Source of the DNA: Verrucomicrobiia bacterium
Lineage (GTDB): Bacteria > Verrucomicrobiota > Verrucomicrobiia > Limisphaerales > UBA8199
NCBI GenBank assembly: GCA_035946615.1
Contig: DASYZB010000039.1
Location: forward strand, 1 to 46,143
Length of the DNA: 46,143 bases
Reading direction: 5' to 3'
This document shows, piece by piece, positions 1 to 46,143 of this stretch. The notes under the pieces were generated by a model. The model saw nothing but the letters and a program-made list of their open reading frames with translations, ran no database searches and was not told where the DNA came from. The first letter of the stretch is position 1, and the number at the start of each line of letters is the position of its first letter. Both the position numbers and the translations under genes were made by a program.

Positions 1-91
1 AGGATGCATAGTAGGGGGGTCTAATAGATAGCTTGTCGCTTCCAGGACATGGTAAATCCTCAGGTGAACCCAGTTCAGTGATGATTTGAAA

Positions 92-104
92 CCCGAAGTT
101 CGGG
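92..104 (+). promoter_or_regulatory. small hairpin in the leader of the RRM gene
   Basis: The six bases CCCGAA are followed after one base by the perfect complement TTCGGG, about 45 nt before the RRM start codon. The rest of bases 1-149 contains no gene I can support. RNA-binding-protein mRNAs often carry structured leaders, but a regulatory role here is only a guess. Confidence 0.25.
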
Positions 105-149
105 AACAGTTTGGAAACCAGGGTAGAACTAGGGACATTTAAAAATCAT

Positions 150-458
150 ATGAACACAAAGATATTTGTAGGCAACCTGTCGTTCAACACGACGGAGAAT
201 GACTTGCAGGACGCCTTTGCGGCGCACGGCACAGTGACGGAGGCCAATCTGATGATGGACCGCGCCACGGGCAAGCCCCGCGGGTTTGCTTTCATCACGA
301 TGGCAACCCCCGAAGAGGCCCAGAAAGCCATTGAGGCCTTGAACGGCTCGACGCTGGATGGGCGCAATCTGACGGTCAATGTAGCCAAGCCCCGGGAAGA
401 ACGTTCCGGCGGCGGCGGCCGAGACCACGCCCGCGCCGACTACGGACGGCGTTACTAA
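150..458 (+). CDS. RRM-domain RNA-binding protein
   Basis: A 102-aa protein that is essentially one RNA recognition motif. The RNP2 strand IFVGNL lies at residues 5-10, and the RNP1 octamer RGFAFITM lies about 35 residues later. It ends in a short Gly/Arg-rich tail ([18 protein letters not shown]), the layout of the single-RRM proteins of cyanobacteria, planctomycetes and verrucomicrobia. Such proteins bind single-stranded RNA in the cytoplasm and are often cold-induced. The ATG at 150 is preferred to the in-frame ATG at 111 because family members begin directly with the first strand ([10 protein letters not shown]). A strong terminator follows, so it is probably transcribed alone. The family call is firm; the RNA targets are unknown. 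Confidence 0.93.
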
Positions 459-472
459 GAGCCTTTTTGCAC

Positions 473-507
473 AAGGGCGTGGAGCTGACAGTTCCGCGCC
501 CTTTTTT
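473..507 (+). terminator. intrinsic terminator after the RRM gene
   Basis: Bases 473-483 pair with 493-503 in an 11-bp stem with one G-U pair and a 9-nt loop, and the run of T at 502-507 follows. It lies 14 nt past the RRM stop and 19 nt before rpoD, so it separates the two transcription units. Confidence 0.88.
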
Positions 508-525
508 GTTTCCGGGAACAGCAAC

Positions 526-2370
526 ATGAATGATAGCGCGCACAAATCCTCGAGCGGGAAAGGCCCAACCGCCTCAAGCAAAGCGCGTCCGGCGCGCAAG
601 CCGTTCATTTTTGGGGCCAAAGCCAGCGCTGGCAAAGAAGCACAGGCGCCAACAACTCAGAAGGCGCCTGTTGAAGCCACCCAAGGAGCCAGGCCTGCGA
701 GGAAAGCCTTGAATGGCAACTGGCTGTCTGAGGCGCTTAAAGGCCTGATCCATACCGCTCGGGAGCAGGGGTATTTGACCTACGACGACATCAATGAGGT
801 GCTGGTGGAGGGAGTTTCCCCCGATGATTTGGAGGCGCTTTACACGGAGCTGCGGAGCGTTGGCATCGAGATTGTCGTCCATGCCGAGGTCGAGAAGGTC
901 AAGGCCGAGGAACCCGAACCTGAGGAAGAGCGCGGATTCGAAGCTCTCGATGATCCGGTGCGGATGTATATGAACCAGATGGGCAAAGTGCCTTTGCTCA
1001 CGCGGGAGCAGGAGGTAGAGGTTTGCAAGCGCATCGAAACAGCGGAATTGGAGATGAAGCGGCTGGTATATCGGCTCGGTTTTGCCGCCAAGGAGCACAA
1101 CGCGATTGCCGAGAAGTTGCTGGCCGACCCGCCCAAAGAACGTTATGACCGCATCATCGAGGAAAAGAAGGTCACCAGCCGCCAGCGCCACCTTCAAAAC
1201 CTGGGCAAGCTAGTAAAAGGAGTCCGCCTGGCGGATGGACAGGTGGATGAGTGCTTTGTTCGCTGGCAGAATGCCGCGTCACCCAGCCAACGGCAAAGAG
1301 TTTTTGCCGAGTTCCAGAGGCTGGACAAACACCTCCAGGAGGCGCTTCCGAAGTTCTTTTTCAAACAGAAGGTCATTGAGGACCTGGTTGGGGTCGCCCG
1401 CAATGTCCAGGAGAAGTTCCAAGCCGGCTTGAAGCGGATTGAGGAGCTTGAAGGGGAGCCCAAGAGCAGCCGGCGCCAAGGCGCGTTGCAAGAGGAACGG
1501 GACAGGCTCCTTGCGCTGGAACAATTTGCCCGGTGTCCGCGCGAGGAGTTTGGCCGGAGGCTGGAGCAGTTGCAGCAGGCGGCGGGCCTGGCGCATCAGG
1601 CCAAGAGCGAGATGGCGGAGGCGAATTTGCGCCTGGTGGTTTCGATTGCAAAGAAGTACGTCAACCGGGGTCAGTCGTTCCTGGATTTGATTCAGGAAGG
1701 CAACCTGGGCCTGCTCAAAGGGGTCGAGAAATTCGAGTATCGGCGAGGTTACAAGTTTTCCACGTATGCCGTTTGGTGGATTCGGCAGGCCTTGACCCGA
1801 TCGATAGCCGACCAGTCACGCACGATTCGCATTCCGGTGCACATGATCGAGATCATGACCAAGCTGTGGCGGGTGCAGAAACAGCTCGGCCAGGACCTGG
1901 GCCGCGAGCCCACGGCCGAGGACTTGGCGGACGAGATGCATCTTTCCATCGAGCGAATTAACGCCTTGCTCAAAATGGCTCGCCAGCCGGTCTCTCTGGA
2001 CGCCCCGGTCGGAGACGATGCGGACGTGAACGTGGGTGATTTCATTGAAGACAAGAGCGCGGAGAACCCAGCCGACGGCACCAGCCACAACCTGCTCAAG
2101 GCGAATCTGGACAGGGTGCTGACCAGCCTCAGCCAGCGTGAGCGGAAGATACTCGAAATGCGCTTTGGGCTGGTGGATGGCTGCGGTCACACGCTGGAGG
2201 AAATCGGCAATCTTTACAGCGTCACGCGCGAGCGCATCCGCCAGATAGAAGCCAAGGCCCTGCGCAAATTGCGCCACCCCACGCGCGCGCATCAGCTCCG
2301 CGGCTTTCTTGATACTCAACCAGAAGCCGGCGTGGCCGGCATTTCCGAATCCCGAGAACGCAAAATGTAA
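526..2370 (+). CDS. rpoD: RNA polymerase primary sigma factor (sigma-70)
   Basis: A 614-aa housekeeping sigma factor. Residues 1-65 are a Lys/Ala/Pro-rich low-complexity extension. Region 1.1 follows (about 66-105, with [12 protein letters not shown]), then region 1.2 (from about 142, [18 protein letters not shown]). A roughly 190-residue charged non-conserved region comes next, then region 2 from about 365 ([36 protein letters not shown]), region 3, and region 4 from about 534 ([15 protein letters not shown], then the helix-turn-helix [20 protein letters not shown]). The presence of regions 1.1 and 1.2 and the invariant region 2 mark it as the primary factor rather than an alternative one. 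No strong ribosome-binding site is visible. The terminator just upstream implies its own promoter. Confidence 0.97.
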
Positions 2371-2468
2371 GAGCCTCAGACTTCCTGATCCCCTGGAAAG
2401 TGAGACGGGGTGATGGAGTGGTGGAGTGGCATTCCGAGCCTGTTATCGGAGGACGAGGAGAGGGGGTT

Positions 2469-3422
2469 TTAACTTCCAAAGACCTGCCGGACAAACTCTC
2501 TGCTGATGCGATGATCCTCGATTGGGGAGCGGGTGATGGTGGTGGCAGGTTCCAGCGCGATTTCGACCGAGAAGCGCCGGGCCAGGCGATGTTCCCGGGC
2601 ATATTGGGCGACGGCTGAGTAATCCACATCGCCGGGCTCGAGGTCTTCGAGCCAAATCCGGTTGCGGCTCTGGCGCAGGTGCCAGGTTACCACGCGTTGA
2701 CCATACTGCCTTAAGGCATCCAGCGGCATGATCCCTCCTTTCCATACCCAATGCACATCGTAGCACCAGCCGACCACTTCGGGCTTGGTATGATCGAAGT
2801 CATAGTGGAATTCGCGCGCGTGGTTGGCCATCTCGGGCATGTGTTGATGGACGCCCAGTTTCATTCCCATCGCGTTGAGGCCCGCGCCTAATTCGCTCAA
2901 GGCCGCCACCTGTGTCTTGAGTTCCGCGTCGGTTTTTTCGCGCCCAATTGGGTCTGCGTTGCAACTGATTACTTGGAAACCGGCTTCCTGGCATACTTTT
3001 GCCGCTGCCAGGATATTGGCGACCACTTCGGTGGCCTTGCCTTCTTCGTGCAGCCGAGCGCCGACATAGAGGCTGACTGGCTGCAATCCCTTGGCTTTGA
3101 GCTGTCCAGCGAAATGCGCGTTTTGGTCCGGATTCTTCACATCCATAAAGCCTTCGAGATAGTCATAGCCCGTGTCGCGCAGGGCCGAGATGATCTCCTC
3201 GACATCGAAGGGTTTTTTGGCGCGCTGAGCGTATTGGGTCCAGACATAAATGTTCGAGCCGACCAGCGATTTTGGCGTTGCCGGCGAGCCGGTCTCCGCC
3301 GCCCCAATGCCCTCATCAGCAGACAGCACAAGGCCGAGAGCCGCCGCTGAGGTTATCCCGAGAAATTCGCGCCGCGACTGAAGGCGGTTGGTTTTGGAAT
3401 CGGAAAGGAGGCTTGCGCGCAT
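2469..3422 (-). CDS. Tat-exported TIM-barrel protein (sugar phosphate isomerase/epimerase family)
   Basis: A 317-aa protein of the xylose-isomerase-like TIM-barrel family. The ATG at 3422 is chosen because it puts the Tat signal (SRREFLG followed by a short hydrophobic stretch) near residues 16-36. The in-frame start at 3503 has a closer GGAGG but would bury the signal behind 27 extra residues. The barrel contains typical motifs: MKLGVHQHMPEM (metal-site histidines and glutamate), WCYDVHWVWKGG and VTWHLRQ. Related proteins isomerise, epimerise or act as lyases on sugars, in this lineage often in the periplasm. The substrate cannot be read from sequence. It converges with rpoD, 98 nt away. Confidence 0.82.
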   Translation of the reverse strand: MRASLLSDSKTNRLQSRREFLGITSAAALGLVLSADEGIGAAETGSPATPKSLVGSNIYVWTQYAQRAKKPFDVEEIISALRDTGYDYLEGFMDVKNPDQNAHFAGQLKAKGLQPVSLYVGARLHEEGKATEVVANILAAAKVCQEAGFQVISCNADPIGREKTDAELKTQVAALSELGAGLNAMGMKLGVHQHMPEMANHAREFHYDFDHTKPEVVGWCYDVHWVWKGGIMPLDALRQYGQRVVTWHLRQSRNRIWLEDLEPGDVDYSAVAQYAREHRLARRFSVEIALEPATTITRSPIEDHRISREFVRQVFGS

Positions 3423-3510
3423 GACGCCATTGAAGACCGGACGGCGGCAGAAAAAAAGAAGAAAAGGAAACCGTTGAAACGGGGTTAACGGCTCGTTCAG
3501 CATTCACCTC

Positions 3511-3540
3511 CACCCCCATGAATGGCCATGAATGGGGGTG
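3511..3540. repeat. inverted repeat upstream of the TIM-barrel gene
   Basis: CACCCCCAT at 3511-3519 is perfectly complementary to ATGGGGGTG at 3532-3540. Inside it the decamer CCATGAATGG is repeated in tandem. It lies in the divergent region between the TIM-barrel gene and the hexosaminidase gene, where an operator for either gene would sit. It carries no T tract. The regulatory role is inferred. Confidence 0.5.
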
Positions 3541-3712
3541 TTAATCAGAGTCCGCCGCCCGGTGCGAGCGCAGGTGGAATAGGTTTCTAGATACACAGCA
3601 TTGGGTTATCCTAAGACAACACCACTTCACGAAGAATTTTGTCTCGCACCCTTTTTCACTTTGCCCGCGCCTGATTTGTGATAACCTCAGAGCCCTAAAA
3701 GGCGCAGAAAAC

Positions 3713-5392
3713 ATGACATCCAAAGTTAGTCGTAGCATTGTTGGGCTGGCGGGTCTCGGCCTGGCCTCATTGTTAGCAGTGGAACTCTTTGCCGGAACAT
3801 CAAAGACACCGGCGCTGGTGCCATTGCCGCAGAAGCTCGAAATGCGCAAGGGCACATTCGTCTTGAGGCCTAAAACCCGGATCGTGGTTGATGCGGCCTC
3901 ACGCGATACCGGCGATTACCTGGCCCAGCGGCTGCGTCACTCGACCGGTTTTGCCTTGCCGGTCGTGAGCGACGCCAAAACCAAAGGGGACATTGTCCTT
4001 GGGGTTGCGCCGCAAAGGGCGGGGCTCGGAGAGGAATCTTACGATTTGTCAGTTTCCCCAGGGTCAGTGGTCATTGAGGGAGGTGATTCTGCAGGGGTGT
4101 TTTACGGAGCGCAAACATTGCTGCAGTTGGTTCCGGTGGAGGTCTTCAGCAGCACGATGACGAAAGGGATTAAATGGAGCATGCCGTCAGTGGCCATCCA
4201 TGATCAGCCGCGTTTCGCCTGGCGCGGGTTCATGCTGGATGTGAGCCGGCATTTCTTCAATAAATCAGAGATCAAACAGATGCTGGACCTGATGGCGCTG
4301 CACAAGCTGAACACCTTTCATTGGCATCTGACTGATGACCAGGGGTGGAGGATAGAAATCAAGAAGTATCCGCGCCTGACGGAGGTGGGGGCCTGGCGCA
4401 AGAGCATCGGTTTCAAACTCGATCCGAAGGCGAGCAGGGCTTACGGCCCGGATGGCCGTTACGGCGGTTATTACACGCAGGATGACATCCGGGAGATAGT
4501 CGCCTACGCCAAAGCCCTGCACATTACCATTGTGCCTGAGATCGAAATGCCGGGCCATTCCAGCGCCGCTTTGGCGGCCTACCCCGAGTTGAGCTGCACC
4601 GGCGGGCCCTTTAGCACGGATATGAGCGGGGGAGTTTTTCCGGGCGTCTATTGCGCTGGTAATGATGAGACGTTCAATTTTCTTGAGAACGTCCTGAGCG
4701 AGGTTATGGAACTCTTTCCGGGCAAGTATATCCACATCGGTGGCGACGAGGTTCCGAAACAGAGTTGGATGAACTGCGAGAAATGCCAGGCGCGCATGAA
4801 AGCCGAAGGGCTAAAGACAGGGCGTGAACTGGAGAGTTATTTCGTGAGGCGCATCGAGAAATTCCTTAATAGCAGGGGGCGCAGGCTCATTGGCTGGAGC
4901 GAGATTCGCGAGGGGGGCCTGGCACAGAACGCGGCTGTGATGGATTGGATCGGGGGCGCCTTCGAGGCCGCCAGCGCCGGGCATGACGTGGTGATGACTC
5001 CCACCGCGTATTGTTATTTTGATCATTATCAATCCACCAATCACGCCACCGAACCGCACGCGATTGGCGGGTTTCTGCCCTTAAACCAGGTGTATGCTTT
5101 CGACCCGATTCCCGCAGACCTGGAGGCTCAATATCGCAGCCATATTATCGGCGCCCAGGCTAACCTGTGGACCGAGTATGTGCCCTCGTTCAAACATGTC
5201 CAATATATGGCCTTTCCGCGCCTGTGCGCCATGGCCGAGGTGGGATGGTCGCCGCAACAAGAACGCAATTACGACGATTTCCGGCGGCGCCTGGCTGTTC
5301 ATTGCCGGCGTCTGGATGACTTGGGAGTCAATTACCGCAAAGGGATTCCGGACGCCAACGCGCCTAAAACCATTCAGTTAAGCGGGGGCTAA
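3713..5392 (+). CDS. beta-N-acetylhexosaminidase (glycoside hydrolase family 20)
   Basis: A 559-aa secreted enzyme that removes terminal N-acetylglucosamine or N-acetylgalactosamine from chitin-like or glycan substrates by substrate-assisted catalysis. Residues 1-28 look like a signal peptide. The GH20b domain follows (PLPQKLEMRKGTFVL onward), then the GH20 barrel from about 165 (RFAWRGFMLDVSRHF, HKLNTFHWHLTDDQGWRIE). The catalytic pair is Asp345-Glu346 in HIGGDEV, and a late tryptophan motif (ANLWTEYV) lines the active site. Length and motif order are normal for the family. It has no co-directional neighbour within 200 nt and converges with the GH13 gene. Confidence 0.93.
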   Translation: MTSKVSRSIVGLAGLGLASLLAVELFAGTSKTPALVPLPQKLEMRKGTFVLRPKTRIVVDAASRDTGDYLAQRLRHSTGFALPVVSDAKTKGDIVLGVAPQRAGLGEESYDLSVSPGSVVIEGGDSAGVFYGAQTLLQLVPVEVFSSTMTKGIKWSMPSVAIHDQPRFAWRGFMLDVSRHFFNKSEIKQMLDLMALHKLNTFHWHLTDDQGWRIEIKKYPRLTEVGAWRKSIGFKLDPKASRAYGPDGRYGGYYTQDDIREIVAYAKALHITIVPEIEMPGHSSAALAAYPELSCTGGPFSTDMSGGVFPGVYCAGNDETFNFLENVLSEVMELFPGKYIHIGGDEVPKQSWMNCEKCQARMKAEGLKTGRELESYFVRRIEKFLNSRGRRLIGWSEIREGGLAQNAAVMDWIGGAFEAASAGHDVVMTPTAYCYFDHYQSTNHATEPHAIGGFLPLNQVYAFDPIPADLEAQYRSHIIGAQANLWTEYVPSFKHVQYMAFPRLCAMAEVGWSPQQERNYDDFRRRLAVHCRRLDDLGVNYRKGIPDANAPKTIQLSGG

Positions 5393-5412
5393 CAGGAAAC
5401 GGGGGTTTGGGC

Positions 5413-6909
5413 TTAGGGCTGGGGTTGGAGTTGGAACAATTGGGCTGCATTGGCGGGTACATCCAGGAATAGTCCATGGTTCTGCAGTTCTAAGCCGGGA
5501 CGGACGTACTGCTCGTCACTCAGCAGATCTTGCATCGACCACGAACAGCTCGAAAGGTTTGGGAAATTCAAGGACACCACGCATTGGCTGGGGTGGGTAG
5601 CGAGGTTGATGACCACCAGGTCGAACAGATCGGGCTGGGCCTGCCATTGGACGATGACAAAATTCTGTGCGGTAGGATTATCCTGCCAAGCCGCTCGAGG
5701 CCGCAGCAGTTCGCCTTTGCCCTGCCCAACGGCGCTCCTGTTCAAAACCTGCAAAAGGTTTTCGTAAAGAGCGGTGATCCGAGGATCATCCGGGCCAGCC
5801 CTGCTCCGAACCAATTGCACGGGGGCCTTGCGGCGGGCGCCGGTGAGTTGTCCCTGGTGCAGAAAGCGCATCCCGGGCAAGGCCAGGACCAGCAAGGCTG
5901 CGGCCCGATGTTCTGAAAACGAGAGCAGGGAGGCGATTCTCGGTTCGTCATGGTTTTCGAGGAAATGGGCGCCTTGAGCCAAGGCCCCAGGACGCATTTC
6001 ATAGACGTGCCGCTGAACCGCCGCCGGAGCCCGGGCGAGGATTTTGTCCAGGAGGTCTTTATCGTAGGTAAAATCGAACCCGAGGGCTTGGAGGCGCGGT
6101 TCGAGGCCCCAGTAAGCTTCCGCCAGAAAAAGAAAGCCCGGAGCTTGCCTTTTAACGGCGAGAATAGCCGAAGCCCAAAACTCGGGCAGAGCGCCTGCGC
6201 CAGAGCGCGCCGGGCCAGGACTGACAGCCGCTTGAAGGGTTGGGACCTTTGGCCATGTTTGATTGAAGACATCGTTGAGCAACAGCATGGCCATATCGCA
6301 GCGAACCCCATCACAACAGCCGGCAATGCGTTGCAGCAATTCGATCATAATCCGGTGCGTTTCTGGCCGGCGGTAATCCAACTGCACGGTATCGGTCCAG
6401 GCGGCGAAGTTCGGGTCTTTGCCATGGGCCAGCCATCGCATGCCGGCCCTGGTTTGTTGCTGGAAATGTTCGGGCGCCCGGTCCTTGCTTTGCACAAATA
6501 ATTCCGGGCGCTCAACGACCCAAGGGTGGTCCAGGCCGAGGTGATTGGGGACAAAATCAAGAACGAGTTTTAGCCCGCGCGCGCTGAGTTGCTGCCGGAA
6601 CGTGTTTAAGGCTGCGTCGCCTCCCAATTCGGACCCCACGTGGTAATCCGCAATGGCATACGGCGAGCCGCCGACGGCTTCCGGCCCATACTCCGGACCG
6701 AGAAGCTTTAATTCAGACCAGGCCCGACTCCGTGCGAGCGGGCCGGTGGCCCAAACACCCATGAGCCAAATATGGGTAAAACCCAGGTCCTGCCACGCAG
6801 CAACCTCGGCTTCGGGCACCGAATCGAGCGTAACAGGGCGGGAATATTTTTTTGAAAGCTCGCCCAGCCACCATCGGGCATTGAGTTCGTAAAGGAGCGG
6901 TTGGCGCAC
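5413..6909 (-). CDS. GH13 alpha-amylase family glycosidase
   Basis: A 498-aa protein with the four conserved GH13 regions: region I DFVPNH (Asp118), region II DGVRCDMA (nucleophile Asp205, with Arg203), region III LAEAYW (acid/base Glu264) and region IV ENHDEPR (Asp321). The early barrel motif AIADYHVGSELGG is also typical. No signal peptide is visible, so it is probably cytoplasmic and acts on an alpha-glucan or a small alpha-glucoside. It starts with GTG immediately after the TAA of the ACT-domain gene, with no spacer base, so it is probably translated by coupling to that gene. Exact specificity within GH13 is not readable. Confidence 0.88.
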   Translation of the reverse strand: MRQPLLYELNARWWLGELSKKYSRPVTLDSVPEAEVAAWQDLGFTHIWLMGVWATGPLARSRAWSELKLLGPEYGPEAVGGSPYAIADYHVGSELGGDAALNTFRQQLSARGLKLVLDFVPNHLGLDHPWVVERPELFVQSKDRAPEHFQQQTRAGMRWLAHGKDPNFAAWTDTVQLDYRRPETHRIMIELLQRIAGCCDGVRCDMAMLLLNDVFNQTWPKVPTLQAAVSPGPARSGAGALPEFWASAILAVKRQAPGFLFLAEAYWGLEPRLQALGFDFTYDKDLLDKILARAPAAVQRHVYEMRPGALAQGAHFLENHDEPRIASLLSFSEHRAAALLVLALPGMRFLHQGQLTGARRKAPVQLVRSRAGPDDPRITALYENLLQVLNRSAVGQGKGELLRPRAAWQDNPTAQNFVIVQWQAQPDLFDLVVINLATHPSQCVVSLNFPNLSSCSWSMQDLLSDEQYVRPGLELQNHGLFLDVPANAAQLFQLQPQP

Positions 6910-7302
6910 TTAGGAATTCAGCGCCTTGAAGGCCTTGGCCGGGTTTGAGACGCGGAGAATGAGCAATCCATTTTTGGCGTTTGGGGGTGTGGCGCTGTAG
7001 CAGTACTCGATGTTGACTTTGGCATCCGCAAGTTTATGGGCGATTCGGGCCAGTTCACCTGGTTTATTGGTGCCGTCAATCATCAGGACGTCGTCCTCGA
7101 CAACCAGGGTCCCATGTTCTTCGAACAGGTGGAGTGCCTTGCGAAAATCGCTAAGCACCAGGCGGATGACGCTGTGGTCCACGGTGTCGCTGGTGGTAAT
7201 GGCATAGATGTTGATTTTGGCTTTAGCCAACTCCTCAGCCAGCCGGGCTAATGTGCCGGGCCGGTTATCGAGGAAAATGGCAAGTTGCTTGGTGATTTGC
7301 AT
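6910..7302 (-). CDS. tandem ACT-domain protein
   Basis: A 130-aa protein made of two ACT domains in tandem: residues 2-66 (QLAIFLDNRPGTLARLAEEL) and 68-128 (VLMIDGTNKPGELARIAHKL). Such stand-alone paired ACT proteins bind amino acids or similar small ligands and act as regulatory modules. No enzyme domain is fused to it. It is upstream of, and directly abuts, the GH13 gene, an unusual partner, so a link between amino-acid sensing and glucan breakdown is possible but unproven. Confidence 0.87.
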   Translation of the reverse strand: MQITKQLAIFLDNRPGTLARLAEELAKAKINIYAITTSDTVDHSVIRLVLSDFRKALHLFEEHGTLVVEDDVLMIDGTNKPGELARIAHKLADAKVNIEYCYSATPPNAKNGLLILRVSNPAKAFKALNS

Positions 7303-7381
7303 AGAATCATTAGTGGAGGATTACTGCCCGCACCATCATAGCCGATCAGGCTGGAATCGCCAACCGGGAAAAATGCCTTAT

Positions 7382-7510
7382 GGGCGTGTTTTGAAAATAG
7401 AATTGCCGCCATTCGTTCTCGTCCTCGTGGTCGTCCTCGTTCTCGCAAGACTGGAAAACCGAGGACGAAGGACGAGGAGGAACGGGAGCCGTCCATTTTT
7501 CAAACGCCCT
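7382..7510. repeat. imperfect long palindrome, copy A of a dispersed element
   Basis: About 129 bp forming an imperfect hairpin. The left end (7382-7398, GGGCGTGTTTTGAAAAT) is nearly the complement of the right end (7495-7509). The interior holds CTCGTCCTCGT-type repeats on the left and their complement on the right. The 14-mer CGTGTTTTGAAAAT and the 11-mer TCGTTCTCGTC recur in the element at 41072-41192. It fills the gap between the ACT gene and the cytochrome gene. Confidence 0.72.
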
Positions 7511-7511
7511 C

Positions 7512-9752
7512 TTAGGGGCGAGATAGCATCTCTAATAATTGCGTGGCTTGGGTATATGCAGGCTGGATTTCCAGGGCGCGGCGGGCCGCGGCGCGGGCCT
7601 GGTCGGCGCGCCCGAGCCTGGCCAGGATAGTGGCCCGGGCAAAGGGAATATCCGGCGAGTGGTCATCAATGGATTCGGCCCTTACCAGGCTCTCGATGGC
7701 TTCTTGCGTTTTGCCGCAGCTATTATAAGCCAGCCCGAGATTGTACCAGCCTCGGGCAAAGCGCGGGTCCAACTCGACGGACTGCTTGAGGACCGCGCAG
7801 GCCTTCTCGATTTGACCGTCTTCGTTCAAAGCGAGACCCAGCTTGAAGCGGCATTGGGCATCGCGCGGCGCCAAGGCACAGGCGGTCTCTAATTCCTGAA
7901 CGGCCTCATCCTGTTTCTGTTCGAGGCTCAACCCGGTGGCCAGGGCCTCATGCAATGGAGCAGAACGAGCATCCCAATCCACGGCGCGTCTTAAATAGCT
8001 CATCGCAGGATTGAGTTCACCTCGGTCCAGATGAAAGACGCCCAGTTGAAACGCGCCCGGCGGCTGGTCGCCGTTATAGGCGAGGTAAGTCATTAATTCC
8101 CGCCCCGGGACTGAGTTGGTATCAATGGTGCGCCGCAAAGCCCACTCGGCCTCGATGCGCACGGCGCGGATGGGGTCTTCGAGACTGTTGCGGAGGGATT
8201 CCTGGATGGCCGGATTATCGGGCGCCACCGGTTCCAGTGCGCGTGCGCCGAGTGCCCGCGCCAGGGGGTCCGGGTCCCGCAAACTGGAGATCAGTGCCGA
8301 GGTAATTTGGGGAGCGTCTGCCCAATGCCGGAGCAGGCCCGCCGAAACCGCGCGCCAGAAGCCGTTAGTCTCCGTCTTTAAAAGACCCAAAAGCTCGGGC
8401 AGGGCCTTATCATCACCGGCACGGGCGCGGGCAAGAATCCGCGCTCGGGTGCGGGTAGGTCTTTCCATGCGCTGGCCATACCATTTGTCGGCCGCCTGCA
8501 GGACCCACTGGAGGCTCTGATTGGTGTGGCAGCGGCTGCAGGCGTTGGGAATGCCGAATTCTTTTGTGAGCAGGGGGTCGGGGATGGTGAAACCGTGGTC
8601 GTGGCGGGCATGGCGCTGCATGTAAAGCGTCTGGGGCATGTGACAATCGGCGCAGCTATCGCCCGGTTGGCCGGCCTGGTGGTGGCTGTGGGTGGCCGGA
8701 TCAATTTTTGGCGCCGGCGGGGCAGGCGCAGCGTGGCAGACCATGCACAGGTTATTGCCCGGAATCCGCACCTGTGCGGAGTGGGGTTCATGACAATCGA
8801 TACAGCGAATTCCAGCGGCATGCATCCGGCTGCCCTCGAATGCGGTGAACTCGAAATCCTCGTCCCGGACCTGGCCGTCGGGATAGAACACATCCGTTTC
8901 GTCGGGCAGGACCAGGGCGAAATGGTCGGAAAAGTTGTCTCCGGGACGGAACTGGCCAGTTAACTCGACCCGGCGGGCGTGACAAGAGCCGCAGACGTCG
9001 AACATGGCCTGGCGCCGGACTGGCCGAAGCGTGGGGTCGCCGGCTTGATTGGGATGGGCGGCTTGCCAGCGATTGTGCGCCGCCATTGGGCCATGGCAGC
9101 TTTCGCACCCGACGCTCATTTCGGCGAGCGTGGTTGAGTATGAATCGGTGGGTTCAAGGTAGTTCTTGCGCACGCTCGTGTTATGACAAGCGGCGCACAT
9201 GGAATTCCAGGTCATGCCGCGTCCCGTCCAATGGCCCCACTCACCGGGTTTGCGGTCCTCATTGCCATAGACATCGAACCAGTCCTGCCGCTGCGGATCA
9301 AAGGCCAGTTCCGTAACTTGAAAACGTCCTCCGCCAGATGGCACCAGGAATTGTTCCAAGGGCGCGACGCCGATTACCCTTTCGAGGGCAAAACCCTCGG
9401 GGCGCCCATCTATGCCAGCCGTGTGGAGTTGGACCCCCCGGGGGGTAAGCTGGGCGGAGGAGATTTGTGTTCCGTGCCGAATGGTTCGGGTTGGGGAAAA
9501 GGCAGAGGAGTCACGCGCCAAGCTGAGCCGTCGCTCAGCCGATGCGTGATGAGACTTCTGCCAGAGAACAAACTCCTCTTTGTGGCAGGCGGCGCAACTG
9601 GGCGAACCACCGAAGGCTGCGATGGGAGGTTCGGGGGCGGTGGTGGCCCGAGGTGCCGTGGTTTTGGGGGTTCTGGGGCCAAACTGAAGGGCTGCCACAA
9701 TAGCGAGTGCCAGAATGGCAGCGCAACCTAACCAGTTTTTCTGCACGGACAT
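7512..9752 (-). CDS. octahaem cytochrome c with HEAT-like and TPR repeats
   Basis: A 746-aa exported protein. The ATG at 9752 is chosen because it places a hydrophobic signal or anchor at residues 8-24; an upstream in-frame ATG at 9836 would add 28 residues. Eight CXXCH haem-binding motifs are visible in order: CAACH, CAACH, CESCH, CGSCH, CIDCH, CMVCH, CADCH and CSRCH. A region of HEAT-like helices follows (LPELLGLLKTETNGFW onward), and the last third is a run of TPR units (for example GWYNLGLAYNSCGKTQEAIESL). Related multihaem proteins transfer electrons in the periplasm, and the repeats suggest a protein partner. Its 5' end is overlapped by the four-helix-bundle reading frame upstream. Confidence 0.88.
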   Translation of the reverse strand: MSVQKNWLGCAAILALAIVAALQFGPRTPKTTAPRATTAPEPPIAAFGGSPSCAACHKEEFVLWQKSHHASAERRLSLARDSSAFSPTRTIRHGTQISSAQLTPRGVQLHTAGIDGRPEGFALERVIGVAPLEQFLVPSGGGRFQVTELAFDPQRQDWFDVYGNEDRKPGEWGHWTGRGMTWNSMCAACHNTSVRKNYLEPTDSYSTTLAEMSVGCESCHGPMAAHNRWQAAHPNQAGDPTLRPVRRQAMFDVCGSCHARRVELTGQFRPGDNFSDHFALVLPDETDVFYPDGQVRDEDFEFTAFEGSRMHAAGIRCIDCHEPHSAQVRIPGNNLCMVCHAAPAPPAPKIDPATHSHHQAGQPGDSCADCHMPQTLYMQRHARHDHGFTIPDPLLTKEFGIPNACSRCHTNQSLQWVLQAADKWYGQRMERPTRTRARILARARAGDDKALPELLGLLKTETNGFWRAVSAGLLRHWADAPQITSALISSLRDPDPLARALGARALEPVAPDNPAIQESLRNSLEDPIRAVRIEAEWALRRTIDTNSVPGRELMTYLAYNGDQPPGAFQLGVFHLDRGELNPAMSYLRRAVDWDARSAPLHEALATGLSLEQKQDEAVQELETACALAPRDAQCRFKLGLALNEDGQIEKACAVLKQSVELDPRFARGWYNLGLAYNSCGKTQEAIESLVRAESIDDHSPDIPFARATILARLGRADQARAAARRALEIQPAYTQATQLLEMLSRP

Positions 9753-10386
9753 GCCAGCAAATAGTACTAGAAAGGGAATAGGACGTATAGGAGGTATGGG
9801 AATTATGGAACATCTGATTTGGACTTGCGGTGTCAAGCCGAGCGTGGGTCATGCGCTCGCGCAGGCCGCCTTGTTGCAGAAAATCCGTTTCCAGGCGGCG
9901 GAGTTGGTGGTCGATGAGGTAGTTGGCCTGGTGGATGAGACAGATCGCAATGTTGGCGATCACTGCGGCCGGACGGGTTTCCACAAATGCGCGATAGTCT
10001 TCGAATTTCTGCGGGGTTTTCCTGCCAAGTTTTCGGACGTAACGCGCCTGCTTGGAATCCTTGCTCCACTTGGGCAAATCGCGCGCCCTTAAAAAATCGC
10101 GATAATCATCGAGCAACTCCTCGAGGCTAGCGCGTGCCACATTGGTAAGCTTGATCTCGGTTTCTTTCGACGTAAGGCCGGCCTTGCTGCCCTCAAGCAG
10201 GTTCTTTTTCCCTGATCGCGCGGATTGGATCATCTGATCAACTGTGCGATCGCCCCGCGAAAGAAATTTATGAGCAAATCGGAATGTAATATCATAGACG
10301 ACCTCGGCTTTCTGGAATGACAGGAGCGTCTGATAATCCCCGCGCGGCGGCAGAAGCCGTCGCGGGACTTTACTCCCATCGCTCAC
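9535..10386 (-). CDS. four-helix-bundle (S23/suffix-type) protein with read-through C-terminus
   Basis: Residues 1-185 match the stand-alone four-helix-bundle family related to 23S rRNA intervening-sequence proteins (DYQTLLSFQKAEVVYDITFRFAHKF is the start of the bundle, HQANYLIDHQLRRLE its last helix). Family members normally end soon after the GGLRERMTHARL segment. Here no stop follows: the frame continues for about 98 residues, the last 72 of them antiphase over the beginning of the cytochrome gene (218-nt overlap on the same strand). The extension is Ser/His/Arg-rich and looks non-native, so I infer loss of the original stop. A good Shine-Dalgarno (GAGGGG) precedes the ATG at 10386. Function of the family is unknown. 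Confidence 0.75.
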   Translation of the reverse strand: MSDGSKVPRRLLPPRGDYQTLLSFQKAEVVYDITFRFAHKFLSRGDRTVDQMIQSARSGKKNLLEGSKAGLTSKETEIKLTNVARASLEELLDDYRDFLRARDLPKWSKDSKQARYVRKLGRKTPQKFEDYRAFVETRPAAVIANIAICLIHQANYLIDHQLRRLETDFLQQGGLRERMTHARLDTASPNQMFHNSHTSYTSYSLSSTICWHVRAEKLVRLRCHSGTRYCGSPSVWPQNPQNHGTSGHHRPRTSHRSLRWFAQLRRLPQRGVCSLAEVSSRIG

Positions 10387-10409
10387 ATGCTTCCCCTCAT
10401 TCCCATCTG

Positions 10410-10664
10410 CTACCCACGAGGGTTCTGCTCCTCCGGCCTCTTATTCTCCAGGCGCACCATTCGAGCCTGGTCCTCGTCAAAGCGAGCGCTCTCTTTTTCC
10501 AGCATCCTGGCAATCAGGAAGAGGCCGGCGAAGACAGCGCCCACGGGGAAGATGATGTAGAGGGCATCGTACCCGCGCGTATTGACCAGGCCGATGTTGA
10601 TAACCAATCCGGCGACCAGGCAGATCGCCGCCAGGAGCAACAGAGTTTTATTCATTTTCGTCAT
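10410..10664 (-). CDS. small two-helix membrane protein, unknown function
   Basis: An 84-aa protein with two hydrophobic segments (about residues 7-25, LLLLAAICLVAGLVINIGL, and 36-52, YIIFPVGAVFAGLFLIA), then a charged cytoplasmic tail (EKESARFDEDQARMV). It starts 6 nt after the malic enzyme stop and ends 23 nt before the four-helix-bundle gene, so it is likely in that operon. The second ATG (residue 4) is an equally good start. I do not recognise the family. Confidence 0.68.
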   Translation of the reverse strand: MTKMNKTLLLLAAICLVAGLVINIGLVNTRGYDALYIIFPVGAVFAGLFLIARMLEKESARFDEDQARMVRLENKRPEEQNPRG

Positions 10665-10670
10665 AAATTC

Positions 10671-12431
10671 TTAAGATTTTAGAGCCGGCGTGGTTTGGGC
10701 AGTGAGCGCAAAGCCATTCCCCACAAAACCTGTCTGGGCCGCCTTTTCAGATCTGCACTTTCCACCCTCATAATTTGGCGCCCAGCAGAAGTCATCGATG
10801 GCGCTCTGAATGGCGGCATCGTTCAGGCTGCGCCCGAACCCCTCATCCCGGGCGGTTTGTGCAACTTTGAATGCGATGAGGCGGCTGACCTCGCGCAGGT
10901 CCCGCAAGCTGGGATACAAGCAGCCGGGGCCGGATGGCCGTGAGTTTGAAAAAAACGCCAGAGCCCGGGCAGCGGCCAGGAACATGGAATCAGTTACGCG
11001 ACTGGCTTCGCTGATGAGCACGCCGAGGCCAACGCCTGGAAAAACAAAGACGTTGTTGCATTGGCCGATCACGTGTTTTTGGCCATTGAAGGTGACTGGC
11101 TCGAACGGGGAGCCGGTGGCGATGAGCGCGCGTCCGTCCGAGTGCAGCAAGGCCTCCGCCGGAGTGCATTCGGCTTTGCTGGTGGGGTTGCTTAAGGGGA
11201 AGATAATGGGCCGCTCGCAGCCTTTGGCCATGGCGCGAATGACGGCTGGGGTGAAGTCTCCGGGCTGGCCGGTGGCGCCGATTAGTACCGTAGGCCGGCA
11301 CGACAGGATGACTTGCTCCAATGCCACAGGCGGTGGCTGGGCAAGCCCGAGCGCAGGGAAGTCCTCCGGGCGCAAGGCTGCTTCGCGCTTATGCCGCTCC
11401 AACTCGCCGCGCCCTTCCCAGACCACGCCCTCGGAGTCCATGAAAATTTGGCACTGGCGAGCTTCGGCTTCGGTCAGGCTTTCGGCGCGGAGTGCGGTCC
11501 GCAATAGCCGCCCGATTCCGACACCGGCAGCGCCCGAGCCGAACATGAGGAAGCGCTGTTGGCGCAACGAGTGGCCCAGAGCGCCGACAGCCGAAAGGAT
11601 GCCCGCGAGAGTCACAGCGGCTGTGCCCTGGATGTCGTCGTTGAAGCTGGCTAACCGCTGAGCATAGCGCTCCAGGAGGTTAAAGGCATTTGCCTTTTTG
11701 AAGTCTTCCCACTGGAGGAGGGCGCGCGGGAAGACGTGTTTGACCGCTTGCACAAACTCCTCGATAAACAGATCGTATTCGGCGCTGCGCAGGCGGCGTC
11801 CGCGGTATCCCACGTAATAAGGGTCCTCCAACAATGCCGAATTGTCCGTTCCGACGTCCAGGCTGATAGGAAGACAAAGGGAGGGGTGAATGCCCGCTCC
11901 AGCCGAGTAGAGGACCAATTTGCCGATGGGAATGGCCATCCCACCGGCCCCTTGATCGCCCAAGCCGAGAATCCGCTCGTTGTCTGTCACGACGATTAGC
12001 CGGATGTCTCTCCGAAAGTTTCTCAGACGCTGAGCGATTTGGCCCCGATCCTTTGGACACAAGAACAGCCCGCGTGGGCGGCGATAAATGTGGCTGAACT
12101 GCTGGCATGCAAGCCCGACCGTGGGGGTATAGATAATCGGGACCAACAGCTTTAGATTTTCGACCAATAACCGGTAGAACAAAGTTTCATTGCGGTCCAA
12201 CAGGGAAATCAAACCGATGTACTGTTCGAGCGAGTCTTTCTTCGAGCTAATGTGCTCCCATTCGACGGCAACCTGCTGTTCGATACTGAGAACCGCTGGC
12301 GGCAGCAGGCCTTCTATTCCCAGCCGCCGCCGCTCGGCCAAAGTGAAGCCGGCATCCTTGTTTTGCGCCGGGTCGCGCAAGACCTGCTCGCCTCGCGACC
12401 AATGCACGTTGAACGTCGATTTGTTTTTCAT
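10671..12431 (-). CDS. NAD-dependent malic enzyme
   Basis: A 586-aa enzyme that oxidatively decarboxylates malate to pyruvate. It has the long malic-enzyme N-terminal domain (LFYRLLVENLKLLVPIIYTPTVG, with the catalytic tyrosine in IIYTPTVG) and the catalytic-lysine motif GDQGAGGMAIPIGKLVLY near residue 170. The metal-binding segment is FNDDIQGTAAVTLAG, and the Rossmann motif GSGAAGVGIGRLL binds the dinucleotide. Length and the NAD-binding loop agree with the large NAD-type enzymes of the eukaryotic/MaeA class. It heads an apparent operon with the 84-aa membrane protein. Confidence 0.93.
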   Translation of the reverse strand: MKNKSTFNVHWSRGEQVLRDPAQNKDAGFTLAERRRLGIEGLLPPAVLSIEQQVAVEWEHISSKKDSLEQYIGLISLLDRNETLFYRLLVENLKLLVPIIYTPTVGLACQQFSHIYRRPRGLFLCPKDRGQIAQRLRNFRRDIRLIVVTDNERILGLGDQGAGGMAIPIGKLVLYSAGAGIHPSLCLPISLDVGTDNSALLEDPYYVGYRGRRLRSAEYDLFIEEFVQAVKHVFPRALLQWEDFKKANAFNLLERYAQRLASFNDDIQGTAAVTLAGILSAVGALGHSLRQQRFLMFGSGAAGVGIGRLLRTALRAESLTEAEARQCQIFMDSEGVVWEGRGELERHKREAALRPEDFPALGLAQPPPVALEQVILSCRPTVLIGATGQPGDFTPAVIRAMAKGCERPIIFPLSNPTSKAECTPAEALLHSDGRALIATGSPFEPVTFNGQKHVIGQCNNVFVFPGVGLGVLISEASRVTDSMFLAAARALAFFSNSRPSGPGCLYPSLRDLREVSRLIAFKVAQTARDEGFGRSLNDAAIQSAIDDFCWAPNYEGGKCRSEKAAQTGFVGNGFALTAQTTPALKS

Positions 12432-12649
12432 CAGCCGGGCAAAGCACCGGCAAAGAGAGCTCCGCCTGCGTGTCGGTTCTTCTGCCCTTGGCTAAATCTG
12501 GCACCCCTGGGATTGTCCGGCTGTACGCCAATTGTCAATCGCTTGGCATTTTTTGCTTGGTGAGGACTATGCGAGTGCCAAAAGCAATCGAGTCGGGGCA
12601 GGGCAGGGCTAATGACAAAAGCCGAAGCAACGAGCCGCCATTCCTGGGT

Positions 12650-12788
12650 GTAGGAGACGACGTAAGGAGTCTCTGATCAGCAACTTCCGGGTGAACCAAA
12701 GGCGGCCAGCAGACAATCTTGATAGAGACTCCTTACGTCGTCTCCTACGTGGAATGGACAAAAAAAGAGCGGCCATCTGCTGGCCGCC
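12650..12788. repeat. two interleaved perfect inverted repeats
   Basis: Bases 12650-12674 are perfectly complementary to 12724-12748 (25 bp). Bases 12701-12713 (GGCGGCCAGCAGA) are perfectly complementary to 12776-12788 (13 bp). The arms alternate, long-short-long-short, so the two hairpins cannot form as simple nested stems; an RNA copy could fold as a pseudoknot. The element lies in the 507-nt gap between the malic enzyme and zinc-ribbon genes. I see no gene in the rest of that gap. Confidence 0.8.
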
Positions 12789-12938
12789 CTACCTATGAAT
12801 CCCCTGTAACCCCGCCATGTTCTTCAGCGCTTCCGTTGCAAAGCCACTATCGCGTAAGAGTCCCAACCATCCACTAGGAAAATCCTTGGGGCTCTCCATG
12901 GCCCTAGAAGATGGTTTCGTCGAAATTTGAGAGGACGT

Positions 12939-13439
12939 TTACGCCGCCTTTTGTTCCACCGGCTTTTGCCCCAGCCGGGTCTGCTCGACTCCTTCAATGA
13001 AGTAATAAGGGGACATGTGCGGACGGTCGCGCCGGGGGCGGGTCCCCGCCTTGGGCCAGGTAAAGTGACAGTCCTCGCAATAATAATCCTTCTCGACCAG
13101 GCCAAAGCGGGCAGCCACACCCATGGCCAGAGTGGTCATCAGAGAATTGCGCGCGAATTGTGGATAATCGACTCGGAGCGAGCCGCACTCGGGGCACCGG
13201 ATAGCCTCGCGCAACGCGCCCTCGGCTGCATCCCAGTCCAATAGAAACTGCTCCGCCCGTTCAAATTGGTCGGCGGGAACCTCGATGCGCGCGCCTGCCT
13301 CCGGTTGTAAAACGAACCACAGCCGCTCGAGGCTGAGGTCATCGTGAACCTCTGAATCGAACCCGGCCTGACACAGGCGCTGTTGAATCGGCTCGGCCTT
13401 AGACCGGTTGGGAAATAAAGCTATCTCCATTATATTCAT
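12939..13439 (-). CDS. DUF2007-like protein with a C-terminal zinc ribbon
   Basis: A 166-aa cytoplasmic protein. Residues 4-70 (MEIALFPNRSKAEPIQQRL, then a V/L-rich beta strand and ADQFERAEQFL) resemble the DUF2007 fold, related to PII-like signal proteins. A four-cysteine zinc ribbon follows (CPEC near residue 82 and CEDC near 120). The ATG at residue 4 (13430) is the more family-like start; neither candidate has a clear ribosome-binding site. The precise role is unknown. Confidence 0.65.
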   Translation of the reverse strand: MNIMEIALFPNRSKAEPIQQRLCQAGFDSEVHDDLSLERLWFVLQPEAGARIEVPADQFERAEQFLLDWDAAEGALREAIRCPECGSLRVDYPQFARNSLMTTLAMGVAARFGLVEKDYYCEDCHFTWPKAGTRPRRDRPHMSPYYFIEGVEQTRLGQKPVEQKAA

Positions 13440-13549
13440 ATAATAACTTCGGCCTCCCCGGCGCGGAAATCAACCGGAAGCGGAGATTGCTAAATCGCTC
13501 AGAGGGGTCAGACCAGTCAGACCGGTCCGACGAAAATCGCAAACTTCCT

Positions 13550-15103
13550 TTACAATTCCATCCGCCGCGCGGTGGGTTGCTTTTGGCCATCGCGCGCCAC
13601 GCTGGCGTTACGAGCGCGGCCCTCAGCCCAACTGCGGAGCCGATTGATCTGCTCGTCCATGGTTTTGGCCAAGGGCACAGTTTGCGCCAGAGCTTCCAGG
13701 ACGTGTTCAGTAGTCAACTCGACCTTCGAGTAGAAGGCATCGTAGAGGGCGCTGTTAATTGCCTCCTCGATTTCTGCGCCGCTGAACTGAGGGCTGGCGT
13801 CGGCCAAGGCATCCAGATCAAAGAGGGCGGCGTCGCGCGCGTGTTTTTGGAGGTGAATGCGGAAGACCTCGAGGCGCTCCTGGCGGCTGGGCAGATCGAC
13901 AAAAAAAATCTCGTCGAGCCGGCCTTTGCGGAGCAGTTCCGGGGGCAATTGAGAGATATCGTTAGCGGTGGCAACGACAAAGACCGGAGCGCTCTTTTCA
14001 GAAAGCCAGGTCAGGAAAGTGCCGAACACGCGGGCGGTGGTGCCGCCGTCGGTGGCGCCGGACCCCTGGGAACCGGCGAAGGCCTTGTCAATTTCGTCCA
14101 CCCAAAGAATGGCCGGAGCAACCGATTCGGCCACGGCAATGGCCCGGCGGACGTTTTCCTCTGAGGACCCGACGAGGCTGCCGAACATGCGCCCCATATC
14201 GAAACGCAACAGGGGCAGTTGCCATTGGGTTGAGACGGCCTTGGCGCACAGGCTCTTGCCGCAGCCCTGCACGCCCAGCATGAGGATGCCCTTGGGGGCG
14301 GGCAACCCGAAGGCCCGCGCCTCTTTGGAGAAGGCCAGCGCGCGTTTGCCCAACCAATCCTTCAGGACGGCCAGGCCGCCAATTTGCGAAAAACCTTCGG
14401 TGGTTGCGTAGTATTCCAGCAAACCGCTCTTGCGAATGATCTGCTGCTTTTCGGCGAAGACCTCGTTGACATCGTCCCCGCTGAGGCGTTCGTCTTTGAC
14501 GATGATCTTGGCAAAGACGTTTTCGGCTTCGCCCAAGGTGAGGCCCAAAGCGGCCTGGAGCAGGCGCTCGCGCCCGGCCTCATCGAGGGCGATGACGACC
14601 TGCTTGAACTGTTTGACATCGGCGATGATCTTGTCGAGCAGATCGCTCAAATCCTCCCGTGATGGGAGAGGATAGTTGAGCACCGTGATCTCCTTTTCCA
14701 ATTCAGTCGGTATCTCCATGATCGGGGAAACCAGGATGATGGTCTTGAAGCTGTTCTTCAAGTGGATGGCAATCTCCTTGAGCTTCCGCACGACAGCAAA
14801 GTTGTTCTTGGTCAGAAACGGGTGAAAATCTTTAAAGATAAAGAGGGCCGGTTCGACCTGCTCGATAACCTGGTCGAGGGCGGCCAGGGGGTCTTTCGTA
14901 GCGGCGTTGCGATGTTTTTGGGATTGGATGGATGTGCCCGCTGGGACAATCCCGGTGCTGTAGCTCCATTCGAAGACCTTTTTCTGCCGCTTTTTGGCAA
15001 TCTCGACCGCCAGGTTCTGCACGCGCATCTCTTCGCTCGAAACGATGTAAAGGATCGGGTAGCGCGCCCGAATGAGCGTCTCCAGTTCAGTCTGAAAGTT
15101 CAT
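13550..15103 (-). CDS. Ycf46-type AAA+ ATPase
   Basis: A 517-aa AAA+ ATPase like chloroplast Ycf46. Residues 1-235 form the family's N-terminal domain ([16 protein letters not shown]). The AAA module has Walker A GVQGCGKS (Lys283), Walker B ILWVDEID (Asp336-Glu337), sensor 1 VVATAND and the arginine-finger region [13 protein letters not shown]. The C-terminal lid contains [18 protein letters not shown]. The start overlaps the upstream 74-aa gene by 4 nt (ATGA), so translation is coupled. Ycf46 proteins have no settled substrate; a link to photosynthetic or inorganic-carbon regulation is reported only in cyanobacteria. It is the last gene of the ECF sigma operon. Confidence 0.9.
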
Positions 15104-15324
15104 AAGATGCGGCGCCGGAGGCTTGAATCTTTCGGAACCACTTTTTTCAGCACAGCCGCCAATGCCGGCGTGAGATTATGCACCAGAATATTGCCATCCG
15201 ATAGGATTAACAGTTCGCTTGAAGTGCTGTGTTCGGCGCCAAGGCTGGTGGCGCCCACCGGCGAGGACGCCTGCGCTGCCTGGTCATAGGCGCCGCCGGG
15301 TTTGTTGTATCTTGGCCTGTTCAT
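15100..15324 (-). CDS. 74-aa protein between the radical SAM and AAA genes
   Basis: A 74-aa protein of unknown function. Residues 1-32 are polar and disordered-looking (YNKPGGAYDQAAQASSPVG). Residues 34-74 are compact and more conserved-looking (ELLILSDGNILVHNLTPALA, ending in [12 protein letters not shown]). It overlaps both neighbours by 4 nt (ATGA at each end), which strongly supports that it is a real translated gene. A small protein sitting directly beside a radical SAM enzyme could be its substrate or an adaptor for the ATPase, but nothing in the sequence decides this. Confidence 0.72.
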   Translation of the reverse strand: MNRPRYNKPGGAYDQAAQASSPVGATSLGAEHSTSSELLILSDGNILVHNLTPALAAVLKKVVPKDSSLRRRIL

Positions 15325-16190
15325 TGAATGAGGTTCAAGTTTAAATCACGCGCAATGCACACAGCGCGCTCCTGCTGATCGGCGGGAACGGTTCGGCGCA
15401 GTTCGGGATGACGGGCTGAGCGCCAGGCAGGCCAGAAGCCGGCACGAAGGCTTACCTTGACTCGCGGCAACTGGGCGGCAAGCCATTCGGCTACGGGCCT
15501 CCAGCAACAATCGATGTGGCCAGGCATGAGCAGATGGCGAACGATGAGTTCGGAGCGGGTACTGAGCAGGTTCTGCTGGACGGTCTCGATATAGCGTTCA
15601 ACTCGCGCGAGTCTTAGCGCGCAATCATCATTGCCGAATTTAAAATCCGCCACCCACACATCGAACATCCCATCGAGCAATTGCCGCGACTGCCACGACC
15701 CATGGGCGTTGGTTTTCCAGACCAGTTTCGCCGTTACGGGAAGTTGCGCGACCAACGCCAGGGCGGCAGGCAGATGGATGGTGGGCTCGCCGCCCAGCAA
15801 TTGGATGGTGAGTGCGCCCTCCTCGATAGCCAGGCGGGCGCCAGCGGCCACATCGGCCACATCGAACCGCGCGCCTGCCCTTGGGTTCCAGCTTGATGAA
15901 CCGGTGATGCAGAAATCGCAACGCAGATCGCAGCCGCTCAGGGCTATCGCAAAGGTGGGAAGCAACTCCAGCTCATCTCCAACCTCGATTTGAGCCGAAA
16001 AAAACCGGGTCTCAGCTCCCGCTCGGCAGCGGCCCGATTCGCCGGCGAGCCGGTTGACCCCGCAATCGTGGGCGCAGAGACGGCAGTCTGCGAGCATGGC
16101 ACGGGCGAGCCGCGCGCGAGCCCCGGCGATCAGCGGGCGGTTCATTCGCGCCGCCCTGGGCTCGAGAGAATCCGGGCAAGTCATGCGCAT
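15321..16190 (-). CDS. radical SAM protein, PflX-like
   Basis: A 289-aa radical SAM enzyme of the group related to pyruvate formate-lyase activases (COG1313, PflX). The N-terminal cysteine segment CRLCAHDCGVNRLAGESGRC comes first, followed by the CX3CX2C cluster motif CDLRCDFC that holds the 4Fe-4S cluster binding S-adenosylmethionine. A glycine-rich LLGGEPTIH motif follows. The ATG at 16190 is chosen because GAGGA lies 9 nt before it, overlapping the stop of the 79-aa gene; a TTG at 16214 and an ATG at 16145 are alternatives. The target protein is unknown. The 4-nt overlap with the 74-aa gene suggests they work together. Confidence 0.83.
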   Translation of the reverse strand: MRMTCPDSLEPRAARMNRPLIAGARARLARAMLADCRLCAHDCGVNRLAGESGRCRAGAETRFFSAQIEVGDELELLPTFAIALSGCDLRCDFCITGSSSWNPRAGARFDVADVAAGARLAIEEGALTIQLLGGEPTIHLPAALALVAQLPVTAKLVWKTNAHGSWQSRQLLDGMFDVWVADFKFGNDDCALRLARVERYIETVQQNLLSTRSELIVRHLLMPGHIDCCWRPVAEWLAAQLPRVKVSLRAGFWPAWRSARHPELRRTVPADQQERAVCIARDLNLNLIQ

Positions 16191-16203
16191 TTGAAAAGGT
16201 CCT

Positions 16204-16443
16204 CTAACCGCCAAACCAGCGGCGCCACCAGGACCGTGGCGTCGGCGGAGGTATCTGACGAAGGGATTGTTCTAAACGCTGCGCGATGACGGGTGGCACG
16301 GGGGTATGGAGCGCGTCGTGCCGGAGCATCTCTTCGGCGCTGGCGAATTCGAGAGCCGGTTGCGATTGGCTTTGCTGCTGATTGGCAGCCGCCTCCTGCT
16401 CTTCGGCTTTTTGTTGTGAGGAAAGTCTGTGTTGAGGCTTCAT
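16204..16443 (-). CDS. 79-aa protein following the ECF sigma gene
   Basis: A 79-aa basic protein. The N-terminus is Gln/Glu/Ala-rich (QQKAEEQEAAANQQQSQSQP). It is followed by a helix with EEMLRHDALHTPVPPVIAQR, and it ends in an unusual Trp/Arg tail (RSWWRRWFGG). It starts 6 nt after the sigma factor stop, the usual place for an anti-sigma factor or sigma partner, but it has no membrane segment or zinc motif. I infer a regulatory partner; no known family is recognised. The terminal WWRRWFGG could contact membrane or nucleic acid. Confidence 0.68.
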   Translation of the reverse strand: MKPQHRLSSQQKAEEQEAAANQQQSQSQPALEFASAEEMLRHDALHTPVPPVIAQRLEQSLRQIPPPTPRSWWRRWFGG

Positions 16444-16449
16444 ATAAAT

Positions 16450-17022
16450 CTAGGCCGTTTTTTGAAACAGGACGGCAAAGGCCTTGCGCGCGCGGTGGAG
16501 CTTGCCGCGGACGGCGTCGGCAGATTGCTCCGTAAGGGCTGCGACTTGCTCATAGCTCAATTCCTGGTCGGCCACCAGCAGGAGCAACAGCCGGTATTCC
16601 GCCGGCAGACCATCCAATGCCTTCTGGATGCGCTGGCCTAGTTCCTTTGTTTCAAGCACGCGCAGCGGGGAATCGGCTTTTGCGGGAGTGGTTTCCCAAA
16701 TGGCATCATCGGCGTTGGACATCATGTGCCGCTCGTTCCAGGCCTGCAGCAGGTTGCGGCAATGATTGATGGCAATCCGGTACAACCAGGTGCGCCAGGA
16801 GGATTCCTCTCGGAACTGGCTCATCTTTCGGAAGGCCTTGAGAAAGACGTCATGGGTGGCATCTTCGGCCTTTTGCGGGTCGCTCAGCAACCGGAGGGCC
16901 AGGTAATAAATGGCGCGGCTATACTCGTTGTAGAGGTCGGCAAATTCAGAGGACGCCAGTCTGGCTGGCGATGTCTCCGCAGAAGCGGGTAATGCCTGTG
17001 GCTCGCTCACAGTGACGTTCAC
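16450..17022 (-). CDS. ECF-type sigma-70 factor
   Basis: A 190-aa extracytoplasmic-function sigma factor. Region 2 spans about residues 26-98 (FADLYNEYSRAIYYLALRLL, DATHDVFLKAF, WRTWLYRIAINHCRN). Region 4 spans about 133-185 (LDGLPAEYRLLLLL, then the helix-turn-helix LSYEQVAALTEQSADAVRGK). Residues 1-25 are a short extension. It starts with GTG. It opens the operon that continues through a 79-aa protein, a radical SAM enzyme, a 74-aa protein and a Ycf46-type ATPase. No membrane anti-sigma gene is present nearby. Confidence 0.92.
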   Translation of the reverse strand: MNVTVSEPQALPASAETSPARLASSEFADLYNEYSRAIYYLALRLLSDPQKAEDATHDVFLKAFRKMSQFREESSWRTWLYRIAINHCRNLLQAWNERHMMSNADDAIWETTPAKADSPLRVLETKELGQRIQKALDGLPAEYRLLLLLVADQELSYEQVAALTEQSADAVRGKLHRARKAFAVLFQKTA

Positions 17023-17034
17023 TGCTGATTAGAC

Positions 17035-17122
17035 AAAACCCGCCAGGGTATGTCACGAGGACAAAAGGGGCGAAGGTCCTGCGCACCGATTAGCAAGGAT
17101 GCGCCTTCCGGAGGCGGGTTTT
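17035..17122. repeat. 10-bp inverted repeat framing the ECF sigma upstream gap
   Basis: AAAACCCGCC at 17035-17044 is perfectly complementary to GGCGGGTTTT at 17113-17122. The two arms bracket the whole gap between the sigma start and the deacetylase-like stop. A smaller hairpin (CGCCT/AGGCG) sits next to the right arm. Termination or operator function is possible; neither is proven. Confidence 0.4.
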
Positions 17123-18800
17123 AAAAGTGGCTCCTAATGGCTGGTTTGAGCGTCCAGGCCTGCAGCCGCCCCATTTCCAGAATTTTCGGCGCGCGAAACC
17201 CTTCTTTGTGAATCACCCAACCGCCAAAAACCTCCGGCGAGTCCTTGGCAATATGCCGGGCAGGCAGGACTTCCAGGTTTCTTCCAAGCCTTACGCCCTC
17301 CTGCACCGGCAGCCGGCCAGTCCGGTTGTGGAAATCGTAAAGGTCAGCCAATGCAATCAAAAAATCAGCCGGTGCGACCGGGTCAGCTCCGATGAAAACG
17401 CGCGCGGGGACGCGTTGCTGGGTTTGAATGAAATCGAAGACATCGCGCGCTGCATCGCGGAAAGCAAACCAATCCAGGTGGTCCTTTTCAGAAACGGGCG
17501 GCGGGCTGTCCGGGCCCAGCAGGCCCGAGGCAACCAACGGAAAGGCCGGCGGTTGGCCAGATAGCAGTTTGCCCGCAGCGCGCGAAAGCAACTCGAATTG
17601 GTCGGCCAAAGAATAAGCCCGGCTGCCGATGACCTGGAAATCAATGCCCCTGCCGTTCTCTTTGGCAAGGCGGCGGGCTAATTCGGCTACGTCAGCCTCC
17701 GGCGCGCCTTCCGAGCGGACGACATCCGGATAGAGGCCAGGCAGTTGGCTGGCCGTGATAAATCGCAGCCCAGGTATGGCCCTGATGTAATCAATGTACT
17801 GCGAAAACCGGTCAAAGGCCGCTTCCGTTTCCGCTGCGGGCCTTTGAGGCGGAGGCCGCCATTGCTCCCGGGGCGGGTTGGCCCCGCGTCGGAAATTCAC
17901 GCCATCCCAGAACTCCTGGTGCACCCACTCGCAGGGGTGATAATAGATGCTGATGAGGCCCCCGCCCTGTTCCCGCAATCGATCGGCAATGGCTGTCACC
18001 TTGCGCTCTGCCGGTTCCAAAGCATTGGGGTCGTGCAAATCCATTCGCGTGCAGTTTTGGCCCATGTGATAGACGTTTAATGCGCCAGCGTACCAAAAGG
18101 GCTGTTCATTGAGCCCGACATGCTCGCCTTCATCGACATAGCAGGGAGTGCCATGCGGGCTCACACCGATGCTCTTCAATGCGGCGATCGCCTGGGGCGC
18201 CCACGATGAACCCGGCTGCCCGTAACATGCAAGCGTCGGGACCGAGAAGACCCTTCGCACATCCGCCGCTCCGCCTCCCTCGCGCCGGATAAACTCAGCC
18301 ATGCCGTCCAGGAGCCCGCACTCCGCCAGATACTCCGAGGGCGTTGGATGAACAGAATGGAAATTTGCGTGGTACGCAATGTCATGCCGTTTGAGCGCGC
18401 GGATCACGTCCTGCCGCCCCCGCCGTTCCAGCACCCGCGCCTTCTCCCCAACGACTTTAAACGTCGCCCGGATGCCCCGTTGGGACAGCAGGCCGGCCAG
18501 TCGCTTGCAAGCATCATCGTCAGCCGGCAACAGGTAGTCCTCAGTATCGAACCAAAGGATGACATCGACCTCGGCCCGGGCCGGTGAGGGCTGTTGTTGC
18601 CGGTTCGGATGCGGCTGGTCAGTGGGTTGGGTTCCAACCGCCTGAGCATTGCAGGTTCGGGCCGCGACGTTCAGCAAGAGCGCGCACAGAAAGGCCGCCG
18701 AAATTGAAATGAGGCCTCGCGCCTGGAGTGGAGCGCGCCGATTCTTATGAATCCCGTTTGTGGCGGCCCAATTACTTTTGGGGCTGAGTACAAGTTTCAT
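17121..18800 (-). CDS. secreted polysaccharide-deacetylase-like protein with a long C-terminal extension
   Basis: A 559-aa exported protein with a signal region at about residues 30-52. The NodB-type fold is recognisable from WFDTEDY (Asp85, Asp88), a histidine pair in HANFHSVHP (the usual zinc site), and the late motif YYHPCEW. Roughly residues 330-559 form an extension that I do not recognise. GGGTAAGGG precedes the ATG at 18800, and the first 29 nt overlap the VTT-protein gene, so the two are coupled. Family members remove acyl groups from cell-wall or capsular glycans, but this member is divergent and the substrate is unknown. Confidence 0.7.
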   Translation of the reverse strand: MKLVLSPKSNWAATNGIHKNRRAPLQARGLISISAAFLCALLLNVAARTCNAQAVGTQPTDQPHPNRQQQPSPARAEVDVILWFDTEDYLLPADDDACKRLAGLLSQRGIRATFKVVGEKARVLERRGRQDVIRALKRHDIAYHANFHSVHPTPSEYLAECGLLDGMAEFIRREGGGAADVRRVFSVPTLACYGQPGSSWAPQAIAALKSIGVSPHGTPCYVDEGEHVGLNEQPFWYAGALNVYHMGQNCTRMDLHDPNALEPAERKVTAIADRLREQGGGLISIYYHPCEWVHQEFWDGVNFRRGANPPREQWRPPPQRPAAETEAAFDRFSQYIDYIRAIPGLRFITASQLPGLYPDVVRSEGAPEADVAELARRLAKENGRGIDFQVIGSRAYSLADQFELLSRAAGKLLSGQPPAFPLVASGLLGPDSPPPVSEKDHLDWFAFRDAARDVFDFIQTQQRVPARVFIGADPVAPADFLIALADLYDFHNRTGRLPVQEGVRLGRNLEVLPARHIAKDSPEVFGGWVIHKEGFRAPKILEMGRLQAWTLKPAIRSHF

Positions 18801-19530
18801 CCCTTACCCTTTTTCTGAAGAACCACCGCAGCGCGACCCAAAGCGCCACCGCAATCGCCACGGCAAGACTGATGGCTCCGGCGCTTTTGCCAAATGACGC
18901 GGCAATTGCCCCCGCGCCAATCAAGGTGCAAGGCACCGCTTCAGGCAACTGACCAACGATTGTCCCAATAATAAAGTGGCGGTGGCGGATGTGCACCAGC
19001 CCGCAGGTCATGTTGACCAGCAGTCCGGGCACGGGCAATTGGCGCGCCAGGATAACACCCAGGATGCCTTCTTGCTGGATCAGGTGATGGAGCCGTCCGC
19101 GTTTGGAAAGATAGCGCCGGGCCCAATCGCCTCCTTTGGAACGGGCCGTCAGGAAGACACCATAGTTGCCCAGCAGCGTGCCAAACTGCGCCCAGAGCAG
19201 CCCCTGCCAAAACCCCAGCGCCATGCCTGCGATGACGCAAAACAACAAACGCGGAAACCCCACCGCTACCAGCGCGGCAATGCCCCCCGTGAGTGCCAGC
19301 GGCGCCCAGAATCCCAAGCCTCGTATATAGAGGCTGATTTCCCGCAAGTGCTTTAATTGGTCCCGCAGCGGCGATAGGTACACGATAGCCAGCAAAACTC
19401 CAACAATGAGCGCCAGCAGCGCGATCTTGCGCCAGGGTGGCCGCGCTTCCGCCTCTGCTTCAATATCGGCGGTTCGTTCCGGGCACTTCTCGTCTATGGG
19501 TTCGGCATCTGCCGTCATCAGCGCTACCAT
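18772..19530 (-). CDS. VTT-domain (TVP38/TMEM64, DedA-like) membrane protein
   Basis: A 252-aa integral inner-membrane protein. Residues 1-30 are an acidic cytoplasmic tail. A transmembrane helix follows (about 34-52), then the VTT core with re-entrant segments (GFPRLLFCVIAGMALGFWQG, LLGNYGVFLTAR) and the conserved ARQLPVPGLLVNMTCGLVHI. One or two more helices follow, and the tail is basic. Proteins of this family are thought to move or sense membrane lipids. ATG at 19530 or at residue 5 (19518) could be used. Confidence 0.87.
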   Translation of the reverse strand: MVALMTADAEPIDEKCPERTADIEAEAEARPPWRKIALLALIVGVLLAIVYLSPLRDQLKHLREISLYIRGLGFWAPLALTGGIAALVAVGFPRLLFCVIAGMALGFWQGLLWAQFGTLLGNYGVFLTARSKGGDWARRYLSKRGRLHHLIQQEGILGVILARQLPVPGLLVNMTCGLVHIRHRHFIIGTIVGQLPEAVPCTLIGAGAIAASFGKSAGAISLAVAIAVALWVALRWFFRKRVRDETCTQPQK

Positions 19531-19592
19531 GCGCTAAGGTTGGCCAAAAATGAATGAAAAAGTACGAGGGGGAGCGCCCCGCCTCCCTCTAA

Positions 19593-20129
19593 CTACCACG
19601 CGCCACGCGCGTCTTTTGCCCACGTCACTTCCACTTTGTGCGTGGCATACTGGTCGGCAGACTTGTCAGCCAAACCTCGGACTCGAAATGCCCCTTCAGA
19701 GTGCGGCTGCACAACAAGGGAATAGTCGCTGTCGGAAAGCGTATCTATGAGCTGGCCTGCCAAGTTGAAGAACCTCACCTGAAAGTGGAGATCCTCCCAC
19801 GCGGTATCGGTGTTGTTGCGAATTGTGCCGATGCAGGAAACGTTAGGAATATCCTTCTCGATGCCGTAATGAACCTTCGACTCGACAATGGAAAAGGACT
19901 CTGAGGGGCGAAATGCCGAACTCGGTTTACGCGGCAAGTCGTAGAGAATCGAACCCATGGGGATGGGGAACATTGCACCGATTACAACGATGAGCGCAAT
20001 CCAAGTGGCCGGATGAAACCAGGCGGTGTACATCCGGTATTGCCAACTGCGGCAGTGAGGACATTTCTTCGCTCTTTCCAGGATCGGCTCGCCACACGCG
20101 ATGCAAGATCTTTCGTTCTGAGCGCTCAT
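19593..20129 (-). CDS. zinc-ribbon membrane protein, unknown function
   Basis: A 178-aa protein. The N-terminus holds a four-cysteine zinc ribbon (CIACG and CPHC, residues 9-26). One transmembrane helix follows (about 40-60, PATWIALIVVIGAMFPIPMG). The remaining 115 residues form an extracytoplasmic beta-rich domain (VSCIGTIRNNTDTAWEDLHF) that resembles the FxLYD fold of lipoprotein-like stalks. It starts at 20129, just past the hicB remnant. The layout suggests sensing, but no partner is evident. Confidence 0.7.
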   Translation of the reverse strand: MSAQNERSCIACGEPILERAKKCPHCRSWQYRMYTAWFHPATWIALIVVIGAMFPIPMGSILYDLPRKPSSAFRPSESFSIVESKVHYGIEKDIPNVSCIGTIRNNTDTAWEDLHFQVRFFNLAGQLIDTLSDSDYSLVVQPHSEGAFRVRGLADKSADQYATHKVEVTWAKDARGAW

Positions 20130-20132
20130 GCT

Positions 20133-20345
20133 TTATGTCGAACGAGGTGAGCTCAGGCACGCGGGACCAAATGGCGTGAACCGCGAAGCGGAACTGGAAC
20201 CGCCATCCCGCCGGTTCAAGATAGAGCTCAACCGCTTCTCGGATGTTTCGCAAGGCCTCCTCGCGCGACCTTCCCTGGGACCAGCAGCTCTTGAGGGAGG
20301 GGCAGTGGCAACGAAATAACCATCCTCGCCACGCTCCAATATCAC
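20133..20345 (-). pseudogene. frameshifted hicB antitoxin gene
   Basis: The frame starting with GTG at 20345 reads VILERGEDGYFVATAP, the start of HicB-type antitoxins, then loses homology. From about 20298 the neighbouring frame continues as SLKSCWSQGRSREEALRN followed by IREAVELYLEP, the normal continuation. One base is missing in a C-rich run at 20295-20302. Its GTG overlaps the TGA of the upstream gene by 4 nt. No hicA toxin gene is visible beside it. A sequencing error in the C run is possible. Confidence 0.75.
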
Positions 20346-21388
20346 CTTAATTCTCCCTCATCCCTCTCTTCAATGAGGTTCTTTCGATGGATGTGCGCGG
20401 CGCGCGAATCGGCGATGTCCTCTTCGATGTGCTCCAGGTGCGCCGAGTATTTCCTGAGGTCCCGCGGGTCCATGCCGGTTTTGGCGCGAATCAGTTCAAG
20501 CCGCCTGAACACGGTGGCCTTCGAGCAGCGGAATTTTTGGGCGATCTGACTGATGCTTTTGTCTTCCATGCAATAGAGGCGGAAAACCGTCAGGACAGTC
20601 GGTGCCTGGATGGACTCATCCGAATCGAGCTGCTGAACCAAGGCAAAAGCGCGCCGCGCCACATCCTCTTCAACAGGTTCGGCGGGTTGCGGTGTGAACC
20701 GGCCAAATAAATCAGCGGGCGATCTGATGGCGCGCAAAATTCCCGTGGCCATTTCTTCAGCAGCATCATCCGGCTCGCTCACAAGGGCTGTCGAACCCAT
20801 TGTGGACTGAAATGTAATATGGGATTCGAGGTCGAAAAAGCCTGCGCCGGCATGGGCCAGCAGTTCCTTGCCGGTTGCGTCCAAATGCCGGGCGGTGGGC
20901 GCCAGGAGGATGAATGGCTGCCGCAAGCGCGCGGCCAACTCGCTGATAACAGGGCGTAATCCACTCGGCTCGCTCTGCACGGTGAGAATCACCGGGATGG
21001 CCGCTTCGGACCAGGCGCCAATTTGCCGGGTGTTTTCGAGCGTGAACCCGGCTTTTCGGCTGTGCAGCCCGAGCGCCTTGCACAAGGCGCTCCCCAGACG
21101 CGGCCAGCTTAAAGTCCATAACGCGGTGTCCTGCGGCGCCAGGCGCAAATCGTCGCAATTCCAGGATTCGCATCGGCACACCGCAACGATCTCGATCGAG
21201 TTATGGTGGACGATCTCGTGCGCGCAACCGCATTGCCTCGGACAAGGATACGAGGTGGCGGCCTGAGCGGCGCGGACCAGGAAGCCATTGCGGAACGCCG
21301 CAAAATGGGCTCCTAACTGGGTTCGCCACTCGGCGGTGACGGCGCTGAGGTTGTGAATGGATTCAAGGACAAGCCAGGGCGATTTCAT
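20342..21388 (-). CDS. cysteine-cluster protein with C-terminal helix-turn-helix
   Basis: A 348-aa protein of no family I know. The N-terminal part contains a probable metal site (CPRQCGCAHEIVHH then CRCESWNC, about residues 49-78). Roughly residues 115-200 look like an alpha/beta segment with no recognisable motif. The C-terminal portion carries a sigma-region-4-like helix-turn-helix (KSISQIAQKFRCSKATVFRR, about residues 276-298), suggesting DNA binding. It overlaps the preceding 388-aa gene by 4 nt (ATGA) and the hicB remnant by 4 nt (GTGA), so all three were once translated together. A transcription regulator is the best guess. Confidence 0.68.
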   Translation of the reverse strand: MKSPWLVLESIHNLSAVTAEWRTQLGAHFAAFRNGFLVRAAQAATSYPCPRQCGCAHEIVHHNSIEIVAVCRCESWNCDDLRLAPQDTALWTLSWPRLGSALCKALGLHSRKAGFTLENTRQIGAWSEAAIPVILTVQSEPSGLRPVISELAARLRQPFILLAPTARHLDATGKELLAHAGAGFFDLESHITFQSTMGSTALVSEPDDAAEEMATGILRAIRSPADLFGRFTPQPAEPVEEDVARRAFALVQQLDSDESIQAPTVLTVFRLYCMEDKSISQIAQKFRCSKATVFRRLELIRAKTGMDPRDLRKYSAHLEHIEEDIADSRAAHIHRKNLIEERDEGELR

Positions 21389-22551
21389 AAATAACCATTA
21401 TTTTCCACCCTGAATCCGCGGCGAGTGAGCCACAGTTCAACCCGCTGTGCGTCACAATGGCGTCCCACCTTGAGATGATTCGGCAGCCGGATTTGCACCG
21501 CACGCGGTTTGCGGCAGTCGCGGAAAAGAATCTCGAAAGCGGCGCGCGCCAACCTGCCATCTTTGGGGATGGCCTCTTCGGGCGGATTGGCCGCTGCGGC
21601 GGAGCCAAACAGGTCGTTTGCCATGCGAATGGTTCGGCGAGCGAAGCCGCCGCCCCAGTCGATCTCGATCTCCCGCAGAACGATGCGCTCGATGCCGTCC
21701 AGGCCGGCCGCATCGAGAGCATCAGGGCCTTCATTGCGCAGCGGTTCCAACGTGTAGGTCGAGCGGCAGCCAAAGGAATCCTCGCACCCGAGCAGCCACA
21801 GACCGAACTTCCTGCGGTAGAGTTCTCTCTCCCCGCGCGTGCGGGCATTAATGCGCAGTTCGGCCCGGCCAGGGCAATAGGCAATTACGTCGTCGCGTTC
21901 GGGGCGGTAATGAAGGACTTCAGTGTGCTGTTGTTCGACCGTGAGCGCGCGAGTAAACGCATCGCCGTGACGGACCACAAACCAGTAATCACCGTTCAAA
22001 GGATAGAGTTCCACATGGGTCGTGTTGCGCCCACGAAGATGTTGCGCAAACCAAGGGTCTAATTCGGCTGAAAGAACCTCCAGGGCGCCCTGGCCGGGCG
22101 GCGTAAAGTCTCGCCGTTCTCCGGGCTTGGCGCTGAAGTGCTCGAAAGCCGTTAAACGCCGCAATTGTTGCTGGTTATGAGTGCGGGCCAGCAAAACGGG
22201 ATCGGCCAGCCAGACCTGCAAGGCCAATTCCTCGCGCGACCCGTCGGGGTGGGGCGCAAGCGCCAGTCCGCCTTGAGCGATCGCCATTTCGAGCTGTTCC
22301 TGGCCTTCGGACGTCGAGAGGTCATCAATCGCAAACAGCGCCTCGGTTAGCGTGTCCGGAAGAGCCTCCGGCAATGCGAGCAGCCGCGCCAACTCCCCAA
22401 AATATTCCTCGTCGCCAACATGCGGCCCTGGCATCTCGATATGGCTCTGCTTTATATGAGCCGCGAACTGGTCGAAGAAACGGACCAGCAAGTCGCGTCC
22501 GATGCGTTTGAGCAGTTGAGGCCGTGTGAATCGTTTGAATTGAATTTTCAT
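21385..22551 (-). CDS. 388-aa conserved-looking protein, unknown function
   Basis: A protein beginning MKIQFKRFTRPQLLKRIGRD, with basic N-terminal helices and a large alpha/beta body. Distinct segments include VELYPLNGDYWFVVRHGDAF and RNTTHVELYP. The ATG at 22551 is used; a TTG ten codons upstream is less likely. There is no signal peptide or membrane segment, so it should be cytoplasmic. It is the first gene of the coupled pair with the helix-turn-helix protein. I do not recognise any catalytic motif. Confidence 0.66.
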   Translation of the reverse strand: MKIQFKRFTRPQLLKRIGRDLLVRFFDQFAAHIKQSHIEMPGPHVGDEEYFGELARLLALPEALPDTLTEALFAIDDLSTSEGQEQLEMAIAQGGLALAPHPDGSREELALQVWLADPVLLARTHNQQQLRRLTAFEHFSAKPGERRDFTPPGQGALEVLSAELDPWFAQHLRGRNTTHVELYPLNGDYWFVVRHGDAFTRALTVEQQHTEVLHYRPERDDVIAYCPGRAELRINARTRGERELYRRKFGLWLLGCEDSFGCRSTYTLEPLRNEGPDALDAAGLDGIERIVLREIEIDWGGGFARRTIRMANDLFGSAAAANPPEEAIPKDGRLARAAFEILFRDCRKPRAVQIRLPNHLKVGRHCDAQRVELWLTRRGFRVENNGYL

Positions 22552-22784
22552 GGCCCCAGTTTGGCAGGAGAGGGGTATCAAATGCTGACCCCTCCCCGGA
22601 AGTACGGATGGACGAGTTGCTCACCGGTTATTCACAACCCTTTGGCGCTTCCGATGACAAGAAAAGGCCATGTCTTTCGCGGATACAACGCGCGTGTCAA
22701 ACCCGAGAGGCGGTTGAGAATGCCATTTACCTGGCTCAAACTGAGCCACGGCCCGGCAGCAGTAGCAGGTCTCAGGCGTTACCC

Positions 22785-23912
22785 TCATGGCGAATACTCG
22801 ATTGGAATCGATGAAGTCTCCGGTTTCGATTCAACAAACCAATGACCCGTTCGATTGCAGAAGCCGCAAACTGAAAGCATCACGGGGACTTCCACGAGCA
22901 CACCGACTACGGTTGCCAGTGCGGCGCCTGAATTTGCGCCGAACAGGGTGATTGCCACCGCGACGGCTAATTCGAAGAAGTTGCTCGCGCCAATCAGAGC
23001 ACCCGGCGAAGCGACGTTATGCTCCACGCGCAGGATGCGCATCAGAAAATAAGCCAAACCCGAGTTGAAATAGACTTGGATAATGATAGGGACCGCGATG
23101 AGCAGGACGGCAATCCGGCGCTGGGTGAGGTTGGCAGACTGAAAGGCGAAGATAAGCACCAGTGTGAGCAGGAGGGCGCCGATCATCACCGGGTGAAACT
23201 TGGGCAGAAAGTTTTGCTCGAACCATTGTTTTTCGTGGGACTTAAGCAGTGCGGTGCGCGTGAGCCAACCGGCCGTCAGAGGGATGACGATGAAGACCAC
23301 CACCGAGGTGATGAGGACTTTCGCAGGAACGACCACGTTGGCAACGCCGCACAGGAACATCACGATTGGCGCGAAGGCCACGAGCATGATGAGGTCATTT
23401 ACCGCAACCTGGACCAACGTGTAAGCCGGGTCGCCGTCCGTGAGGTAAGACCAGACGAAAACCATGGCTGTGCAGGGCGCGGCAGCCAGGATGATAAGCC
23501 CGGCGGTGTAATCCCTTGCGGTTTTCGGGTCAATCCACGGCGCAAACAGGTGCTGCATGAAGAGCCAGGCCAGCAGCGCCATGCTGAACGGTTTTATGAG
23601 CCAATTCACAAAGAGTGTGACCAGAAGGCCCTTCGGCCTGCGAGCGACGCCGCCTATCGCACCGAAATCCACCTTGAGCATCATTGGGTAAATCATCAAC
23701 CAGAGCAGGATGCCAATGGGGACGTTCACCTGCGAGCTTCGTCCGAATTCCATTCTGCTGAGGGTTGCCGTGAGGTCAGGAAAGAGCTTGCCGAGGGCCA
23801 CCCCGATGATCATGCAGACCAACACCCAAACGGTAAGGTAACGCTCAAAGAAAGCGAGGCGCTTCTTTGCCGGAACCGGCCTATCCATCACAGCGACGGA
23901 GGAATCGTTCAT
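22785..23912 (-). CDS. acr3: ACR3-type arsenite efflux transporter
   Basis: A 375-aa inner-membrane transporter with about ten hydrophobic segments. It matches the ACR3 family: FFERYLTVWVLVCMIIGVAL near the start, ILLWLMIYPMMLKVDF, and the middle helix with the conserved cysteine LIILAAAPCTAMVFVWSY. It exports arsenite using the proton gradient. The ATG at 23912 is preferred to a TTG at 23960, because the latter overlaps arsR and adds a non-family tail. It sits 16 nt after arsR and shares its promoter. Confidence 0.92.
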   Translation of the reverse strand: MNDSSVAVMDRPVPAKKRLAFFERYLTVWVLVCMIIGVALGKLFPDLTATLSRMEFGRSSQVNVPIGILLWLMIYPMMLKVDFGAIGGVARRPKGLLVTLFVNWLIKPFSMALLAWLFMQHLFAPWIDPKTARDYTAGLIILAAAPCTAMVFVWSYLTDGDPAYTLVQVAVNDLIMLVAFAPIVMFLCGVANVVVPAKVLITSVVVFIVIPLTAGWLTRTALLKSHEKQWFEQNFLPKFHPVMIGALLLTLVLIFAFQSANLTQRRIAVLLIAVPIIIQVYFNSGLAYFLMRILRVEHNVASPGALIGASNFFELAVAVAITLFGANSGAALATVVGVLVEVPVMLSVCGFCNRTGHWFVESKPETSSIPIEYSP

Positions 23913-23928
23913 GACAGAAACAAGACGT

Positions 23929-24300
23929 TTAGCTTCGGCCTTGGCGTTTGCAGAGCGCAACGGGGTCCATGGCTAAAATCTTCTTGAGACGCGCCGCGTC
24001 TTCGACGGTGAGCGAGTCCTTTTCCAGAGACCTGGCCACCAGGCCAATCGCTTCGCGGGCAGGCCGCGAAGCCCCTTTGGCGGGCAGGGAATAGTATATC
24101 CACCGGCCATCCTTGCGTGAATCCACCAGGCCGGCTTGATAGAGAATGGACAGGTGCTTGGAAATCGTGGATGCAGCCAGGCCGAATAGCTCGGTAATCT
24201 GGCAGACGCACAACTCACCACCCCGCAACGCCAGGAGCACCCGGACGCGGTTTTCGTCCGCCAGCGCCTTGGTGATGGCCATGAAATCACGCCTGTTCAT
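23929..24300 (-). CDS. arsR: ArsR-family arsenic-responsive repressor
   Basis: A 123-aa winged-helix repressor. The metal-sensing motif ELCVCQ lies at residues 28-33, and the recognition helix AASTISKHLSIL follows. The wing has RKDGRWIYYSL. It binds arsenite through its cysteines and then leaves the operator. The gene heads the arsR-acr3 unit. Its own promoter contains the operator at 24308-24327, and the same site recurs in front of arsM, so it probably controls both. The leader is very short (about 19 nt). Confidence 0.93.
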   Translation of the reverse strand: MNRRDFMAITKALADENRVRVLLALRGGELCVCQITELFGLAASTISKHLSILYQAGLVDSRKDGRWIYYSLPAKGASRPAREAIGLVARSLEKDSLTVEDAARLKKILAMDPVALCKRQGRS

Positions 24301-24307
24301 CTATTGT

Positions 24308-24327
24308 AATTCGCCATACAACGAAAT
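24308..24327. promoter_or_regulatory. ArsR operator upstream of arsR
   Basis: AATTCGCCATACAACGAAAT is an interrupted palindrome (TTCG/CGAA arms) that overlaps the -10 box. It matches the complement of the arsM site at 28548-28567 (ATTTCGCCATCTAACGAAAT) at 17 of 20 positions. It lies 7 nt from the arsR ATG. Confidence 0.72.
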
Positions 24328-24354
24328 GATAGGCCCCAAGCTCATTGAAAGCAA
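24326..24354 (-). promoter_or_regulatory. arsR-acr3 promoter
   Basis: Reading the minus strand, TTGCTT (24354-24349), a 17-nt spacer and TATCAT (24331-24326) form a sigma-70 promoter. The operator begins at the last two bases of the -10 box, so a bound repressor would block RNA polymerase. Confidence 0.68.
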
Positions 24355-24474
24355 GGTTTGTTATCTGGGCCTCGCGTTCTTCAACTATTCTCAAAAGAGG
24401 CGGACGTTGCCTGAAAAAACCTCGCGTGCGGTTCCGCCGGGTCAAGCGAATGTTTTGTTGATAATACATATGTT

Positions 24475-24503
24475 TTGACACAATACTCTCAAGGGCTTAT
24501 TGA
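24475..24503 (+). promoter_or_regulatory. probable porin promoter
   Basis: TTGACA (24475-24480), a 17-nt spacer and TATTGA (24498-24503) precede the porin gene by 100 nt. The -35 box is perfect and the -10 box matches four of six consensus bases. Confidence 0.5.
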
Positions 24504-24602
24504 TTAAGGCACTTAATGAAATTCAGAAGACAAGTTCCTGTTGCCCGCGGTCCGGCGGCAGGATGATAAACGCTACAGCCGCCAGAGTGGGCAGCGCTCC
24601 AA

Positions 24603-26009
24603 ATGAAATCGAACGGTAAGTTTGCCTCCGGGGCCACGGTGGTCGCGCTCGCCTGTAGCGCAGCGACTTTGCTCGCAACAACCAATGCGGCGGAATATGC
24701 GTCCGCTGCGGGGCCGGCCACTCCCGGGCCGCTCTGGGACCCTGCGGTTAAGACTCCGGAGCAAACGCCGGAGCAGTTCTGGAACTGGCATTTCCAGAAC
24801 ACGGACATTATCCAGGGTGACCCTGCCTTCCCCGCCAAATACTCCGGGCCGAACAGCCTGGACAGCAAGGGGGAGATCAGGGAAACGGTCTCTCTGGATT
24901 TGTTTGCAGGCGCCCGGTTGTGGCAAGGGGCCGAGGCGCACGTCGATGGGCTGATGTGGCAAGGATTCGGCTTGAGCAAAACTCTCGGGATAGAGGCCTT
25001 TCCCAACGGCGAGGCCTTCCGTTTGGGAACCAAGGTCCCCAATGTGACCTTCGCGCGGGCCTTCATCCGCCAGACCCTTGGCCTGGGTGGCGAGCAGGAG
25101 ACCATCCAGGATGACCCGCTCCATCTGGCGGGCAAGCAGGATGTGTCACGGGTGACCCTCACCCTGGGGAAGATGAGCGCCAAAGATATCTTCGATAATA
25201 ATACCTACGCCAACGACCCGCGCACTCAGTTCATGAACTGGGGGCTGATGGCTAACGAGGCCTGGGATTATCCGGCGGACAGCCTCGGTTATGAAACCGG
25301 CTTCGCCGTCGAGTTGAACCAGCCCAAGTGGGCGCTGCGCTATGGCTTCTTCCAAATGCCCAAGGTCTCCAATGGCACGGCCCAGGACATGCATTATTTG
25401 GATGCCTGGGGTATGGTGGCGGAGTTCGAGCGCCGCTTTGTCCTCCACGAACGCCCGGGCGCCGTCCGTTTCCTTGCTTTTCTCAATCAGGCCCACATGG
25501 GCAGCTACCAGGAGGCGGTGGATAACGCCGCCCGCACTGGGCTCCCGGCGAATATCGCGGCGACAGGGGCGTATCGGCAGAAATACGGGTTTGGGCTGAA
25601 CGCGGAGCAGGAGGTCCTCAAGAATGTGGGAGTCTTTACGCGCCTCGGCTGGAGCGATGGCCGCAACGAGGCCTGGGTCTTTTCCGACGTGGACCGCACC
25701 GCGAGTCTGGGCCTGAGCATCAAAGGCGAATTCTGGCGACGCCCTAGCGATACCGTCGGGTTGGCCGGGGTGCTCAGTGGGATTTCCCGGGTCCACCAGC
25801 AATTCTTCGAAGCGGGCGGCACGGGCATCCTTGCCGGCGACGGGGCGCTGAATTACGGATGGGAAAAAGTCATCGAAACTTACTACGACTTTCAACTCTG
25901 GAGCAGCGTTCACGCCACACTCGATTACCAATTCGTCAGCAACCCCGCATTCAATCGCGACCGTGGCCCGGTCTCCATTCTGGGCGCCAGACTGCACTGG
26001 GAGTTTTGA
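24603..26009 (+). CDS. OprB-family carbohydrate-type porin
   Basis: A 468-aa outer-membrane protein with an N-terminal signal peptide (residues 1-30, ending TTNAAEYA). The mature part is rich in alternating aromatic strands (for example VSLDLFAGARLWQGAEAHVD and LGARLHWEF) and ends in phenylalanine, typical of outer-membrane barrels. It resembles the OprB group. Lying between the arsenic genes and mntR on the same strand as mntR, it might also admit metal ions, but that is only contextual. No Shine-Dalgarno is obvious. Confidence 0.77.
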   Translation: MKSNGKFASGATVVALACSAATLLATTNAAEYASAAGPATPGPLWDPAVKTPEQTPEQFWNWHFQNTDIIQGDPAFPAKYSGPNSLDSKGEIRETVSLDLFAGARLWQGAEAHVDGLMWQGFGLSKTLGIEAFPNGEAFRLGTKVPNVTFARAFIRQTLGLGGEQETIQDDPLHLAGKQDVSRVTLTLGKMSAKDIFDNNTYANDPRTQFMNWGLMANEAWDYPADSLGYETGFAVELNQPKWALRYGFFQMPKVSNGTAQDMHYLDAWGMVAEFERRFVLHERPGAVRFLAFLNQAHMGSYQEAVDNAARTGLPANIAATGAYRQKYGFGLNAEQEVLKNVGVFTRLGWSDGRNEAWVFSDVDRTASLGLSIKGEFWRRPSDTVGLAGVLSGISRVHQQFFEAGGTGILAGDGALNYGWEKVIETYYDFQLWSSVHATLDYQFVSNPAFNRDRGPVSILGARLHWEF

Positions 26010-26195
26010 CACACTTCCTCCCCTGCTCGTTTTGCTCCACTGAAGGAGCCTGGTTTTGTTCTCGATCGTATGGGCCATAAACCTATCCGGCGAAGGCTCC
26101 TCCCGGCATATTTGCAGATGCGCCCCCCAGACCCCTTGGCAGCGCGAGTGAAATGCTCGCCATGGCGATGGACATTTGCTAATGATTCCCCCGCT

Positions 26196-26687
26196 GTGAA
26201 AACAACAACTCGAAAGCCAAAGAGCGCGGCGTTGAACCGCTCCGAATCGACAGAAGACCATTTGGAGCGGATTCAGGAGCTGATCGAGGGGAAGGGCTAT
26301 GCCCGGGTAGCCGACCTGGCCGCCTCACTCCACTTGAGCACCTCGGCGGTCTCGAACATGGTGCGCCGGCTGGCTCGGCGTGGCTATGTCAATTACGAAC
26401 GCTACCGCGGCTTTACTCTGACCCCAAGCGGGCGCCAAGTGGCCCAGCACGTGAAAGCCCGGCACAATATCCTGACGGATTTCCTGGAAATCGTCGGCCT
26501 GGATTCCCAAACGGTGGACCGCGAGGTCGAGGATATCGAACACCATCTCCGCCCGGAGACCCTCACAGTCCTTTCGCAGCTTGTCGGCTTCTGGCGGGAA
26601 CACCCGCGTCAATTGAATGCTTTCAAACGCTATGTCCGCAAAGCACGGCTCGCCTCATTTCGCCAGGAAAGGGAGGATGGAAAGTAG
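26196..26687 (+). CDS. mntR: MntR/DtxR-family metal-dependent repressor
   Basis: A 163-aa regulator starting with GTG. The longer frame to 26070 lacks homology. Residues 17-80 form the winged helix-turn-helix (RSESTEDHLERIQELIEGKG, VADLAASLHLSTSAVSNMVR). The dimerisation and metal domain follows, with HNILTDFLEIVG and EDIEHHLRPETL supplying the likely Mn-binding His/Glu residues. No SH3-like domain is attached, as in MntR. It is convergent with the Nramp transporter gene, a common pairing, and would repress it under high manganese. Confidence 0.87.
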   Translation: MKTTTRKPKSAALNRSESTEDHLERIQELIEGKGYARVADLAASLHLSTSAVSNMVRRLARRGYVNYERYRGFTLTPSGRQVAQHVKARHNILTDFLEIVGLDSQTVDREVEDIEHHLRPETLTVLSQLVGFWREHPRQLNAFKRYVRKARLASFRQEREDGK

Positions 26688-26700
26688 CGCCGGCGAGTTA

Positions 26701-26719
26701 AACGGGCATCTCGCCCGTT
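26701..26719. repeat. REP-like hairpin with ATCTC loop
   Basis: AACGGGC, loop ATCTC, GCCCGTT: a perfect 7-bp stem with no T tract, 13 nt after mntR. The loop matches the hairpins at 35071-35119 although the stem sequence differs. Confidence 0.6.
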
Positions 26720-26804
26720 GGGCAGCGTACGCCCGCGCTGCTTTGTCATGAGCCCTGCGTGGGCTAGGATTGCAGTGCGTTACAGTTGCATTGCAGCTCG
26801 AAGT

Positions 26805-26877
26805 TGGACGTTCGAGGTTCGATGTTCGGCGCCTGGCGGAACATCGAACGTCCAATGTCGAACATTCAACATCGAAC
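26805..26877. repeat. dispersed TTCGATGTTC-type palindrome
   Basis: TTCGATGTTC (26818-26827) and its complement GAACATCGAA (26839-26848) bracket an 11-nt centre. Flanking sequence repeats GAACGTCCAA/TTGGACGTTC units. A 16-nt piece (AACATCGAACGTCCAA) recurs at 44064. It lies between the convergent mntR and mntH genes. Confidence 0.65.
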
Positions 26878-26904
26878 GCGGAGGATATACTTTTATTGCG
26901 TTGC

Positions 26905-28350
26905 TTATCGGCCAAGGATCACATGCCACGCCGACTTTAGCGAGTCGGGCAGTCCGCAGATGTCCATCGCGGTGATCAACAGGGCGCTGCCCCAGCCGGC
27001 GAGCAAGAGAAACCAACCGAGCTTCCATTTGCCCAGGCGCTTGCGGGAGGAGGTGAAATGCAGCAGCGGGAACATGGCAAAGGGGAGCTGGAGCGCCAGC
27101 ACGACCTGGCTGAGAGTCAGGAGATCATTGACGCTGCTATCGCCGCGAAGCCCGATGATAAGAACCGCCGGGATGATGGCAAGGGCCCGGGTGATGAGCC
27201 GGCGCAACCACGGTTGCAGGCGCCAGTGCATAAAGCCTTCCATCACCACCTGGCCCGCGAGCGTGCCGGTGATCGTGCTGCTTTGGCCGCTGGCCAGCAG
27301 AGCCACGACAAACAGCGCGCTAGCCATCGATGTGCCTAGCAGCGGCGCCAGCGTGAGATAGGCGATGCGAATCCAGTCGCTCTCGGGGCTAAAGGAAACT
27401 GTCTGGCCGCCCGCCACCACCAGGTGGGTTTTTCCGTAAAAGACCATGGCCGCCAGGACCATAATGGCGGCGTTGACAAAGAACGCGATGGTTAAGGCGG
27501 TAACCGAATCAATCGTGTTGAACCGGATACCAGTGCGAATCGAGGCTTCGTCTTTCTGTAATCTGCGACTCTGCACCAGGGCCGAATGCAGGTAGAGATT
27601 ATGGGGCATCACCGTCGCGCCGATAATGCCAATCGCCACGTAAATCATCCCGGCCTGGCGAAGACCCGGCGTGACCATGGCCCGCCCCATTTCCAAAAAA
27701 TTCGGCTGGGTCTGGGGCAGGACAAAAACCTCGATAAAATAGCAAACGCCGATGGTCAGAACCAGCAGCAGCACGATGCCTTCGATGGTTCGCATCCCGA
27801 AGCGTTGCAGGGCCAGGAGCAGCAGAACATCCAGCCCCGTAATAATGACCGCCCAAAGCAGTGGGATATGGAACATGAGGTTGAGCGCCACGGCGCTGCC
27901 GAGCACCTCCGCCAGGTCACAGGCGCCAATGGCCACTTCGCAGAACAGCCAATTGGGCCAGCGGGTCCAGCCCGGATACCAATCCCGGCAGCATTGCGCC
28001 AGGTCCTTTCCCGTGACCACTCCCAAACGGGAGGCAATCACCTGCATGAAAATGGCCATCAAGCTGGCCAGCCCTACCACCCAGAGCAGCCCGTATTTGA
28101 ACTGCGCGCCCCCGGCCAAGTCGGTGCCCCAGTTGCCAGGGTCCATGTAACCGACGCTGACCAGTATCGCCGGCCCGACAAAAGCGCGCCATTGCTGCCA
28201 AAAGCCGGCTTCATGATTGGGCACGTCGATGCTGCCATGCACATTTTCGAGCGACAAATGACCCCCATGCGGGCTTGGCGCGGACATCCCGTTGGCTTCT
28301 TTCCCGGCGCAAAGCGATCTCATTTCCACCGGTTGGGGTGAGGCTCTCAT
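26905..28350 (-). CDS. mntH: Nramp-family manganese/iron transporter
   Basis: A 481-aa inner-membrane transporter with about eleven transmembrane helices. The metal-binding residues of helix 1 are in YMDPGNWGTDLAGG, and those of helix 6 are in VMPHNLYLHSALVQSR. It imports Mn2+ or Fe2+ with protons. The N-terminal 40 residues are soluble and poorly conserved; ATG at 28350, 28323 or 28287 may be used. Its promoter carries a palindrome fit for the neighbouring mntR product. The family call is firm. Confidence 0.92.
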   Translation of the reverse strand: MRASPQPVEMRSLCAGKEANGMSAPSPHGGHLSLENVHGSIDVPNHEAGFWQQWRAFVGPAILVSVGYMDPGNWGTDLAGGAQFKYGLLWVVGLASLMAIFMQVIASRLGVVTGKDLAQCCRDWYPGWTRWPNWLFCEVAIGACDLAEVLGSAVALNLMFHIPLLWAVIITGLDVLLLLALQRFGMRTIEGIVLLLVLTIGVCYFIEVFVLPQTQPNFLEMGRAMVTPGLRQAGMIYVAIGIIGATVMPHNLYLHSALVQSRRLQKDEASIRTGIRFNTIDSVTALTIAFFVNAAIMVLAAMVFYGKTHLVVAGGQTVSFSPESDWIRIAYLTLAPLLGTSMASALFVVALLASGQSSTITGTLAGQVVMEGFMHWRLQPWLRRLITRALAIIPAVLIIGLRGDSSVNDLLTLSQVVLALQLPFAMFPLLHFTSSRKRLGKWKLGWFLLLAGWGSALLITAMDICGLPDSLKSAWHVILGR

Positions 28351-28421
28351 TGCTGAATCATTCGGCCACGGGGGCTCAGCTCCCGAAGGCGCGCCGGCTC
28401 TGCCATTTTCATGCAGTCTTT

Positions 28422-28451
28422 TCTATACAACAAGGTTGTTTACTATGTCAA
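28422..28451 (-). promoter_or_regulatory. mntH promoter with palindrome in the spacer
   Basis: On the minus strand TTGACA (28451-28446), an 18-nt spacer and TATAGA (28427-28422) form a near-consensus promoter. Within the spacer AACAA-GG-TTGTT (28429-28440) is a symmetrical site where a DtxR/MntR-type repressor could bind. The MntR assignment is inferred from the neighbouring gene. Confidence 0.6.
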
Positions 28452-28521
28452 AAAGAATGTTTTAATAGCAATACTCCACCCTGCTCCAGATGTCTCGAGA
28501 ATTTCAACATTTTATGCCAGC

Positions 28522-28567
28522 TTGACACTAAATTGGTTCTGATCTATATTTCGTTAGATGGCGAAAT
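28522..28567 (+). promoter_or_regulatory. arsM promoter with ArsR operator
   Basis: TTGACA (28522-28527), a 17-nt spacer and TATATT (28545-28550). The operator ATTTCGTTAGATGGCGAAAT occupies 28548-28567, with 7-bp arms (TATTTCG/CGAAATA) extending one base past each side. It overlaps the -10 box exactly as the arsR operator does. The leader to arsM is about 150 nt. Confidence 0.8.
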
Positions 28568-28707
28568 AAGGTTATGCTGACGCGAGAATTTCATGACCAT
28601 GACGATGATCAGGGCTTTGGACTCCGAGGACCAGAGCAGGCGTTATGCGTTTGCCGGCACGTCGCCCAACTCACTGCACAACACACATTGAACGATAAAA
28701 CAAACCA

Positions 28708-29595
28708 ATGAAACCGACCCAAGATGCTGAGCTGGTTCACCGGAAGGTCCGCGCAGGTTACTCTGATATAGCCGCTGGGCGCAATGCGCGGCGGTCAAGC
28801 GGAGGGGGTTGCTGCGGCCCCAAACCAAGTTCTTGCGGGACCGCCGCCGTGGATTCCGAAAAGCTTGCCCGGCATATCGGCTACTCCGCCGAAGAATTGG
28901 CCGCCCTGCCGGAGGGCGCCAATATGGGGCTCTCTTGTGGGAACCCAAACGCCCTGGCCTCACTGAAACCCGGCGAGGTGGTTCTGGACCTGGGCAGCGG
29001 GGGCGGCTTCGATGTGTTTATTGCGGGCAAAAAGGTGGGTCCCACGGGTCGTGTGATAGGGGTCGATATGACAGCCGAAATGCTGGCCAAGGCTCGCCAG
29101 AACATCGATTCATATCGCCGTGCAACCGGCCTCGACAATGTCGAGTTCCGGCTTGGAGAAATTGAACATCTCCCTCTGGCTGACGCCAGCGTGGATGCTA
29201 TTATATCGAACTGCGTCATTAATCTGTCGCCTGACAAGGGGCAAGTCTGGCGTGAGATTTCGCGCGTTCTCAAGCCCGGTGGGCGGGTGGCCGTTTCAGA
29301 CCTCGCGCTGGTCAAACCGTTGCCTGCCGTCATCGCCGGGATGGTCGAGGCGCTCGTGGGCTGCGTGGCCGGCGCAGTCCTGATTTCCGAAACGGAGGGT
29401 ATGGCCAAAGACGCTGGGTTGAGCGACATCGTTTTGAATCCCAAGTCCAGCTACATCGACGGCATGGTGGATGGGCAAGACCCGCTCTACCAAAAGATTA
29501 TCGCTCACCTGCCCCCAGGCGCCAAGCCCGGCGATTATATCACCAGCCTGGAAATCAGCGCGCGTAAACCAAGGCCGGTCCCTGGCGGGAAGTGA
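28708..29595 (+). CDS. arsM: arsenite S-adenosylmethionine methyltransferase
   Basis: A 295-aa class I methyltransferase that converts arsenite to methylated arsenicals. The N-terminal segment has a Cys-rich stretch (GGGCCGPKPSSCG). Conserved family cysteines appear in GLSCGNP and SNCVINLS. The S-adenosylmethionine motif is VLDLGSGGGFDVFIAG. The rest follows the ArsM layout to the end. It has its own strong promoter with an ArsR operator, so it is part of the arsenic response although 4.4 kb from arsR. It converges with rpiB, 38 nt away. Confidence 0.93.
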   Translation: MKPTQDAELVHRKVRAGYSDIAAGRNARRSSGGGCCGPKPSSCGTAAVDSEKLARHIGYSAEELAALPEGANMGLSCGNPNALASLKPGEVVLDLGSGGGFDVFIAGKKVGPTGRVIGVDMTAEMLAKARQNIDSYRRATGLDNVEFRLGEIEHLPLADASVDAIISNCVINLSPDKGQVWREISRVLKPGGRVAVSDLALVKPLPAVIAGMVEALVGCVAGAVLISETEGMAKDAGLSDIVLNPKSSYIDGMVDGQDPLYQKIIAHLPPGAKPGDYITSLEISARKPRPVPGGK

Positions 29596-29633
29596 CTCGA
29601 ACGCGTCTCTTCCTGGCAGTATTTACATCAGCC

Positions 29634-30089
29634 TCAGCGGGCCTCTTGCTGCTCGAGCGCGGCTACTTTGCGCAGCCGGCGCAGATGACGGTCTGCTTGA
29701 CTGAACTTGGCCGCCAGAAAGGTCTGGACAAGGTCCCATGCCACAGCGGGGCCGATGGTCCGGCCTCCTAAACAAAGAACATTCATGTGATCGTCTTCAA
29801 CGCCCTGCCTGGCGGAAAAATGGTCCTCGATAAGACCCGAGCGGACCCCTTTGATCTTATTGGCGCAAACTGAGGCCCCAACCCCGCTGCCGCAAACGGC
29901 CACGCCGCGCTCGACTTTGCCCTCAGCCACCGCGCGGGCGAGGGGAATAACAAAGTCAGGGTAATCGTCGGCTGCATTGAGTTGCGTTGCCCCGAAATCG
30001 GTGATCTCATGGCGCGCCTCGCGCAGTTGGGCCGCCAGTTTTTCCTTTAATTCAAACCCGCCGTGATCGGCGGCAATTCCTATGCGCAT
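29634..30089 (-). CDS. rpiB: ribose-5-phosphate isomerase B
   Basis: A 151-aa isomerase interconverting ribose 5-phosphate and ribulose 5-phosphate. The family signatures are IAADHGGFELKE at the N-terminus, the catalytic-cysteine loop VAVCGSGVGAS, and VEDDHMNVLCLGGRTIG. It is the last gene of the pentose-phosphate series on this strand, but about 870 nt of remnant genes separate it from zwf. The length is normal. Confidence 0.94.
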   Translation of the reverse strand: MRIGIAADHGGFELKEKLAAQLREARHEITDFGATQLNAADDYPDFVIPLARAVAEGKVERGVAVCGSGVGASVCANKIKGVRSGLIEDHFSARQGVEDDHMNVLCLGGRTIGPAVAWDLVQTFLAAKFSQADRHLRRLRKVAALEQQEAR

Positions 30090-30110
30090 AAGTTTTTCCA
30101 GTAGGGCGCT

Positions 30111-30275
30111 TTAGCGAGGGAGTGATTCGCCATTTTTGCGTTGCTCGCAAGTCCCGCAGATCGTGTGCTTCGGTTCAGTGTTCATCGCCCGGGAACGGCG
30201 GCACATCTGGCACAGCGGCGAGATGCTTCGCAAAATCCTCGCGGCGGCGGCACTGGAAAACTCAGGCTGGGGCAA
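30111..30275 (-). CDS. 54-aa zinc-ribbon protein, TTG start
   Basis: A short frame starting with TTG at 30275, preceded by GGAGG at 6 nt. It ends CQMCRRSRAMNTEPKHTICG then TCEQRKNGESLPR, so it has two CXXC pairs (CQMC, CGTC) suited to a zinc ribbon. It overlaps the end of the DUF2283 gene by 14 nt and stops 21 nt before rpiB. The metal site and ribosome-binding site support it as a real gene; the function is unknown. Confidence 0.55.
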   Translation of the reverse strand: MPQPEFSSAAAARILRSISPLCQMCRRSRAMNTEPKHTICGTCEQRKNGESLPR

Positions 30276-30471
30276 GGTCGGCCTCCAAGGGCTTGTCCTT
30301 CTTGAAGCGACTCACGCCGAAAATGCTGAAGCCGATAACGTTGCCTTTGGCATCAACGCGCTCCATTACGGCATCGTGGCGGGTTTCCTTTTCGTAGCCG
30401 GCAGCCTTCGAGAACCTCACTTCAAGGTAATCGGCTTCGGCATCGAACCAGACTTTTATTTTTTCGGCCAT
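30262..30471 (-). CDS. DUF2283-domain protein (antitoxin-like)
   Basis: A 69-aa protein with the DUF2283 pattern: MAEKIKVWFDAEADYLEVRF, then AVMERVDAKGNVIGFSIFGV. Members of this family frequently sit beside small nuclease-like toxins, and here it overlaps the end of the interrupted toxin-like gene by 16 nt. The frame is intact, so it might still be expressed after its partner was lost. The antitoxin role is inferred from context. Confidence 0.75.
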   Translation of the reverse strand: MAEKIKVWFDAEADYLEVRFSKAAGYEKETRHDAVMERVDAKGNVIGFSIFGVSRFKKDKPLEADLAPA

Positions 30472-30767
30472 AAATCTTCTCCGGCTTTCGGTTTATCCGT
30501 CAGGTAAGCCGTGACCACAAACGCATCGTTCTCCCCATACGTAACCACAACGCACAGCTATTTGCCACCCACAATTGTCTGGGCGTAAAACTCGTAAAAC
30601 AACCGCACCGCTTCATCCGACCGCGAGCGGCGCACCAATTGCGGTTGAAGCAACACCCGCTGAATCTCGGTTCCAGTTTCCTTCATTTCAGGATGCCCCA
30701 GGATGTGCGCCAACCGTTCATCCGTTAGCCGCACGGAATGGCCAAAGCAATCTTTAAGCGTTTTCAT
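30456..30767 (-). pseudogene. toxin-like gene with in-frame TAG
   Basis: The frame from 30767 reads MKTLKDCFGHSVRLTDERLA to VGGK, then a TAG at 30560-30558. It continues in the same frame as LCVVVTYGENDAFVVTAYLT, then DKPKAGEDLWPKK and a TAA. The family pattern has Trp after GGK, so TGG became TAG. The full length would be 103 aa. It resembles the small nuclease-like proteins of RelE/PBECR type (tentative) that pair with DUF2283 proteins. Its start overlaps the stop of the upstream remnant by ATGA. A base-call error is possible. Confidence 0.75.
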
Positions 30768-30907
30768 TCTGTTGCGCCCTCCACGATTTTGATTTCCTCC
30801 GGCATCAGGCTGTAGAGGGCATACACCAACTCGTCTATCTCCAGCTCCAACGCGCTCGTGTCCGCTCTTCCGACGGGTCGGGACTGTTCAACGCGGATCA
30901 GGACCAT
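30764..30907 (-). pseudogene. C-terminal remnant of an Eco57I-type restriction/methyltransferase protein
   Basis: A 47-codon frame ends with ALELEIDELVYALYSLMPEE then IKIVEGATE. This is the characteristic tail of Eco57I-like type IIG restriction-modification and PglX-like proteins. Nothing upstream of it encodes the enzyme body; zwf ends 54 nt away. Its stop overlaps the toxin-like start (ATGA), so it was once the first gene of a three-gene cassette. The identification rests on the tail motif only. Confidence 0.6.
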
Positions 30908-30961
30908 TGACAAAGTCTTTGGCGCAAGCGCCCTCGCCCAATCCGCACCTAACCGCAGTCC

Positions 30962-32341
30962 CTATTCAGTGACCACCGGATTGCGCCACCCGTCCAGAGG
31001 CGTGACACGGTCCACTTCAGCCGGTCCCCAGGTCCCCGGTTCATATTCATAGAGCGGAGTGCCGGCCTTGAGGGCCGGGTCCACAATGCGCCAGGCCTCT
31101 TCGACATAATCTTCACGGGCGAACAGGGTGGCATCTCCGCACATGGCGTCGCTAAGCACCCGTTCGTAGGCATCCATTTCCTTGGCAAACGGATGGCGGC
31201 TCGCCAGCAATTCCGAGAGCACACTCTTGGTTTCATCGACCGGCGAGGTCACATTCAACCCAAACGCCAGCACGATGTCGGGGCTGATTCGCAACCGCAC
31301 GTAATTTGACTCCAGATTGTACTGTTTATACATCGTGGGGGGGAGGCGTAAACGGACCAGGATTTCGGTGCAGGTCACAGCCAGGCATTTGCCCGAGCGG
31401 ATATAGAAAGGGACCCCGCGCCAACGCCAGGAATCAATGTGCAATTTGAGGGCCGCAAAAGTCTCTACCTTGGAATCAGGCGCCACGCCCGGCTCATTTC
31501 TGTAGCCTTTGAATTGCCCTCGCACCAGGCTCTTGGCATCCAGCGGGGCCACGGCCTTGAGGACCTTCACCTTTTCGTCACGAATCGATTCGCTGTCGGT
31601 GCGGATGGGCGGTTCCATGGCCAGGTTGGTCAGCACCTGGAACAGATGGTTCTGCACCACGTCGCGCACCGTGCCCACCTGCTCGTAGAATGCGCCCCGG
31701 CCCTGCACCCCGAAGTTCTCGGCCATGGTGATCTGAACATTCTCGACATAGGCCCGGTTCCAGAAGGGCTCGAAGACGATATTGGCAAAGCGAAAAAACA
31801 ACATGCTGTGCACCGGCTGTTTGCCCAGATAATGGTCGATGCGAAAAATCGCCTTCTCGTCAAAAGTTTGCAGCAGGATGCGATTCAGAGCGCGCGCCGA
31901 GGCGAGGTCGCGTCCAAAGGGCTTTTCTATGATGACGCGGCCATTGGCGGTGATACCCGTTCGGGAGAGTTGCTCGATGACGGTGGCGAAGGCCGATGGC
32001 GGGATGGCCAGGTAGTAGGCGGGCCGCTTGGCCTCACCGAGTTCGCGGCGAAGGGCTTGGAAAACGGCGCTGTCGTTGTAGTCGCCATCGACGTAGCGCA
32101 ATAGCTCGCATAATTTTTTGAAAGCCGCCGGGTCCAACCCTCCGTGGTTCTCGACGCTGTCCTTCGCCCGCGCTTTGAGTTGGTCCAGGTTCCAGCCTGC
32201 CTTGGCCACGCCGATAACCGGCACGTTGAGGGTGCCCCGCTTGACCATCGCCTGAAGCGCCGGGAAAATCTTCTTGTGAGCCAGGTCGCCTGTGGCCCCG
32301 AAAAAAACCAGGGTGTCCGAATGAGTCGAGTTGCCGTTCAT
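30962..32341 (-). CDS. zwf: glucose-6-phosphate 1-dehydrogenase
   Basis: A 459-aa enzyme oxidising glucose 6-phosphate to 6-phosphogluconolactone with NADP. The cofactor motif [16 protein letters not shown] lies near residue 14. The substrate-binding and catalytic segment [11 protein letters not shown] is typical, and [11 protein letters not shown] precedes it. It starts inside the end of gnd (4-nt ATGA overlap). Length is slightly under the 480-500 aa norm. Confidence 0.96.
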
Positions 32342-33377
32342 TGCACCTTCGCCACGGGTTTTTCCAGATGGCCGCCAAAGCCAAAGCGCATTGCTGAAAG
32401 CAGTTTGTCCTGGTAATCGGCTTCGCCGCGCGAGGCGAACCGCTCGTAGAGCGCCGTCGTTAAAACCGGGACCGGCACTCCTTCATCAATCGCGGCTTTG
32501 ATGGTCCAGCGGCCTTCGCCGGAATCGGAGACCCGGCCAGCAAATCGCGCCAGCTTCGGGTCGGCGGTCAAAGCGGTGGCTGTCAGGTCCAGCAGCCAGG
32601 AGGCAATGACGCTCCCGCGCCGCCAGACTTCGGCCACGTCCGGAATGTTGAACTCGTAGCGGTAGTGATCGGGATTGCGCAAAGGCGTTGTTTCGGCATC
32701 AGCCTGGCTCTGCTTTTCGCCGATATCGGCGGATTTTAAAACCCCCAGGCCCTCCGCGTACGCGGCCATGATTCCGTACTCAATCCCGTTGTGGACCATC
32801 TTGACGAAATGGCCCGCGCCGTTCGGACCGCAATGCAGGTATCCTTGTTCGGCGGTGCCGCCGAGTTTTTCCCGGCCCGGAGTGTGGGGAATTTGGCCGC
32901 GCCCAGGGGCGAGTGTGGCGAAGATGGGGTCCAAGTGTTGAACCACTTCCTGTTCGCCGCCGATCATCATGCAGTAGCCCCGGTCCAGGCCCCAAACCCC
33001 GCCGCTCGTGCCGACATCCACATAATGAATGCCCTTGGAGACCAGGTCCTTCGCCCGGCGAATATCATCCACATAATACGAATTGCCTCCGTCGATGAGG
33101 ATATCTCCCTGTTCCAGAAGCGGCACGAATTCGGCAATTGTTCCATCCACCACTCCCGCAGGAACCATGAGCCACACCGCGCGCGGTTTAGCGAGCTTCT
33201 TCACCAGGTCAGCGGGCGAACCAGCGCCTGCGGCTCCTTCCTTCGCCAAATCGTTTACCGCCTGTGCCGCGCGGTCATAGGCCACGCACTGGTGGCCGCC
33301 TCGAATCAGGCGCCGAACCATATTGGCCCCCATGCGCCCAAGTCCTACCATTCCAAGTTGCATTGTCGATTGGTTTT

Positions 33378-33381
<4 letters not shown>
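32338..33381 (-). CDS. gnd: 6-phosphogluconate dehydrogenase, decarboxylating (short form)
   Basis: A 347-aa enzyme of the shorter 6PGDH class, producing ribulose 5-phosphate. The Rossmann motif [16 protein letters not shown] is at the N-terminus. [10 protein letters not shown] and the substrate segment [19 protein letters not shown] (catalytic lysine and asparagine) are present. It overlaps both neighbours by 4 nt (ATGA), so it is coupled to pgi upstream and zwf downstream. An alternative ATG six codons in is possible. Confidence 0.95.
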
Positions 33382-35027
<1,646 letters not shown>

Positions 35028-35070
35028 TTTCGCTCAAAAGTTCTTGTTCATGTCCCTATGGCAAAAGTGG

Positions 35071-35119
35071 CGCAGGCATCCTCGCCTGCGGGCCAGGCTA
35101 GGCGGGCGTCTCGCCTGGC
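35071..35119. repeat. pair of REP-like hairpins at the end of pgm
   Basis: CGCAGGC, loop ATCCTC, GCCTGCG (35071-35090) is followed by GCCAGGC (35092-35098) pairing with GCCTGGC (35113-35119). A nested AGGCG/CGCCT pair has a GGCGTCT loop. The second hairpin covers the pgm stop codon, so the last codons of pgm derive from the repeat. Confidence 0.62.
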
Positions 35120-36795
35120 GAGAACGCCTCCGTTACTTTTGCATCAGTCCCGCCCCCGCCCAAAGCATTATTTACGATTTCCTTCGCTTGGATGACGATG
35201 CTTTCGAGATGATTCTGGTCTCGAAAACTCTCCGCATAAATCTTGTAGATATTTTCCGTGCCGGAGGGCCGCGCCGCGAACCAGCCGTTGGCCGTCATGA
35301 CCTTTAAACCGCCGATTGGCGCGTTATTGCCCGGAGCGCGAGTCAGCTTTGCAAGAATCGGCTCTCCTGACAATTCAGATTCCCGGACCGCTTCCGGGGA
35401 AAGCCTTTCCAGCCGCGCCTTTTGTTCAGGCGTAGCGGCCGCATCAATGCGCGTGTAGTATGGGTATCCGACCTCCGCCGTTAGTTGCTGGAAATGCTCA
35501 CCGGGGTCCTTGCCGGTGCGAGCAGTGATTTCCGCAGCGAGCAAGTCCATAATCGGGCCGTCTTTATCGGTGGTCCAAACCGTGCCGTCGCGCCGCAGGA
35601 AGCTTGCCCCGGCGCTTTCCTCGCCCCCGAAGCAGAGCGAGCCATCGAAGAGCCCCGGCGCAAACCATTTGAAACCCACCGGCACTTCGCAGACTGCATG
35701 GCCGAGCCTCTTCGTGACCCGGTCGATCAGGCTGCTGGTGACGACCGTTTTGCCCACTGACGCTTTGGCCGACCAATCCGGGCGTTCGGACAACAGGTAC
35801 CCGATTGCCACCGCAAGGAAATGGTTCGGATTCATCAGCCCCGCCGCAGGCGTGACAATGCCATGGCGGTCGGAATCCGGATCATTAGCAAAAGCGACCC
35901 GGTATTCGTCTTTGAGAGCGACCAATCGGGCCATCGCGTAAGGGCTCGAGCAATCCATGCGGATTTTGCCATCGTGGTCCACCGTCATAAAAGAGAAAGT
36001 CGGGTCAAGCTTCGGATTGACGACCTGGATTTCCAGGTTATAGACCGAGTTGATGGGCTCCCAATAGGGCAAGGCCGCCCCGCCCAGGGGGTCCACTCCA
36101 AGCTTCAGGCCGGCAGCGCGGATCGCTTCCATATCCACCACATTCCGCAGGTCCCGAACGTAAGGCAGAATGAAATCCTCCTCATGCGTCGTTGCCTCTT
36201 TGATTGCCTTGGTGAAAGGGATGCGAATCACCTGGTCATTGGCCTTTCGCAGCAAATCGTTGGCCCGCTCCTGAACCCACCGGGTCACGTCGCTTTCGGC
36301 GGGGCCGCCGTTGGGGGGATTGTATTTGAAACCCCCGTCTTCAGGCGGATTATGCGAAGGGGTAATGACAATCCCATCGGCAAGCCCGCTTTTGCGCCCA
36401 CGATTGTGGACAACGATTGCCCTGGAAATAACGGGTGTAGGAGTGACTCCGTCGCCTGGCTGGATGAAAGTTTCTACGGCATTTCCCGCCAAAACCTCCA
36501 GCGCCGTGCGTTGGGCGGGGCTCGAGAGCGCATGAGTATCTTTGCCCATAAAGAGTGGCCCGGTAATGCCGTGTCTGCGCCGGTAATCGCAGATGGCCTG
36601 GGCAATCGCCAGGATATGGGATTCGGTAAAGGTTCCATTCAATGAGGAGCCGCGATGGCCGCTGGTGCCGAAGCTTACCCGCTGGTTGGGGTCCTGCATC
36701 GCCGGCTTGCGTTCATAGTAATCGCGTTCCAGCCGCCTTAAATCCACCAGCAATTCCTTGGGAGCCGGTTTGCCTGCAAGTGGTGAGAGAGGCAT
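35098..36795 (-). CDS. pgm: alpha-D-glucose phosphate-specific phosphoglucomutase
   Basis: A 565-aa mutase interconverting glucose 1-phosphate and glucose 6-phosphate. The phosphoserine loop is in [14 protein letters not shown], the metal site in [12 protein letters not shown], and the sugar-binding loop in [13 protein letters not shown]. The phosphate-binding motif [13 protein letters not shown] is near the end. It starts 9 nt after the histidine-phosphatase-like gene and leads the sugar-phosphate operon into pgi, gnd and zwf. Confidence 0.96.
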
Positions 36796-36804
36796 AGCGC
36801 GCAG

Positions 36805-37401
36805 TTAATTCTCGAGGTGATGGTCGTCGTTCCACAACTCGATCACCGGTTCCGTCGGGCTGTGGTTATAGCCCAAGACGCTCAGACTCGCCGTGCTCAA
36901 TGGGAAGAATCGTCCGTTAGCCGGAGCCATTTCGAGCCAGCGCGCCGCCAGCACTGCGAGAAAGTGCCTGCTCGAAAACACCAAACAGTCGCCGGGCAGC
37001 CGGCGCAAAAGGGTCACAACCCGGTCTGCGCGCGCCCCGATTTGAGCCGGGGATTCACCCTCGGGACAGCCATCGCGGAAGAGTTGCCAATCTGGCTGTA
37101 GAGCGCGAATCTCGGCCGTGGTGCGCCCTTCATATCTACCGTAATTCCATTCGACAAGGTCCGGCTCGATTTGCGCCTCTGGTTGCAATCCGGCGAGTTC
37201 GCAGGTCTGAAGGGCACGCTGCAGCGGGCTGACAAGCACCTTTGCCAGTTTCAGCGCTCTCAATCTCGCCCCGAGCCGCGCGGCATTAGCCCTCCCGCGC
37301 TCTGTCAGGGGCAAGTCGGTCAAGCCGGTATGCTGGCCTGTGAGGCTCCAGGCGGTTTCCCCGTGACGGACAAGATAAACCGTGGAAAGCAGTTCGCTCA
37401 T
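36805..37401 (-). CDS. histidine-phosphatase-like protein missing its second catalytic histidine
   Basis: A 198-aa protein of the phosphoglycerate-mutase/acid phosphatase superfamily. The N-terminal phosphorylated-histidine motif LVRHGETAW is intact (Arg12-His13-Gly14). At the second site family members read SHGHF, but here it is SSRHF (Ser144, Arg145, His146), so the catalytic histidine and its glycine are replaced. The distal fold is normal (LAARWLEM, STASLSVLGY). It may have lost phosphatase activity or work differently. It heads the operon 9 nt before pgm. Confidence 0.85.
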   Translation of the reverse strand: MSELLSTVYLVRHGETAWSLTGQHTGLTDLPLTERGRANAARLGARLRALKLAKVLVSPLQRALQTCELAGLQPEAQIEPDLVEWNYGRYEGRTTAEIRALQPDWQLFRDGCPEGESPAQIGARADRVVTLLRRLPGDCLVFSSRHFLAVLAARWLEMAPANGRFFPLSTASLSVLGYNHSPTEPVIELWNDDHHLEN

Positions 37402-37490
37402 AGGTCCGGCTTGCGCTTCTTTATCTTAATGCTCACGGTAGTGGTTTCTCCAACGGGTCTTTCCGTGGACTATAGCGCGATTCTTCTTGC

Positions 37491-37784
37491 GTGGCCAATC
37501 GGAGTTATTCGCAGGTGAATTGCAGTTTTCGGACCTGTGACCCCATCGACACGCTGCTGGAACATCTGTCACCAGAACATTGCAATTGTCACGTTTACTT
37601 CCAAGGGCCGGGTGTGATTAGGTGCTGGCATGAAAATAAAAAGTATGTCAGCATTCCGGTCGCTGATCATGACCGCCTCCTCCGTCCTGATCAATCGGTG
37701 ACGGTGGCGCTTGAATTCTCCAATCCTAGCGGACAACCGATCGACTACGACACGCGCGTCCTCGACGTTGTTCCTGCCCCGTAA
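37491..37784 (+). pseudogene. C-terminal fragment of a secreted repeat-type protein
   Basis: A 97-codon frame. The second half, LLRPDQSVTVALEFSNPSGQ then PIDYDTRVL, matches the end of large secreted proteins with Ig-like or beta-helix domains common in verrucomicrobia and acidobacteria. The first half is poorly alignable, and there is no signal peptide or preceding repeat array. I infer a decaying gene end. Outside this frame I see no gene between 37402 and 37973. Confidence 0.35.
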
Positions 37785-37807
37785 CGCCTCTTTTTGCAAG
37801 AATCCGG

Positions 37808-37843
37808 TACCGGCGGCTCGGATTCCCTCCGTGACCGCCGGTA
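37808..37843. repeat. 9-bp hairpin
   Basis: TACCGGCGG (37808-37816) pairs perfectly with CCGCCGGTA (37835-37843) around an 18-nt loop. No T run follows. It lies in the non-coding gap beyond the pabB stop and could be a repeat or a processing signal. Confidence 0.4.
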
Positions 37844-37973
37844 GGTGTGGCCCTTCTGGTCTTCGCAGGAACCATGCAGCCCGGCGAGAATTCAAGCCGG
37901 TCCAACGCCTTCTCGGCCCGGCCGTCAACCTGTTGAAACAGTTCAAACGCAGAAAACCAGTCCGTTCACCGGG

Positions 37974-39494
37974 CTAAAGCCCCGGTATTAATGAGACGCG
38001 AAATCCGACATGACCGGCGCCCACCGCCTCAATAAATCCGCGCGCTTTGGCCAGGGTCTCTTCGTACTCGGCCAGAGGCGACGAATCAGCGACGATCCCA
38101 GCGCCGGCATGGAAATAAGAGACGCCTGGTTTGCAGATCGCGGTGCGAATGCCGATACTCAATTGGCTCTCGCGATTGAATCCAATGTAGCCCAGTGCTC
38201 CCGTATAAGGGCCGCGCGAGACCGCTTCCAGCTCATCGATGATCTCCATGGCGCGAAATTTCGGAGCGCCTGTAATGCTGCCACCCGGAAAACAGGCCGA
38301 CAAAACCCCAAAGTGGCCGAGATCGCTCCTCAAACGGCCCTCGATGGTGGAGACCAAATGCTGAACCTGCGGATAGCGCTCGAGGCGGGCAAGTTCGAGA
38401 ACCTCGATCGACCCGAACTCACAAACCCTCCCCAAATCGTTGCGAAGCAGGTCCGTGATCATCACCAACTCGGCCAGTTCCTTGGCGCTGGTTTGTAATT
38501 CATAGCCAAGCTGCGCATCCCGCGCCGGTTCGGCTGAGCGCGGGCGTGTTCCCTTGATAGGCCGAGTACAGACATGCGAGCCGCTGGCGCGCAGAAATAA
38601 CTCCGGCGATGAGGAAGCGACAGAAAAGTCGCCGCAGCACAGGTAGGCAGAGAACGGGGCTGGAGATACAGCCGTCAGGCGCTCAAATAAATCCCATCCC
38701 GAACCTGGCCATGGAACACAGAGTCGCTGCGCCAGATTGACCTGATAAATATCACCGGCCCGGATATACGTTTGTGCCCGGGCCACCAGCGCCATGAATT
38801 CGGCTTGCGACAAGTTCGAGAACACGGCTGATGCATCCTGGAAGCGCTGCAGCGACCGATTCGAACCAGAACGCCATAAAGCCTGTGATTCTGGCGATTT
38901 ACCTTGTGGACAATCCTGCAGGACACGCTGGGAAAGGCGCTGCTGCCAAAATTGGACCTGACTCCGCGCCCGAACGGACGTTCTCGAACCGTCGGGACCG
39001 AGCCCAGTCGAGACAATCCAGGCCTTTCCGAGGCAATGGTCGAACGCAACCAGGCTGTCATAAAAGCCAAGGTGGCAATCCGGCAACTCGAGATCGTTGA
39101 AAGCCCGGCGTGGGAGTTTGGGCTCGATGAAATTCTTCAGGTCATAGCCCCAATAGCCAAAACAGCCGCCGAGCGGAAAAGGCAGATCGATCTGTTCGAT
39201 CATTTCATAACGCGGCATTAACTCCTCGAGAACCCTCCAGGGATTGCCGTAGCGGCAGAGCGGGCCGGGAGCCCAAATGCCCCCGCCTGCAGAGCAGGAT
39301 GAACCGCGGATTTCGATTCGAGAGCCGAAAGACCTGAATGTCAGGAAGGGCCGTGCGGCCAGAAACGAGTAGCGCACCTGAGCCGAGTCCATCATCGCGC
39401 TGCGAAATAGAACAAGACCTGGTTCGTTCGCGAGCGGCGCTGCCATGGCCTCCAGGCCAGGGGCATCCGGAATCTCGATGAGCAACGGTTTCAC
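37974..39494 (-). CDS. pabB: aminodeoxychorismate synthase component I
   Basis: A 506-aa chorismate-binding enzyme of folate synthesis. The PIKGTRPR motif carries the lysine that marks PabB, while anthranilate synthase has PIAGT. Other family segments are AGDIYQVNLAQR, SSSPELFLR, ELVMITDLLRNDLGRVC and FPGGSITGAPKFRAMEII. It needs a glutamine amidotransferase partner (PabA), not present in this window. It starts with GTG, overlapping the M16 peptidase stop (GTGA). Confidence 0.9.
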   Translation of the reverse strand: MKPLLIEIPDAPGLEAMAAPLANEPGLVLFRSAMMDSAQVRYSFLAARPFLTFRSFGSRIEIRGSSCSAGGGIWAPGPLCRYGNPWRVLEELMPRYEMIEQIDLPFPLGGCFGYWGYDLKNFIEPKLPRRAFNDLELPDCHLGFYDSLVAFDHCLGKAWIVSTGLGPDGSRTSVRARSQVQFWQQRLSQRVLQDCPQGKSPESQALWRSGSNRSLQRFQDASAVFSNLSQAEFMALVARAQTYIRAGDIYQVNLAQRLCVPWPGSGWDLFERLTAVSPAPFSAYLCCGDFSVASSSPELFLRASGSHVCTRPIKGTRPRSAEPARDAQLGYELQTSAKELAELVMITDLLRNDLGRVCEFGSIEVLELARLERYPQVQHLVSTIEGRLRSDLGHFGVLSACFPGGSITGAPKFRAMEIIDELEAVSRGPYTGALGYIGFNRESQLSIGIRTAICKPGVSYFHAGAGIVADSSPLAEYEETLAKARGFIEAVGAGHVGFRVSLIPGL

Positions 39495-40762
39495 TGGATT
39501 GCCCGCTCAAGGTCCTCTACCAGACGGCGGTCGGATTTCAGCGGGCTCACAATCGCCAGATTGAAACGCTCGGGCCGGAAGAAGTCACGGGCAACCGCGC
39601 GAATTTCTTCTGCGCTGACTCGGCCCAGACGTTGCTTGATTGCCGCAGGAGACAAGACTTTGCCGTATGCCAGCAGTTGCTCTGCCACCCAGTTCATTTG
39701 GCTATCGGTGCTCTCCTGTCCCAGGTCAATCTGCCCCAGAACATATTCTCGCGCGCGCCTCAGTTCGGCGCGGCCCGGTGGCGAGTCCGCCAACCGCCGC
39801 ATCTCGCGTCCTATCAGCTTAAGGGTTCGCCGGAGATTCTCCGTGTCCAGACCGGCCGAGATGACCAAGTCACCCGTGTCGTGGAAAAAGCTGGGGGTGC
39901 TGTAAATCGAGTAGGCCAGCCCGTGGTCCTCGCGCACTACCTGGAACAAGCGCGAACTCATGTTCTCCCCGAGCAGAGTATTGAGCAGGCGCAACGCATA
40001 GCGCCGCTCGTCATGCCTCGAACAGGTCCGGATGCCCAGCGCTATTTGGGCCTGTTCGGTCTCTTTGGTATGCAGGTGAACCCGGGGGGCATGCTGAGAG
40101 TTTTGCGCAGGGCGAAAGGCCGGCATTGGCCGCGAAGGCAACTGCGAAGCCAGGCGCCCAATGGCACGAACAGCCTGGCGGTGCGTCACCCTTCCCGCTG
40201 CAACAGCCAGCGTATTGGCCCCCACATAATTTTGGCGCAAATAGCTGACCAGATCGTTGCGCGTCATCGCATCGAGAGTCTTTTCAGTCCCAGTGATTGG
40301 GCGTCCCAACGGTTGGCCGGGCCACAGCGTCGCATTGAGCAATTCCTGAACGAGGTGTTGCGGTTCGTCCAGATACATTGCCATCTCTTCCTTGATCACC
40401 TCGCGTTCTTTGGTGATCTCGACCGGCGCAAAACGGGAATGCAACAGCATATCGGTCAGCACTTCGAGCACTCCCTCGAAGCGTGGATGGCAGGCGCGCG
40501 CATGAAAACAGGTGGTCTCTTCTCCGGTGAACGCGTTCAAATACCCGCCAACCCCTTCGACCGCTTCAGAAATCTCGCGCGCAGAGCGTTTCTTTGTCCC
40601 TTTAAACAGAAGATGCTCGATAAAATGACAGACCCCATTCAACTCCTCGGGTTCATAACGAGAACCAATACCCACCCATAGGCCCACGCTCACCCCCACC
40701 ATTTGGGGCATCTCGGCCGTCGCCACCCGCAGACCCTTGCTCAGTTGAGTAATCCGATACAA
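39491..40762 (-). CDS. M16-family zinc peptidase
   Basis: A 423-aa peptidase with the inverted zinc motif HFIEHLLFKGT (HXXEH) early in the chain and the usual ETTCFHAR segment. The TTG at 40762 is chosen because the family begins with RITQLSKGLRVATAE, and a TTG at 40810 would add 16 residues without homology. It should be cytoplasmic or periplasmic; no signal peptide is seen. The pairing with pabB by a 4-nt overlap looks fortuitous in function but shows an operon. Confidence 0.88.
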   Translation of the reverse strand: MYRITQLSKGLRVATAEMPQMVGVSVGLWVGIGSRYEPEELNGVCHFIEHLLFKGTKKRSAREISEAVEGVGGYLNAFTGEETTCFHARACHPRFEGVLEVLTDMLLHSRFAPVEITKEREVIKEEMAMYLDEPQHLVQELLNATLWPGQPLGRPITGTEKTLDAMTRNDLVSYLRQNYVGANTLAVAAGRVTHRQAVRAIGRLASQLPSRPMPAFRPAQNSQHAPRVHLHTKETEQAQIALGIRTCSRHDERRYALRLLNTLLGENMSSRLFQVVREDHGLAYSIYSTPSFFHDTGDLVISAGLDTENLRRTLKLIGREMRRLADSPPGRAELRRAREYVLGQIDLGQESTDSQMNWVAEQLLAYGKVLSPAAIKQRLGRVSAEEIRAVARDFFRPERFNLAIVSPLKSDRRLVEDLERAIQ

Positions 40763-40872
40763 CGCACGTAACGTTGATCGGCCCCGGCATGAAGTCCAGT
40801 TCCAGAACAAGAGAGAATCAGGGCCGCGTGGAACTCAGATTTGATAGACAGAGCGGGTTGAATGGTCAATTC

Positions 40873-40907
40873 GCGTGAAAATCACGCAGAATGCGTGAAA
40901 TCCACGC
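40873..40907. repeat. two tandem operator-like palindromes
   Basis: GCGTGA-AAA-TCACGC (40873-40887) and GCGTG-AAATC-CACGC (40893-40907). The centres are 20 bp apart, two helical turns. They lie upstream of the M16-pabB operon start, so a regulator of that operon could bind here. Confidence 0.55.
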
Positions 40908-40960
40908 GCACACCGAGTAGGGCACACTGGAAAACCAAGGAAAAATGCATTAAAATTGAT

Positions 40961-40976
40961 TGGCATTAAATATGCT
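40961..40976 (+). promoter_or_regulatory. possible sigma-54 promoter
   Basis: TGGCATTAAATATGCT keeps the GG and GC of the -24/-12 boxes at the correct spacing and matches most consensus positions (TGGCAC-N-TTGCA type). No gene follows on the plus strand, but a terminator does, 50-90 nt downstream. Confidence 0.4.
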
Positions 40977-40987
40977 CGCCATTTTTC

Positions 40988-41066
40988 GAGGAAATGGGGT
41001 TGGGTCGCTGCAGGCAGTTCCTGGCGCCGGTCGGGGTCTCAGACCAGGCCGGCGCCGGTTTTTTTT
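40988..41066 (+). ncRNA. candidate small RNA
   Basis: The interval between the possible sigma-54 promoter and the strong terminator is about 79 nt, G-rich and free of a convincing reading frame. Start taken 12 nt after the -12 box. It matches no RNA family I know; the case rests on the paired promoter and terminator only. Confidence 0.35.
41023..41066 (+). terminator. intrinsic terminator with eight T
   Basis: GGCGCCGG (41023-41030) pairs with CCGGCGCC (41049-41056). A smaller GGTC-TCA-GACC hairpin sits inside, and eight T follow at 41059-41066. It faces plus-strand transcription, where no protein gene precedes it. Confidence 0.75.
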
Positions 41067-41071
41067 CCTAA

Positions 41072-41192
41072 GTCGTGTTTTGAAAATGGACCAGTTGCCC
41101 TCGTTCTCGTCAGATTGTAGCAGCCGACTGCCGCGTCGGCTGCTACGGACCAGGACGAAGAGGAAGGCGGCAATCTATTGTTAAACGTGCTC
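41072..41192. repeat. imperfect long palindrome, copy B of a dispersed element
   Basis: The left end CGTGTTTTGAAAAT (41074-41087) and TCGTTCTCGTC (41101-41111) match copy A at 7382. The right end is complementary to copy A's left end (TTGCCGCC part). The centre holds a perfect GTAGCAGCCGAC/GTCGGCTGCTAC hairpin. The sequence around it up to 41216 has no gene. Confidence 0.72.
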
Positions 41193-41216
41193 TAAAGCGG
41201 GCAAAAAGATGAGCGC

Positions 41217-41807
41217 TTATTCTTTCTGTGGAATCTCCCAGCGAGGAACACCGGCTTTCCCATGGACTACCCGGGCGAGTGTGTCGAAATGGTTCTCTCC
41301 TGGAGACGACGGATGGGTCGGCGGCATTGAATCTCCCTGTAAGATTCGCGCCTGCCAATCGCCTGGTTGCGAGAAAAACTCGATTCCACCTTTTTTGGCC
41401 AACTCAGCCAAGTACTCGCGCAGTGGCCGAGTTTGGCGGGCCTCCTCCGAACCCTGCTCAAACAAAGCCACCAAGGCCTGTCCCGCTCCGGCCTCGGCAA
41501 CCCATGACTGCAGCCAATCCTTCAAATGCCCGGGTAAATCGCCGCCCCGGCACGAGAGAATCACCACATCGGCCTCCGCTGCATCGCGAAGGGCCATGTC
41601 GCAAAGCTTGGGGATGCGCAGCACGTCGAACTTCCACATCTGGTTGGCGCATTGGCAAGGTGCGTCCAGATTCTCGGCCAAAAAATCGTATGTCCGTTTT
41701 GCTTTCTTTCCTGTATTGAAATCTTCGTAAAGGATCACGACGTTGAAAGTTGGATTCGGATTGAGGTTGGTGGAACCGGGTGGAGCAAAAATCAGCGTGT
41801 GTTGCAT
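41217..41807 (-). CDS. hypothetical cytoplasmic protein
   Basis: A 196-aa protein. It opens MQHTLIFAPPGSTNLNPNPT, then has FNVVILYEDFNTGKKAKRTY, resembling a receiver-like or Rossmann-like first strand. A later strand EADVVILSCRGGDLPGHL follows. The tail is Pro-rich (PPTHPSSPGENHF). Family members I cannot name; codon use and good length make a real gene likely. It ends 24 nt past the copy B repeat. Confidence 0.6.
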   Translation of the reverse strand: MQHTLIFAPPGSTNLNPNPTFNVVILYEDFNTGKKAKRTYDFLAENLDAPCQCANQMWKFDVLRIPKLCDMALRDAAEADVVILSCRGGDLPGHLKDWLQSWVAEAGAGQALVALFEQGSEEARQTRPLREYLAELAKKGGIEFFSQPGDWQARILQGDSMPPTHPSSPGENHFDTLARVVHGKAGVPRWEIPQKE

Positions 41808-41843
41808 GGCGACACAATGGGAGCCGCAGGATTAAAAGACTAG

Positions 41844-41859
41844 TGGGGTTTTGACCCCA
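41844..41859. terminator. short hairpin between the hypothetical and DUF554 genes
   Basis: TGGGGT, loop TTTG, ACCCCA: a perfect 6-bp stem just beyond the DUF554 stop. On the minus strand a weak T run follows 7 nt later. It may end the DUF554 transcript. Confidence 0.4.
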
Positions 41860-41867
41860 ATTGGCGC

Positions 41868-42608
41868 TCAACGCCAAAGGCTGGTGAGCAAAGGGGCAAA
41901 TAGCAGGCTGGGCAAATAATCGGCCAATTGGACGCGCTTGAGGCCGAGCATGACCAGCGCCACACAAAACACCAGGAGCCCGCCCACGGCGTTAACTGAC
42001 TCGAGCAGGTTGTGCGCGCTCAACAACGGCTCGAGGTACCGAAGGCAAACCAGGCTAATTGTCCCCTGGAACGCCAGCACCGGAAGGGCCGCCATCAAAA
42101 CACCCCATCCGAAAAGCGATACAAAGCCAATACTTGCTACACCATCAATGACTGCCTTGATTGCCAGCGGGTAAAAGTACTGCGATAGGGTCAAACCGTC
42201 CTGGACGGCCCCCAGGATACCCAGGGGCGCCGCGCAAAATAGCGCGGCACAGGCCTTGAAACCCTCGCTCGCGCGCTCCGGGTCGTCTGGCCGGGCGGCC
42301 ACCAACCGCTCGCGCGCCTGGCGCCCGAGGCGATTGGAGAGTTGCTGCAAACCCAAAAGGCGCCCGGTCAATTTGCCCAGCATGAGCGCGAAGACCAGGA
42401 TCAGAATCTCCTTGAAGATTTCAAACGGAGTCCCGCCCAGGCTCAACCACGTGAGCCGCAGGCCAGAGAAAACGGTGAAAACGGCCAGCACAAGCTGGAG
42501 GTACGATTCGGCGGGCGTAGGAAGCGGTTTGCGGCGCACTAATCCCACTGCCCCGCCAACCAAAATCCCGCCCACATTGAGAATCGTTCCGAACATCCAG
42601 TGGATCAT
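41868..42608 (-). CDS. DUF554 membrane protein
   Basis: A 246-aa inner-membrane protein of the DUF554 (YdfK/YqgA) family. It has six to seven hydrophobic segments, the opening MFGTILNVGGILVGGAVGLV, and the conserved stretch FCAAPLGILGAVQDGL in the middle. The last part is YLPSLLFAPLLTSLW. The function of the family is unknown. It is divergent from the aminotransferase gene, 80 nt apart. Confidence 0.88.
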   Translation of the reverse strand: MIHWMFGTILNVGGILVGGAVGLVRRKPLPTPAESYLQLVLAVFTVFSGLRLTWLSLGGTPFEIFKEILILVFALMLGKLTGRLLGLQQLSNRLGRQARERLVAARPDDPERASEGFKACAALFCAAPLGILGAVQDGLTLSQYFYPLAIKAVIDGVASIGFVSLFGWGVLMAALPVLAFQGTISLVCLRYLEPLLSAHNLLESVNAVGGLLVFCVALVMLGLKRVQLADYLPSLLFAPLLTSLWR

Positions 42609-42688
42609 AGGTTTAAAGGCTTTGCTTTAAAGACTAAATTTTACCCGTGTCCATTTTCACCAGCTTGTGATTAAATCCGGCAGCCTTT

Positions 42689-44062
42689 ATGGGAAAAGAA
42701 TTCAGCATCGTACCCCGAGAGGTGCCACGGGTCGAAACGCGTTTCCGCCGGATTGTCACTCCTCTGCCCCATCCCGACTCCGTCGCCACGCTGGAAAAGC
42801 TGCGCCGCTTCGAGCCCCAATCCATGCGCGGCCAGCCGCCCCTGGTCTGGGACCGTGCTGAGGACATTTTTGTTTTCGATGCTTTTGGCAATCGTTGGCT
42901 GGACTGGAGCAGCGGAGTGCTGGTCGCCAACTGCGGCCATGGGGCGTCCTTGGTGCGCCAGGCCATCATTGACCAGGTAAACAGCGGCTTGCTGCACAAC
43001 TACGTCTTCCCAAGCCGCCAACGGGCTGCACTCGTTGAAAAACTGGCCGGATTGGCCCCCGAAGGATTGGACAAGGTCTTTCTGCTCACCACAGGGTCCG
43101 AGGCCACTGAATGCGCCATCAAACTGGCCCGGGCGCATGGCATCCGCACGGGGGGACCCGCCAAGCTGGCGATTGTGGGCGCCGAGCGCGCCTTTCATGG
43201 ACGCACTCTCGGGGCACAGCAAGCCGGCGGCATTCCCGGTCAGAAAAGCTGGATAATCAATGAAGACCCGGCCATTGTGCAGGTCCCCTTTCCGGATGGT
43301 TATTGGACGACCGACACCCGCTTCGAGCTTTTCCTCGAAACCCTTCAACGCAAAGGACTCGCTCCAGAGAATGTAGCCGGGGTTCTGCTCGAAAGTTACC
43401 AGGGCGTTGGGCCCGACTTCGCCCCTGTTGAATACATTCAGCGGCTGGCGCATTGGTGCCGCCAAAACGGCGCGGTCCTTATCTTCGATGAGGTCCAGTC
43501 GGGCTTTGGGCGCACCGGTCGCTTTTGGGGTTTCGAACATTACGGAGTTGTCCCGGACCTGATCTGCTGCGGCAAAGGCATTAGCAGTTCGCTCCCGCTT
43601 TCCGCCGTCATTGGCCGGGCTGAAATCATGGACCAATTCCCTCCTGGCTCGATGACCAGCACCCACACGGGTAACCCGGTCTGTTGCGCCGCGGCTCTGG
43701 CCAGTTTGAAAAAGATTACTGCGGAAGATTTACCCGCCAATGCCGCACGGATGGGGAAAATTCTGGAAGATGGTTTGCGCGAAATTCAGCGGCAACATGC
43801 GGCCCGAGTAGGGCGCTTTAGCTGCCGCGGCCTGGTGGGTGGCCTGCAAATGACCTTGCCAGGACGAAAAGAGCCGGCCCCGGACCTGGCGCATCAAATT
43901 ATCGAACGCTGCTTCCATAAAGGCCTGCTGTTTTTCGCCCCGGTTGGCGCCTGGGGCCAGACGGTCAAGATCGCACCCCCGCTCACCATTCAGGAGGATG
44001 CCTTGCGGGAAGGTCTCTCCGTCCTGGCCGAGGCGGTTCAAGAGAGCATAGATATCCTTTAA
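42689..44062 (+). CDS. class III aminotransferase (4-aminobutyrate-type)
   Basis: A 457-aa PLP enzyme. The fold-type I features are IFDEVQSGFGRTGRFWGFEH and the PLP lysine in CCGKGISSSLPL (Lys296). The N-terminus has GNRWLDWSSGVLVANCGHG, and substrate segments such as STHTGNPVCCAAAL follow. The pattern is nearest to GABA or ornithine-type transaminases; the amino donor is not determinable. It starts with ATG 80 nt from the divergent DUF554 gene. Confidence 0.9.
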   Translation: MGKEFSIVPREVPRVETRFRRIVTPLPHPDSVATLEKLRRFEPQSMRGQPPLVWDRAEDIFVFDAFGNRWLDWSSGVLVANCGHGASLVRQAIIDQVNSGLLHNYVFPSRQRAALVEKLAGLAPEGLDKVFLLTTGSEATECAIKLARAHGIRTGGPAKLAIVGAERAFHGRTLGAQQAGGIPGQKSWIINEDPAIVQVPFPDGYWTTDTRFELFLETLQRKGLAPENVAGVLLESYQGVGPDFAPVEYIQRLAHWCRQNGAVLIFDEVQSGFGRTGRFWGFEHYGVVPDLICCGKGISSSLPLSAVIGRAEIMDQFPPGSMTSTHTGNPVCCAAALASLKKITAEDLPANAARMGKILEDGLREIQRQHAARVGRFSCRGLVGGLQMTLPGRKEPAPDLAHQIIERCFHKGLLFFAPVGAWGQTVKIAPPLTIQEDALREGLSVLAEAVQESIDIL

Positions 44063-44063
44063 T

Positions 44064-44080
44064 AACATCGAACGTCCAAC
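44064..44080. repeat. short copy of the AACATCGAACGTCCAA repeat
   Basis: Sixteen bases identical to 26840-26855, located right after the aminotransferase stop. It is one arm of the palindrome at 26805-26877. A dispersed repeat is likely. Confidence 0.55.
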
Positions 44081-44086
44081 GTGCCC

Positions 44087-44944
44087 TTAAACGTAAAGCG
44101 CCGCCTGGAGTTCGCGGACCATCACTCCAATGAAAGGATACCGCCGCTCGGGTTCCTGCTCCAGACAACGCAACACCACCTTTTCGAGAGTCGCGGGGAG
44201 GTCCGGATTAAGCTGACGCGGACCGACGAATTCCGAGCGGTCGAGTTGCTTGCGGAGGATCTCCCCAGGAGTATCGCCGGGGAATGGTTTGTGGTTTGTG
44301 AGCAGTTCGTAAGCGGCGGCGCCGTAGGAGAAAATGTCCACTCGATGGGAAATCGGTTCACCCATCAGTTGCTCGGGCGCCATGTAAGCGGGTGTGCCCG
44401 GATTCTTCCTGGAAAACTTCTTTGGTTTCTCCGGGATCGGCTGGGCGAGGTCGAAATCCACCAGCCGCACGCTGCCATTGCGGGTCACCAGGACATTTTC
44501 CGGTTTAAAATCCAGGTGCATGAAGCCGTTTTCGTGCATGTGTTCCAGGGCGGCGGCCATATCAATGAGAATCTGCGCCACGTTTTCGAGCAGAATCGGG
44601 TCATGGTTCGTGTAGAGTTCTTTCAGGTTGGCCGCTTCCACATACTCCATGAGCAGATACAGATGGCCTTTGACCTTCCCATGCTCGACGTAACTGATGA
44701 TGCTCGGATGATCGCCAATCTTGGAGAGAATCTCGCACCCGCGCAGAAAGCGGCGCCGGGCCAGGAGGTTGAAGCGGAGCCGCTCGTGCATGACGCGCAG
44801 GGCATAGGCCTTGTTCTTGCCATCCGTCGCCAGCCAAATGTCGGCCATCCCGCCGCTGTTGAGGACCTCCTGAAGATAAAAGCGCCCAAAGGCCCCGGGC
44901 GCCAACCCCTGGCCGTCACTGGATGTATTTGAAGTGCCTGGCAC
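44087..44944 (-). CDS. Ser/Thr protein kinase with altered catalytic motifs
   Basis: A 285-aa Hanks-type kinase without a membrane segment. The glycine loop is LNSGGMADIWLA. The lysine of the usual AxK motif is Arg50 (YALRV). The catalytic loop is HLDFKPEN (Asp145, Lys147, Asn150), and the DFG motif is DFD (Asp163-Asp165). The rest, including GTPAYMAPEQLMGEP and YGAAAYELLTNHKPF, is normal. The two changes suggest weak or absent ATP use, although the Asp residues remain. It starts with GTG. Confidence 0.85.
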   Translation of the reverse strand: MPGTSNTSSDGQGLAPGAFGRFYLQEVLNSGGMADIWLATDGKNKAYALRVMHERLRFNLLARRRFLRGCEILSKIGDHPSIISYVEHGKVKGHLYLLMEYVEAANLKELYTNHDPILLENVAQILIDMAAALEHMHENGFMHLDFKPENVLVTRNGSVRLVDFDLAQPIPEKPKKFSRKNPGTPAYMAPEQLMGEPISHRVDIFSYGAAAYELLTNHKPFPGDTPGEILRKQLDRSEFVGPRQLNPDLPATLEKVVLRCLEQEPERRYPFIGVMVRELQAALYV

Positions 44945-45212
44945 TAAATTTATTTATCATGCGGCCCGCCCCCCGGCTACTGCTTTTAATGCGGGAGAGG
45001 AGGACGACCATTTACCGTTGCGACAATGCTGCCATTTCTGGACTTATCAGGCGAATAAATTGGCTTTTGACACCGCTTGCCGGTTCGGTAGCTTACTAAA
45101 CCCATGAGCACCACTACTTGTCCGCCCGCCGGCACAGGGCCGCTTGGCCACTGGCTGGCTCCGGCCCAAAGTCGTTCCAGCCTCTGCTCCAAGACTCGAG
45201 GAGATTCCTGAG

Positions 45213-45752
45213 ATGGCCTTGAAACGAAAATACACGAAAGCCGAAATCAAGAGCGCTATCGATTTAGCCGAGGGCCACCGCTTCAGCAGTTACATCAGTG
45301 TCTGGGGCGGCAACGATTCGCATTTCCAGGATGTCGATATCATCAATACCAAGACAAACGTCAAGGTGAAGACAATCACCAAATACTCGCCGCCTGCCAA
45401 TGAGGCCGAAAAAGTGTCGGACGATACAGGGCACACGCTGCGCAACCACGTAAAAGGACATCAGGAAGCGTCGTATGTCGGGCAAAAGTCGCGTTACGAC
45501 AGCTTGGAGGATTGCCTGCAGGCAACGGCAGAAGCGCTGAATTCGGACAAGGGCCAGACGGCGTTGGAAGAGATGGACGCCGACGCGGCGATTCGCGACC
45601 GCAAGCTCCGGGTCGATGTGACGGGCGCCTGGTATGGTGACGCCGCCGATGGTGTGAAGAAGAAGATCAAAGATGTCACCGTGATTGTGATGCGCCTGGG
45701 CCAGGAGACTCTGTGGATCCACACCAGCTACCCCACCGGCTTCGTGAGTTGA
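45213..45752 (+). CDS. hypothetical protein, unknown function
   Basis: A 179-aa protein. The ATG at 45213 is used because GAGGAG lies just ahead; an ATG at 45144 would add a low-complexity tail. It begins MALKRKYTKAEIKSAIDLAE, with a helix that could bind nucleic acid. It continues with beta strands (VDIINTKTNVKVKTITKY) and ends KDVTVIVMRLGQETLWIHTS. No family is recognised. The upstream 44945-45212 holds no other supported gene. Confidence 0.6.
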   Translation: MALKRKYTKAEIKSAIDLAEGHRFSSYISVWGGNDSHFQDVDIINTKTNVKVKTITKYSPPANEAEKVSDDTGHTLRNHVKGHQEASYVGQKSRYDSLEDCLQATAEALNSDKGQTALEEMDADAAIRDRKLRVDVTGAWYGDAADGVKKKIKDVTVIVMRLGQETLWIHTSYPTGFVS

Positions 45753-45873
45753 GCGCGCCCGCCATCTCTCAGAAGTGACGGGAACAAAAACCGACGAAAC
45801 CGGCGTCTGTCCCCTGTACGCCCGTCGTGAAAGGGCTAGAGCGGCCCTATCAAGCCCGGATGCGCATTAGCGG

Positions 45874-46143
45874 TCAGGGTGATGCGATCCGGAAAAAGCG
45901 CTTGGGGTAATTCGGATCGATGGGCACCGTGATGAGCTGCATGGGGCCGATTTGGACGAAGTTGGTGTAACGGAGCCAACTGCCGGGAGTCAGGTCGGAG
46001 GAAGCCTCCAGGCCGTAGGTCAGGCCGCCGGTAGCGCTGACGGTGAAGAGGAAGTTGCTGCCGTCCGGGCTCAGAGACAGCCCGCTGATTATCGGGGCTG
46101 GATTGGTACTGCCGACTCCGTTCATTTGGAAAGAAAAGGGCTG
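45874..46143 (-). CDS. C-terminal part of a gene running off the window
   Basis: The frame is open at the right edge, so this is the end of a longer protein. It reads QPFSFQMNGVGSTNPAPIIS, then GLSLSPDGSNFLFTVSATGG and RFFRIASP at the stop. The pattern (PIISGLSLSPDGSNFLFTVS, then ASSDLTPGSWLRY) is that of the C-terminal domain found in many secreted verrucomicrobial proteins, where it is often the last module. A full identification needs the neighbouring sequence. Confidence 0.7.
   Translation of the reverse strand, partial: QPFSFQMNGVGSTNPAPIISGLSLSPDGSNFLFTVSATGGLTYGLEASSDLTPGSWLRYTNFVQIGPMQLITVPIDPNYPKRFFRIASP

Follow-up and report, generated by a model that had tools for sequence, protein, structure and literature searches.

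What would bring an extracytoplasmic-type (ECF) sigma factor, a radical SAM enzyme and a Ycf46-type AAA+ ATPase together in one operon? The question is raised by a locus in the window, the whole 46,143-nt stretch of verrucomicrobial DNA analysed here. All five predicted frames are present, all on the minus strand: the sigma factor (16450–17022, GTG start), a small protein, p79 (16204–16443), the radical SAM enzyme (15321–16214, TTG start, exact start uncertain), a second small protein, p74 (15100–15324), and the ATPase (13550–15103). The sigma and p79 genes are separated by 6 nt, p79 overlaps the radical SAM gene by 11 nt counted from the TTG, and p74 overlaps its neighbour on either side by 4 nt, as originally predicted. 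Pfam matches were obtained for the sigma factor (Sigma70_r2 and r4), the enzyme (Radical_SAM and Fer4_12) and the ATPase (AAA), and none for p79 or p74.

Conservation was assessed in 160 loci, mostly from MAGs, which were reduced to 117 distinct loci by identical ATPase DNA; the places examined comprised 80 of those listed as orthologous, and the best 80 of 428 candidates were kept. The sigma and p79 genes lie upstream of the ATPase in 92 of these 117, neither occurring without the other, and the ATPase lacks the pair in 25, some of them at contig ends. Judged by gene order, the five-gene operon is real and conserved, being kept together in many related bacteria. The sigma–p79–ATPase order is thus not unique to this genome, nor are the small frames unconserved: the differences at codon positions 1/2/3 (0.490/0.397/0.618 for p79 and 0.459/0.335/0.623 for p74) follow the pattern of constraint at the protein level in both.

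The five genes do not, however, behave as the single set of the original prediction. A radical SAM gene or p74 is present in 57 of the 117 loci, with both together in 54, while 40 loci contain sigma, p79 and the ATPase without this cassette (L132, L166 and L167, which have a distant downstream radical SAM gene, were scored as cassette-negative). The locus is therefore best described, from its distribution, as two modules: a frequent sigma–p79–ATPase core and an optional radical SAM–p74 cassette. Conservation and regulation stand as predicted; the cassette is separable from the core. Across 245 genomes of the order, 34 have the radical SAM gene, and all but one of these (33) also have p74. Outside them p74 gave a single chance match, inside a 756-aa frame of G033, which was set aside, as was a weak DUF1257-like match in G046. 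A DUF1257-like gene (E below 1e-30) was present in 28 of the same 34 genomes vs 1 of the other 211. On a FastTree phylogeny of the ATPase, its presence goes with that of the radical SAM gene in 5.8 of the 7 independent pairs and never the reverse (median p 0.03, range 0.016–0.25); four loci in which the contig begins close to the ATPase were excluded from this and from the peptide tests below. The radical SAM, p74, DUF1257-like and DUF2997 genes have been gained and lost largely together.

The sigma factor (Sigma70_r2, 2.6e-15; Sigma70_r4_2, 6.2e-11) is, by its domains and upstream DNA, an ECF sigma factor with a predicted promoter of its own operon. This promoter, CGTGAC-N17-GTCTAA (17029–17057, minus strand; CGTGAC at 17052–17057 and GTCTAA at 17029–17034), is an exact match in the window, where 0.06 sites would be expected at up to one mismatch. 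Since the annotated GTG lies only 7 nt from the −10 element, the true start of sigma may be the GTG at 17010, as judged by eye. Of 93 upstream regions, counting that of the window, 46 contain the strict form, with identical spacing in all 46. A matrix built on those strict sites (threshold score 12) retrieved 134 sites in 2.86 million strand-bases, compared with a single one for the reversed matrix. Such sites precede sigma in 81 of 92 loci, a figure that is partly circular because many of them trained the matrix; the others lie before the DUF1257-like gene (37 of 48 loci, leaving 11 without a site), T1 (7 of 63), T2 (3 of 13), the radical SAM gene (one) and elsewhere (five).

The small gene following sigma was predicted to sit in the place of an anti-sigma factor without having anti-sigma features, and both observations hold. 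Zinc anti-sigma (ZAS) proteins carry the motif HxxxCxxC; p79 has no cysteine, no hydrophobic segment that would make it a membrane anti-sigma factor, and no Pfam or NCBIfam match. Its N-terminus is Q-rich and its C-terminal tail W/R-rich, with a tryptophan within the C-terminal 16 residues of each of the 93 sequences. The absence of known features does not remove the anti-sigma reading, because p79 co-occurs with sigma in 92 of 92 sigma loci and occupies the anti-sigma position, and we regard it as a candidate regulator. It tracks sigma at ATPase loci with or without a radical SAM gene.

The same type of promoter also precedes a second unit, unlinked to the operon in this genome, which starts with the DUF1257-like and DUF2997 genes and in relatives continues with a membrane protein, a TPR protein and PilT. 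Eight additional DUF1257-like loci had no ATPase on the stretch, and seven of them had a site above 12; six of these seven (L271 and L283–L287) showed at least 2 kb of upstream DNA, and the site at G000 C86 (13.8) was the lowest but one. No match to the Pfam DUF1257 model PF06868 was found in this genome, and the copy of L215 scored 20.4 bits, under the cut-off of 22.2. The profile of the DUF1257-like family (D1) matched an annotated DUF1257 protein of Pseudanabaena (E 4.8e-7, 20 sequences searched). DUF2997 is clearer (PF11211, 58.5 vs a cut-off of 24.1 in L215; also above cut-off in G000 C86), as is PilT (TIGR01420, 386.8 vs 319.1 in L338). Beyond the operon, pattern scans gave no excess over control, either in this genome with one mismatch (13 sites vs 24) or in the family with exact matches (15, nine of them the operon and the other six vs 8), so the regulon is defined for two units only. 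For the same reason, we do not count the PilT-type gene at C73 among the members, even though it has an exact site.

This distribution bears on the most serious alternative, to which we give a minor but real share of the probability: that the locus reflects a shared stress regulon and no shared machine, with sigma driving unrelated envelope and pilus genes and the radical SAM–p74 pair having a metabolic job of its own. T1, T2 and PilT are found near the ATPase in loci both with and without the cassette, which favours the alternative, as do the 40 core loci lacking the cassette. The T1 motif is kept where the radical SAM gene is missing, which indicates that it is not tied to this enzyme, a point against the reading preferred below. 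On the other hand, the cassette and the DUF1257-like gene change together within the order, and some plasmids and phages likewise have genes for the ATPase, DUF1257, DUF2997 and radical SAM proteins in a cluster. Of 704 plasmid records, 11 were surveyed, mostly the top ones, and their flanks contained no annotated sigma gene; the same protein types are adjacent in Paenibacillus pPPM1a and in a Rhodococcus plasmid, where DUF1257 is not annotated. Four actinobacterial plasmids encode a TM or TM-HhH protein ending in RRLEF, RTLDL, RKLDI or RRLDL. The claim that this is not a known set is half right: the ATPase–DUF1257–DUF2997–radical SAM combination recurs on these mobile elements, but no paper describing it was found among the listings of open-licence PMC literature.

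The ATPase contains one AAA domain (PF00004, 9.3e-28), and its closest PDB sequences are those of Cdc48/p97 (E 4.6e-54). No library model matched it to Ycf46, a putative name taken from the original prediction and from the genes that lie beside it in relatives, DUF1257-like and DUF2997. PADLOC returned AAA-domain matches to IetA and TRIP13 and a weak viperin match; the likeness to IetA covers the AAA domain only (residues 261–494, E 4.6e-23), and a defence system was set aside on this signal. The protein ends in the peptide RRMEL (13553–13567, minus strand), roughly R-[RK]-[MVI]-E-[LF] in relatives, a pattern present in 52 of 57 loci with radical SAM or p74 and in 3 of 55 others. Among independent pairs, peptide and cassette change the same way in 6.0 of 9 and in none the opposite way (median p 0.03, range 0.016–0.125). 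The association does not hold everywhere: in phages (best 80 of 242 loci, viewed as 6-kb flanks) the peptide is about as common with a radical SAM gene nearby as without one (3 of 14 vs 14 of 66, p = 1.0).

A similar ending, R-x-x-[LI]-E-[LIM], closes a rhomboid-like protein, X, in all 23 of the loci that encode it (PF01694, 5.5e-07, and 5.6e-30 in L249); by eye, the GxSG motif is kept in just two of these (L097 and L249). X could be a Derlin counterpart that recruits the Cdc48-like ring by its C-terminal peptide, with proteins being pulled from the membrane. Precedent for such recruitment comes from yeast Dfm1, which brings in Cdc48 through its SHP tail (PMC8641752), and the PDB relationship of the ATPase is in keeping with it. 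We nevertheless consider this account improbable: X is found in only 23 of 117 loci and is absent from the window, and a peptide of this kind also ends the ATPase itself, so that it may be a tag and not an ATPase-binding site. Moreover, the peptide of X presumably differs from an SHP box.

The enzyme belongs, by its domains and predicted structure, to the radical SAM superfamily with an activase-type fold. PF04055 (31.5 vs a cut-off of 29.5) and PF13353 were above cut-off, and the GGEP motif is present. The CxxxCxxC motif (C95, C99 and C102; 15909–15932) and an N-terminal cysteine set (C44, C47, C51 and C63; 16026–16085) are invariant in 39 aligned rows, and a C-terminal pair (C236–C237; 15504–15509) is at least 90% conserved, all on the minus strand. 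The AlphaFold model (pLDDT 92.2) was closest, among the chains compared, to 3cb8, the PFL-activating enzyme (Z 21.6), and the score against the pyruvate formate-lyase activase model TIGR02493 was 21.9 bits, below its cut-off of 231.75.

In p74, a conserved core between variable flanks is predicted to form a PDG-type hairpin and a helix (15133–15216, minus strand), within which Gly44 is the sole invariant residue besides Met1 in 44 rows. As p74 accompanies the enzyme in 33 of 34 genomes, its predicted placing as a substrate or adaptor is reasonable. Homology searches gave no match: three p74 proteins had no Pfam match at E up to 1, the p74 profile found nothing below E 0.5 among PDB sequences, and the middling structure model (pLDDT 74) had no PDB match with E below 0.001. 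Identification as a PqqD/RRE protein was rejected on these grounds. Profile comparison with DUF2997 gave a probability of 12.7 untrimmed and of 50 trimmed (17 columns). The four plasmid enzymes inspected have no separate p74, and a p74-like hairpin forms the end of the radical SAM protein itself. The likeness of p74 to DUF2997 and to these tails exceeded 100 of 100 column shuffles; it spans 17–20 columns, and such shuffles do not control for PDG turns, which are common in proteins. We do not assign p74 to DUF2997, since the match is only hairpin-sized and Pfam gave none.

The activase-like fold and the invariant Gly44 invite the idea that the PFL-activase-like enzyme activates p74 at this residue, making it a miniature glycyl-radical protein, which we judge very unlikely given that p74 has no similarity to the glycyl-radical domain of E. 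coli GrcA (rank 13851 of 16113, shuffle p 0.14) or to PflB (shuffle p 0.54). A role for p74 as the enzyme's RiPP precursor or recognition element, as a small gene adjoining a radical SAM gene with a 4-nt overlap might suggest, is more improbable still, because its core is conserved and its flanks variable, unlike a leader with a variable core, and neither Pfam nor the PDB search with its model gave a match.

Our preferred reading, which we put at about even, is an autoregulated ECF-sigma regulon serving a protein-remodelling AAA+ machine akin to Cdc48, in which one step falls to a radical SAM enzyme. In this scheme p79 would hold sigma back until an envelope or redox cue releases it and both units are expressed. 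The ATPase ring would work with the DUF1257-like protein and DUF2997, and the radical SAM enzyme with p74, which may represent, as a protein of its own, the PDG-type hairpin found at the end of the plasmid and phage relatives, would act on the ring or on a client handled by it. The C-terminal peptide shared by the ATPase and X may be a handle for such partners, and what the system finally remodels may be a membrane protein or a protein of type IV pili. A regulated protein-modification or remodelling system, as predicted, thus still seems the best class of function, although divided between two modules.

More speculatively, and with rather little confidence, the locus could represent a widespread, undescribed AAA+/radical-SAM machine. 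In it, a Ycf46-type ring, DUF1257, DUF2997 and an activase-type radical SAM enzyme partnered by a PDG hairpin (here p74) would recognise or chemically modify a C-terminal R-x-[LMIV]-[ED]-[LF] on the ring and on membrane proteins, marking or extracting these in a Derlin–Cdc48-like manner; versions or parts would exist in phages, plasmids and plastids, with a dedicated ECF sigma in subdivision 3 Verrucomicrobia. The membrane proteins meant are X in Verrucomicrobia and the TM or TM-HhH protein of the four actinobacterial plasmids. Cyanobacteria and plastids both conserve Ycf46 and Ycf35, of whose mechanism hardly anything is known. Bacterial relatives of both can now be placed in one predicted regulon with a putative promoter, a radical enzyme that has an obligate small partner, and a terminal peptide common to several proteins, giving long-mysterious chloroplast genes a defined partner set. 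The sigma promoter, the second unit under it, the C-terminal peptide and the clustering on plasmids and phages are new here, the first three having no place in the original prediction. Should the radical SAM enzyme have its handle or target in the peptide, proteins would be marked for an AAA+ machine in a manner that is new and has phage and plasmid relatives.

Among known systems, the ATPase resembles cyanobacterial and plastid Ycf46, which in Synechocystis (slr0374) belongs to a stress operon, its inactivation lowering extracellular carbonic anhydrase activity (PMC7496141). DUF1257 and DUF2997 proteins accompany an iron-sulfur protein in cluster g (DUF2997–ycf35(DUF1257)–fed7), which as printed lacks ycf46 (PMC4284462). 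Unlike that cluster, the genes described here form a predicted sigma-controlled regulon in which the radical SAM enzyme and p74 take the place of the ferredoxin Fed7; the TPR–PilT tail of relatives and the C-terminal peptide of the ATPase are further differences from both cyanobacterial systems. The plasmid and phage clusters of AAA ATPase, DUF1257, DUF2997 and a 4Fe-4S single-cluster protein contain the same protein types, whereas in the plasmid records read they differ from this locus, which has a sigma gene and a separate p74. As in ECF sigma/anti-sigma pairs, a small gene lies directly 3' of a sigma gene with a promoter of its own operon, although p79 has no hydrophobic segment, cysteine or family match. 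Finally, while Cdc48/p97–Derlin (ERAD) differs in that the ATPase here has one AAA domain, no SHP box is apparent and X is missing from the window, both ATPases belong to the same AAA+ superfamily, and some relatives of this locus encode a protein of rhomboid fold whose C-terminal peptide is conserved.

The five frames of the reverse-strand operon at 13550-17022 (sigma factor, a 79-aa protein, radical SAM enzyme, a 74-aa protein and Ycf46-like ATPase) and the gaps between them were confirmed as laid out in the original prediction. The host genome comprises 161 contigs (5.6 Mb). Pfam families were assigned for the sigma factor, the radical SAM enzyme and the AAA protein, while the 79-aa and 74-aa proteins (p79 and p74) had no family match in Pfam or NCBIfam. 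Downstream, the neighbouring gene (12939-13439, reverse strand) is DUF2007-like by a weak Pfam match under the cut-off, and it was not found at the 117 distinct loci of relatives. These loci were obtained by dropping identical ATPase DNA from 80 ATPase loci of the order (a Limisphaerales set of 245 genomes) plus the best 80 of 428 named candidates. Those 80 named relatives are chiefly Verrucomicrobia and include many MAGs titled 'subdivision 3' or Limisphaerales; the few with other group names (Rubrivivax, Planctomycetota and Kiritimatiellota) are perhaps mislabelled bins.

The sigma and p79 genes lie 5' of the ATPase gene in 92 of the 117 loci, never one without the other. On the same side, a radical SAM gene is found in 56 loci and p74 in 55, with both in 54, and sigma-p79 is in view in 48 of the 56 radical SAM loci. 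Across the order, 34 of 245 genomes have the radical SAM gene at E below 1e-40, and p74 was detected in 33 of these and in none of the others, one match inside a 756-aa frame being set aside. In genome G108, the ATPase gene is cut by the contig end; the stretch retrieved there did show the genes to be adjacent. A protein with a rhomboid fold (X) is encoded in 23 of the 117 loci; 22 of these also have the radical SAM gene, L249 being the exception.

A DUF1257-like gene follows the ATPase gene on its 3' side in 46 of the 57 loci that have either gene of the cassette (radical SAM and p74), DUF2997 also being seen in 45, and in none of the 40 cassette-free sigma-p79-ATPase loci. Genome-wide, 28 of the 34 genomes with radical SAM carry the clade's DUF1257-like gene (E below 1e-30), versus 1 of the 211 others. 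Mapped on a FastTree tree of the ATPase, presence of the radical SAM gene requires 13 changes, at least 10 of them on supported branches, and the DUF1257-like gene tracks it in 5.8 of 7 independent pairs, with none opposite (median p 0.03, range 0.016-0.25). The DUF1257 label is tentative: the Pfam model has no match in the window's genome and scores the L215 copy just below its cut-off, although the clade's own profile does detect the copy in the window's genome and, among 20 sequences searched, matches a Pseudanabaena protein annotated as DUF1257 (E 4.8e-7). In many relatives, DUF2997 is followed by Z, a membrane protein that matches no family, then by T1, a TPR protein, and by an ATPase of the PilT family. 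In the window's genome, the DUF1257-like and DUF2997 genes lie away from the window at the end of contig C86, while contig C66 starts with T1 and PilT; these contigs probably adjoin, since the same genes are contiguous in genomes G010 and G011 (loci L285 and L286). A small membrane protein of ~100 aa with a SPLSRDEL-like stretch (S1) is encoded in 20 loci, and between the ATPase and DUF1257-like genes in L176, L172 and L200.

The pattern GTGA-N19-TC[TA]AA was found 5' of sigma in 46 of 93 regions, the window counted, with identical spacing in all 46 sites though 16 to 22 was allowed in the search; the consensus from sites before sigma is GCGTGACAT...TGTCTAATC. In the window it lies at 17029-17057 (reverse strand), with 0.06 expected per window at up to one mismatch. 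The -10 element is so near the annotated GTG that translation of sigma may in fact begin at the following GTG (17010). A matrix built from the 46 pre-sigma sites, with DUF1257-like sites left out of training, gave 134 sites above a score of 12 in 2.86 million strand-bases, against one for the reversed matrix. Such sites precede sigma in 81 of 92 loci (a count that is in part circular, as training included such sites), the DUF1257-like gene in 37 of 48, T1 in 7 of 63 and T2 in 3 of 13; five lie elsewhere, and in L104, which has no sigma gene at the locus, one precedes the radical SAM gene, the only such case. Seven of eight DUF1257-like loci without an ATPase on the stretch also have a site above 12 (13.8 for the window genome's copy), and at least 2 kb of upstream DNA was seen in six of these seven. 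L280, with under 1 kb upstream, resembles a second copy of the L093 region; the site-less locus, L282, likewise has under 1 kb. Paralogous ATPase-DUF2997 loci (L272-L279, L289 and L290) showed no site above 9, bar one in L275. There is good evidence that one sigma factor would run both units. T2, a further TPR protein whose N-terminal part has membrane segments, has the sigma promoter before it in L107, L116 and L200. An exact copy of the promoter pattern at G000:C73:48741-48769 (forward strand; L312/L339) stands in a type IV pilus cluster of the window's genome, tens of nucleotides ahead of a gene of the PilT type, and a further exact copy in G008 precedes a PilC-type gene (L343); both may be due to chance.

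Of 1000 chains compared with the radical SAM model (pLDDT 92.2), the best match is 3cb8, a pyruvate formate-lyase activase (Z 21.6, rmsd 2.5 over 222 aligned positions), NifB being the next family (Z 16.8). The enzyme carries a four-Cys set at the N-terminus and a Cys pair at the C-terminus. The p74 model (pLDDT 74, pTM 0.42) consists of a hairpin with two helices and has no PDB match below E 0.6. p74 scored above 100 of 100 column shuffles against both DUF2997 and plasmid enzyme tails, over just 17-20 columns and with the commonness of PDG turns uncontrolled by the shuffles. The possibility that p74 is a glycyl-radical protein was tested and found no support.

The ATPase ends with a short peptide (counted loosely as [RK] and then, after at most three residues, a final [LMIFV][ED][LFMI]) in 52 of 57 cassette loci versus 3 of 55 others. 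The usual end is R-[RK]-[MVI]-E-[LF], RRMEL in the window, and the loose pattern closes 91 of 17,836 frames of these loci, mostly ATPase or X. For two of the three exceptions without a cassette (L132 and L249), the genome or locus includes a DUF1257-like gene, and X is present in four of the five cassette loci whose ATPase lacks the peptide. X itself closes with R-x-x-[LI]-E-[LIM] in all 23 loci that have it. A 24th match is a short frame at the X position in L124, 1341 to 1126 nt before the ATPase, which keeps only the X end (...RSERVARLEL), as if selection acted on the peptide alone. Peptide and cassette were concordant in 6.0 of 9 independent pairs and opposite in none (median p 0.03, range 0.016-0.125). 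T1 starts MSRFx[NK]LE[FL], with positions 2, 3, 4, 7 and 8 each kept in 60 or 61 of 61; this motif occurs both with and without the cassette, and all 61 of the 17,836 frames that match it are T1.

ATPase relatives were retrieved from 704 of 72,556 plasmid records, the closest (53% identity) on a Treponema succinifaciens plasmid (L348), where its gene lies between those for a radical SAM protein and phage baseplate assembly protein V. In the 11 records whose flanks were read, mostly top-ranking, DUF2997 is annotated within 4-5 kb of the ATPase in nine, DUF1257 in six and a 4Fe-4S or NrdG-like protein near it in eight; the three of the latter that were checked are all radical SAM (PF13353, PF04055). 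In four plasmid enzymes inspected, the C-terminus is a hairpin of PDG type (AEG in one of them) that resembles p74 and DUF2997. On four actinobacterial plasmids the ATPase ends RRIDF, RTFEF or RQIDF and adjoining TM proteins end RRLEF, RTLDL, RKLDI and RRLDL; the Treponema ATPase ends RKLEM. The peptide is absent from three cyanobacterial plasmid ATPases, with no enzyme there, and, with an enzyme present, from two Bacillus ATPases and the Paenibacillus one. Viral contigs of up to 548 kb also encode Ycf46-type ATPases. Among the best 80 of 242 phage loci (L359-L438), DUF2997 is on the stretch in 38 and DUF1257 in 39; a radical SAM gene is present in 14, with DUF2997 in all 14 and DUF1257 in 13. 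The phage ATPase carries the peptide in 3 of 14 loci with radical SAM on the stretch versus 14 of 66 without, so the peptide-radical SAM link of the order fails there.

No publication on the sigma/Ycf46/DUF1257/DUF2997/radical SAM set was found in the open-licence PMC literature. Sequence supports the regulon well; the machine, the role of p79, the chemistry and any use of the terminal peptide are inferred. According to excerpts of the respective papers, a single Synechocystis cluster holds fed7, ycf35 and DUF2997 (PMC4284462); Ycf46 there belongs to a stress operon, and cells in which it is inactivated have less extracellular carbonic anhydrase activity (PMC7496141). Excerpts likewise report that threonine raises ycf46 over 11-fold in Microcystis (PMC12172450), that freshwater red algal plastids tend to be without ycf35 and ycf46 (PMC5940233) and that the SHP tail of yeast Dfm1 recruits Cdc48 (PMC8641752). 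The operon is a chromosomal, sigma-controlled form of a more widespread set that comprises AAA+, DUF1257, DUF2997 and radical SAM proteins.
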